From a virus: a stretch of DNA of 40,257 nucleotides. The notes beneath the pieces were generated by a model. That model made no database searches. It was not told the DNA's origin and was given only the letters and a program-made list of their open reading frames with translations. The stretch covers positions 1 to 40,257 of IMG/VR virus record IMGVR_UViG_3300027749_000011; one strand, given 5' to 3'. The position numbers and the translations under genes are program-made. Shown here in pieces: positions 1-40,257 of the stretch. Position 1 is the stretch's first letter. Each line of letters opens with the position of its first letter.

Positions 1-127
1 ACTATCAAACTAAACCTTGTCGATAGGTTTGAGGATTTCGAAGAATACAGCAACAAGTTTGATAAGCGTGAAGAACTTCAGGCAGAACTTAGGCAAGAAC
101 TAGAAGATGACCTTAGGGCTGAAACGG
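1..127. repeat. Terminal direct repeat, left copy
   Basis: Bases 1-127 are identical to bases 40131-40257. The open reading frame running off the right edge stays in frame when joined here. The exact length of 127 matches a common maximum k-mer of de Bruijn assemblers, so this is most simply an assembly overlap of a circular or circularly permuted molecule and not a biological terminal repeat. True unit length would be 40,130 bp. Confidence 0.93.
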
Positions 128-150
128 ATTCAGATGAAGATTCAGAATAG
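1..150 (+). CDS. C-terminal part of 116-aa acidic protein (gene crosses the window junction)
   Basis: This is the 3' end of the gene that starts at 39930; joined across the 127-bp overlap it gives 116 residues. Codons 1-49 here are strongly acidic and charged, ending ...AETDSDEDSE before TAG at 148-150. The tail is probably disordered. The product is not recognised. It is the last gene of the amidoligase cassette and its stop overlaps the operator palindrome in front of the WhiB gene. The exposed Glu at the C-terminus is interesting beside a glutamine-synthetase-fold ligase, but calling it a substrate is inference only. Confidence 0.8.
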   Translation, partial: TIKLNLVDRFEDFEEYSNKFDKREELQAELRQELEDDLRAETDSDEDSE

Positions 151-166
151 TATCTTACAAGATACT
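149..166. promoter_or_regulatory. Operator palindrome copy 7, before WhiB gene
   Basis: AGTATCTTACAAGATACT: arms of 8 bases around AC. It overlaps the stop codon of the upstream gene and ends four bases before the GGGAGG ribosome-binding site of the WhiB gene. Six more copies lie between 34182 and 37418, which in the circular molecule is the same side of the genome. Confidence 0.8.
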
Positions 167-180
167 TTTGGGAGGTACTT

Positions 181-651
181 ATGATAATTCAACATCCATC
201 TTATCCGCATCTTGATGTAGATATTTCACAACCTAGTTATCCTAAATTTGATGGGAGCCAGAATTGTTATGGTCTACCGACAGATGTGTTCTTTCATGTC
301 AGTCAGGGTGCTGACCCAGAAGACTATCAAGAACCATGGCTAGAACCGCCTCTTGATGTGCATCCAAGTGCACGTCAACCACGCAAACCTTATCCAACTT
401 ATAGCAGGCAAGATGCTTATCTGTTGCGTATTTGTGAAACATGTCCATTTCTAAAAGAATGTTTTGCTCATGCTGTACACAATGAAGAGTTTGGTTTCTG
501 GGGTGGAACTAATGCTGGTCAACGCTCATCTATTAGACGAAGACTAAAGTTACGTCTCAATTCTATGGGATTCAATATCTTTGGTGACAAAGATGTGAAC
601 CATCTTCGTGAACTTCTTGCTAAGGAAAAGGAGGAAACTAATGGAGATTAG
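181..651 (+). CDS. whiB: WhiB-family transcription factor
   Basis: 156 aa. The four cluster cysteines of Wbl proteins are present: Cys29, then Cys85-X2-Cys88-X5-Cys94, followed by the diagnostic turn GFWGG at 105-109 and a basic stretch (RRRLKLRL, about 119-126) that fits the DNA-contact region. Wbl proteins carry a [4Fe-4S] cluster and usually bind the primary sigma factor of actinobacteria. The spacing from Cys29 to Cys85 is much longer than usual, so there is an insert of about 30 residues rich in Pro and acidic residues. RBS GGGAGG at 170-175. An operator palindrome directly upstream suggests repressor control. Phage WhiB proteins are known from mycobacteriophages, where one (TM4 WhiBTM4) alters host septation and superinfection. 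The role here is inferred to be redirection of host transcription. Confidence 0.9.
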   Translation: MIIQHPSYPHLDVDISQPSYPKFDGSQNCYGLPTDVFFHVSQGADPEDYQEPWLEPPLDVHPSARQPRKPYPTYSRQDAYLLRICETCPFLKECFAHAVHNEEFGFWGGTNAGQRSSIRRRLKLRLNSMGFNIFGDKDVNHLRELLAKEKEETNGD

Positions 652-880
652 TGATGATGATTTGCAGAGGGTAAATGAGATTCGTAATCTTCCTGTTAGT
701 TTTCTCAAGGAGGCTCTTGACTGGTGGAACACGCAGGCATCTGCAAGGATAAAGCAATTTGTTGTTATCACCTGCTATTATGAGTTTCTTGCCATGCAAG
801 CAGAAGAAGTGGACGATTATCTGAAATGGTTAGGTGAGGGTGATAGTGATGGAAACTTGGATTTTGACAGTAGACTTTGA
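641..880 (+). CDS. Small protein of unknown function (79 aa)
   Basis: The start ATG at 641 is chosen over a start at 608 because a strong AAGGAGG lies eight bases upstream; it overlaps the end of the WhiB gene by 11 bases. The protein begins MEISDDDLQRVNEIRNLP and is largely helical, with an aromatic core (ALDWWNTQ, FVVITCYYEFLAMQ) and an acidic C-terminus. No family recognised. Its position directly behind WhiB and overlapping the next gene implies co-translation. Confidence 0.75.
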   Translation: MEISDDDLQRVNEIRNLPVSFLKEALDWWNTQASARIKQFVVITCYYEFLAMQAEEVDDYLKWLGEGDSDGNLDFDSRL

Positions 881-1013
881 GGTGAATGCTGATACTAAAA
901 TTGAGGCTGCCGACAAGTTACGTGATATGCTTTACAGAAATGGTACAGAGTTTACGATTGATACTGATGTTGACCGTGAACTCTTTGAGGAGTTAGGAGT
1001 TAGTTATGATTAG
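849..1013 (+). CDS. Small acidic protein (54 aa)
   Basis: ATG at 849 sits inside the end of the preceding gene in another frame; TAG at 1011-1013 overlaps the ATG of the next gene at 1006. It fills what would otherwise be a 125-base hole in a tightly packed operon. The sequence begins METWILTVDFEVNADTKIEA and has an alternating strand-helix pattern (ILTVDFEV, then ADKLRDMLYRNG), as in small alpha/beta proteins. Function unknown. Confidence 0.7.
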   Translation: METWILTVDFEVNADTKIEAADKLRDMLYRNGTEFTIDTDVDRELFEELGVSYD

Positions 1014-1257
1014 ACATTATGCTGTAGTTACTGGTGTGCTAGTTGATGGTGTGTGGCAGGTAGAGTTTGACCATCATGCTCTGCGAGGATTTGGTGTAGC
1101 CTTTGATGTAGATGCTAATACTTGGCTAACTTCTAACCAACTATCACCACAGGCTCAGGAAGATGATGGTAAGTTCATGTCGTTGGTGCGTAAGAGTCTA
1201 AACATTGGGGGTGGTTTTGATGAGGCAGAGGAAGAAGGAAATGGAAGCACTTCTTGA
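1006..1257 (+). CDS. Hypothetical protein (83 aa)
   Basis: ATG at 1006 overlaps the upstream stop by eight bases, with GGAG upstream. Beta-rich N-terminus (HYAVVTGVLVDGVWQVEFDH) and an acidic, low-complexity C-terminal tail (DEAEEEGNGSTS). Not recognised. It overlaps the next gene by 17 bases. Confidence 0.7.
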   Translation: MIRHYAVVTGVLVDGVWQVEFDHHALRGFGVAFDVDANTWLTSNQLSPQAQEDDGKFMSLVRKSLNIGGGFDEAEEEGNGSTS

Positions 1258-1543
1258 TGTCCTTTCTCGGGCTCATGAAAGTGTTGATGATTTGGCTGAT
1301 GAAGTGTGGAAACTTATTGATGGTTTCCGTCGTGACCGTGACCTGTACATTGTTGCTACTCGTGTTGCTGGTGGAGTCAATCTTCTTTATGGTCCTTATG
1401 AATCAGAGACTCTGGCTAAAAAAGATGTTGATGTGGGAGCAATCAAAGGCGTTGACAAAGGTGATAGATATATGCTCATGAAACTTTTGAGTCCTTCTAA
1501 AATCTGGGAGTCTTCGACTCCAACATTATTTGATGTAAGATAA
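1241..1543 (+). CDS. Hypothetical protein (100 aa)
   Basis: ATG at 1241 is preferred because purine-rich AGGAAGAAGG precedes it; an in-frame ATG at 1220 is the alternative. The N-terminal half is an acidic helix (MEALLDVLSRAHESVDDLAD), followed by a beta-like segment (YIVATRVAGGVNLLYGPYES). It is the last gene of the WhiB operon, with a stem-loop 8 bases after the stop. No family recognised. Confidence 0.72.
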   Translation: MEALLDVLSRAHESVDDLADEVWKLIDGFRRDRDLYIVATRVAGGVNLLYGPYESETLAKKDVDVGAIKGVDKGDRYMLMKLLSPSKIWESSTPTLFDVR

Positions 1544-1550
1544 CTATTAT

Positions 1551-1586
1551 GTTCCCCCTATGGGGGGAACTAATTACTAAGTAATT
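1551..1586 (+). terminator. Two successive stem-loops after the WhiB operon
   Basis: GTTCCCCC pairs with GGGGGAAC across a four-base loop (1551-1570). It is followed by a second perfect inverted repeat AATTACT-A-AGTAATT (1572-1586) and a T-rich stretch. This is probably a transcription terminator, although the T-run is interrupted. It separates the WhiB block from the replication block. Confidence 0.6.
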
Positions 1587-1599
1587 TTAATTATAGTCC

Positions 1600-1680
1600 T
1601 TGTGTCTGCGACACGCCGTAATTGTTAAGAGTTATGGGTGTGTCGTGGTCCTTGGTGTATACTATATCTAGGAGGTTTTT
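1600..1680 (+). promoter_or_regulatory. Leader/promoter region of replication block
   Basis: The intergenic stretch holds a small hairpin GTGTC-TGC-GACAC at 1602-1614 and a good -10-like TATACT at 1658-1663, immediately ahead of a strong RBS AGGAGG at 1670-1675. If TATACT is the -10, the transcript would have a leader of only about 11 bases. No convincing -35 is visible 17 bases upstream. A segment around 1640-1648 can also pair with 1609-1615, so alternative leader structures are possible. Tentative. Confidence 0.35.
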
Positions 1681-1887
1681 ATGAGTATAGAAATAGATGG
1701 TTTAGAGTTACCTGAACATATTAGTTATTCGTCATTTACGACATGGCTTGAGTGTGGATTCAAGTATTACCTGTCACGGGTCGCTCAGCAGTCTGGGTCT
1801 GCTTCGTGGTGGTTGGCTGGTGGTTCTGCTGTTCATGCGGCTTCAGAGAACTTTGATAAGGCTTACTTTGAGGAGACAGGCAAATGA
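1681..1887 (+). CDS. Cas4/RecB-like nuclease, N-terminal segment (68 aa)
   Basis: The N-terminal piece of a PD-(D/E)XK exonuclease of the RecB/Cas4 type. It has the opening motif SYSSFTTWLECGFKYYL with Cys25, which in intact homologues is the first of four Fe-S ligands, and the helix AGGSAVHAASENF with His52, a conserved active-site residue. It lacks the catalytic D...E-X-K, which lies in the next ORF in another frame. The TGA overlaps the next ATG as ATGA. Either two chains assemble, or a -1 shift joins them, or this is a recent frame disruption. Strong RBS AGGAGG. Confidence 0.75.
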   Translation: MSIEIDGLELPEHISYSSFTTWLECGFKYYLSRVAQQSGSASWWLAGGSAVHAASENFDKAYFEETGK

Positions 1888-2537
1888 CAGAGCAGGCTCT
1901 AGAAAGCACTTTCCTAGACACGGTGTGGAAAGATGCATGGGAACACGAGAAAGCCCGTCAGAAGGCTTCTACGGGGCAGGAAGAGGCATTGTGGAGGGCT
2001 GGCGGTAGGGCTACCAAGGCTAATCCTGACAAGGAGAATGGTGTCTGGTGGGAAACTAGTGGTCGTGCCATGCTACAGAAATGGGTAGAGTGGCGTACAG
2101 GTTCACATGGCTGGCAGATTTGGGTCAATGACGATGGCATTCCAGCCATTGAACTAGGACTCAAACCTATCCTTGGTGGTGTGCCAGTGCAGATGCATAT
2201 TGATAGAGTTATGGTTACGCCCAATGGCGAACTGGTAATCCTTGACTTGAAGACTGGTCAACGTACACCATCATCAGATTTACAGTTAGCATTCTATGCT
2301 GCAGGACTAGAGAAAGAACTAGGCATCCGACCCCAGTATGGGACTTATTGGATGGCTCGTGATGGTGGAACATCACCACTAGTAGACCTAGAGTTCCTAT
2401 CGCTAGAAAAGATTGAAAGTATGGTACAGGATTTTGACCGTGCCCGTAAGGCACACTTGTTCTTACCTAATCTGAACAACTGTAAAATGTGTGACCTAAC
2501 AGACAAATGCAAGTGGTTCAAACAGGAGGCAAAGTAA
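1884..2537 (+). CDS. Cas4/RecB-like nuclease, catalytic segment (217 aa)
   Basis: This ORF carries the catalytic core of a PD-(D/E)XK exonuclease: Glu90, Asp107 (MHIDRVMV) and Asp121-Leu-Lys123 (VILDLKTGQ), then the helix SDLQLAFYAAGLE typical of RecB-family nucleases. The C-terminal Cys200-X2-Cys203-X5-Cys209 supplies the remaining Fe-S ligands. The first Fe-S cysteine and the active-site His are in the preceding ORF. Actinophages usually carry this protein as a single chain of about 280-300 residues in front of a DNA-binding protein and a helicase, as here. Likely role: 5' end processing in recombination or replication. It ends TAATG, coupling to the next gene. Confidence 0.78.
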   Translation: MTEQALESTFLDTVWKDAWEHEKARQKASTGQEEALWRAGGRATKANPDKENGVWWETSGRAMLQKWVEWRTGSHGWQIWVNDDGIPAIELGLKPILGGVPVQMHIDRVMVTPNGELVILDLKTGQRTPSSDLQLAFYAAGLEKELGIRPQYGTYWMARDGGTSPLVDLEFLSLEKIESMVQDFDRARKAHLFLPNLNNCKMCDLTDKCKWFKQEAK

Positions 2538-2977
2538 TGACAGAAAAAAACTATGTAGTTAATGTTAAGACAAAGATTGGTACTATCTTCACAGTACGTG
2601 CCGATACGGCAGAGGAACTGAATACTAACATCACAGAAGTAATCAACTATTCTGTGCATGATAGTGTCGCTGCTCTAGAGGAACTACTCACAGGTATTAC
2701 GGCTACACCAGCCAGTCCTGTAGATACAGTACTCGCTGCGGTAGGTGGAGAAGTAATCTCAACTACACCAACAGCATTCACACCAGTACCACCACCAGCC
2801 GTAGCACAAACAGCCGTAGGTGCACGTATGTGTAGCCATGGACCTATGATTGCACGCAAGGGCCAAGGTGCTAAGGGTGAATGGAAGGGCTTATTCTGTC
2901 CTACCCCTAAGGGTACAGCGGGACAATGTGAACCTAAGTGGTTGAACCGTTCAGATTCCGAATGGGCAACCATCTAG
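2537..2977 (+). CDS. Zn-finger protein, probable DNA-binding partner of nuclease/helicase (146 aa)
   Basis: Start ATG at 2537 overlaps the previous stop by one base. There is a beta-strand-rich N-terminal region (NYVVNVKTKIGTIFTVRADT), a Pro/Thr-rich linker around residues 85-105, and a C-terminal metal-binding knuckle (MCSHGPMIARKG ... LFCPTPKGTAGQCEP) with a Cys-His and Cys...Cys arrangement. Actinophage genes in this position encode proteins of the same shape, and a single-strand-binding role has been guessed for them. I cannot confirm an OB-fold by eye. Confidence 0.65.
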   Translation: MTEKNYVVNVKTKIGTIFTVRADTAEELNTNITEVINYSVHDSVAALEELLTGITATPASPVDTVLAAVGGEVISTTPTAFTPVPPPAVAQTAVGARMCSHGPMIARKGQGAKGEWKGLFCPTPKGTAGQCEPKWLNRSDSEWATI

Positions 2978-2981
2978 CATT

Positions 2982-3000
2982 CCATCGGGAATCCCGATGG
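2982..3000 (+). promoter_or_regulatory. Perfect stem-loop in 2978-3088 intergenic gap
   Basis: CCATCGGG-AAT-CCCGATGG forms an 8-9 bp stem four bases after a stop codon. No T-run follows, so it is more likely an RNA-stability or processing element than a simple terminator. Downstream, the repeated GTAGCCAC (3007-3014 and 3032-3039) flanks a weaker inverted pair ACCAG/CTGGT. Confidence 0.5.
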
Positions 3001-3088
3001 ATACAGTAGCCACCAGATAATTACTGTAACGCTGGTAGCCACACCTGAGTACGTGTCCTAAACTGCTCAACATTCTTAAGGAGGTTAC

Positions 3089-3871
3089 ATGAAAACATTA
3101 ACACGGTCTGTAGGCAGACCAGAGATAGGCGGAGAGCCATTACCTAGTGTGTTCAGAACATTCGAACAGAACCAGATTGCCGTAAGGCGGTCAGAACTTT
3201 CGATGATTGCTGGAGAACCAGGAGCAGGAAAATCCACCCTTGCTCTAGCAATGGCACTACGAATGCAAGTACCAACCCTGTACCTATCCGCTGACACTAA
3301 TGCTCATACTATGGCTATGCGATTGTATTCCATGATTTCAGGTGAGTCACAAGCAGAAGCAGAGAAAGTAATCTCAGACAATCCTGTACTAGCCAAGCAA
3401 CGCTTATCTCTAGCCAACCATATCTACTGGTCCTTCGACTCGTCACCTAACCTCGGTGACCTAGACGATGAAGTGACTGCTATCGAAGAAGTACTAGGAC
3501 GTTCACCAGAACTAATCGTGGTAGATAACCTTATGGATATCTCCATGGATGGTGGTGAAGAGTTCGGTGGTATGCGTTCAGCAATGAAGGAACTAAAGTA
3601 TCTTGCAAGAGACACTAACGCTGCTGTGCTCGTACTACACCACACTAAAGAGTCCTACAACTCTGACCCTTGCCCACCTCGTGCTGCCGTACAGGGCATG
3701 GTCAACCAGTTGCCTGCACTAATCCTGACTGTTGGTCAACAGCATGGCTTGATGGGTGTGTCATCTGTGAAGAATCGTTACGGTAAGGCTGACCCTTCAG
3801 GCAACAATCCTGTATGGCTAGGCTTCAACCCAGAGTACATGTATCTGGCTGACTTGGAAGAGACACGATAA
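3089..3871 (+). CDS. RecA/DnaB-family ATPase, probable replicative helicase
   Basis: 260 aa with Walker A GEPGAGKST at 42-50, Walker B ELIVVDNLMDI near 140, and the sensor-like segment AAVLVLHHTKES followed by a substrate-loop region and KNRYGKADPSG, as in RecA-fold DnaB-type helicases. The N-terminal primase-interaction domain of full-length DnaB is absent, as is usual for short phage RecA-like helicases. RBS AAGGAGG at 3079-3085 fixes the start. It lies between the DNA-binding protein and the resolvase/primase genes, which supports a replication role. A DNA-repair recombinase (Sak4-like) is the main alternative. Confidence 0.8.
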   Translation: MKTLTRSVGRPEIGGEPLPSVFRTFEQNQIAVRRSELSMIAGEPGAGKSTLALAMALRMQVPTLYLSADTNAHTMAMRLYSMISGESQAEAEKVISDNPVLAKQRLSLANHIYWSFDSSPNLGDLDDEVTAIEEVLGRSPELIVVDNLMDISMDGGEEFGGMRSAMKELKYLARDTNAAVLVLHHTKESYNSDPCPPRAAVQGMVNQLPALILTVGQQHGLMGVSSVKNRYGKADPSGNNPVWLGFNPEYMYLADLEETR

Positions 3872-3945
3872 TGGATATTGTTATTGCTATAGGACTTTTT
3901 ACTATGCTTGCTTTCTTGCTTTGGCTGGATAGGAATGACTGGTAA
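3871..3945 (+). CDS. Single-span membrane microprotein (24 aa)
   Basis: ATG at 3871 shares its A with the helicase stop (TAATG), and its own TAA shares its last A with the ATG of the next gene at 3945. The product is MDIVIAIGLFTMLAFLLWLD followed by RNDW: one hydrophobic helix with a short charged C-terminal end. Perfect one-base overlaps on both sides argue that it is translated. Function unknown. Confidence 0.65.
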   Translation: MDIVIAIGLFTMLAFLLWLDRNDW

Positions 3946-4247
3946 TGTGCAACAAAGTAGACGATTTAAAGGAAGCCTACAATAAACTTGTTGAAGTACA
4001 GAAGGAAGCAAAACTGTATGCTGATGAAATCTATATAGAGCAAGATGAATATATAGATTTGCTAATGAAGAATAAAGCCATTCAACGTGTGCGTGAGTTG
4101 CACAAAGAAATAGATGGTAACACTAGCGTATGCGGTGACCCTGACTGCTGTGGAGAATACGAAGAAGGATACATAGTATGCGGTCATTGCTATGATGATT
4201 ATCCTTGTATGACTATCAAAGCCTTAGACGGTGAGCAGAATGAGTAA
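3945..4247 (+). CDS. Coiled-coil Zn-finger protein (100 aa)
   Basis: Residues 1-55 form an acidic/basic coiled coil. Residues 63-88 carry a knuckle with Cys-Gly-Asp-Pro-Asp-Cys-Cys, then CGHCYDDYPC. A similar C-terminal Cys motif recurs in small actinophage early proteins. It probably binds one Zn. It overlaps the resolvase-like gene by eight bases (ATGAGTAA). Confidence 0.7.
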   Translation: MCNKVDDLKEAYNKLVEVQKEAKLYADEIYIEQDEYIDLLMKNKAIQRVRELHKEIDGNTSVCGDPDCCGEYEEGYIVCGHCYDDYPCMTIKALDGEQNE

Positions 4248-4575
4248 AGCAAAACAGAAAGGCACTGCTGCAGAAACAGCAGTAGTCAACTGGCTAGTAT
4301 CAAAAGGACGCAAGCATGTTGAACGTCGCTCTCTTAACGGTGCTCTTGACCGTGGAGACATTGCTGGGATTCCAGGAGTTGTCATTGAAGTCAAGAACTG
4401 TGTCAGAGTCGAACTACCAAAGTGGATATCCGAACTAGAGACAGAGATACACAATGACAAAGCCGACACAGGTACGGTAATTCACAAGAAGCGTGGGACA
4501 ACTGATGTAGGTTACTGGTATGCTACTATGCCAGTAAGTATCTGGTACGAATTGATTAAACAAGCAGGCTACTAA
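4240..4575 (+). CDS. Holliday-junction-resolvase-like PD-(D/E)XK nuclease (111 aa)
   Basis: The ATG at 4240 is preferred over the upstream GTG at 4231. Motifs: KGTAAETAVVNWL with Glu12, then Asp40 (RGDIAGIPG) and Glu50-Val-Lys52 (VIEVKNC), the spacing expected for archaeal Hjr-type and VRR-type endonucleases. Likely job: cleaving branched DNA produced by replication or recombination before packaging. The gene stands directly before the primase. Confidence 0.75.
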   Translation: MSKAKQKGTAAETAVVNWLVSKGRKHVERRSLNGALDRGDIAGIPGVVIEVKNCVRVELPKWISELETEIHNDKADTGTVIHKKRGTTDVGYWYATMPVSIWYELIKQAGY

Positions 4576-4576
4576 C

Positions 4577-4954
4577 ATGCAGAAGCACAGCATCATATCA
4601 ATCATAGAGCACTATGGTGGCAAGACTGGACGTGAGCGTGAAGGATGGTACAAAGTACAATGCCCATTCCACGACGACAGTCATGCATCAGCAACTATAA
4701 ACCTTGAATATGAAGCGTTCAACTGCTTCGGATGCGGAGCCAAAGGCGATGCATACAAACTAATTATGGAACAGGAAGGGGTTGGTTACCGTGAAGCTTA
4801 CACACTCGCAGAGAGAATTGCTAGAGAAGGCGGTTACCCATTACCAGAAGTCAATCAACAAAGCAGAAGAGTATCTCACAACACGAGGCTTATCTCTTCA
4901 AGACGCTCATACAGTCCGCCTGGGCTTGGTCGAAGAGCCGCTTCCAGGTCATGA
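4577..4954 (+). CDS. DNA primase, CHC2 zinc-binding part (125 aa)
   Basis: The N-terminus contains the DnaG-type zinc finger Cys29-Pro-Phe-His32 ... Cys50-Phe-Gly-Cys53, followed by GDAYKLIMEQEGVGYREAYTL, the standard continuation of phage primases. From about residue 85 the ORF drifts into a basic Arg/Ser-rich tail that looks like a read-through of the wrong frame, while the TOPRIM part proceeds in the +1 frame from about 4800. Either two polypeptides are made or a frameshift joins them; overlapping two-ORF primases are known in actinophages. Confidence 0.78.
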   Translation: MQKHSIISIIEHYGGKTGREREGWYKVQCPFHDDSHASATINLEYEAFNCFGCGAKGDAYKLIMEQEGVGYREAYTLAERIAREGGYPLPEVNQQSRRVSHNTRLISSRRSYSPPGLGRRAASRS

Positions 4955-5408
4955 ACAATTTGCTGGTCGTCTAGCAATCCCATACATCACACCATCAGGT
5001 GTGGTAGATATCCGCTTCAGGGCAGTAGGACATCAAGAACCTAAATACATGGGAATGCCAGGTTCCCAAACTCGCTTATACAATGTAAGTGCACTACAAA
5101 CAGCAGGCGATATTATCGCCGTAACAGAAGGAGAAATCGATGCCATCACTCTCAACTACAAATGTAACATCCCGTCTATCGGCGTTCCTGGGGCGAATTC
5201 TTGGAAAAAGCACTACTCCCGTATCCTCCAAGACTTCGAAAAAATCTACATCTTCGCAGACGGTGACCAAGCGGGCAGCGAGTTCGCCCGCAAAGTCGCC
5301 CAAGAAGTCCAAGGTGTCACAGTAATTAATTTACCAGATGGTCAAGATGTTAATTCACTTTACCTCACGCATGGTGCACAATACTTCCAAGAGAAAGTAA
5401 AACAATGA
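4782..5408 (+). CDS. DNA primase, TOPRIM catalytic part (up to 208 aa)
   Basis: The frame is open from 4782 (TTG; GTG at 4791 is an alternative), overlapping the CHC2 ORF by up to 173 bases. Conserved sequence begins near KAEEYLTTRGLSLQDAH and continues GRLAIPY, then the TOPRIM motifs AVTEGEIDAITL (catalytic Glu) and IYIFADGDQAG (Asp-X-Asp), ending with LPDGQDVNSLYL. The start is not settled because initiation on its own and a +1 shift from the upstream ORF are both possible. No helicase domain is attached. It overlaps the following ATG by four bases. Confidence 0.78.
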   Translation: MVTVKLTHSQRELLEKAVTHYQKSINKAEEYLTTRGLSLQDAHTVRLGLVEEPLPGHEQFAGRLAIPYITPSGVVDIRFRAVGHQEPKYMGMPGSQTRLYNVSALQTAGDIIAVTEGEIDAITLNYKCNIPSIGVPGANSWKKHYSRILQDFEKIYIFADGDQAGSEFARKVAQEVQGVTVINLPDGQDVNSLYLTHGAQYFQEKVKQ

Positions 5409-5899
5409 GTAACATTAAAGATGAATTTTTTGATGAGTTCTATGGAATCGATAAGCCCTTGTGGCATGAACCAAACCCAAAGGTGAAAAGTGGAGGAAAC
5501 ATTACAAATAGCAATTCGATTAATTACGGATTTGGGAATGACTGTGACTGCTGTGACGACACACCCGTCAGGTTTACAACTAACAATCTTAGTTCCTCAC
5601 GTATAGACATTAAAGAAGAAAAAGATTTTTACTTTGATGTTATCGATGCTGCAGATGAACTAACAGATTTACTTATAAGTAAGCATCAAGACTATGGTCC
5701 CTCTAACATTGCACTAGCCCCAGGTGGTCCAGTTAATGGTCTAGCAGTACGACTACATGACAAGGTAGCACGCCTATCTCATCTTACTAAGACTGGTGTA
5801 GACCCTAAGCATGAAACTCTACGTGATACATTTATGGATATTGCTAACTATGGCATCATTGGGATGCTTGTCTTAGATGGAAAGTGGGATGCCGAATGA
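5405..5899 (+). CDS. DUF1599/Nmad1-like protein (164 aa)
   Basis: The C-terminal half contains KHQDYGPSNIA, LAVRLHDKVARLSHL and LRDTFMDIANYGIIGMLVL, the pattern of the DUF1599 family (nucleotide modification associated domain 1), a MazG-like all-helical fold. The N-terminal 70 residues are less conserved and include CDCC. These proteins are thought to act on nucleotides or modified bases in phages. ATG overlaps the primase end; ATGA overlap with the next gene. Confidence 0.75.
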   Translation: MSNIKDEFFDEFYGIDKPLWHEPNPKVKSGGNITNSNSINYGFGNDCDCCDDTPVRFTTNNLSSSRIDIKEEKDFYFDVIDAADELTDLLISKHQDYGPSNIALAPGGPVNGLAVRLHDKVARLSHLTKTGVDPKHETLRDTFMDIANYGIIGMLVLDGKWDAE

Positions 5900-6654
5900 A
5901 AACCATTGTAGTCATTCCAGATATGCAAGTACCATACCATGACCCTCGTGCGGTTAAGGCTGTTATGAACTTTGTAGCAGACTATGAACCTGACGAACTG
6001 TTCTGTGTAGGTGATGAGGCTGATAGTCCTGAACCTTCACGTTGGAACAAAGGTCTTGCTGGGGAGTTCGAAGGGACTCTCCAGAAGGGTTTGGATAAGA
6101 CAACTGCAGTAATGGTTGGCTTCAAGGAAGCATTAGGTGACAAGCCATTTCATACTATCAGGAGTAATCATGGGGACCGAATCGAAAATTACGTATCAAG
6201 GTATGCCCCTGCCCTCGCCTCACTACGAGACCTTGAATACAGTAAACTGCTTCGATATGCTGAAAATGAGATTACGTACCACGATAAGTTTTATGCCTTC
6301 GCCCCTGGTTGGGTACTCGCTCATGGCGATGAAGGTCGTGCCAACAAGCAACCTGGTGGTACGGCTCTTACCTTGGCTAAACAGATTGGGTCTTCAGTTG
6401 TCTGCGGACACACCCATAAGCAAGGTATACAACATGAGCACACAGGATTTGGTGGTACTATTAAGCACCGACTTTACGGTGTGGAAGTGGGGCATCTCAT
6501 GGACTTGGCGCAAGCACACTATCTCGGACAGACTGGTGCTAATTGGCAGCAAGGGTTCACAATTCTCTACCAGCGTAGAGGTAACGTGACACCCGTCACA
6601 GTACCAATCAATGGACGTTCATTCGTCGTTGAAGGAACAGTATATGAGTGGTAA
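5896..6654 (+). CDS. Calcineurin-like metallophosphoesterase (252 aa)
   Basis: The start is placed at ATG 5896 (ATGA overlap). Metal ligands can be followed through the protein: PDMQVPYHD at 8-16, CVGDEAD near 37-43, SNHGDR, LAHGDEG and CGHTHKQG. These match the D-X-H, GD, GNH, GH and GHTH series of the superfamily, with the first motif altered to D-M-Q and the third reading SNHGD. Substrate unknown; DNA ends, nucleotides or phosphoproteins are possible. It sits between the Nmad1-like and sigma-like genes. Confidence 0.82.
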   Translation: MKTIVVIPDMQVPYHDPRAVKAVMNFVADYEPDELFCVGDEADSPEPSRWNKGLAGEFEGTLQKGLDKTTAVMVGFKEALGDKPFHTIRSNHGDRIENYVSRYAPALASLRDLEYSKLLRYAENEITYHDKFYAFAPGWVLAHGDEGRANKQPGGTALTLAKQIGSSVVCGHTHKQGIQHEHTGFGGTIKHRLYGVEVGHLMDLAQAHYLGQTGANWQQGFTILYQRRGNVTPVTVPINGRSFVVEGTVYEW

Positions 6655-7315
6655 TGTGGAATTCAACGAACAGACCGTTCAAGAATATGGACCAATGGTA
6701 CATCAGATATCGAATGAGTATCATAAGAAATATCGAATGGTTGAAAGAGAAGATATAGTTCAAGAGTTATGGATGTGGTTTGCCACTCATACTCGAAAAC
6801 TAGCAGAATGGAAAGATGAGATTGAAGGTCAAAAAGACCGAGAGAATCTTATTGCCCGTTCACTTCGCAATGCAGCATACGATTACTGCTTTAAGGAGAA
6901 GGCTCGTGTTGAAGGTTACAGTACAGAAGATGTTTTCTTTTACAAGAAAGAATTTATCAAACTACTTCTTCCTGCTGTTATATCCGATGATGTTAACCGC
7001 ATTGCTGCATCGCTTTCCATTGGGGGCAAAACTCCGAAAGCACCTGCTGAATCGAATGATTGGATGGCTTATAGTGCAGATATCAAAAATGCCTTAAGTA
7101 AGTTGGAAGACAAAGACCGTGAACTAGTGGAATTGTTTTACGGTCAGGACATGGATGGTGCTACACTACATGAACAGGTTCTACCAGAGAAGTCTACTCC
7201 ACGGGCTGCAATGATGCAGGCCAATCGAGCCTTAAACAAGATGGTTCGTGAACTTGGTGGCTTCCCGCCACAAACTATTGATGATAAAGATATTAAGGAG
7301 ACAGTAGATGCGTAA
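6644..7315 (+). CDS. RNA polymerase sigma-factor-like protein (223 aa)
   Basis: Start ATG 6644 has GAAGGA upstream. The N-terminal half resembles sigma region 2 (VHQISNEYHKKY, then EREDIVQELWMWF and SLRNAAYDYCFKEKARVEGY). The C-terminal part (ALSKLEDKDRELVELFY ... PRAAMMQANRALNKMVREL) resembles region 4. Proteins of this shape are annotated as sigma factors in many actinophages. As the second-to-last gene of the early operon it is a candidate activator of the late promoter at 33825-33853, which is inference. Confidence 0.65.
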   Translation: MSGNVEFNEQTVQEYGPMVHQISNEYHKKYRMVEREDIVQELWMWFATHTRKLAEWKDEIEGQKDRENLIARSLRNAAYDYCFKEKARVEGYSTEDVFFYKKEFIKLLLPAVISDDVNRIAASLSIGGKTPKAPAESNDWMAYSADIKNALSKLEDKDRELVELFYGQDMDGATLHEQVLPEKSTPRAAMMQANRALNKMVRELGGFPPQTIDDKDIKETVDA

Positions 7316-7658
7316 ATATGTATCTAAAAAGAAGTTGCGTAAGTATATTAGTCGGTTAGAAAGCGCTAAAACAAATGCTGATATTCGTGCTACTAGTGCA
7401 TCAGTAGTTGCTATTACTATTGAAAAAGAAAATCTTCAACTTAAGCGACTTATTAAAGGTTTAGAAAACCAGTTAAGTATTAAGAAGTCTGCAGATAAAA
7501 CTATGGATGAGTTTGATAAGAGTCTGAAGCATTATGAATGGCAAGAACCTAAGAAGACTAAGGGTAGTCAGTTCAAGTCTGACTGGAAGATTCACCCTAA
7601 TAAGGATAAGTATGATAAGCCTCGTTGGACTAACGAGTTTCCTAACTGGGAAAATTAA
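7308..7658 (+). CDS. Basic coiled-coil protein (116 aa)
   Basis: The last rightward gene before the terminator. Basic N-terminus (MRKYVSKKKLRKYISRLE), a coiled coil through about residue 65, and a polar C-terminus rich in Lys, Trp and Pro. It overlaps the sigma-like gene by eight bases. No family recognised; possibly a nucleic-acid-binding protein. Confidence 0.7.
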   Translation: MRKYVSKKKLRKYISRLESAKTNADIRATSASVVAITIEKENLQLKRLIKGLENQLSIKKSADKTMDEFDKSLKHYEWQEPKKTKGSQFKSDWKIHPNKDKYDKPRWTNEFPNWEN

Positions 7659-7661
7659 ATA

Positions 7662-7706
7662 AAAAAAAAGACCCCCCAAGGAATAATCCAAGGGGGGTTC
7701 TTTTAT
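7662..7706. terminator. Bidirectional terminator between converging operons
   Basis: An A-run (7662-7669) precedes a CCCCCC block, and GGGGGG is followed by TTCTTTT on the right. The upper stem continues through an internal AA/AA loop to GGA/TCC. It is flanked by the stops of the rightward early operon (7658) and the leftward late operon (7712), so it can stop transcription from both sides. Confidence 0.85.
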
Positions 7707-7711
7707 ATCTA

Positions 7712-8128
7712 TTAACTAGGCATCTTTGTTAACTGTAGGTCTACATCATTGTATTGGGAAGCCCAACCAAGATACTTCTTGCCCCAGTTTTTTGTAAAGA
7801 ATTCTATGTGCTCTAGACCAACATAATTCGGTCGTGGAGCATCGGTAGTGATAACAACATCTTTCTTATCTGACTGTAAAGCAACATGCCCATATAAGCC
7901 ACCTTCCCAAAAGTGTGGTGCACCGATAGGAGCCTTAGAAGCATCTGTGTGGCGATGCTTAGCAGGTACATGATTCCATGCATCAATAGCAGAATTATAT
8001 TTGGGAGGAAGTCCCCAAGCATTCTGGCAGGTGCGATGGCAGTAGCCAAGATAGCCATTCTTTTCATTCAAACGCCACACATTCATGTGTGAGAATGCTT
8101 GTGTACCAGTAATTCGACTAACCGACAT
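7712..8128 (-). CDS. Endolysin, CHAP/NlpC-P60-like cysteine peptidase (138 aa)
   Basis: ATG at 8128 (within the end of the holin gene) is chosen because AAAGGTGA precedes it; an in-frame start at 8158 would overlap too far. The nucleophile region is YCHRTCQNAWG (Cys30/Cys34, Cys34 more likely), and the general base is His81 in GGLYGHVALQSD. WGKKYLGWASQYNDVDL is the usual C-terminal signature of actinophage lysins of this class. It lacks a signal peptide and any visible cell-wall-binding domain, so export depends on the holin. Cleaves peptidoglycan peptides. It is the last late gene. Confidence 0.8.
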   Translation of the reverse strand: MSVSRITGTQAFSHMNVWRLNEKNGYLGYCHRTCQNAWGLPPKYNSAIDAWNHVPAKHRHTDASKAPIGAPHFWEGGLYGHVALQSDKKDVVITTDAPRPNYVGLEHIEFFTKNWGKKYLGWASQYNDVDLQLTKMPS

Positions 8129-8336
8129 AAGTCTCATCACCTTTACCATAACGCCCATCTGCTGGATTTAGCCAGTTGATAAGGACTGGAATGGCTGCTG
8201 TAAGGCCCACAGAGGCTACTACAGGCAAGTTTAGGGCACTTGGGTTACTAACTACCCAAGCAAGAGAAGCAGCCACACCGACCTTTACAGCGCTTGCTAG
8301 AGGGCTAGAGGCTAGCCAATACAAAAAGTGTTCCAT
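8118..8336 (-). CDS. Holin-like membrane protein (72 aa)
   Basis: Two hydrophobic spans separated by a short turn: ASAVKVGVAASLAWVV (about 14-29) and VVASVGLTAAIPVLINWL (about 39-56), with a charged C-terminal tail. Size, topology and position immediately before the lysin fit a class II holin. The ATG overlaps the stop of the preceding tail gene by one base. Confidence 0.78.
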   Translation of the reverse strand: MEHFLYWLASSPLASAVKVGVAASLAWVVSNPSALNLPVVASVGLTAAIPVLINWLNPADGRYGKGDETYVG

Positions 8337-10588
8337 TAGAACTTCCTAACTGTTACCATAATCATGCCACCAAAACCAACATTATTCTTGTCAGAAGATG
8401 ACTCATTGAAAAATTCTACAGACTCAATGATGCCATTATAAACTTCATCAGTTCTGTAGTCTTGCACTAAAACAAAATCTCCAGTCTCTTCCAACAATTC
8501 AAGAGCATGAAGAGCATCATAGGACCTACCACGATAACCAAACTCAATATTAAAGTTATCCATCTCCAAGTCAAAACATGATAACGGATACTGTATCAGC
8601 CTCTGTCTAGGGGCAGCAGGTAGAGACTTCAACTGGTATGACTCCAAAATAGGATAATCAATATTAGGTGATGCGTTAGTGAACGTAAAACGTAAACCTA
8701 AAGACTCTTGAGGAGTATTAGGATACTTCAGTTCAATATCGTTACCTAAACCATCACCAGTCAATGTTGCAATATCGTAACGGTTGCCTAAATAGTCTAC
8801 AGTCTGCAAACCAATACTGTCACCTGAACCAATGTAAGCATTGGTACGTAGATACTTGAAAAACTTGGACTCTGCAGTAGCATAACGAATAAGCCCAGTT
8901 TCAATATATCCACTGGAACGCTTCAGCGAAGGATTCTCTAATACAAGTTCACCAGTAGAACCACCTTCAGCATTAATTACCATGCGGTCATTAATGTGAT
9001 ATACGTGTTGACCAGTGCGACTAGCACCACCCGAATCATATTCAAGGTCGTATGCCCAAGGGAATGTGCCATCATCGAATGCTGTAGATAAATCTACACG
9101 AATAAGGATAGCGTGCGTTGCACCATTTTCTGCAAGGACAGTAGTGGAAGCATAAACAAACTTTTCATTAGTGATAACATCAGTAACATCATAGTCTGAA
9201 GGGAACAGTAGAGGACTGAGAGTAACAGTGCCATACAAGTCTACTTCACAAATACGAATACCTTTATTGGTTGCTACACAAAGATACCCAAGATAATATT
9301 TGAGACAGTTAATTGTTTCACCAAAAGGTAGTGAGGCAACCATTTCTGCACCAGCAACGTCAGGCAGGAAAGTAGTATCGTTAAAACCGATAGACCAAAT
9401 TTCACCAGTCTTACCAGTATTACCTGCAGCATAAAGATGCGAAGGTCCACTAGTAATAGCAGTCCAGTTAAACTTAGTATTAATATGAGTCTTGCTTCCT
9501 AGCGTATTTCCAGTATTCAAATCTGTACTACCAGCAGTGTGAGGATTTGCACCACTAGAAGTATGCGTAGTATCAAGAAGCCACAACACATTATCGATAC
9601 CAGCCCACAGATAACCCTTCTCATATTTCACATAAACTGAAGCATCAGATGCAGGATTATAGTGATACATAATAGTATCAGCATCAGTAGTTACACTACC
9701 CTTGTGAATAGCCCTGCTACATGCAGCATAGTAACTATCACCATCAGCAGTAATAGACTTGAAAGGATAAGAACTATGGCTAGCCAAACTATTACTCACA
9801 TAAGATGTAGTAGTCATAGAGCCACCATCAGCAGCAGGAAGAAGAATCTTTTTCAACGCACCAGTGGAGTCACCATTGACTAGACATTCCGTAGTGCCCG
9901 TGTATGCGGCAGCAGCACGAATAGCAACACCATCAGTATAGGCAGTGTAGCAGTCATTCAACATACCAACCTGACCGATAGTCCAAATGTCTACACCACG
10001 AGAATCCTTGAAACGGTGAGTGATATGCGTAGCATCCAAGCCAGGTTCAAAATATTTGATACCTGCACCATGATGCCAAGAGGTTTGCGACCGAAGCCAC
10101 CAACCAAGCAGAGTCTGCTCACCAGGTTCTGTAGACGCATCAAACTGGTCCTTACGGTATTGTGCAGTCTGACGCTGATACTTGTTCTGATTGTTGGCAG
10201 AAATAACAAAACCAATATCTGCAATAGAAACATCGTAACTTACATTAGTAAGTTCAAAAGTTTTATTAGACTTTGGACGAGTTAAATCGTACTGTAAATC
10301 TTCAGTAATATCTTTAGTGACAGTAGAAACAAGTTCTGCTACAGCAGTAGATGAAGTACCAGTAGCAGTAGACTTTACAGTAAACTGTGTACTAGTTGCG
10401 GTATTTACACTAAAATATGCAGCAACAGAAGACGTAGCAACATTTGGAGTATTATATCCTGCAGTGGTTGCACCAGAAACTGTAATCTTGTCACCTGCAG
10501 TGAACGTATTCGCTCCAGTATAAGTTACTAAAGCACCAGCACCAGAACCACTACTAGATATGGCTGTGACAAAAACTGGTGTAGCCAT
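8336..10588 (-). CDS. Large tail protein, tail-tube/nozzle-like (750 aa)
   Basis: The first 85 residues form a Thr/Ser/Gly-rich beta domain (TFTAGDKITVSG) resembling the insert in the coat protein. The body contains repeated strand blocks with WIGxx, GYLWAGIDNVLWLLD and KYYLGYLCVATNKGIRIC, as in beta-propellers of podoviral tail tubular protein B. The C-terminus closes with NNVGFGGMIMVTVRKF. Size and order (after a 300-aa adaptor-like protein and a fibre, before holin) match a T7-like nozzle, but no direct sequence signature proves it. Confidence 0.6.
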   Translation of the reverse strand: MATPVFVTAISSSGSGAGALVTYTGANTFTAGDKITVSGATTAGYNTPNVATSSVAAYFSVNTATSTQFTVKSTATGTSSTAVAELVSTVTKDITEDLQYDLTRPKSNKTFELTNVSYDVSIADIGFVISANNQNKYQRQTAQYRKDQFDASTEPGEQTLLGWWLRSQTSWHHGAGIKYFEPGLDATHITHRFKDSRGVDIWTIGQVGMLNDCYTAYTDGVAIRAAAAYTGTTECLVNGDSTGALKKILLPAADGGSMTTTSYVSNSLASHSSYPFKSITADGDSYYAACSRAIHKGSVTTDADTIMYHYNPASDASVYVKYEKGYLWAGIDNVLWLLDTTHTSSGANPHTAGSTDLNTGNTLGSKTHINTKFNWTAITSGPSHLYAAGNTGKTGEIWSIGFNDTTFLPDVAGAEMVASLPFGETINCLKYYLGYLCVATNKGIRICEVDLYGTVTLSPLLFPSDYDVTDVITNEKFVYASTTVLAENGATHAILIRVDLSTAFDDGTFPWAYDLEYDSGGASRTGQHVYHINDRMVINAEGGSTGELVLENPSLKRSSGYIETGLIRYATAESKFFKYLRTNAYIGSGDSIGLQTVDYLGNRYDIATLTGDGLGNDIELKYPNTPQESLGLRFTFTNASPNIDYPILESYQLKSLPAAPRQRLIQYPLSCFDLEMDNFNIEFGYRGRSYDALHALELLEETGDFVLVQDYRTDEVYNGIIESVEFFNESSSDKNNVGFGGMIMVTVRKF

Positions 10589-11742
10589 TACGCTACCTCA
10601 TAAGTTCCAGAAATAAGTAGAACATCACTAGTTCCCCAAGTGAAAGGAACTGTAGTAGTTAGAGGACGTGAAGTAGCACCAGCAGTGGCAGGAGTAGCAA
10701 GAGGAGTAACACTTCTATCTGTACCAATAGCAACCTCGCCAGCATAACGGTTACCAGAACCACCAACCCAAGCGATACATTGACCAACAGTATTAGCAAT
10801 AGGAGAACCAGGAGTAGAAGACAAGTAGAATGATACACCTGAAGAACCAAAACTAGCAGTTGATGAACTTGATGCGTAAGTAACAGAAATTCGGAAGTGA
10901 ATAGTTTTACCAACTTGGCTATATGCAGCAGCAACAGTAGCATTACCAGCAGAAGCACCTGTACCGCTCCAAACAGGAGTCCAAGAAGTCCATGCTCCAG
11001 GATTAGAAATTTTACCGTTAAGTTGCGTCTGAATATTAGATGTTACACCATCAAGATATGAAACTTCCACAGCAGTAATAGTAGCAGATTCTGCAGAAAT
11101 AATTCCAGCAGAACCCATAGTCAAAGTGTTACCTGCCGAGATAGATATAGGAGTAGCAGAAATAGTTCCACCACTAATAGTCGCACCACTAACAGTTCCA
11201 CCACTAATAGCAGGAGCAGAAAATGTACCATTACTCACAGTAGGAGTAGAAATAGTTGGTGTATTAATAGTCGGAGACGTAAGAGTTTTAAGTGTTAACG
11301 TCTGAGCCTTCAATGTGCCAACAACAACACCCTCATCAGCACCAATACCATGAAGAGTCTTAGTAATATTAGTAGTAGTAACACCTGGATTTTCACCATT
11401 GTTAATAATACTATAAGCACCAACAGCCTCAATATGAGACTGAGCCTCACCAAGGTCACGACCAGTAACCATGTGGCGAACAACAGAACCATTACTATGA
11501 GACTGTGCAGTAGTACCATCTTGACCACGAGTAACATTCAACTGTCCAGCAACACCAGTACTAGACGTTACAGTAACAATTTCTTCAGTAGCCAAATCAG
11601 GGTCAATGACAAGAGTATAAGGATACGTAGTAGGAAGAGTAGAACCACTATCCAAAGTAATAATAGTAGCCGAAGAGTTCACACCACCAGACATACTAAG
11701 AGTACGCTTCTCCACAGTGGACTTAAAAATTCTAGCAGACAT
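10588..11742 (-). CDS. Tail fibre/structural protein (384 aa)
   Basis: The N-terminal region (to about residue 110) carries LVIDPDLATEEIVTVTS and VTRGQDGTTAQSHSNGSVV, a domain common at the start of phage fibre proteins. A central triplet-like repeat follows (SPTINTPTISTPTVSNGTFS, then repeats of xISGGTxSG), typical of beta-helical or fibrous shafts. The C-terminal 120 residues look like a trimeric fibre head (IHFRISVTYAS, YAGEVAIG). Probably a virion appendage for host binding. Confidence 0.65.
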   Translation of the reverse strand: MSARIFKSTVEKRTLSMSGGVNSSATIITLDSGSTLPTTYPYTLVIDPDLATEEIVTVTSSTGVAGQLNVTRGQDGTTAQSHSNGSVVRHMVTGRDLGEAQSHIEAVGAYSIINNGENPGVTTTNITKTLHGIGADEGVVVGTLKAQTLTLKTLTSPTINTPTISTPTVSNGTFSAPAISGGTVSGATISGGTISATPISISAGNTLTMGSAGIISAESATITAVEVSYLDGVTSNIQTQLNGKISNPGAWTSWTPVWSGTGASAGNATVAAAYSQVGKTIHFRISVTYASSSSTASFGSSGVSFYLSSTPGSPIANTVGQCIAWVGGSGNRYAGEVAIGTDRSVTPLATPATAGATSRPLTTTVPFTWGTSDVLLISGTYEVA

Positions 11743-11744
11743 AT

Positions 11745-12647
11745 TTACCTCGTATAGTGGACACGGATATTGTAACGTGAATCAAGTTTATTCGCTTCTT
11801 CCTGCAGACGCTGCTGATACAGCGCATACAAGTATTTAGCAGATGCAGTACCTGCACCATAAGAGCGACCAGCAACTTGGGACTGTTGGTCCGCCTCAGC
11901 AGAACCAAATGTGAGACGACCAGGGTCAATGAAAGAAATTAGTTTAGCAGTAGCACCAAGAGTAATAACGTCCTTCGCAGATTCTGGAAGACCAGTAGTA
12001 ATAGCAAAGTCATCATTATTGCTTTCAAGTATTGAGGGTTCAGAACCATAAAATACTTGAATAGTACGACCAGGGGGAATTAGACTATAAAGGCTAATAG
12101 TATTAGTACTACCAAAAGCGTCAGCATTAGCAGAAGAATCTGTACGCCAATTACGGATAGGAACCCATTCTTTGCTAGGACCGATAGACTGGTATGATAC
12201 TGCAATGACACGGAATGTATCAGAAGGCAAAGCATATGTGCTCTTCATTGGACTGAAAGAAAATGTATAATAATTAGTAGAATAAAGGTCAGGGAATACT
12301 GCACCAATAGTTTCATTAATAGCAGTTTTAATATCAACATTAGGGAATGTTGGAGAAATAACTACTTTAGAATTTGCACTATGTGAAGCAGCAGTAGTTC
12401 CATTGTATCCACGACCATAAGGTGCAATCGTCAAAACAGCATTGGCCCTATCAAATGAATCAACATACAATAGTTCATCATCAATCTGGATAATACCTGC
12501 AGAAATATTTGCTGCAGAAGAAATCTTTACTGTAAGACTAGAACTAGTGATAGCCTCCAATAGTGTAGATTGACGGTCCTGACGTAGAGTATATCCTGCA
12601 AGTTTTCTTGCAACATCATCCACTAGACGAGATAGAGTTGAAGCCAT
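11745..12647 (-). CDS. Tail/neck protein, tail tubular protein A-like (300 aa)
   Basis: Starts MASTLSRLVDDVARKLAGY. It contains a small inserted barrel-like segment (DDELLYVDSFDRANAVLTI, GYNGTTAASHS), which also occurs in the fibre encoded downstream, then an alpha-helical adaptor-like part with YALPSDTFRVIAVSYQS and GLPESAKDVITLGATAKLI, resembling podoviral gatekeeper/adaptor proteins. The final 50 residues are a long polar helix. Assigned by shape and order; could also be a head-completion protein. Confidence 0.55.
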   Translation of the reverse strand: MASTLSRLVDDVARKLAGYTLRQDRQSTLLEAITSSSLTVKISSAANISAGIIQIDDELLYVDSFDRANAVLTIAPYGRGYNGTTAASHSANSKVVISPTFPNVDIKTAINETIGAVFPDLYSTNYYTFSFSPMKSTYALPSDTFRVIAVSYQSIGPSKEWVPIRNWRTDSSANADAFGSTNTISLYSLIPPGRTIQVFYGSEPSILESNNDDFAITTGLPESAKDVITLGATAKLISFIDPGRLTFGSAEADQQSQVAGRSYGAGTASAKYLYALYQQRLQEEANKLDSRYNIRVHYTR

Positions 12648-12919
12648 TACTTCTTCTTCCTATTCTGATTACCTTTACCAATATTCTTTGATGCACTCAT
12701 AGCACGAAGATTACTGACGCTACCATTTTTCTTATTGTTATCTTTATGGTCCACATGGGTGCTCTTAGACAAAGACTTGCCTGTAGCACGCTTATAGTCT
12801 AGACGTGCAGCATTCGTAGACGTAGCCTTCTGGCCATGCTTGATAACATAAATTTTACGTCCACCATTTTCTTTACTACCCTTATAGGGTCCATAAACTT
12901 TTTTCTTAGGAGTAGCCAT
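12647..12919 (-). CDS. HNH-like endonuclease, small (90 aa)
   Basis: The C-terminal half has the HNH pattern HVDHKDNNKKNGSVSNLR: the Asp-His pair near residue 57, Asn-Asn, then a turn into a helix with SASKN. The N-terminal half is basic. The gene is embedded between tail genes with TAATG-type coupling, so it is either a co-opted packaging/structural nuclease or a compact homing endonuclease. The second conserved His is not obvious, so activity is uncertain. Confidence 0.6.
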   Translation of the reverse strand: MATPKKKVYGPYKGSKENGGRKIYVIKHGQKATSTNAARLDYKRATGKSLSKSTHVDHKDNNKKNGSVSNLRAMSASKNIGKGNQNRKKK

Positions 12920-12927
12920 AATGTTTC

Positions 12928-14118
12928 CTAACTAAAATATTCTGAAGCGCCAGCAGCATCTAGATTGGTTGTTCCAGCAATAGTATTGCAAGTTTTATTT
13001 AAACCAATTCCAGTAGTTCCAGCCTTAACATTCAATGCACCAAGCAAGTCATAAGCATTAGTAGCATATGGTGAAGTCTGTTGCATAGTAAAATTATCAA
13101 AATAATAATTTTGACCAGTCAAGTTAGCACCAGTTACAGTTGCTCTAATTACTAAATAATTATTAGTAGAAGATGTAGTGTACTGTCCAGTAATTTTAGT
13201 CCAACCGCTGTTACTAACTGCAGTAGTGCTAGACAAAGTAATAGCAGTCAAGTTAGTACCCAAGGTATCTTGAGGAACAGCAATTAAAGAAACAGTATTA
13301 GATAAAGCAATTGCAGTTCTAGAATAAAATGACAAAGTGTATGTAGTGTTAGGTTTTACTGCGGGGGTATATGTTGCATCAGAAGTATTGGAACCTACAG
13401 ACATAGTTGTTACTGAAGTATTTGGTACAAGTTTAATAGACCTTCCACTAGAAGGATACCCATAGTCAAAAGAAGAAGTTGTAGTAGCACCAGAATAGAT
13501 TCCAATACCAGTAAGAGCACCACCAGAACTATCTGTTCCTGTAGCAAGATTATCATTCAAAATATTAGTATTTAAATTTCCATCTGCAACACCGACAGCA
13601 AAAGTAATATTGTCAGTACCAAAAATAATTTGACCAGCCGAACCAGTACCACCAGCAGTTAAAACAAAAGTTTTACCACGATGAGTGCCAGCATAATCTG
13701 GACCAGCAGAAACAGTTACATAATTATTTTTACGAAAATCTAAACCAGTATCAGCATCAGTAGAACGAGTCAATACCCATTTACTAGAAGCACTACCAGG
13801 ATTAGTGACAGTGTACACACCATTAGTTTTAGCATCAGAATTTAACCAGTATAGTGTACGCTCACCAATAAGCATAGTATGCCCATCAATAACTAGAGCA
13901 GCATTTGAAGGCGCAGTAATAGTAGCACCAATACCAGGGTTATTAGAATCTGGTCCAGCAGCATAAACACCTGAAGTTGCTGCAGTAGTAGCAGTATGTA
14001 CTGGTGCTATAGAAGAAGCAGATATCCATACATTTGCTGCACCTTGTGCATCAAGGAACTGACTAGGATTAGTAATACCAATAACACGATTCAAATTTGC
14101 TTGTAGAGTAGAAGCCAT
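12928..14118 (-). CDS. Tail fibre/receptor-binding-type protein with C-terminal jelly roll (396 aa)
   Basis: ATG at 14118 (one-base overlap with the upstream stop) is preferred to ATG 14124. Residues about 50-150 contain GHTMLIGERTLYWLN, TNGVYTV and WVLTRSTDADTG, a module very common in phage fibres. The last third (NTTYTLSFYSRTA, GWTKITGQYTTSS, YYFDNFTMQ) matches carbohydrate-binding jelly-roll domains of the CBM4/9 kind. Likely binds host surface glycans. Confidence 0.68.
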   Translation of the reverse strand: MASTLQANLNRVIGITNPSQFLDAQGAANVWISASSIAPVHTATTAATSGVYAAGPDSNNPGIGATITAPSNAALVIDGHTMLIGERTLYWLNSDAKTNGVYTVTNPGSASSKWVLTRSTDADTGLDFRKNNYVTVSAGPDYAGTHRGKTFVLTAGGTGSAGQIIFGTDNITFAVGVADGNLNTNILNDNLATGTDSSGGALTGIGIYSGATTTSSFDYGYPSSGRSIKLVPNTSVTTMSVGSNTSDATYTPAVKPNTTYTLSFYSRTAIALSNTVSLIAVPQDTLGTNLTAITLSSTTAVSNSGWTKITGQYTTSSTNNYLVIRATVTGANLTGQNYYFDNFTMQQTSPYATNAYDLLGALNVKAGTTGIGLNKTCNTIAGTTNLDAAGASEYFS

Positions 14119-14402
14119 TACCATTTCACCTTATTTGCCCAGTATGCTGCAGACATTTTGCCCTTAGCAATATTCTTTGCGTGACGTGCCTGAAAGGCTT
14201 CACGACGCTTACGGGCATGTGCAGGCTCCCCCTTATGATAGGGGGAGCCAGACACACCTTGCTGACCAAAACGAATCGTCTTAACCTTATTGCCTTCTTT
14301 AGCCACAACAACATGAGAATGCTTAGGATTACTAGGTGTACGCTTAGGCTTATTGTATCCAGATACACCTGCACGCTTGAGACGAGGGTCAATTGCTTTC
14401 AT
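14118..14402 (-). CDS. Conserved basic phage protein (94 aa)
   Basis: Strongly basic, with GVSGYNKPKRTP, KTIRFGQQGVSG and a C-terminal block QARHAKNIAKGKMSAAYWAN. I recognise this overall pattern as a widespread small phage protein in structural modules of aquatic phages, without known function. It probably binds nucleic acid or acts as an assembly factor. Confidence 0.72.
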   Translation of the reverse strand: MKAIDPRLKRAGVSGYNKPKRTPSNPKHSHVVVAKEGNKVKTIRFGQQGVSGSPYHKGEPAHARKRREAFQARHAKNIAKGKMSAAYWANKVKW

Positions 14403-14767
14403 TACTTATAATCCATCTGATTCTTATAGCCACGAGCCCTGCGTTCAATAAGAATATAATCCCCAAAAGAATTTCCACCACGTTTACCATTAGCAGATTC
14501 AAGATAGTTTTTATATAATTGTTCACGGGAAGGCATAGGTCGTGGACCATTATTTTTCTTAGCAGGAGTCTTCACTGTAGGCTTAGCAACTTTCTTAGGA
14601 ACATACTTAACAGAAGGTTTAGGACTAGCCAAAGGTTTAGGACTAGGCTTAGGCTTATTAGCCTGTGCCTTCTTAATAGCAGCTTTAGCAATCTGAGAAT
14701 TAGTTGGCTTAACTGGTTTTGGTTTTGTTTTAACAGGAACCATTTTGCCATTCTGACTATATGCCAT
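14402..14767 (-). CDS. Lys/Pro-rich basic protein (121 aa)
   Basis: Residues 10-85 are almost entirely Lys, Pro, Ala, Thr and Val (KPSPKPLASPKPSVKYVPKK), like histone H1 tails. The last 35 residues appear folded (SREQLYKNYLESANG, YILIERRARGYKN). Part of a run of five basic genes. Possible DNA-condensing or internal virion protein; no family recognised. Confidence 0.68.
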   Translation of the reverse strand: MAYSQNGKMVPVKTKPKPVKPTNSQIAKAAIKKAQANKPKPSPKPLASPKPSVKYVPKKVAKPTVKTPAKKNNGPRPMPSREQLYKNYLESANGKRGGNSFGDYILIERRARGYKNQMDYK

Positions 14768-14769
14768 AA

Positions 14770-15969
14770 CTATTTTCCTTTACGTGAATTAGCGGCAACT
14801 GTTATATGACCAACTGTACTTTTAACAGCAACTTTACGAATGATTTTCTTACGAGCAACAATAGCAGCTTGTTTAGTAGCACGAGCAGCAACCTCTTTAG
14901 CCACAACAGCAGAAGCCTTACTAGCAGCAGTTTTTGCAGCAAGTTGAGCACCACGAGAAGCAGCATGAGCAGCAGCAGCCTTAGCCGCACGATTCTCTGC
15001 AGCACGAACAATAGCAGCACCACCAGGCTTATAAAGTTTACTACCAACTTTACCGTATGTTCCACCCTTACCATACTTCTTAGCAACATTAACCGCAGTC
15101 TTTTTAGCAGCAGCAGAAGCCGCTTTTTTAGCAGCAACATCTGCAGCAGCAGCAGCAGATACCTTCATAGCATCACGAACAGCAATACGAGAAGCAGTAT
15201 TTCCAGCATCTTTTAAAGCCTGCTTAGTAATAGCCTTACCAAAAGAACTAGGAGCCTTAACTACAGACTTAACTCCACGACCAGCACCCTTAACAGTACC
15301 TTTAACAGCACCCTTAATAGTACCTTGAGCAACCTTTGTAACAACATTCTTAGCAACATCTTTTGTAGCAACAGAAGCAGCACGCTTCCCAGCAGATTTA
15401 ATACCCTGTTTAACAACTTGCTTAGTGGCAATACGTGCAGCATCTGCACCAATAGAACCACCTAATGTAGGAACAGCAGCAACAATAGCACCAGCAGTAG
15501 TTCCAAGTTCAAAAGCGCCAGCACTGACAGATTTAGCGGCAGCCTTAAAGTGACCCTTACTTAGTTCACCACGCAACTTACTAAAGTCATCAACACCAAG
15601 AAGTTCATTCTTAATAAAGTTACCTGTACCAGAAGCAAAACTATTAGGACGAGCCTTAGGGGCAGCCTTAGTAGGAACAGTAGTAGGATTAGCCTTAGGC
15701 TTCATGTTACCTGTAGTACTATGTTGTGCAGTTGGAGGTTTACCTTTACCTACAGAAGTCTTATGTAAACTATTGCCTAGAGCGGAAGAAACACGAGCCT
15801 TACCATAGAAACGGTTCAGTGCCTCACGACCCTCAGCATTAACACCATTCTTTTTAGCAGAAGCAATGTTATTCTGAAATGAACCACCAGCACGAAGTTT
15901 CTGTACAGACTGTTCAGAAACACGAACCTTCATATTGTAATTTTGGGCTTTCCAACCAGAGTCAACCAT
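14770..15969 (-). CDS. Ala/Lys-rich protein with hydrophobic centre (399 aa)
   Basis: Residues 1-120 are polar and basic. Residues about 145-175 form a glycine-zipper-like hydrophobic stretch (GTTAGAIVAAVPTLGGSIGA). The remaining 220 residues are Ala/Lys/Val-rich helix with repeats of KGxVKGT and AAKxA, histone-like in composition. DNA condensation, or membrane entry during genome ejection, would both suit a late-module protein of this type. Unrecognised; start ATG overlaps the upstream stop by one base. Confidence 0.65.
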   Translation of the reverse strand: MVDSGWKAQNYNMKVRVSEQSVQKLRAGGSFQNNIASAKKNGVNAEGREALNRFYGKARVSSALGNSLHKTSVGKGKPPTAQHSTTGNMKPKANPTTVPTKAAPKARPNSFASGTGNFIKNELLGVDDFSKLRGELSKGHFKAAAKSVSAGAFELGTTAGAIVAAVPTLGGSIGADAARIATKQVVKQGIKSAGKRAASVATKDVAKNVVTKVAQGTIKGAVKGTVKGAGRGVKSVVKAPSSFGKAITKQALKDAGNTASRIAVRDAMKVSAAAAADVAAKKAASAAAKKTAVNVAKKYGKGGTYGKVGSKLYKPGGAAIVRAAENRAAKAAAAHAASRGAQLAAKTAASKASAVVAKEVAARATKQAAIVARKKIIRKVAVKSTVGHITVAANSRKGK

Positions 15970-16172
15970 TAGCGTGAACCCTTCCGCATAGACTTACCGT
16001 ATTCCTTCTTGCGCATTGCAGGAGTCTCAGACTTCTCATGTTTCAACATTGCTGAACGAGACTTGTACTTTTCACCAGTCTTCTTCTCAACATATCCTTG
16101 AGCAAACTGGCGGCTAGGACCTTTGCTAGGACTTGCCTTCTTAGCAGTAGGACGCTTTTTAGATACAGGCAT
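15969..16172 (-). CDS. Small basic protein (67 aa)
   Basis: MPVSKKRPTAKKASPSKGPS at the N-terminus, then QGYVEKKTGEKYKSRSAMLKHE, a short amphipathic segment that may fold, and a basic end. TAATG overlap on both sides. Nucleic-acid binding is likely from composition; function unknown. Confidence 0.68.
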   Translation of the reverse strand: MPVSKKRPTAKKASPSKGPSRQFAQGYVEKKTGEKYKSRSAMLKHEKSETPAMRKKEYGKSMRKGSR

Positions 16173-16318
16173 TACTTTCCTCTTTTACTTTGACTAATCG
16201 CAATAGCAATCGCTTGCTTGCGAGACTTGACAATGGGACCCTTTTTAAAACCACTATGCAGAGTGCCCACTTTAAATTCATGCATAACTTTTTCCATCTT
16301 GCTTTTCTTAACTGCCAT
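16172..16318 (-). CDS. DUF6496-like small basic protein (48 aa)
   Basis: The long open frame reaches far upstream only as a shadow of the neighbouring gene; the real start is ATG at 16318. The product contains VMHEFKVGTLHSGFKKGPIV and KSRKQAIAIAISQSK, which closely fits the short DUF6496 family of phage and bacterial proteins. It overlaps the upstream gene by 11 bases. Function unknown. Confidence 0.72.
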   Translation of the reverse strand: MAVKKSKMEKVMHEFKVGTLHSGFKKGPIVKSRKQAIAIAISQSKRGK

Positions 16319-16688
16319 ATGCAACACCCGTCTTATCACTAATATCAAGTGCCTTCTGCACTTTAGCCATAGAAGTACCATCAGGTTGAATACCCTGCTT
16401 ACGTGCTTCCTTATACATATCAAGTTCTTTATTCCAACGCTTACCAGTCCAACCACTAGCAATAACATTGCTATTAGCATCACCAGTAGCAAGTTGAAGA
16501 GTTTCAACCTTGCAACCAAAACAACCATCAACATATTCAGTATGTGAATGTTCTTTAGTAAACTGATTCTTTGGTGCTTTATCAAAAGTTTCTTCACAAC
16601 CAGTACAGCCATATAGGGCTGGAACTTGGTTAGTTTTCTCATCAAGTTTCCATTTAAGAACTTTACCTACATGAGAATGTTCAGACAT
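16308..16688 (-). CDS. Zn-binding conserved actinophage protein (126 aa)
   Basis: Two Cys pairs, YGCTGCEE and GCFGCKVETLQLATGDAN, are separated by a His-rich stretch (KEHSHTEY), consistent with one structural Zn. The C-terminal region WNKELDMYKEARKQGIQPDG resembles a conserved actinophage family of unknown function in structural operons. ATG overlaps the stop of the 32-aa gene by one base. Confidence 0.72.
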   Translation of the reverse strand: MSEHSHVGKVLKWKLDEKTNQVPALYGCTGCEETFDKAPKNQFTKEHSHTEYVDGCFGCKVETLQLATGDANSNVIASGWTGKRWNKELDMYKEARKQGIQPDGTSMAKVQKALDISDKTGVAYGS

Positions 16689-16786
16689 TAATTAACCCTT
16701 AAACTAGTTTTATTGATTGCTACACCTTTGCAGCAATCAGCATATGATTCACAGTCCTGTGTGGGGCATCCGGTACGACAAGCCAT
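16688..16786 (-). CDS. Cys-rich microprotein (32 aa)
   Basis: ATG at 16786 shares its A with the stop of the fibre gene, and its TAA shares a base with the next ATG at 16688. The sequence is MACRTGCPTQDCESYADCCK followed by GVAINKTSLRVN, with five cysteines at 3, 7, 12, 18 and 19. The GCPTQD segment resembles the N-terminus of a family of longer actinophage proteins (usually GCPTQDH). This is either a minimal member or a remnant, but both flanking one-base overlaps support translation. Confidence 0.68.
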   Translation of the reverse strand: MACRTGCPTQDCESYADCCKGVAINKTSLRVN

Positions 16787-19098
16787 TACTGGACACGTCC
16801 AAACATACCGTTACCGAAACTATTAGTTACTGCTATTGCTGTACCAACTGTAGGTACATAAGTGTTGCCTAATGCTGAAGAGCCTCCATATAAATAAGGT
16901 GTTAAACCGTATGAAAATCCACCTGCTGTAAATGCAGGGACCGAAGCATTAGTAGCAAAACCTGTTGCACCATTTGTGGCATAAATAAAGAAAGCATAAG
17001 TAGTACCAGCAGTTAAAGTTATGGATGAAAATGTTGCTGTGTTTGTTTGAGCAGAAAGAGAAGCAGTTGAAGAGAATCCATTACCAGATGCACCATTGCT
17101 GAATGTACCAACAGCAAGAGGTGTAATACTTGTAGGAGCGTTAGCATCATTGACTGAAGCAATACCGCCATAGAAAGTCGGTGTACCTGATGCAACACTG
17201 TAAACAACTGATGTCATTTGAATTACTTTGGTAATAGATAAATCAAATGGCATTGTAAAATACGTTGCTCTACAAAGTTGGTTAGGTAAAGCAAGGGTAC
17301 TTGCTAAAAGTTTACGATCTACAATGTCGTAACCTGCACTAGCCAAAGAAGCATTACGGTCAAGACTGTAGGTTTGTGCTGTTCCAGAAATTTTGCTGGC
17401 AGCAATAGCAGCAGATGAAGATACATCAACATTGACAATTAGTGATGAACTGAGAACTCCAGAAGTGTTATTGTGAACAATGCCATTAGTACCAAAACCA
17501 GTAGTTAATGTTGCGCTTGCAGCCGTGATGTTACCACTAGCAGTTACACTACCAGTGGTTACACCACCAGAAGTTTTGATGGAGTCAGAAGCGGTACTAT
17601 TTGTAATAATTTGATTTACAGAACGAATGTTTCCTACACCACTAATTGTTGGAAGTGCGGTAGCACCATCATTTCCAGCACTAACATTTCCATTTGTTGC
17701 AAGAACTGACGCGGCAGCATTTACATCTCCAGAGCCAGTTATTGTAGTTGCCGTAGTTAAACTACCATCATTGATGCTGATGCTTCCACCAGAAGATAAA
17801 CCACCACCAAAACTAGGTGATGTTCCAGAACCAAGGGCAATGCTTGCACCAGAACCAATATTTAAATTACCCGAACCGTCACGCAAAGCCAAAGTATTAG
17901 CAGTTTGAGCATTAGTAGCAGGAGCAGTCTGGGCAGACCAGTTAGTAGTGTCAGATGCGGGAGCAGTAGTGCTTACACCACTAGCGGTAATGCGTTTGTA
18001 AGTTACACCTAAATTGTAAACTAAATCACCAAGTGCATAAGTTGTACCAGTTACCCATTGAACTGCAACAGGAACCGTAATTCGACCTGTTCCACCATTA
18101 CCAACAGCAACAGTACCTGTAACATTTGCAGCTGTGCCAGTAGTGTTCTGATTCAAGGTTGGAATATCACTAGAAACCAGAGCCCTAAAAGAGGCAGTGC
18201 CATCAGCAGCATTAGGTGCAGCGTAAACATACTTCTGGGTTTGAGTGCCAGATAAGTTTCCAGCAGTTGTTGCAGTGGCAGCGTTGCCAGTGATATCGTC
18301 TGAAGTTAAAGCAAGAGTTCCAGTAGCAGTGGGCAAAGTCAATGTACCAGTATTTTTAATTGTACTAATAACTGGACTAGTTAAAGTTTTGTTTGTTAAA
18401 GTTTGTGTAGTTGTTTTATCAACTGTTGTAGCAGTATCAATAGCAATAGTGCCAGTACTAGTAATAGGACTACCACCAGTAGTTAAACCAGTGCCAGCAG
18501 AAATAGAGGTTACACCAGTAGCAGAAGGAGTAGACCATGCAGTTTGATAATCTGTACCTGTACCAGTTCCAACTTTAGATAAGACTTGTCCATCATTGCC
18601 ACCAGCAGGAACACCTTGACCATTAGTTCCATTAGTACCATTTACAACATTAAATGTTGATGTAGTAGAATCAGTGTAATTTATTGTGTATGTATCAGTT
18701 GTGCCTGCCGTGCCATTGCCTGACGAACGCACAATGGAAGTAATACCACGACCATTAGTACCATTAGTACCATTATAAACTTGGAATGTAGTAGTCGAAC
18801 CATTAGTATAAGTAATAGTAAATGTATCTGTAGTTCCTGCAGCACCATTACCAGAAGTACGTGTAATATTAGAAATACCATTACCAGTAGGACCAGCAAC
18901 AGTGCTTGCAGGACCAGTATCACCAGTGTTGCCTTTAGCACCTTGAGGACCTTGGTCATTAGAAATAGTTACAACAGTAGGGTCGGACTCGTCAATAGAA
19001 ACATTAATAGAAGAATACCCTGGAGTGACAACAACATTACTTTCATTAACAGTAACCTGAACAACATCAGGTTCCTGAATAAGAATCTCAGTAGACAT
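16786..19098 (-). CDS. Long tail fibre with collagen-like and beta-repeat segments (770 aa)
   Basis: Residues about 1-45 are beta-rich, followed by a short collagen-like run (GPQGAKGNTGDTGPAS). Two copies of a repeat containing GNGxAGTTDTxTIxYT and NGTNG follow at about 65-165. A long shaft of Thr/Ser/Gly repeats comes next (GTGTSPSFGGGLSSGGSISI), and a folded C-terminal head from about 590 (YFTMPFDLSITKVIQM, TAGTTYAFFIYATNG). Likely trimeric receptor-binding fibre. Lies between the BppU-like gene and the Cys-rich microprotein. Confidence 0.75.
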   Translation of the reverse strand: MSTEILIQEPDVVQVTVNESNVVVTPGYSSINVSIDESDPTVVTISNDQGPQGAKGNTGDTGPASTVAGPTGNGISNITRTSGNGAAGTTDTFTITYTNGSTTTFQVYNGTNGTNGRGITSIVRSSGNGTAGTTDTYTINYTDSTTSTFNVVNGTNGTNGQGVPAGGNDGQVLSKVGTGTGTDYQTAWSTPSATGVTSISAGTGLTTGGSPITSTGTIAIDTATTVDKTTTQTLTNKTLTSPVISTIKNTGTLTLPTATGTLALTSDDITGNAATATTAGNLSGTQTQKYVYAAPNAADGTASFRALVSSDIPTLNQNTTGTAANVTGTVAVGNGGTGRITVPVAVQWVTGTTYALGDLVYNLGVTYKRITASGVSTTAPASDTTNWSAQTAPATNAQTANTLALRDGSGNLNIGSGASIALGSGTSPSFGGGLSSGGSISINDGSLTTATTITGSGDVNAAASVLATNGNVSAGNDGATALPTISGVGNIRSVNQIITNSTASDSIKTSGGVTTGSVTASGNITAASATLTTGFGTNGIVHNNTSGVLSSSLIVNVDVSSSAAIAASKISGTAQTYSLDRNASLASAGYDIVDRKLLASTLALPNQLCRATYFTMPFDLSITKVIQMTSVVYSVASGTPTFYGGIASVNDANAPTSITPLAVGTFSNGASGNGFSSTASLSAQTNTATFSSITLTAGTTYAFFIYATNGATGFATNASVPAFTAGGFSYGLTPYLYGGSSALGNTYVPTVGTAIAVTNSFGNGMFGRVQ

Positions 19099-19442
19099 TA
19101 CTTAGTCACCTCAGCGGTTACAGTAAACTTACCCTCCAGAAGGGCATTGACAGTACCATCAGGATAAACCAATTCAATATCATAAACATAAGTATTAGCA
19201 GCAATACCAGCCATGGTTGCTGCAGAAGCAGTACAAGTAACAGTACCAGCAGCACCACCAAGAGTAATACCTGAACCAGTAGCAAGATTAAGAATCTTCG
19301 TAGTGGAAGTAGTCGATGCACGTACCTGCATACGTGCAGAATAACCAGTCAAATCCCAAACTGTACCACCAGTACTAATAGTAAAACTTAAAGTAAACGT
19401 AGAACCTTGACGTGCCTTAATATTGTACTTGCCAGTATCCAC
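19098..19442 (-). CDS. BppU-like / Ig-like virion protein (114 aa)
   Basis: KYNIKARQGSTFTLSFTIST, WDLTGYSARMQVRAS and YDIELVYPDGTV form the strand pattern of the baseplate-upper-protein N-terminal Ig-like domain, which is often used to attach fibres to the virion. The gene immediately precedes the long fibre, overlapping by one base, so it likely anchors that fibre. Confidence 0.7.
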   Translation of the reverse strand: MDTGKYNIKARQGSTFTLSFTISTGGTVWDLTGYSARMQVRASTTSTTKILNLATGSGITLGGAAGTVTCTASAATMAGIAANTYVYDIELVYPDGTVNALLEGKFTVTAEVTK

Positions 19443-19723
19443 TATGCTTCACCCTTAACATGTAACTCAATATGTTTATCTAAACGGTCTTCAACTTTAT
19501 GCAACTGATAATTCATACCATCAAGTGTGGCTTTAATTTCAGTCACAGTCTTAGCAATATCAGGCAAAGACTTACCACCATTAGCATTAGGCTGAATAGG
19601 GTAAGTATGTTCTTGAATAAAATTCTTTAAAGGAATAACTACAAGCCATTTACCTAAAATTATTGCCATAGTAAAACATGTAGATATAATTCCAACAATT
19701 GCTGCTTTATCTTGAATCGTCAT
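19442..19723 (-). CDS. Membrane-anchored protein with C-terminal coiled coil (93 aa)
   Basis: An N-terminal hydrophobic span (AIVGIISTCFTMAIILGKWLVVI, about 8-30) is followed by a polar loop and an amphipathic helix (IAKTVTEIKATLDGMNYQLH and onward). Layout is like DUF2746 proteins of mycobacteriophages and like small spanin or holin partners, but the gene lies in the head region, far from the lysin. Function unknown. Confidence 0.65.
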   Translation of the reverse strand: MTIQDKAAIVGIISTCFTMAIILGKWLVVIPLKNFIQEHTYPIQPNANGGKSLPDIAKTVTEIKATLDGMNYQLHKVEDRLDKHIELHVKGEA

Positions 19724-19971
19724 TACAAAGCCGTCAGGTTGTATCCAAGAGCCAACAACTCTGCACCAACAGTATCATCAACAGTATATTCATAACCACC
19801 ACGATAAAAATATTGTGCATTAACTAAATCTTCCTCAGTAGGATAACGCATCTCATACCACTGATTATCTACTTTAAGCACACTCACTCCACGATTAAGA
19901 CGATACCGTGAAAAAAGAGGACCTACACCTGCAGGACCTTCTTCAACTGATGGGGTTATAAATTTATACAT
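19723..19971 (-). CDS. Small head-module protein (82 aa)
   Basis: Directly downstream of the coat gene. MYKFITPSVEEGPAGVGPLF, then a beta-rich middle (VSVLKVDNQWYEMRYPTEED) and GYEYTVDDTVGAELLALGY. Similar small proteins follow coat genes in actinophages and may be head-tail or decoration components. Start ATG 19971 with AGGAACACT upstream. Confidence 0.66.
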   Translation of the reverse strand: MYKFITPSVEEGPAGVGPLFSRYRLNRGVSVLKVDNQWYEMRYPTEEDLVNAQYFYRGGYEYTVDDTVGAELLALGYNLTAL

Positions 19972-19998
19972 AGTGTTCCTTTCAGAAACTAACCCTAC

Positions 19999-20019
19999 CC
20001 CCCACCTTGTGGGTGGGGG
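19999..20019 (-). promoter_or_regulatory. GC-rich stem-loop after the coat gene
   Basis: CCCCCACC pairs with GGTGGGGG across a five-base loop. No T-run follows in the leftward direction, so read-through is expected. Possibly reduces transcription past the coat gene or protects the 3' end of coat mRNA. Confidence 0.6.
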
Positions 20020-20038
20020 ATAAGATTAATTACTGAGA

Positions 20039-21223
20039 TTAACCGATTGAAGAACCAGTCTCAATACGGTAAAGCGATTCGTTACGGAATACGTTGAAGC
20101 CAAGAACGCCGTACCAACCCATTGGGCGGTGACGCATCAACTTGTCAACAACTGGACCGATAACCACATGTGGCTCTTCGGCAACTGCTTCCGCAAGTGC
20201 TTGCTGACCAGCAATAAAGGTACGGTATACCTTCGTCTTCTTCTGTGCAGCAATAGTTCCACCTACAGTACCCGTAAGAGTAGTCAGGAAGGTGTAAGCA
20301 CTGGAAGAAGTTACGGTAATCTGGTATGTTGCATTCAGACCAGTAACACCAGTCGTACCAGAAATGGCAATGAAATCACCAGTTGAGTAACCATGAGCAG
20401 ATGAAGTTACAGTAGCGGTAGTTCCATCAAGTGTGATTGCTGAAGGAGCAGTAGCAGAACCACTGTTAGCACCTTCACCAGAAACACGTAGACGTGGAGA
20501 CTCTACGAAGTATGCACCTTCAAATGAGCCGATTTCTCCAGCCCAAATCTGGTCATTGCTCTGGTATGCGTGTGGGTCACGCCAAGCAGCCATACCAGTT
20601 TCTGCACGAAGGTCGTGAGCAACTTCAGGATGAACACCAGCCCAGAACATGCTACCCTTACGAGCAACAGCATTGTTAGCACGCAACTTAGCAACAGCAA
20701 GACGAATGTCTGCTGCACGAAGGTTATCAGTGCTAGTTAGAGCACCAGTAGAAGTCTTACGTGTACCAGAAGTAGCACCGTACACTACGTTAGTACCAGT
20801 AAGAAGTGCAGTCTGTGCAAGTTCATCAACAGAATCTGCCATGTTGTATGCAATAATATTAGCAATTGCAGGGTCAACATCAGCAAGGCTGAAGAGGTTC
20901 AATGCACGAGTAACAAGAACAGCATTACCGTACTCGTTAAGCGTTACAGAAACAGACTTCGGTGTAGCCAAGGCTACTGCATCTGGGTCAACAGTTTCCG
21001 TAAGGTTACCGCTAACACGAGAAAGGTCGTTGTACAACTGGAAAGTTACACTAGAACCAGGATTAGTCAGATTAGCAGGACGCTTATCTGAGATTGAACG
21101 AATCATAGGCTGGGTACGGAGGGCAAACTCGACTAAGCGGTCATATGCCTTTTGTACGAGACCAGCACTACCAGTGCTACCACCTAGGGAGGTGGAAGCG
21201 GTGGAGGTATAGGCGTTAGCCAT
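20039..21223 (-). CDS. Major capsid protein, N4-gp56/P22-like, with inserted beta domain (394 aa)
   Basis: LVQKAYDRLVEFALRTQPMI, GSSVTFQLYNDLS and DPDAVA in the first 85 residues, then VARKGSMFWAGVHPEVAHDL near 187-205 and a C-terminal HRPMGWYGVLGFNVFRNESL, fit the HK97-fold coat family called N4-gp56. Residues about 258-328 (HGYSTGDFIAISG, TGLNATYQITVTSS) form an extra Thr/Ser/Gly-rich beta domain not expected in the minimal fold, probably displayed on the capsid surface. It follows the scaffold gene, with a stem-loop after it. Confidence 0.85.
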   Translation of the reverse strand: MANAYTSTASTSLGGSTGSAGLVQKAYDRLVEFALRTQPMIRSISDKRPANLTNPGSSVTFQLYNDLSRVSGNLTETVDPDAVALATPKSVSVTLNEYGNAVLVTRALNLFSLADVDPAIANIIAYNMADSVDELAQTALLTGTNVVYGATSGTRKTSTGALTSTDNLRAADIRLAVAKLRANNAVARKGSMFWAGVHPEVAHDLRAETGMAAWRDPHAYQSNDQIWAGEIGSFEGAYFVESPRLRVSGEGANSGSATAPSAITLDGTTATVTSSAHGYSTGDFIAISGTTGVTGLNATYQITVTSSSAYTFLTTLTGTVGGTIAAQKKTKVYRTFIAGQQALAEAVAEEPHVVIGPVVDKLMRHRPMGWYGVLGFNVFRNESLYRIETGSSIG

Positions 21224-21254
21224 GTTGGTTTCCTTAAGTTAGATTGATTTGCGA

Positions 21255-21770
21255 TTAAGTACCGTAAATCATTGATAGAATTTCATCGGCACTTCCTGCC
21301 TGATTAAGACGAAGCATCAAATCTTCTTCTCTATCAGGAGATAAAGCACCAGAAGTGACAATATCCATCTGACGAAGAGTAGCCAAATCCTGCTGATTAA
21401 TATCAGTCTGAATTGATTCTTCCTCATTAGATACTGAAACACCAAAGACATCGGAGTACTCATTCAACCAGTTGTCGAACTCTGCACTATTTACATCCAT
21501 ATCTTGTGGAATGAAAGCAGCAATCTTTGGACTGATGCCCTTATTCTCCAATACTGATTTGACGCTGAATTCCCGTTGGTTCTTACGTAATGAACCAAGT
21601 TCGGATTCTAGTTCCTTAATGCGCTTCTCTTTGGCACGGTCTGAACGCCGCAACTTCTTAACAACATCATCACCCGTTGCACGCCTCTGAGGCGTTGGTT
21701 GCTCTTCAAAATCGTCCTCTAAGAAATCATCTTCGAAGTCGTCATACCAGTCTTGATTATTGTTGCTCAT
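21255..21770 (-). CDS. Scaffolding-type protein (171 aa)
   Basis: Very acidic N-terminus (DWYDDFEDDFLEDDFEEQP), then a basic coiled coil (KKLRRSDRAKEKRIKELESE), then a helical C-terminal half. Composition, length and position immediately before the coat gene are classic for an assembly scaffold. Good RBS GGGAGAAGGG upstream. Confidence 0.78.
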   Translation of the reverse strand: MSNNNQDWYDDFEDDFLEDDFEEQPTPQRRATGDDVVKKLRRSDRAKEKRIKELESELGSLRKNQREFSVKSVLENKGISPKIAAFIPQDMDVNSAEFDNWLNEYSDVFGVSVSNEEESIQTDINQQDLATLRQMDIVTSGALSPDREEDLMLRLNQAGSADEILSMIYGT

Positions 21771-21816
21771 CGCAACCCTTCTCCCTTATTATGTTAGTTT
21801 AACGTAGATTCGCACT

Positions 21817-21887
21817 CCCACACAGGGGTATGTGGGTTGGTTTCTACTACCGTTCTTTTACGAGGTAGGGGACGGTCGGTCCTACCT
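21817..21887 (-). promoter_or_regulatory. Two stem-loops in the scaffold leader
   Basis: The 121-base gap before the scaffold gene holds CCCACA/TGTGGG (21817-21836, 8-base loop) and AGGTAGG/CCTACCT (21863-21887, 11-base loop). No clear promoter is visible beside them. They may set mRNA processing that raises scaffold and coat expression relative to upstream genes. Confidence 0.5.
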
Positions 21888-21891
21888 GATT

Positions 21892-22776
21892 CTATAATTG
21901 TCCAGCACGTTCAGTTGAGCCAACGCCAGCACGGAAACGACCAGAACTAAACTGGCCACGTGCCTGTGACTTCAACTGTTGAATCTGCTTAGAGTCTTTA
22001 CCAAGAACATTCACATCTTCAAGACCTGTCAGAAGGTCACCAGAGCCACCAGTCATACGTTGCGTGGCTTGGAGTCCTGCAAGTTCTTGCTGAGTCTTAG
22101 CGTATCCTGCACGTGCATCAGCACGAGTAATACCCATCTTGGCAAGTTCCTCAGCAGAAGTCTGTGTTTGCATACCAAACTCACTAGCAGCAGCACGAAT
22201 GTTTGCTGTAGCAACTTTTTTTTGCAACTCTTTGGCACTCTCAGGACCACCCACGAGGGCTTTAGCAAGGTCTTGACGATTTAATGTGGGGAAATTCTTT
22301 GCAAGTTCAGCCTTAAGATATTGGTCAGCATTATCTATAGCATCGAAAGCACCAGATAGGCGGTCGCTAACTTCACTCAAAGAAACATCATTACCAATAA
22401 CATTAGCAATATTTTCATTACTGCCCAAACTATTGAGTCCATACTTATTGAACTCTTCCTTCATTTGCTGTGCAAGGACACCATATTGGGCTACACTAGG
22501 AATGTGAGAAATGTTTTCACCAGCAGCCTGACGCTTCTTCAAAGCCTCAATACCAGCAAACCGTGCCTTAAAAGATGCAGGTGCTTTATCTGAAGCAAGA
22601 ACTTGGTCAGCAATCTGACTAGTCTGATATCCCTGCTTGTAGAAAGGAGTAGATGCTTTATACAAATCATGAAGCCAAGGAGCTTCAACACTAACATCAG
22701 CAAAATATGGTTTAAAGTAGTCAGCAAAAACTTGATATGCAGGAACTTTTTGTGCCTTAGACTTTTCGTTAGCCAT
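21892..22776 (-). CDS. Helical virion-module protein (294 aa)
   Basis: ATG at 22776 is preferred to a TTG at 22788 because GGAG lies upstream. Predicted mostly helical, with charged segments and repeated Ala/Gln (RFAGIEALKKRQAAGE, VLAQQMKEEFNKYGLN) and a flexible C-terminus (RGQFSSGRFRAGVGST). One base separates it from the preceding stop. Possibly an internal ejection or tail-related protein; not recognised. Confidence 0.66.
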   Translation of the reverse strand: MANEKSKAQKVPAYQVFADYFKPYFADVSVEAPWLHDLYKASTPFYKQGYQTSQIADQVLASDKAPASFKARFAGIEALKKRQAAGENISHIPSVAQYGVLAQQMKEEFNKYGLNSLGSNENIANVIGNDVSLSEVSDRLSGAFDAIDNADQYLKAELAKNFPTLNRQDLAKALVGGPESAKELQKKVATANIRAAASEFGMQTQTSAEELAKMGITRADARAGYAKTQQELAGLQATQRMTGGSGDLLTGLEDVNVLGKDSKQIQQLKSQARGQFSSGRFRAGVGSTERAGQL

Positions 22777-22777
22777 A

Positions 22778-23716
22778 CTAAACTCCAAATCCCATAGCAG
22801 AAGCGAATGATGAAGCCATATCTAAAGCCTCTTTATGTGCCATAGCACCATACTGGAAACGACTATCATCACGAAGAAGATTGCCAAACTCATTAGTTGT
22901 CATCATGCGTGGCTTACCACTAGCATCAGTAGCCTGCAAGGCTCTAGCAATAGTAGGGTCAGTTAACTTGATAGAGTTAACAGGAATGTCAAGCATCTGT
23001 GACATAGTATTAGTGTAGTCTTGTGCAGCATCTTTAAGAGTTAACGTAGGGTCTGCCTTCAACTGGTCAGAGAAACTACCATATAGGGCCACAGCACGTT
23101 TCTGCATGCTATTCTGTACTTTAGTCTGGTCAGTATCTCCCTTAGCAATTTTAATAGTATTACTTAAGGCATCAGCACTACTCAAACCCATATCATTAGC
23201 ATACTTAACTAAAGTATTGTAGGTGTCTCCTGCAGTACCACCAAGTGGTTTACCTGCAGCAATAGTTTTACCAGCAATCTGTTCAGCATAGTTTAAAAGA
23301 TAACTGTTTTCATCAAAAGAATAACTAGTACTAGAACTAGTACTTGTGCTAGTATCAACATTTTTTTTAGTTTTACCTGAACTTGCACTGGCAGAAATAG
23401 TGGCATACTGTTTTTGTAAAGCATTTAGACCTTTGACATATGCAGACTTTTCTGCAGCAGTACCACGACGACCAAGAAGTTTTACAAGAATCTGGTCAAG
23501 TTGTGACTCGGCAGAAATCTTTGGTGTAATACCAGTACTTCTACCACTGCTTGAACCAGATGAAGGATTATTAGTACTACCAATATTATTGTTGGTTGCT
23601 AGACTAAGACTGGCATCTTTTGCATTAATCTTGCCATCTTTATTTACATCCTGTGATGCTAAAGCTTTATCTTTATCATTAATTTTACCATCACCATTGT
23701 AATCATAATCAGTCAT
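22778..23716 (-). CDS. Virion-module protein with N-terminal EF-hand/dockerin-like calcium loops (312 aa)
   Basis: Residues 5-16 (DYNGDGKINDKD) and 23-34 (DVNKDGKINAKD) are two consecutive 12-residue calcium loops with acidic or Asn side chains at positions 1, 3, 5, 9 and 12, as in dockerin type I or paired EF-hands. A Ser/Asn-rich linker follows, then helical segments (AESQLDQILVKLLGRRGTAA, a Ser-rich spacer, and YLLNYAEQIAGKT). Function unknown; calcium may control assembly or release. ATG overlaps the stop of the giant gene. Confidence 0.75.
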   Translation of the reverse strand: MTDYDYNGDGKINDKDKALASQDVNKDGKINAKDASLSLATNNNIGSTNNPSSGSSSGRSTGITPKISAESQLDQILVKLLGRRGTAAEKSAYVKGLNALQKQYATISASASSGKTKKNVDTSTSTSSSTSYSFDENSYLLNYAEQIAGKTIAAGKPLGGTAGDTYNTLVKYANDMGLSSADALSNTIKIAKGDTDQTKVQNSMQKRAVALYGSFSDQLKADPTLTLKDAAQDYTNTMSQMLDIPVNSIKLTDPTIARALQATDASGKPRMMTTNEFGNLLRDDSRFQYGAMAHKEALDMASSFASAMGFGV

Positions 23717-26700
23717 TATTCACCACCTACAAGTGCTGGATTGATAGGATTCAATTCGTCCTGAGATAAATACCTATCATACATCAAAGCAAAATCCTTA
23801 TTCTTATTTTTAATAGTAGTACCAATAATACTCATGTACAAAGCATACTTTTGATTAGCAGCAGCAGTAATAGTAGTATAACCAGTACGCTGAGCATTCT
23901 CTTGGAATGCAGAAACAGCAATAGCACGATTATTCATATACTCACGCAAACCAGCAATAGCCTTATTTTTACGACCTACAGTAGTCATGAAAGTTTTATC
24001 TTTCAAGAAATAGTCAGCAATAGCAATATAGCGGTCGCTCTTGCCAAGTTCAATAGATTCATTCTTAGCGGCCCAATAAGGGAACTGCTTAGCGGTAACT
24101 GTATGGAAGATTTCTTTAGCACGCTTTACAGCATCAGAATAATTAGGGTCTTTAATATCAATACCCTGCGCAGCAGCACTAGCAGATAACTGGTCAATGT
24201 AACTAAAATATAAAGCCCATCCAGCATTCAACTGTTGCTGCTTACTGGCCTCTTCAGGAGTAAGATTTCTAGTCTTTAAAGGTTTACCATTAATATTCAT
24301 TCCATACATTGCATCATCAGCAATAGGACTATAAGTATTATCCTTATTAGGAATATTAAACAATGCACCAAGGAAAGGATTATTTGTTTGATACTTATCA
24401 ACATGGCTGAAAGATTTCAGATTAGACTGAATACCAGAAATAGTCGCACTATTACTAATAAGACCATAACGATTATCTACAGTACTAGAATTCAATACTG
24501 ATGTAATAGCAGAAGCATTCTCATAACCTTGATTTTCAAGACTTTGAGTAAACTTAACCATACCAGCATTATAGTCACCACCAGCAGCATTAATAGCAGC
24601 ATTCATCTGTTGAGTTAAATCAGTAGTAGTTCCATAAGCAACTTTACCAGCAGCAATAGGACCAACAAAAGATGAACCAACTTCAGCAATAAGAGACTTT
24701 TTAGCCAAAAGAACAGCCTGCTTATTAATATCATCAGGATTAAGAGGAGCACCATCCATCAAAGCCTGCATAGTTATTTCATCACGAGCAGCAGAAAGAC
24801 GAGTATCCCAACGCACCTTAGCCTGAGGAAGAGGAAACTTACCCTCAGACAATGCAGCCAAAGAAATAATCCAAGAGTTAACTGGAAGCACAGACTGGGC
24901 AAGATTGCCCACAATACTAGTATCACCCTGTTTAGTGTAGAAAGGTGTAATATAAGCACTAGTAAACTCATCTAGAGTCTTGCCAGTATGCTGTTTAATA
25001 AATGGCTCAATACCATCTTTCTTAGCAGCCCACTTCATCATTTCTGCAGTTAGAGTTCCAGAACCTGGAGCACCAAAAGTTGGAAGGATAGGCATCTGAC
25101 CTTGGAAGATAACATCCAAATTAGTTGGAGAAATCTGTGTACCAAAAAGCCAATCCATGCGCTGCTTGTCACCCTGAGTATCCCAAGGGTTGCTTTGGCT
25201 GACAAGGTTACCTGCAGGGTCAGTAACAAGACCACTACGATAAGGAATATTATATATTTTAGCAAGCGTGTATGCTACACCAGGATTACGCAAAGAAATA
25301 CCGAGCCAGAAACGGCTAGAGTTTTGCTGAGCCATAAAGAATGGTGTAACAAAGCGAAGGAACTTACCTGGGTCTGTGTGACGTTCCACGCTGTACAGGC
25401 GTGTCATCAATTCCTTGTAGGCACGATTAGTTGCAGTAGCAGTAATCGCATCCTTGCGGTTTTCTATAAGACTCTTAATCTGAGCATCAGTAATTTTAGG
25501 ATTACTACGACGTGCTTCTTTTTCAAGATTGCGTGTAATACGTTTTGCTGATGCTTCATAAGTCATGTTAAAGAAAGGATGACGTACAGCATGGTCCTCT
25601 GGAAGAGTACCAACAATATGGAAAATTGCTGATACAGCATTTTTGTAAAAGTTAACAAAACTATCATTAGCCTGCTGAACAGCATGCATAACATCATGAC
25701 GGTCACGGTAATGAATATCCAAAGAGTCCTTGACAGTTAAACCATCAAGAGCCTTCTGGTATAGGTTACCATAAGACTTACCATTTTCTGAACTTACCTC
25801 AGGAAGATAAGACTTAATCTGGTAAGCCATTTCATCAATCATATTATTAAAATTGTATGATGGATTAGACATGGCTTTACCACGTTCAATCATGTTTTGC
25901 TTTACTTCAGACTTCCAACGACGAGCCTCAGTAGAATTTTCAGAAATCCACTTTTTAGCATTGTTCAATGCTTGACCTGAGTTTACACCATTGGCCAAAT
26001 CTTCAACCATGCGACGTGCAACAACATCACGCATCAAAGCATTGTTTACATAGTCTGCATGGCCCTTAGCCCAGTTCTCATTTGAACGGTCGATACGGCG
26101 ACGTGAATAACCAGAACTCAAAAACTTTTGTCCAGTGATACGACGGTCATCTGCAAGAAGAGCAGTAGTAGAGGCAGCAGAACTAGTAAAAGTACGAAGC
26201 ATGTCTCCAGCATTACCTGCAAGAGACTGGTCAATGTATACACCAGGATAGATTTCTACATGGTCCTTCTTGCTGAAGGAAACTTTCTTACCACCAATAG
26301 AGTTAACCTTATTGACAATAGCATCTAGTTCATCACGTAGTTCACCACGCTTGATAAGATAACCTGCAGTCAAGTCTGCATGGTGATGTAGACGTTCAAG
26401 ACCAAGTATAACATTCTCTAAAGCGTTATTGACAGTATCAGCACCACCAGCACTATGCTTCTCTAAATCAAGAAGAGTCTTCTTAACTTTAGCAGAATAC
26501 TGTGACAATCCTTTAGCCAAATCAGCACTATTGGCATACTGTGAAATTCGGTGAGCCTCATTGTAATTTTCGTCAACAACAGCCTTCAAGAATGCATCAA
26601 CATTCTTTTCACCAACATTAGGTTCAAGAATATTAGGAACAAGGTTGTTCTGCAAATACTTTACAGCAGCATCTGCTTCCTTAATGCCAGAACTCTTGTA

Positions 26701-29202
26701 CCTATCCAAGTAACTAACATTCTTCTTAACCATGTTAATGGACATAGTTAGGCCATCAGTATTCTCAAACTCTTTACGTTGGACAGCATCAAGTAAACCC
26801 TTACGGGTTTTAGAGATTAAACTTTCACCAGCCTGACTAGGCTTGCCAACAGTTTTAGTCAACTTTGATTCAAGAGCAGAAAGTTCCGCATTGGTTTGAC
26901 CAATATCTTTTGCAGCCTGCTTTGCAGTCTTACGGAAATTACGGTTATGAACCATGCGCTTTACTGAACCAGGGTCATGAATACCCTTAAGCATATCAGT
27001 CCATGAGAAACCATACTCTGCAGCATAGTCAGCCATAGTGAAACCAAAACGTAGATGGCCTTCGCCAAGGTTACGAGTAGTGTATTTGAGACTCATCAGA
27101 GTCACAGGCTTCCATACATAACTGTAGAAAGTATCTAGACCCTCAATTGCTAGGTCCTTACCAGTACGTGTCATGTTTTTGACAGCAGCGACGTTAGCAG
27201 AACCCATACCAGTAGTTCCAGATAGATGTGCAGCCTCTGCACTCTCCATCATTTTGCGAACTTGAATATCACTAATGCTATTGCTAAGGATTTCATCCAT
27301 AACATTACCAAGAAGAGTACGATTCTCACCCATAACTTGGTCAAACATATCAAAATCAATGCTAAAGTGTGCATTAGGTACTTGAGTTTCCATCAAAGGC
27401 TGCTCACCCATAGCATTACGTACCGCTTGACGGTCAACATCTTCTGCAGAACTACGTCCACGTGCAACAGCACGTTCCAAAGCACCTTGTTCAACAATAT
27501 CATCAAGGTATGCATGAGAAATTGGGTTGCCTGTTAGGTCATCAATGGTAGTGTAACCATTTTCCTCAGCAAAAAGTTTTGCTTTTCCACGAAGTTGCGC
27601 ACGAACAGTACCATTAACAAGTTCTTGAGCAAATACTTTAGCAGATTCTAACTGTGCCGCATTCATGGCATCATATTCTTTGCCATAATGCTTCTTCAGT
27701 AAACCTTCGATACCTCGTGCTTGAAGATTTTCAAAGAAATTATACTGTGCAGACTTGCCAACTAGTGAATACATTTCATTCTGCAAAGAACGCTGCTCAT
27801 CAACTGACATGTTAGTAAGTTTAGCAATCTTACGGATACGTGCATTACCTTCTTGGAAGGAACGACGACCAGGTGCACCACCAATAAGCGCAACACCTGA
27901 TGGTGCTTCATGCAATGGGGTATTAGGGCTCAACCACACCATGGTGCGACCGTAGAACTTTGGGTCTTTAAGATTGCGGAACATTTCACGCTGTGTACTA
28001 AACTTCTTAGTACCATCAACAGTAATGAACATGCCTGAAGTATTGGCCTCTGCAGCCATAGCCTTTAGACGCTCAGGAAGAGCATACTTAGACCAAACTT
28101 TATTATCAATTACTTGCTCATTGCTAGTAATCAAATCAGTTGGAGCAAGTTTCCTTGCAATCTTTTCACCCTCATCGTCAATAGCCTTAAGACTCTTGTG
28201 CATATCTGCCTGTGCTTGAGAGTACGCAATATGCTCTTCAGGAGTTGGGTCTGTATTTTTTTGAAAAGATTCACGAAGATTCTCAAGTTGTTTTTGAATC
28301 TTTTGAGTAGAGTTGCTATTTTCAAGCAACTGTGCATGCAAAACAGAACTGCTTGCAACAATTTTATTGTAAGACTCTTTGTGACCTAGTGCTGCACCAA
28401 CAAAGTCAGCAAGATGTTCACGTCCACCTTCTTTGTATGCTGTGGAGATAGCGGTGGCTAGACGTGTAGGGTCAGTAGAGTTAGCAACAAAGCCATAGTT
28501 AGAAATTTTAACAATGTCTTCTGGATTCTTTTCAACAAGTTTCATGAACTCGTTAGCACCAGAACGTACAGTTGGGTCTACAGCAGCAGTTTTAAGTTCG
28601 TTGAATAGAGTTTCACGTGTAGGGCCAGCAGCCTTGTTAATGTCACGTGTGACTGCACGGCGTACAATACGTGAACCTTTATTCAATGCTCCAGCAGCAG
28701 GGTCAAAAGTGTTGAATCCAGCATCCGCTACACCTGAAAAGAACTGTGCAGAACCAGAAGTAAAATAGTTGTCCACTTCTTTAGCGTTAGACCAGTCAAG
28801 TTTGTCTGTACCTTGTACACCTGGAACCCAGTCACCAATAGCACCAACAAGTGCACGACCTGGACTAATGCCACGTCGCCAGTCAGTTTCAGAAGTAAGA
28901 CCCTTTTTGGTGTCTTCAAAAGTTTTAGTGAAGCGTTCAGTAACACTAGCATTCTTATTCTGCTCACGATACTTGCTATTTGTTTCCATGAGGGCAGCAG
29001 TAAGTGCTGGGGCAGCATAGTCACGGTATGGTGTGGCAAGGTAGTTAAGAACTTCCATAGGCTTATCTAGTGAGCCTAAAACTTTCTTGCCTACTCCAGA
29101 ACCTACAACATCTTCAACAACATTTCCGACAGCATTCTTTGCTTTTTCGAAAGGATTATTAGGATTATCGGCAATGTAATTTAAAGGATTTTGAATATCC
29201 AC
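23716..29202 (-). CDS. Giant internal virion protein (1828 aa)
   Basis: The largest gene, starting at GTG 29202, which shares its G with the upstream TAG. Predicted mostly helical, with polar repeats and few hydrophobic spans. A block near residue 1280 (FLRFVTPFFMAQQNSSRFW, then GISLRNPGVAYTLAKIYNIP) recalls large phage internal or polyvalent proteins. No polymerase, lysozyme or transglycosylase motif is recognised. In a podovirus-like virion it is the natural candidate for the ejected channel protein. A tape measure is a less likely alternative because it lies before scaffold and coat. Confidence 0.68.
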   Translation of the reverse strand: MDIQNPLNYIADNPNNPFEKAKNAVGNVVEDVVGSGVGKKVLGSLDKPMEVLNYLATPYRDYAAPALTAALMETNSKYREQNKNASVTERFTKTFEDTKKGLTSETDWRRGISPGRALVGAIGDWVPGVQGTDKLDWSNAKEVDNYFTSGSAQFFSGVADAGFNTFDPAAGALNKGSRIVRRAVTRDINKAAGPTRETLFNELKTAAVDPTVRSGANEFMKLVEKNPEDIVKISNYGFVANSTDPTRLATAISTAYKEGGREHLADFVGAALGHKESYNKIVASSSVLHAQLLENSNSTQKIQKQLENLRESFQKNTDPTPEEHIAYSQAQADMHKSLKAIDDEGEKIARKLAPTDLITSNEQVIDNKVWSKYALPERLKAMAAEANTSGMFITVDGTKKFSTQREMFRNLKDPKFYGRTMVWLSPNTPLHEAPSGVALIGGAPGRRSFQEGNARIRKIAKLTNMSVDEQRSLQNEMYSLVGKSAQYNFFENLQARGIEGLLKKHYGKEYDAMNAAQLESAKVFAQELVNGTVRAQLRGKAKLFAEENGYTTIDDLTGNPISHAYLDDIVEQGALERAVARGRSSAEDVDRQAVRNAMGEQPLMETQVPNAHFSIDFDMFDQVMGENRTLLGNVMDEILSNSISDIQVRKMMESAEAAHLSGTTGMGSANVAAVKNMTRTGKDLAIEGLDTFYSYVWKPVTLMSLKYTTRNLGEGHLRFGFTMADYAAEYGFSWTDMLKGIHDPGSVKRMVHNRNFRKTAKQAAKDIGQTNAELSALESKLTKTVGKPSQAGESLISKTRKGLLDAVQRKEFENTDGLTMSINMVKKNVSYLDRYKSSGIKEADAAVKYLQNNLVPNILEPNVGEKNVDAFLKAVVDENYNEAHRISQYANSADLAKGLSQYSAKVKKTLLDLEKHSAGGADTVNNALENVILGLERLHHHADLTAGYLIKRGELRDELDAIVNKVNSIGGKKVSFSKKDHVEIYPGVYIDQSLAGNAGDMLRTFTSSAASTTALLADDRRITGQKFLSSGYSRRRIDRSNENWAKGHADYVNNALMRDVVARRMVEDLANGVNSGQALNNAKKWISENSTEARRWKSEVKQNMIERGKAMSNPSYNFNNMIDEMAYQIKSYLPEVSSENGKSYGNLYQKALDGLTVKDSLDIHYRDRHDVMHAVQQANDSFVNFYKNAVSAIFHIVGTLPEDHAVRHPFFNMTYEASAKRITRNLEKEARRSNPKITDAQIKSLIENRKDAITATATNRAYKELMTRLYSVERHTDPGKFLRFVTPFFMAQQNSSRFWLGISLRNPGVAYTLAKIYNIPYRSGLVTDPAGNLVSQSNPWDTQGDKQRMDWLFGTQISPTNLDVIFQGQMPILPTFGAPGSGTLTAEMMKWAAKKDGIEPFIKQHTGKTLDEFTSAYITPFYTKQGDTSIVGNLAQSVLPVNSWIISLAALSEGKFPLPQAKVRWDTRLSAARDEITMQALMDGAPLNPDDINKQAVLLAKKSLIAEVGSSFVGPIAAGKVAYGTTTDLTQQMNAAINAAGGDYNAGMVKFTQSLENQGYENASAITSVLNSSTVDNRYGLISNSATISGIQSNLKSFSHVDKYQTNNPFLGALFNIPNKDNTYSPIADDAMYGMNINGKPLKTRNLTPEEASKQQQLNAGWALYFSYIDQLSASAAAQGIDIKDPNYSDAVKRAKEIFHTVTAKQFPYWAAKNESIELGKSDRYIAIADYFLKDKTFMTTVGRKNKAIAGLREYMNNRAIAVSAFQENAQRTGYTTITAAANQKYALYMSIIGTTIKNKNKDFALMYDRYLSQDELNPINPALVGGE

Positions 29203-29366
29203 TACTTACCAATCCTTTGACTATTATTCAATATTGAAAGTTCATTTAAAAAAGCATTACGGTCATCATCTGATTGCCAGTTAATTGAAGCAAAAGGGAA
29301 CACAATGTGGGCATTTTCTGCACCGAACATATTTGTGAATGCCGCAATATGCTTCACTAGACTCAT
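29202..29366 (-). CDS. Small protein (54 aa) before the giant gene
   Basis: ATG at 29366 forms an ATGA overlap with the preceding stop and its TAG is shared with the GTG start of the giant gene. Sequence begins MSLVKHIAAFTNMFGAENAH and ends NNSQRIGK. Overlaps on both sides make it very likely real. No family recognised. Confidence 0.7.
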   Translation of the reverse strand: MSLVKHIAAFTNMFGAENAHIVFPFASINWQSDDDRNAFLNELSILNNSQRIGK

Positions 29367-29830
29367 TGAGTATTCCTTGCCTCTGTTTTAACGTAGTTCC
29401 AAAATTCTTTAAACTCTGGTGGAGCATCACCTTGTGCTGCAATAGTATCTAACATGTCTGCATATTTGTTAATCATAGCAAAACGATTAGGAATAGATGC
29501 TTCAGGCGTATAACCTGGACCTACAGTAGCACCAGCAGTTACTGGTTCACCTGGACGTTGTGTGGGTGCAGTAATTGGTATAACTTGAGAAGCCATGTTT
29601 TGTGCACGTTGTGCAGGAACATTAACTGGTATAGTCGGTGCAGCACCACCCGCTAGAGGTGCACCTGCGGTAGCAGCAGCAGTATCTGAACGATAACCAT
29701 ATTGTCCGTTAGAAGGTACTTCTCTCATGGCTTGCTTGCTTCCTGCACCGCCATCGGTACGGCGTGAAAGTTTACCTGGACCTGATACTGGTGCAGGATT
29801 TCCTGGTTTGCGATATCCACCACGAGGCAT
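29363..29830 (-). CDS. Pro/Gly-rich small virion-module protein (155 aa)
   Basis: The first 110 residues are low-complexity Pro/Gly/Ala (GNPAPVSGPGKLSRRTDGGA). The last 40 form a helix (PNRFAMINKYADMLDTIAAQ ... EFKEFWNYVKTEARN). Actinophages often carry a protein of this shape after the portal. It could be a flexible portal-associated or scaffolding factor. Confidence 0.68.
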   Translation of the reverse strand: MPRGGYRKPGNPAPVSGPGKLSRRTDGGAGSKQAMREVPSNGQYGYRSDTAAATAGAPLAGGAAPTIPVNVPAQRAQNMASQVIPITAPTQRPGEPVTAGATVGPGYTPEASIPNRFAMINKYADMLDTIAAQGDAPPEFKEFWNYVKTEARNTQ

Positions 29831-30069
29831 TATTCATCACCTTCTTCTTGTATAAAATCATTTTCTATAGCATGTTGCACTAAACCTGTGACACGCCAAA
29901 TTGGTATGCCATCATCTGTAAAGAAACTTTTTGCCCAATAGTCCCCATTGCCATCAAAGTATTCTGCTACCAGAAAATATGTTGTGCACATTGAACCATT
30001 TTCACTATTAGATGTACCATATTCATCAAGTAAATCTTTTAGTTTTTGTTTAAAAGTTTCTTCGTTCAC
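29830..30069 (-). CDS. Small alpha/beta protein after portal (79 aa)
   Basis: Starts at GTG 30069, overlapping the portal stop. The sequence MCTTYFLVAEYFDGNGDYWA and SFFTDDGIPIWRVTGLVQHA suggests a compact alpha/beta fold of a type commonly found beside portal genes in actinophages. Function unknown. Confidence 0.7.
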   Translation of the reverse strand: MNEETFKQKLKDLLDEYGTSNSENGSMCTTYFLVAEYFDGNGDYWAKSFFTDDGIPIWRVTGLVQHAIENDFIQEEGDE

Positions 30070-31850
30070 TGCTGTGCGCCAAGGGAAGCAAGAATGCTAC
30101 CAATGTCTGGTTGTGTAGGTTGACCTACTTCTGCAGGTGCAGAAGCAGCAGGTGCAGCCTGACTAGGCGTAGGAGGCTCTGTAGGAGCCTGTGGAGGCAT
30201 TCCACCGCCCATAGCAGCAAGCATCTGTTCTTGAGGCATAGGTGCTGTAGGAGCAGCAACTGCTGGAGGCGCAACTGGAGTAAATGCTTCCAGTACAGCA
30301 TCTTCAATCATTTTGCCTTTTCGACGTAAGTCAATTACAGAAGCCATCTTATGCACAATATCGGATGGGTCTTGGCCTTGCGAAGCCATTTGCGGTATAG
30401 ACTGTGCAAGTGAGGCTAATGAACCTGACAGCGAGTCACGCATGCGTTCAACATCAATAAATTCTTCTTCTTGAGATACATTCATTGCCCAGGGAAGTTC
30501 ACGCATAACAAAATCACGTGATACTAGGTTAGCCTGTAGGGCTTGTAGTGCAAAGATTAGTGCACGGTTAGGGTCAAGTCCAGCCATAAGACCGTAACGT
30601 GCCTGTACTGTGTAGTCACCAGCAATATCTTTAGCAGAATCATATTCTAATTCGTAGACTGTTCCTGATGCGGAGCCGTCAATCTTTTTTGTTCCAGGGA
30701 ATAGACGTTCGTCCATTTTGAATGCTAAAGAAATAACATCTTCAAATAGTTCTTGAAGAATTTGTTGACCAGCTTTGACTTGTGTATCAAAGCCACCTAG
30801 AAGTGCTTGTACGCCAGAGCCTGTAATAACACTGGCATCAATGTTACCTGAGCGTCCTTCTGGGTAACGTGCACCCATACGCATTTCTGATTCAAGTGTT
30901 TGTTGTTCTTGGAATACGCCTGGTGGAATTTGAAGTGGAACTCGACCAATTCCTGCAGGATTGCTAGAACGGAGAATGGCATCGGGACCAAAAGCAAATT
31001 CTTGAACATCATTAGGTACAACAAATGGTGCATTAACAGATTTCTCTGCAGCGTCCATCGCAAGCCACGCAAAGCGTGCACGTGCAAGTTGTGGGTAAAT
31101 AATGTCATCAAATTGTCCACGAGGATTATCTGGGTCTACACCTGGGCGACGTGCAATACGCACAGTAAGTTCACCCATAGGGTTTCCTGCACTGAGCAGG
31201 ACAAAGTTATTGCGTTCAGGAAGGAATAGGGTTATCTGTTGTGCATCTTCATAACGGATAAGTTCCATCTGGGCGTTAAGTTCTTGTTCACGACCGTTAC
31301 GTCCAAGGATTTGTGACTCGTATTCGGGAAATTCGACAATGAGTTCACGTACCGATTTAATGTATCGTTTAGTGTAGGACACGAGTTTGCCGTGGCGATT
31401 ATATTCTGGGTAAGCACCCATAGGGTTTTCCACACGAATCCGTGGCATTAAGTATTCAAAATCTGGTTCTACAACAATAGGTAGGAAACCATACGTCAAG
31501 TACCAGTCTGCACCAACATACATTTGTGTTTGCAGGCGACTGCATTGTACATAGTGGTTAGCAATAGTGGTTTTTTTATCGGCACGTTTCTTTGCACGGT
31601 CATTGTTAGTATTTGATGTGCTGCAGTTTAGTGAAGGCAGTGGGGCTAGGACTTCAGAAATGTCACGTGCAGCGACATCAATAAAGTTTGCAACCATTGA
31701 ACGGTTGAGACCTTCAGGAAACATTTCTGGTGCTACAGATTCAATGTCACCCTTGCGTACTGCTAGGATATCTGCCATTGCACCATCACGTTCAGCAAAG
31801 CGTTGTTTTAGAACATGCACCTTGTCTGAGATTTGTTCAATAGTAAGCAT
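30066..31850 (-). CDS. Portal protein (594 aa)
   Basis: N-terminal helical region with RSMVANFIDVAARDISEVLA, then YLTYGFLPIVVEPDFEYLMP and VENPMGAYPEYNRHGKLV, the wing-domain pattern of portals. Next come VQALLGGFDTQVKAGQQILQ and a helical crown, and the last 90 residues are Pro/Ala/Gln-rich. It forms the ring through which DNA enters and leaves. It follows TerL with an eight-base gap and a good AAGGAT ribosome-binding site. Confidence 0.85.
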   Translation of the reverse strand: MLTIEQISDKVHVLKQRFAERDGAMADILAVRKGDIESVAPEMFPEGLNRSMVANFIDVAARDISEVLAPLPSLNCSTSNTNNDRAKKRADKKTTIANHYVQCSRLQTQMYVGADWYLTYGFLPIVVEPDFEYLMPRIRVENPMGAYPEYNRHGKLVSYTKRYIKSVRELIVEFPEYESQILGRNGREQELNAQMELIRYEDAQQITLFLPERNNFVLLSAGNPMGELTVRIARRPGVDPDNPRGQFDDIIYPQLARARFAWLAMDAAEKSVNAPFVVPNDVQEFAFGPDAILRSSNPAGIGRVPLQIPPGVFQEQQTLESEMRMGARYPEGRSGNIDASVITGSGVQALLGGFDTQVKAGQQILQELFEDVISLAFKMDERLFPGTKKIDGSASGTVYELEYDSAKDIAGDYTVQARYGLMAGLDPNRALIFALQALQANLVSRDFVMRELPWAMNVSQEEEFIDVERMRDSLSGSLASLAQSIPQMASQGQDPSDIVHKMASVIDLRRKGKMIEDAVLEAFTPVAPPAVAAPTAPMPQEQMLAAMGGGMPPQAPTEPPTPSQAAPAASAPAEVGQPTQPDIGSILASLGAQQ

Positions 31851-31858
31851 TAATATCC

Positions 31859-33733
31859 TTAGATGTAGACGACTTCTTGCTGCATAGCAAGGTCGTCAAG
31901 GTTTACAACATTTCGATTGTTGCTTTGACGGTTAGTAATATATCTGTTATCAAAATAGTATTTGACATTGCTACCAGTGCGCACAATTTCTTGTGCACGC
32001 ATTTCACAAAACCACAAAGCCATAACAAGGTCCGTAGGGCCTTTAGTGTCAGCAGACCAAGTAATTAACTGGTTTACTAGGGCCTTGGTGTGTTCATTGC
32101 AGTTGTCTGGCAATTCCAAGATGTTGTCATCCTGGAACTTACCATCCCTGATAGTACCCATGAGGTTGGAGATTGCGGCGACACCGAATGAGGTGTCCCA
32201 TTTATTTTTGCCTGTAAATTGTTCAGACAGACGGCATCCACGAGATGCCAACCATTGACGCAAGTCTTCATCAAGTGAGAAGGCTTTCTGGAAGGCGTTG
32301 ATTTCGATGCGGACTTCAGACGGTCCATAACGGATAACCCATTCTTCAATAAGGGTACGAATCTTACGGGGTGTAGGGTCACTCATATTGTAGCAGTCAA
32401 GAATGAGACGGTGGCCAGTGTCCTTATCGACAGCATACATTACTGCAGCAGTCTTACCAGACATGGCAGGGTCAAGACCCATGACAATAAACCAGGAGCC
32501 ACCAGAAGGATGCCCAGGTGCACTATAGTTAATCGGACCAGGTTTGCGAAGCCTATTAATACACCCGTTAACCACCATCGGTGGGAACACAGCATCTTCT
32601 TCAACATCTTGCTGCTGGTACACAAGAGCCCATGTGGAGGCGGAGACTTCACCACGACGGCGATTTAACTCGGGACCATTCCATTTAGGATAATAGCCGT
32701 ACTCATTAGGAAGTTCATCCTCATCACCATCCCACGGACGGTCAGACCAAGGCCACAATGTTAACCAGTCGGCAGTCTTATCGGCGAACTCTAGAACGGC
32801 GGGCATAGCCAGATAAGTGAAAGGAGAATCACCTGCAGCCCAATGGTCAGGATTACGCAACTCCTTGTAGAAATCTACAGAAGCAACACGTGTACCAGCA
32901 ATAATAAGTTTACCATTCTTACCAAGACGAGTAATAACCATCTTCTGAAGCCAGTTCATCTGCTTCTCCCACTCGTGGGCATTCGTCGTGGTCACAATAT
33001 CGTCAAGAATAATCAAATCGGCACGAGTACCATAAATCTGCTGGCCAATACCAAGAGCCTGAACCGTAGGGTCCTTCTCGCCAGACGTACGCTCAAGATA
33101 GATACGGTCCTGAGTCCACTGGTCCGCCGTACCCTTAAAACCATTAGCAGGACCATACACCTGCTGCATCTTCAACCACTGCGGCTCCGTAAGACGCTGC
33201 TTGATAGAATACAAAAACTCCTTAGCCCTAGTCTGAGTCTGAGAAGCAATAACAATACGAATATTAGGATTCATAGCAATACGATAAGCAGCATAATTAA
33301 CCGTCAAAACCGTAGACTTAGCATGCTCAGGCGGAACATTAATCAAAAGACGATTACTATGCCCAGGCTGATAAGTCATAGAATCATGAAGCCAAGAAGG
33401 TTCTTTACCCTCCAAAACATCAATCCAAGACTGATGATGAGGAAAAACCTCACTATTCAAAAACTCTTTACTAAACGTAGCAAAATCAAGAGTCTTAGCA
33501 GAATCCACATCCAAAGAAGCAATGACCGTATCATTACCCCTAATCTGCGCAGACTCCAAATCCTTAGCAAACTTCTCATCCTTCAACCAAGAACGAAGAG
33601 CATCCTTCTTACGACCCACCTGTTGCATAGCAACACTAAAATCCAAACCCTCAGAAACAAGAGCCAAAACCTTAGACTGGTCCTCAGCCAACTTAATCCT
33701 AGTATGATGCAAAGCACCCGACTTAGCAGCCAA
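31859..33733 (-). CDS. terL: Terminase large subunit with N-terminal HTH (624 aa)
   Basis: The start codon is probably TTG at 33733 with GGGG five bases upstream; an ATG at 33744 is out of frame. Residues about 29-51 look like an HTH (LDFSVAMQQVGRKKDALRSW). ATPase: Walker A-like PPEHAKST at 134-141 and Walker B LIILDDIV at 240-247. Nuclease: Asp in VMGLDPAMSGK near 415 and a late PTDLVMALWF segment. No separate small subunit was found, so the N-terminal HTH may supply DNA recognition. First gene of the late operon. Confidence 0.92.
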   Translation of the reverse strand: MAAKSGALHHTRIKLAEDQSKVLALVSEGLDFSVAMQQVGRKKDALRSWLKDEKFAKDLESAQIRGNDTVIASLDVDSAKTLDFATFSKEFLNSEVFPHHQSWIDVLEGKEPSWLHDSMTYQPGHSNRLLINVPPEHAKSTVLTVNYAAYRIAMNPNIRIVIASQTQTRAKEFLYSIKQRLTEPQWLKMQQVYGPANGFKGTADQWTQDRIYLERTSGEKDPTVQALGIGQQIYGTRADLIILDDIVTTTNAHEWEKQMNWLQKMVITRLGKNGKLIIAGTRVASVDFYKELRNPDHWAAGDSPFTYLAMPAVLEFADKTADWLTLWPWSDRPWDGDEDELPNEYGYYPKWNGPELNRRRGEVSASTWALVYQQQDVEEDAVFPPMVVNGCINRLRKPGPINYSAPGHPSGGSWFIVMGLDPAMSGKTAAVMYAVDKDTGHRLILDCYNMSDPTPRKIRTLIEEWVIRYGPSEVRIEINAFQKAFSLDEDLRQWLASRGCRLSEQFTGKNKWDTSFGVAAISNLMGTIRDGKFQDDNILELPDNCNEHTKALVNQLITWSADTKGPTDLVMALWFCEMRAQEIVRTGSNVKYYFDNRYITNRQSNNRNVVNLDDLAMQQEVVYI

Positions 33734-33762
33734 AACAACCCCATAAACAAAACACTAAACAA

Positions 33763-33815
33763 ACACCGCCGCAAGAGCGGTGTAAAACAATACACAAGCA
33801 CCACACAAGTGGTGC
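33763..33815 (-). promoter_or_regulatory. Two stem-loops in late-operon leader
   Basis: Reading leftward, GCACCAC/GTGGTGC (33798-33815, four-base loop) starts within a few bases of the predicted transcription start. It is followed by ACACCGC/GCGGTGT (33763-33783, seven-base loop) and a T-rich run (TTGTTTAGTGTTTTGTTT). The second could terminate transcription, so the leader may be an attenuator overcome by antitermination. Confidence 0.6.
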
Positions 33816-33824
33816 GTTATAAAC

Positions 33825-33853
33825 AAATTAACTATACATATATACTAACCCAA
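33825..33853 (-). promoter_or_regulatory. Predicted late promoter
   Basis: Reading leftward: TTGGGT (33853-33848), 17 bases, TAATTT (33830-33825). The TTGNGT -35 and exact 17-base spacing match the rightward promoters predicted at 34214 and 37330. Predicted start near 33818, giving an 85-base leader to terL. Confidence 0.5.
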
Positions 33854-33874
33854 TTACACAGACCCCGTAACGAA

Positions 33875-33893
33875 AAAACTTTAAAAAAGTTTT
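33875..33893 (-). terminator. A/T-rich stem-loop behind the late promoter
   Basis: AAAACTT/AAGTTTT with a five-base loop, bordered by A-runs on the left, so leftward RNA would end in a U-run. It would isolate the late promoter from leftward transcripts starting further right. The stem is weak. Confidence 0.35.
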
Positions 33894-33899
33894 GTAAAC

Positions 33900-34020
33900 A
33901 TTAAGTAAACAAAAAAAACCCTTACAACACAAGGCAAACCCAAACACACCGCAAAAATATATGACAGAGTAATTATATACACCTGCCACCGTTTTTTAGC
34001 ACTGGTGGGTCATACAGAAT
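33900..34020. other. Gene-free A/C-rich stretch
   Basis: No convincing gene. Part of the 565-base gap between terL and the HTH gene. The upper strand left of about 33960 is poor in G and T (runs such as CAAGGCAAACCCAAACACACC); to the right, G and T become common. A weak pair CCACC/GGTGG occurs near 33986-34008. Confidence 0.5.
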
Positions 34021-34060
34021 GTTGCCTGTCGGCAACGAGTGGTGGTTGCCATAGGGCAAC
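34021..34060. repeat. Twin stem-loops GTTGCC-N4-GGCAAC
   Basis: Two identical six-base stems with four-base loops TGTC and ATAG, at 34021-34036 and 34045-34060, exactly 24 bases apart. Related GTTGC/GCAAC elements recur at 34911-34934. Repeated structure of this kind in a divergent control region suggests a protein- or RNA-recognition element or part of a replication origin. Confidence 0.6.
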
Positions 34061-34157
34061 ACCCCCTCCCCCTGCCTGTTGTGAATGGGTAACAATTGTT
34101 TAGCCGTTGCTTATTAGCATCTCACTATCTGGTGGGTGTCCTCCCCCGTATTGGGTT

Positions 34158-34181
34158 ATGCATTGGGGTGCATAAATGCAT
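34158..34181. repeat. Triple TGCAT box
   Basis: ATGCAT at 34158-34163, TGCAT at 34169-34173 and ATGCAT at 34176-34181, spaced about 9-10 bases apart (near one helical turn), directly abutting the operator palindrome at 34182. May be binding sites of a second regulator. Confidence 0.45.
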
Positions 34182-34201
34182 AAGTATCTTACAAGATACT
34201 T
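34182..34201. promoter_or_regulatory. Operator palindrome copy 1
   Basis: AAGTATCTTACAAGATACTT, nine-base arms around AC; one of the two longest copies. It ends 12 bases before the -35 of the promoter that serves the HTH gene, the only copy lying upstream of its promoter, which would suit activation or autoregulation. Confidence 0.8.
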
Positions 34202-34213
34202 TGGTGTTTCCCC

Positions 34214-34242
34214 TTGCGTTAGTTGTCTATCTATGAGACAAT
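34214..34242 (+). promoter_or_regulatory. Predicted promoter of HTH gene
   Basis: TTGCGT (34214-34219), 17 bases, GACAAT (34237-34242), with TGA just upstream of the -10 as an extended -10. The spacer ends in CTATCTATGA, identical to the promoter at 37330. The inverted repeat TTGTCT/AGACAA (34223-34241) overlaps the -10. A second pair CGGGA/TCCCG (34256-34268) lies in the leader. Confidence 0.55.
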
Positions 34243-34298
34243 TAGTGCAACGGTTCGGGATAGTCCCGTATCGCTAAACCTGAAAGGTGGTCCTGAAA

Positions 34299-34853
34299 AT
34301 GGCTACTATCGAAAATGTAAAGTTCACTATCGCTAACCTCAAGTCCGAATACGCAACTATTGCCGACAAGTACGAGGGCAAAATTGCGGAGATGCGTGAA
34401 ACTATGCTGAATGAGCAAGCCGTGCTAGTTGCTAATACGCACCTAAAGGGAGGGTTCTCTGATGTCACTATCGGCGAGGCTTTGGGCATGACTAAGGGCA
34501 ACGTGGGCAAGGTTATTGCCCGTGGCGTGGCCGTGATGCATGGCTTTAGTGGCACGGCAACACAGCAAGCAATTGACACGGCGGGCAATGACGTGACCGT
34601 GGGTGCGCTAAAGCGTATTGGCAAGCAGAAGATGTCTAAGTCTGAGAAGGTCGAACTGTTGGAAAACTTGGGCGTTCCTAGTGTCGCTAAGTCTGCGGAA
34701 CCTCGTCAGACTAAGACCACGGCGGAGAAGACGGAGGCGGACATCAAGACACTAGAGGCTATATTTGCCCGTGCCGTGGACGGTAAGACAACACTTGCCC
34801 TTATCTATGCGGAAATTGCCCGTATCGAGTCCATCATGGGCGACATGAAATAA
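34299..34853 (+). CDS. HTH DNA-binding protein, candidate operator-binding regulator (184 aa)
   Basis: ATG at 34299 is chosen over GTG at 34287 (AAAGG is correctly spaced for the ATG). An N-terminal coiled coil (residues 1-45) is followed by a helix-turn-helix at 54-76 (DVTIGEALGMTKGNVGKVIA), a Gly/Ala linker, a basic middle (ALKRIGKQKMSKSEKVELLE) and a C-terminal helical pair. It stands alone between its own promoter/operator and a strong terminator, beside all copies of the palindrome. It is therefore the best candidate to bind GTATCTT-N2-AAGATAC. Codon third positions are richer in G and C than in neighbours. No named family recognised. Confidence 0.75.
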   Translation: MATIENVKFTIANLKSEYATIADKYEGKIAEMRETMLNEQAVLVANTHLKGGFSDVTIGEALGMTKGNVGKVIARGVAVMHGFSGTATQQAIDTAGNDVTVGALKRIGKQKMSKSEKVELLENLGVPSVAKSAEPRQTKTTAEKTEADIKTLEAIFARAVDGKTTLALIYAEIARIESIMGDMK

Positions 34854-34868
34854 AGGCAATTTGGAAGG

Positions 34869-34893
34869 ACCCCCCAGAAATGGGGGGTTTTTT
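34869..34893 (+). terminator. Intrinsic terminator of HTH gene
   Basis: ACCCCCC-AGAAAT-GGGGGGT followed by six T. A textbook terminator 16 bases after the stop codon. It makes the HTH gene a single-gene transcript. Confidence 0.92.
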
Positions 34894-34910
34894 CATGCCC
34901 AAAATTATCC

Positions 34911-34955
34911 GCAACTGCGTTGCTTATAGGCAACCGCTCCACGGGCGCGTGCCCG
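34911..34955. repeat. Nested stem-loops after the terminator
   Basis: GCAAC-TGC-GTTGC (34911-34923) competes with GTTGC/GCAAC (34919-34934), and CGGGC-GCGT-GCCCG (34942-34955) follows. The GTTGC/GCAAC stem repeats the twin hairpins at 34021-34060, so the HTH gene is bracketed by the same element. Confidence 0.5.
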
Positions 34956-34995
34956 CCACAAACTATTCTATGTGTGTGTGACTGAAGGTGGTAAG

Positions 34996-35013
34996 AGTAT
35001 CTTATAAGATACT
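34996..35013. promoter_or_regulatory. Operator palindrome copy 2
   Basis: AGTATCTTATAAGATACT is a perfect 18-base palindrome (centre TA rather than AC). It lies in the GT-rich gene-free region. Confidence 0.78.
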
Positions 35014-35076
35014 TTATGTTTTTTTTGGCTGTCTGCCGACACAAACTATCTGTGTGTATGTGCGTGTGTGTGGGTG

Positions 35077-35092
35077 GTATCTTGTAAGATAC
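35077..35092. promoter_or_regulatory. Operator palindrome copy 3 (inverted)
   Basis: GTATCTTGTAAGATAC: the reverse orientation of the common copy (centre GT instead of AC). Flanking A/T bases are not conserved here. Confidence 0.75.
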
Positions 35093-35100
35093 TGTTGTAA

Positions 35101-35133
35101 TTGTGTGTGTATGTGTGTGTATGTGTGTGTATG
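35101..35133. repeat. Three-copy 10-base GT repeat
   Basis: ATGTGTGTGT repeated three times (first copy TTGTGTGTGT), alternating purine and pyrimidine. Such tracts can adopt Z-DNA or unwind easily. Together with neighbouring palindromes this could mark a replication origin, which is inference. Confidence 0.6.
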
Positions 35134-35171
35134 AAATACCCATTGGAATAAGGGTTTTTGCCTATTTGGGG

Positions 35172-35200
35172 TTGTGCAAGGTTGGGTTTTGGGGTAAGAT
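35172..35200 (+). promoter_or_regulatory. Predicted promoter of small-gene operon
   Basis: TTGTGC (35172-35177), 17 bases, TAAGAT (35195-35200). A perfect inverted repeat ATGTTC-GTA-GAACAT (35199-35213) covers the predicted start. An operator palindrome follows 49 bases after the -10, the same arrangement as at 37330. Confidence 0.5.
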
Positions 35201-35248
35201 GTTCGTAGAACATGAAAATTGAGATGGTCTTGATTTTCTTAGTCCGAG

Positions 35249-35266
35249 AGTATCTTACAAGATACT
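35249..35266. promoter_or_regulatory. Operator palindrome copy 4
   Basis: AGTATCTTACAAGATACT, directly between the predicted promoter and the ribosome-binding site of the gene at 35285. A bound protein here would act as a roadblock to elongating polymerase. Confidence 0.8.
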
Positions 35267-35284
35267 GTCAAGAAAGGTTCTATT

Positions 35285-35500
35285 ATGAGTGAAGTGAAGA
35301 ATGTCCGCACTAAGCGTTATGTGCGTGATGCGCAACGTCCTAGCAGTTCTGTTAGGGTTTCGTATGACCCTGATAAGCGTACCGAGTTTCTGTTGGCTCG
35401 TGCTGTGGCTCAGGCTGTGGCTGCAGGTCGTGTGCTGTCTGCTGAGTATCAGGCTGAGTTGCGTGCTGAAATTCGTGCAAGTTTCGAGGTGCAGTCATGA
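35285..35500 (+). CDS. Small basic protein (71 aa)
   Basis: MSEVKNVRTKRYVRDAQRPS at the N-terminus is basic, followed by an Ala-rich helix (FLLARAVAQAVAAGRVLSAE). RBS AGAAAGG. The opening KNVRTKRY resembles RNVRSKYQ at the start of the 55-aa protein at 35959, so the two may share an N-terminal nucleic-acid-binding peptide. Function unknown. Confidence 0.7.
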   Translation: MSEVKNVRTKRYVRDAQRPSSSVRVSYDPDKRTEFLLARAVAQAVAAGRVLSAEYQAELRAEIRASFEVQS

Positions 35501-35724
35501 CTGAAGCATTGGTTAGGGAGCATTTTGCTAAAGTTATGGTGCACTACTTGCGTGGCATGTGTAGTTATCGTGAGTTTGTAAGTGAACTTGCGGACATCAG
35601 CGAAGCCTTTGCACACACTATTTGTCTTGATGATGGTGAGTTTGCTTTCCGTGAGGCTATCGCTTTGCGTGACCGCATGGATACTATTGTTGAGCAGTTG
35701 GATAAAAAGTTAGGTGGTGTCTAA
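35497..35724 (+). CDS. Hypothetical helical protein (75 aa)
   Basis: ATGA overlap with the previous gene. MTEALVREHFAKVMVHYLRG and further helices; ends AIALRDRMDTIVEQLDKK. No motif recognised. Confidence 0.68.
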   Translation: MTEALVREHFAKVMVHYLRGMCSYREFVSELADISEAFAHTICLDDGEFAFREAIALRDRMDTIVEQLDKKLGGV

Positions 35725-35726
35725 TC

Positions 35727-35966
35727 ATGACGGTTAGTATCTTACAAGATACTGTTGAGGTATCTACTGTTCCACCTATTGTTATCAGTCCTGTGCTGGT
35801 GAGTGACGAGTTCTTTGGGGACTACACTCTTGAGTGCAATCTGTGTAACGCTGGCACTGGTCGTGCCGAGTACCGTACCCTTGTGGACTATGCTGCTCGT
35901 CACATTTCTTCGCAACACCCTGAAGTAATCGTTATCGAATCGGAAGAAGGTATCTCTTATGTCTAA
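35727..35966 (+). CDS. Small C2H2-type Zn-finger protein (79 aa)
   Basis: CNLCNAGTGRAEY then DYAARHISSQHPEV provide Cys-X2-Cys and His-X4-His ligands for one Zn, reminiscent of a classic finger with a longer loop. Codons 4-9 (SILQDT) are formed by an operator palindrome. ATG lies two bases after the preceding stop. Confidence 0.7.
   Translation: MTVSILQDTVEVSTVPPIVISPVLVSDEFFGDYTLECNLCNAGTGRAEYRTLVDYAARHISSQHPEVIVIESEEGISYV
35736..35753. promoter_or_regulatory. Operator palindrome copy 5, inside a gene
   Basis: AGTATCTTACAAGATACT lies ten bases into the gene at 35727 and is read as Ser-Ile-Leu-Gln-Asp-Thr. It is intact despite coding constraint. Confidence 0.8.
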
Positions 35967-36126
35967 GTCCCGTAATGTCCGCTCTAAGTATCAGCCTATC
36001 CCTGTGTATGTTCGTGAGAGTGTCGCTGTGCGTGACTCTGGCGACCATGCCCGTAGTCGTGACTCTCGTGGTCGTGACAAGCAGGCGTTGCGTGCAACGC
36101 TCCGTTCTATCCGTAAGGAGGCATAG
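35959..36126 (+). CDS. Arg-rich small protein (55 aa)
   Basis: ATG 35959 overlaps the end of the Zn-finger gene. The product begins MSKSRNVRSKYQPIPVYVRE and has an Arg/Asp/Ser stretch (RDSGDHARSRDSRGRDK). Probably nucleic-acid binding. Its DNA contains the palindrome GCGTTGC-GT-GCAACGC at 36085-36100. AAGGAGG near its end serves the following gene. Confidence 0.68.
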   Translation: MSKSRNVRSKYQPIPVYVRESVAVRDSGDHARSRDSRGRDKQALRATLRSIRKEA

Positions 36127-36128
36127 TT

Positions 36129-36215
36129 ATGTCTGTGTTTAGCACTATTTCGTGGTTCATTGGTGTAGTTATTATTGGTGTCGGTTTGGCTATTGTTGCA
36201 GGAGGTAACAAGTAA
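36129..36215 (+). CDS. Single-span membrane microprotein (28 aa)
   Basis: AAGGAGG at 36114-36120 then ATG at 36129. MSVFSTISWFIGVVIIGVGL plus AIVAGGNK: one membrane helix with a short basic end. Its TAA overlaps the next ATG by one base. Confidence 0.66.
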   Translation: MSVFSTISWFIGVVIIGVGLAIVAGGNK

Positions 36216-36358
36216 TGTTTGATGATTTGATGGAAGCAATTTTGACTATTATTCCTAATGCTACTTTCCATGAGGATGCTCACGGTCAGATTATTATTGC
36301 AACTAATCTGACGAGTGTGTCTTCTGAGGGGCATCTAGTGGACATGGGTGATGAGTGA
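36215..36358 (+). CDS. Small acidic protein (47 aa)
   Basis: MFDDLMEAILTIIPNATFHE then HGQIIIATNLTSVSSEGHLV. Overlaps both neighbours by a single base (TAATG, TGATG). RBS AGGAGG at 36201-36206. Unknown. Confidence 0.66.
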   Translation: MFDDLMEAILTIIPNATFHEDAHGQIIIATNLTSVSSEGHLVDMGDE

Positions 36359-36609
36359 TGACTTTGCTCAACTACAATGGCGCTCGTCATGCTGTAATCG
36401 AATGGTTTGCTTTTCCTGAGGAGTTGCTTAGCATCAACGAACCTTGGATTGACTACCATGCTAAGGGTTATCTGGCTTGGCGTATCGTCACAGATAACAT
36501 GTTTGGGTTTCGTAAGCGTCCTGTGAGTGAGTATTTTGATTTTCATTCACAACTTGCGGTTGCGGAAAAGTTTCGCACTTTGCATAATGCAATGATGGAG
36601 GAGAAGTAA
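36358..36609 (+). CDS. Tandem paralogue A (83 aa)
   Basis: Contains W-I-D-Y-H-A-K-G-Y-L-A-W-R at 30-42 and LAVAEKFRTLHNAMMEE at the end. The next protein has matching W-L-D-C-H-A-Q-G-L-L-V-W-R and HLAVEFDNKMKELM. The common pattern WxDxHAxGxLxWR identifies a duplicated family; function not recognised. Start ATG 36358 rather than the GTG before it. Confidence 0.72.
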   Translation: MTLLNYNGARHAVIEWFAFPEELLSINEPWIDYHAKGYLAWRIVTDNMFGFRKRPVSEYFDFHSQLAVAEKFRTLHNAMMEEK

Positions 36610-36863
36610 TGTCTGATTTGCAATCGGCTAAAGATGAACTTAGGAACTACACTTGGTGGCAATCTAAGTTCAAAGATGACTACGAGGAATGGCTAGATTG
36701 CCATGCTCAAGGTTTGCTAGTATGGCGTTCTCTAGCGCCTGCTACAATGCCTAAGTATCTACGCAGAAACTTTACTGGTCACATTACTCAATACTTATTA
36801 TTCATAGACAGCGTGCATTTGGCTGTAGAGTTTGATAATAAGATGAAGGAGTTGATGGGGTAA
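36609..36863 (+). CDS. Tandem paralogue B (84 aa)
   Basis: Second copy of the WxDxHAxGxLxWR family (residues 28-40). It has a longer linker with basic residues (MPKYLRRNFTGH). One-base overlap with both neighbours. Confidence 0.72.
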   Translation: MSDLQSAKDELRNYTWWQSKFKDDYEEWLDCHAQGLLVWRSLAPATMPKYLRRNFTGHITQYLLFIDSVHLAVEFDNKMKELMG

Positions 36864-36955
36864 TGGCTATTTTCTGTGGTCTTATCGTGTTCTATTCCGT
36901 ATCTATCGTGCTACTTGTGGCTCTAATCCATGGTGGCAGAAAAGGAGAAAAGTGA
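36863..36955 (+). CDS. Single-span membrane microprotein (30 aa)
   Basis: MAIFCGLIVFYSVSIVLLVA then LIHGGRKGEK: one membrane helix followed by a basic tail. Overlaps the previous stop (TAATG) and the next start (TGATG). AAAGGAG inside its end serves the following gene. Confidence 0.66.
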   Translation: MAIFCGLIVFYSVSIVLLVALIHGGRKGEK

Positions 36956-37122
36956 TGAAAAAGTGGTATGAAGAATTGTTGGAGCAAATTTTTGCCAATA
37001 ATCAGCGTGGCATTGTGCTATCTGATGCTCCTGTGGGTGAAAAGTTGGCTCGTGAATACGGTTGGAAACTAGACATTGATGGTTTGGACTATCAAGATGA
37101 CAAGAAAGCGTGGTGGTTGTAA
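36955..37122 (+). CDS. Small Trp-rich protein (55 aa)
   Basis: MKKWYEELLEQIFANNQRGI, then EYGWKLDIDGLDYQDDKK and AWWL at the end. RBS AAAGGAG six bases from ATG. Not recognised. Confidence 0.68.
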   Translation: MKKWYEELLEQIFANNQRGIVLSDAPVGEKLAREYGWKLDIDGLDYQDDKKAWWL

Positions 37123-37313
37123 TGAAATCTGAGTTCTCTGTTTATGGTGTAGTCTTTATTGAGGCTGATGATGCAAATTCTAACATTGATGATTGGAATA
37201 TTGGGTCTGCCCTATTTTCTAATCGAAAAGTTGCCGAGGGTTATGCCTATGCCATGGCTGAGGAGGACTCGTTTTATGTGTATGATGTCATAGAATTACA
37301 CGTTTTTGGGTGA
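37122..37313 (+). CDS. Small alpha/beta protein (63 aa)
   Basis: Start ATG 37122 (TAATG overlap) is preferred to the GTG at 37110. FSVYGVVFIEADDANSNIDD, then NRKVAEGYAYAMAEEDSFYV resembles small ferredoxin-like domains in outline. Last gene before the cassette promoter. Unknown. Confidence 0.68.
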   Translation: MKSEFSVYGVVFIEADDANSNIDDWNIGSALFSNRKVAEGYAYAMAEEDSFYVYDVIELHVFG

Positions 37314-37329
37314 ACTTCCCTATTTCACC

Positions 37330-37358
37330 TTGTGTATGTCACCTATCTATGATAGGCT
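37330..37358 (+). promoter_or_regulatory. Predicted promoter of amidoligase cassette
   Basis: TTGTGT (37330-37335), 17 bases, TAGGCT (37353-37358), with TGA adjacent as an extended -10. The spacer ends in CTATCTATGA, as in the HTH gene promoter. An inverted repeat CCTATC-TAT-GATAGG (37342-37356) covers the -10. Confidence 0.55.
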
Positions 37359-37398
37359 TACGCAGTAAGCATGATTGAGCGTCGCCGTTTCGGTATCC

Positions 37399-37418
37399 AA
37401 GTATCTTACAAGATACTT
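37399..37418. promoter_or_regulatory. Operator palindrome copy 6
   Basis: AAGTATCTTACAAGATACTT, nine-base arms. It lies 41 bases after the -10 and before the ribosome-binding site AGGAGG (37441-37446) of the amidoligase gene, so the cassette appears under the same repressor as the rest of the region. Confidence 0.82.
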
Positions 37419-37451
37419 TTTATTAGTAAGAAAAACCTTTAGGAGGTTGTA

Positions 37452-38684
37452 ATGCCAAATCTTGATGATGATAGTGTTCCAGAACTTCGTGACTGCATTG
37501 GTTGCAGTCGGACTATCGACGAGTTCACGGAACTTGGTTTCGAAGGCACTCGTGGACCTGTCTGTGAGAACTGTTCTGCTACGTGTGAGGACTGTGGTAA
37601 TCAGTTCAATGAGCAGTCTGGTTCTACCCATGCAGCAGATGGTTCTGGTAACGTGTATTGCTATCGCTGTACCCGTGACAACTGGTTCATTTGTAATCAT
37701 TGTAGTGACTGGGCTGCTGTAGACTCGTCTTCTCATACTTCTGGTGGCTATTCTGTGTGTGAGAGTTGTCGTGACCAGTATTACCATTTCTGTGATAACT
37801 GTGAAGAATACATTGATGATGATTATTCTGGTGAGCATGCATCTAACTGCTATGATAATGGTGAAATTCATCACTACGACTACCGTCCTGACCCTATCTT
37901 TATGCATACCGTGGAGGATTTTGATAATGCTCCTTTACGCAGTATGGCAAATGATACTATTATCCGTAAGTATCGTCAGATTGCCTACATGGGATTTGAG
38001 TTAGAGTTGGAATATCTGGGTGAGGGACAATACACCTTTAGCAATGGTGTAGAGATGTGCGACATCCATAATGTCACCTATCTCAAGAATGATGGTTCTC
38101 TCAATCATGGTTTCGAGATGGTAAGTCATCCAATGACTCTCGGCTGGGCTATGGAAAACTTTCCTTTTGAGGCTATTGAGCATCTCAATGATGGTAGTTT
38201 TGGAGGTTGGAATGCTGATACTGCTGGTCTGCATATTCACGTTTCTCGTGATGGCTTCTCAGGTATTTCACATCAAGCACGCTTTGTTCATCTGATTACT
38301 CGCAATAAGCATCTTTTTGAGACCTTGGCTGGTCGTAGTAGTTCTCGTTGGGCAAGGTTTGATAATGATAATCTTCGCAATATTTCACGCAAGTTGCGTA
38401 GAACTGAGCATTGTGAAAGATATCTGGCAGTAAATGTGCAGAACCGTGCCACCCTTGAGGTACGCATCTTCCAGTCATCCCTGAAGGCTGAACGTCTGAA
38501 GATGTGTCTACAACTCGTTGATGCTTCTGTGAAATACACAGAAAACCTTTCCTGTAATGATATGATTATGGGCAAGGCTCTTAGTTCCAAGTCGTTCATT
38601 GCTTGGGTCGCTAGTCGACCAGAATATGAAATCCTAAATAGTTACCTAGATAAGTTCAGTTTGACTGGACAGGTTGGAGAATAG
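37452..38684 (+). CDS. Amidoligase (GS-fold) with N-terminal Zn-knuckle array (410 aa)
   Basis: Residues 15-133 contain seven CxxC pairs (15/18, 38/41, 45/48, 70/73, 81/84, 103/106, 114/117) plus His129/Cys133, enough for about four Zn sites spaced 30-36 residues apart. From 180 an amidoligase domain (PF12224 type) runs: GFELELE (181-187), KNDGSL-NHGFEMVSHP (212-227), GLHIHVSRDGF (259-269) and NRATLEVRIFQSS. These are the metal-binding Glu, His and Arg motifs of glutamine-synthetase-like COOH-NH2 ligases. The fold activates a carboxylate with ATP and joins it to an amine. It is followed two bases later by the class II amidotransferase. The Zn array may recognise the target or nucleic acid. 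Target unknown. Confidence 0.82.
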   Translation: MPNLDDDSVPELRDCIGCSRTIDEFTELGFEGTRGPVCENCSATCEDCGNQFNEQSGSTHAADGSGNVYCYRCTRDNWFICNHCSDWAAVDSSSHTSGGYSVCESCRDQYYHFCDNCEEYIDDDYSGEHASNCYDNGEIHHYDYRPDPIFMHTVEDFDNAPLRSMANDTIIRKYRQIAYMGFELELEYLGEGQYTFSNGVEMCDIHNVTYLKNDGSLNHGFEMVSHPMTLGWAMENFPFEAIEHLNDGSFGGWNADTAGLHIHVSRDGFSGISHQARFVHLITRNKHLFETLAGRSSSRWARFDNDNLRNISRKLRRTEHCERYLAVNVQNRATLEVRIFQSSLKAERLKMCLQLVDASVKYTENLSCNDMIMGKALSSKSFIAWVASRPEYEILNSYLDKFSLTGQVGE

Positions 38685-38686
38685 TT

Positions 38687-39580
38687 ATGTGTTTACTTAT
38701 GGTTACTCTTGGAGAAATTCCTAATCGTGATTACCTTTACAATGCTAGTGAGAATAATCCTCACGGTTATGGCTTTGCCGTAAATCATGGTGACCGCATT
38801 GTTACTGGTCGTAGCATGAAGTATGAGCGTCTTATCGAGCGTTTCATTGACGAGATGGGTAACTCCAACAAGCCAGTTGGAATGTTCCACGCACGTTACA
38901 CCACTCATGGTTCTACTACGCTTGAGAACAATCACCCATTCCGTGTTGATGGTCGCCATGACATTGTGCTTGGTCACAATGGTATGCTTCCTATCACTCC
39001 TCGTGCTGGTGACGACCGTTCAGATACTCGTATCTTTGCCGAAGATATTCTGGGCTCTATAGGTGTTGAGGAACTAGACGACAAGGATACTTTCCGCCGT
39101 CTAGAAAGATTTACTGCTGGTAGCAAGGTTGCTATCTTGTCTACTGCACCAGAGTTGCGTGACCCTGTTTACATTCTCAATGAAGATGATGGTCATTGGA
39201 CTGATGGTATTTGGTGGTCTAACAGCACCTACAAATATTCATATTCCTACTCGTCGTACAGCAAGCCGTATTCCAGTTCATGGGATGCCCAAGCATGGAA
39301 TGGTGACGGCAATGTTATTGGTAGCAAGCATGCTTGGTGGGAAGAGGATGCAGATTCATGTTCACCATGTGGTGTAACTGGACCAGATGAAGAGTGTTAC
39401 GTCTGTGGTCACCAGATTACAGGCAAGGCTCTTGATAACAATGTGTGTGATGTATGCAACTCTTGCATTGATTGTAAAGAACACGTTGCATCATGCTTGT
39501 GCTACGGAATTGTAGACCGCAATGGTAACTACAATCCCAATGCTGATGCTCGCACTATCAACGAATTTCTAGGATATTAG
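38687..39580 (+). CDS. Class II glutamine amidotransferase with C-terminal Cys-rich domain (297 aa)
   Basis: Cys2 directly after the initiator Met is the N-terminal nucleophile; HARYTTHGSTTLENNHPF, LGHNGML and DRSDTRIFAED are the class II (Ntn) glutaminase motifs in order. The enzyme domain ends near 190. A Tyr/Ser-rich linker (KYSYSYSSYSKPYSSSW) follows, then a Cys-rich end (SPCGVTGPDEECYVCGHQ, CDVCNSCIDCKEHVASCLC) that probably binds Zn. It likely releases ammonia from glutamine or handles an amide for the neighbouring amidoligase. Confidence 0.85.
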   Translation: MCLLMVTLGEIPNRDYLYNASENNPHGYGFAVNHGDRIVTGRSMKYERLIERFIDEMGNSNKPVGMFHARYTTHGSTTLENNHPFRVDGRHDIVLGHNGMLPITPRAGDDRSDTRIFAEDILGSIGVEELDDKDTFRRLERFTAGSKVAILSTAPELRDPVYILNEDDGHWTDGIWWSNSTYKYSYSYSSYSKPYSSSWDAQAWNGDGNVIGSKHAWWEEDADSCSPCGVTGPDEECYVCGHQITGKALDNNVCDVCNSCIDCKEHVASCLCYGIVDRNGNYNPNADARTINEFLGY

Positions 39581-39591
39581 GAGGTATTATT

Positions 39592-39918
39592 ATGGGTAAA
39601 TTATTCCTTAGTGAGAATAAGTTTCAGGAAGTGAATATTGAGTGGTCACGTTCTAATGTCATGAACTCTATGCAGAAAGGTAATGTACGTGTTGTATTTA
39701 CGGAAATTCCAAAGGATTCCGCAGAATACAAGGCAGAAATTCCTTCTTCTCAGATTGACCCTTGGGCTCCGTTGGCATGGCAAGTTATTCGTGAAAACTA
39801 CATAGCCAATGTAGTGATTGATGAAATTGTTGCTTTTACTTGTACCATGAATGACCTGAGTTCGCTAAACCGTGCTTTGAGTGTAATACTAGACCGTGCA
39901 GCCGCACAGATACAATAA
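39592..39918 (+). CDS. Cassette protein of unknown function (108 aa)
   Basis: RBS TAGGAGG at 39579-39585. Alpha/beta character: MGKLFLSENKFQEVNIEWSR, VRVVFTEIPKDSAEYKAEIP and a C-terminal helix LNRALSVILDRAAAQIQ. It lies 11 bases after the amidotransferase and 11 bases before the acidic gene, so it is probably part of the same cassette. No family recognised. Confidence 0.72.
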   Translation: MGKLFLSENKFQEVNIEWSRSNVMNSMQKGNVRVVFTEIPKDSAEYKAEIPSSQIDPWAPLAWQVIRENYIANVVIDEIVAFTCTMNDLSSLNRALSVILDRAAAQIQ

Positions 39919-39929
39919 GGAGGACTATT

Positions 39930-40257
39930 ATGTCATTACCAAAATCAGTTACCGCCATGCTCGCAATCACCTATGAAACCCAGCAAGTTGTTGATGTAAT
40001 CTTTAGTGGGGACACGCCCGAGAAAGATAAGTTCATCAATGGCATTGCTGGTCTAGTCGCTTTAGATTTTCCAAAGTCTTTGGGTGATGTGAATTATTTT
40101 GATGAACATGGTGACCTTATAGAAAAGCCTACTATCAAACTAAACCTTGTCGATAGGTTTGAGGATTTCGAAGAATACAGCAACAAGTTTGATAAGCGTG
40201 AAGAACTTCAGGCAGAACTTAGGCAAGAACTAGAAGATGACCTTAGGGCTGAAACGG
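39930..40257 (+). CDS. N-terminal part of 116-aa acidic protein (continues at base 1)
   Basis: AAGGAGG precedes ATG 39930. The first 67 residues (MSLPKSVTAMLAITYETQQV ... DFPKSLGDVNYFDEHGDLIE) precede the 127-base repeated segment; continuation from 1 to 150 completes it. N-terminal helix-rich domain, then a charged coil (REELQAELRQELEDDLRAE) and acidic tail ending in Glu. See the entry at 1-150. Confidence 0.8.
   Translation, partial: MSLPKSVTAMLAITYETQQVVDVIFSGDTPEKDKFINGIAGLVALDFPKSLGDVNYFDEHGDLIEKPTIKLNLVDRFEDFEEYSNKFDKREELQAELRQELEDDLRAET
40131..40257. repeat. Terminal direct repeat, right copy
   Basis: Identical to 1-127; see left copy. Counting it once gives the circular length. Confidence 0.93.

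Follow-up and report, generated by a model that had tools for sequence, protein, structure and literature searches.

The window analysed here, a whole stretch of 40,257 nucleotides of viral DNA, carries an amidoligase gene with a class II glutaminase gene immediately downstream. The question raised by this locus is which reaction the two enzymes would carry out together, and on which target.

Genome context of the pair

The record has identical ends of 127 bp (positions 1-127 = 40131-40257) and on that basis probably represents the whole genome, circularised and about 40.1 kb long. The WhiB gene, together with a terminase (43%) and a tail gene (30%) similar to those of Streptomyces podoviruses, points to actinobacteria as the host of this freshwater-type virus. 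The early region runs rightward and the structural genes leftward, in the opposite direction; within the former, the pair comes after the control region and ahead of the WhiB gene. The features of the locus are collected in Table 1.

Table 1. Coordinates of the amidoligase–glutaminase locus and associated features
Feature	Position	Strand	Remark
Amidoligase gene (PF12224, GS-like carboxylate-amine ligase), 410 aa	37452..38684	+	
Putative zinc module of the amidoligase, N-terminal, Cys-rich, LIM-like, residues 15-130	37494..37841	+	
GS-like ligase domain, residues 175-405	37974..38666	+	AlphaFold model, conservation
Class II glutaminase (Ntn fold) gene, 297 aa	38687..39580	+	
Codon of Cys2, predicted N-terminal nucleophile	38690..38692	+	
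Putative zinc module of the glutaminase, C-terminal, 8 Cys	39395..39502	+	
108-aa gene, next in the same early operon	39592..39918	+	no family
117-aa gene running across the 127-bp end repeat to the record start	39930..40257	+	
WhiB gene	181-651		
18-bp palindrome AGTATCTTACAAGATACT upstream of the pair, putative operator	37400..37417	.	1 of 8 in genome
First four AGTATCTTACAAGATACT copies	149-166, 3597-3614, 34183-34200, 34996-35013		
Last four AGTATCTTACAAGATACT copies	35076-35093, 35249-35266, 35736-35753, 37400-37417		

Eight copies of the palindrome (with at most 2 mismatches) were found in the genome against 0.12 expected, mostly immediately 5' of early genes. Many relatives carry a differing palindrome of their own, in several copies per phage (15 distinct sequences), with one copy 18-51 nt before the amidoligase gene. 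An own palindrome in at least three copies was found at 31 of 76 loci, versus 32 of 742 random windows. Judged by these patterns, the palindromes across related phages look like a diversifying operator system. A 188-aa protein (34287-34853) with a weak HTH match (phrog_686) and a palindrome 5' of its gene is a candidate regulator, and simple repeats of the GTGTGTAT type occur in runs in the control region (35046-35137).

The amidoligase belongs to PF12224 and is predicted to form amides

A sequence-only reading of the locus had described two intact enzymes two bases apart, a ligase of the glutamine synthetase (GS) fold and a class II glutaminase, and both the coordinates and the motifs agree exactly with the translations of the open reading frames. 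The motifs GFELELE, EMVSHP, GLHIHVS and LEVRIF were read in the amidoligase, and Cys2, HARYTTHG and GHNG in the glutaminase; 2 nt separate the stop codon of the former from the start codon of the latter. Ribosome-binding sites precede both genes, AGGAGG before the ATG of the amidoligase and GGAG before the start codon of the glutaminase.

The PF12224 profile matched the window ligase at E=2.6e-4 (21.4 bits, slightly below the 22-bit cut-off) and 50/50 of its aligned relatives, the best at 5e-14. Among the PHROG families, 22302 (1e-30) and 25883 (9e-29) matched the two proteins, and such agreement is not due to chance. A search of annotated phages at the DNA level gave no match, and PADLOC and NCBIfam supplied no useful name. 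When solved structures were searched with the ligase sequence, only chance matches (WD40 proteins, CK2) were returned, so no close PF12224 relative appears to have been solved.

The AlphaFold model of the window ligase reached a pLDDT of 80 overall and 88-97 across much of the ligase domain, where it was mostly >85 and lower at about residues 250-330. Foldseek matched the model to YbdK, glutamine synthetase, GmaS, Dop and PafA with E-values of 3e-4 to 8e-3, the probability being 1.00 for YbdK (3e-4) and glutamine synthetase (2.7e-4) and the whole-chain TM scores low. The key residues of the domain are the GxExE motif (E183/E185), D214/S216, E222, H261/H263, R295, N328 and E336/R338. In an alignment of 256 ligases, taken from viral and from bacterial contigs, no substitution and at most a gap was seen at E183, E185, D214, S216, H261, H263, N328 and R338, and one variant each at E222 and E336. 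All of these except S216 are residues of the metal/ATP type. The proposed GS fold was thus recovered with the active-site Glu, His and Arg intact, and a PF12224 enzyme with this GS/GCS-like fold would be expected to form amides at the expense of ATP.

The partner is a class II glutaminase with an intact active site

The fold of the glutaminase was taken from the orthologue L069, whose pair was modelled as one chain by reading through the stop codon. The L069 glutaminase matched human GFAT, E. coli GlmS and EgtC; the E-values for GFAT/GlmS were about 1e-5 (TMt 0.54 against the GlmS/GFAT glutaminase domain 1xff), and EgtC (4zfk/4zfl) ranked below them at about 1e-4 to 5e-4. With fold and sequence profile both considered, the best matches were GlmS/GFAT and PurF. 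PF13230 matched the window glutaminase at 1.4e-4 and 38/38 relatives.

Cys2 was present in 231 of 232 glutaminases, the remaining one having a gap at this site, and H68, R70, N98 and G99 were invariant (n=232). These include the glutamine-binding Arg (R70) and the oxyanion Asn-Gly (N98-G99). D113, the candidate substrate-binding Asp of the GlmS Asp123 type, showed no variation among 38 close relatives; it was not invariant in the diverse alignment, whose sequences align poorly in this region. The class II assignment of the sequence-only reading is upheld by the fold matches and the conserved Cys2. The ligase had dN/dS values of 0.11-0.21 and the glutaminase values of 0.05-0.12; with an overall range of 0.05-0.21 and active sites that do not vary, both enzymes are being selected to stay active.

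Both proteins carry cysteine-rich modules

The least ordinary feature of the pair, overlooked in the sequence-only reading, is a putative zinc module on each protein. The ligase module contains seven CxxC pairs (15/18, 38/41, 45/48, 70/73, 81/84, 103/106 and 114/117). Thirteen of its cysteines were invariant in 50 relatives (31-75% identity to the window ligase), and C84 and C130 were kept in at least 90% of the 50. The first eight cysteines are spaced C-x2-C-x19-C-x2-C-x3-C-x2-C-x21-C-x2-C, which is LIM-like; the Foldseek LIM matches to the ligase model were weak (E 0.09-0.3), there was no Pfam LIM match, and a similar viral protein in BFVD bears the LIM name. In the glutaminase module, C237, C240, C254, C257, C260, C263, C270 and C272 were all invariant in 38 relatives, and the module is missing from most of the distant glutaminases. 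Outside the cysteines, pairwise identity was 28% in the ligase module versus 56% in its catalytic domain, and 25% versus 60% for the glutaminase. From the cysteine pattern, we infer that both modules bind zinc. No paper connecting a phage amidoligase with zinc and a LIM domain was found in the literature searched, subscription papers being outside its scope.

The two genes are linked and co-vary

Scans of viral and bacterial contigs gave 260 ligase loci among the best matches (99 clusters at 60% identity), of which 243 loci (97 clusters) had at least 900 nt of downstream sequence and could be evaluated. A glutaminase gene on the same strand, no more than 350 nt downstream, was found at 227 of the 243 loci and in 88 of the 97 clusters, counts that lean towards the query families, as only best matches were retained. 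At several of the remaining 16 loci the glutaminase was upstream or farther off, and the truly solitary ligases belonged mostly to one Clostridium-phage group without the zinc module. Linkage in related phages, on which the sequence-only reading depended, is therefore conserved. Moreover, ligase and glutaminase distances were correlated (0.947 among 52 phages, and 0.776 when terminase distance was controlled for), so that their co-variation exceeds what kinship between the phages would explain.

In bacterial genomes, the pair was found mainly in gut Clostridia, often close to resolvases or integrases (a resolvase about 2.3 kb downstream in 39 of 80 bacterial loci), and by these neighbours it looks mobile. 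In a single Agathobaculum genome the pair occurred three times, on separate contigs and at differing loci (L210, L221, L244). Core-gene status in the terminase lineage of the window was considered and rejected, since of the 22 loci extending 7 kb or more upstream of the terminase just 7 have the ligase. It was missing from 10 of the 13 terminase-lineage records searched, and three records of this lineage of about 40 kb were without the pair, which is optional even here. In one pair-less relative (L259), a DUF932 gene (3419-4384) occupies the equivalent place, after the control region and before WhiB. The pair is far commoner than the few published cases. In about 90 diverged clusters, drawn from viruses and from mobile elements of bacteria, it is a conserved unit whose active sites do not vary and whose ligase usually bears the zinc module.

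Proposed function and alternatives

We put at about even the chance that the pair is a two-subunit glutamine-dependent amidoligase, acting early in infection on a host carboxylate. The class II glutaminase would release ammonia from glutamine by means of its Cys2 nucleophile, and the GS-fold ligase would spend ATP to activate the carboxylate as an acyl phosphate. The ammonia, which we infer to pass from the glutaminase to the ligase, would then be joined to the activated carboxylate to give a carboxamide. The zinc modules, on the ligase and in this lineage also on the glutaminase, may serve to grip the target or to link the two subunits. As target, a cytoplasmic host envelope peptide precursor would be the most likely class, and its amidation may give the phage an advantage over competitors or in the face of host responses. 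Amidation of cell-wall peptides has been proposed for phage cassettes (PMC5498523, PMC10580990), and by this analogy the target is possibly an envelope peptide precursor, which is compatible with the broad host range and with an accessory, early gene.

The folds, the invariant sites, the linkage and co-variation, the gene order in other phages and the dN/dS values argue for this split amidotransferase. In known amidotransferases the class II glutaminase is usually fused to the synthase, yet a search for a fusion of ligase with glutaminase found no fused ORF, which counts against it. In the joined L069 model the domains were good, but the pTM was 0.52 and the two proteins were not docked reliably. 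Stand-alone Ntn proteins of the EgtC type, which hydrolyse gamma-glutamyl compounds, also fit the glutaminase fold about equally well.

This last point leads to the main rival, a pair of the EgtA/EgtC kind, an option missed in the sequence-only reading and one to which we assign a smaller though real share of the probability. Here the ligase would couple an amine in a gamma-glutamyl or similar amide, and a gamma-glutamyl bond would later be hydrolysed by the Ntn protein, so that a small modified metabolite or side chain is made or trimmed without ammonia transfer. EgtC ranks with the best fold matches obtained for the glutaminase, which stands alone as EgtC does; the ligase matches YbdK, a gamma-glutamate-cysteine-ligase-like enzyme; and an amidoligase occurs with a gamma-glutamyl cyclotransferase, which also cleaves gamma-glutamyl compounds, in Tn6164, Arthrobacter phages and LUZ24. 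The fold and sequence-profile matches of the glutaminase, however, are best for GlmS/GFAT and PurF, the genome has no cyclotransferase, and no other ergothioneine-type gene appeared in the family scans.

Protein modification (side-chain amidation, glutamylation or a peptide tag), in which the zinc module would recognise the target, seems unlikely. LIM-like zinc modules usually bind proteins, and the ligase module evolves faster than the ligase domain except at its cysteines, although fast evolution can also reflect weak constraint. Pup/PafA-like tagging is one version of this explanation, put forward in the sequence-only reading, and it was not borne out: Dop and PafA are within the fold matches of the ligase but in mid-ranking positions, outranked by YbdK and glutamine synthetase, and a search of the neighbours found no small companion ORF common across lineages as a tag candidate. 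A role as auxiliary metabolic genes feeding ammonia to host nitrogen metabolism, as proposed for Phage-ZRK32 with its amidoligase, glutaminase, glutathione synthase and cyclotransferase (PMC10945688), is very improbable, given that the zinc modules, the tight pair and the distribution on mobile elements better fit a specific modification and that the growth promotion by ZRK32 came from the whole phage rather than from these genes (PMC10945688).

A more specific possibility, which we regard as a long shot, is a widespread mobile module whose LIM-like zinc part steers a glutamine-fed ligase to one specific host protein. If true, this would be a new phage-encoded system of protein amidation or glutamylation, spanning phages of several host groups and gut-clostridial integrative elements.

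Comparison with known systems

The ligase and PafA/Dop share the GS-like fold superfamily, and the differences are the lower-ranking structural match and the lack of a Pup-like partner among the genes searched here; we know of no glutaminase partner of PafA/Dop. EgtA/EgtC combines a GCS-like ligase with a class II Ntn amidohydrolase, and EgtC is a top fold match, but the pathway partners of ergothioneine synthesis were not seen in this genome. To our knowledge, EgtA/EgtC has no zinc modules.

Pairs of amidoligase and glutaminase have been described in LUZ24-like and phiEco32-like phages (PMC3890496), in Pseudoalteromonas phage PSA-HP1 and its relatives, where the pair was called a peptidoglycan modification cassette (PMC5498523), and in OM43 phages and Marvin (PMC10580990). 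In PMC5498523 and PMC10580990 the LUZ24/phiEco32-type cassette is cited to Iyer 2009 and Hardies 2013. Phage pairs have been known from about 2009. No report of the product was found in the literature on such pairs. The pairing itself is thus already known, and what sets the window apart is the putative LIM-like zinc module of the ligase with its 13-15 Cys, the 8-Cys module of the glutaminase and the missing cyclotransferase.

The order of ligase and then glutaminase is common to LUZ24, phiEco32, Marvin and MEP402. As in the window, the LUZ24 and phiEco32 glutaminase directly follows the amidoligase on one strand in the early region, and it has cysteines close to its C-terminus. The ligases of these phages, however, open directly with the GS-fold domain, without an N-terminal zinc module, and comparison of the ligase profiles shows only distant similarity (hhalign probability 60%). 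Their cassettes also add a COOH-NH2 ligase, an ATP-grasp enzyme and a gamma-glutamyl cyclotransferase. PF06094 (cyclotransferase) matched nothing in the record and did match its controls; PF14395 (second COOH-NH2 ligase) matched nothing in the record, but its controls were also unmatched; and no ATP-grasp match was obtained among the larger ORFs scanned. In the OM43 phages MEP401/MEP402 the amidoligase likewise adjoins the glutaminase (PMC10580990), but the N-terminus of the ligase is longer and different, without the full zinc module, and the glutaminase has no C-terminal one.

The Marvinvirus phages, including Marvin (gp105/gp106), have both genes in identical order, usually annotated as 'glutamine amidotransferase domain'. 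Their ligase is ~31-40% identical over the matched part, and Cys clusters occupy the corresponding ends of both proteins. The Marvin ligase differs in its shorter N-terminal zinc region and longer C-terminus, and 79 nt lie between the genes. The pair is a defined, testable module, for which Marvin-type mycobacteriophages offer a laboratory system.
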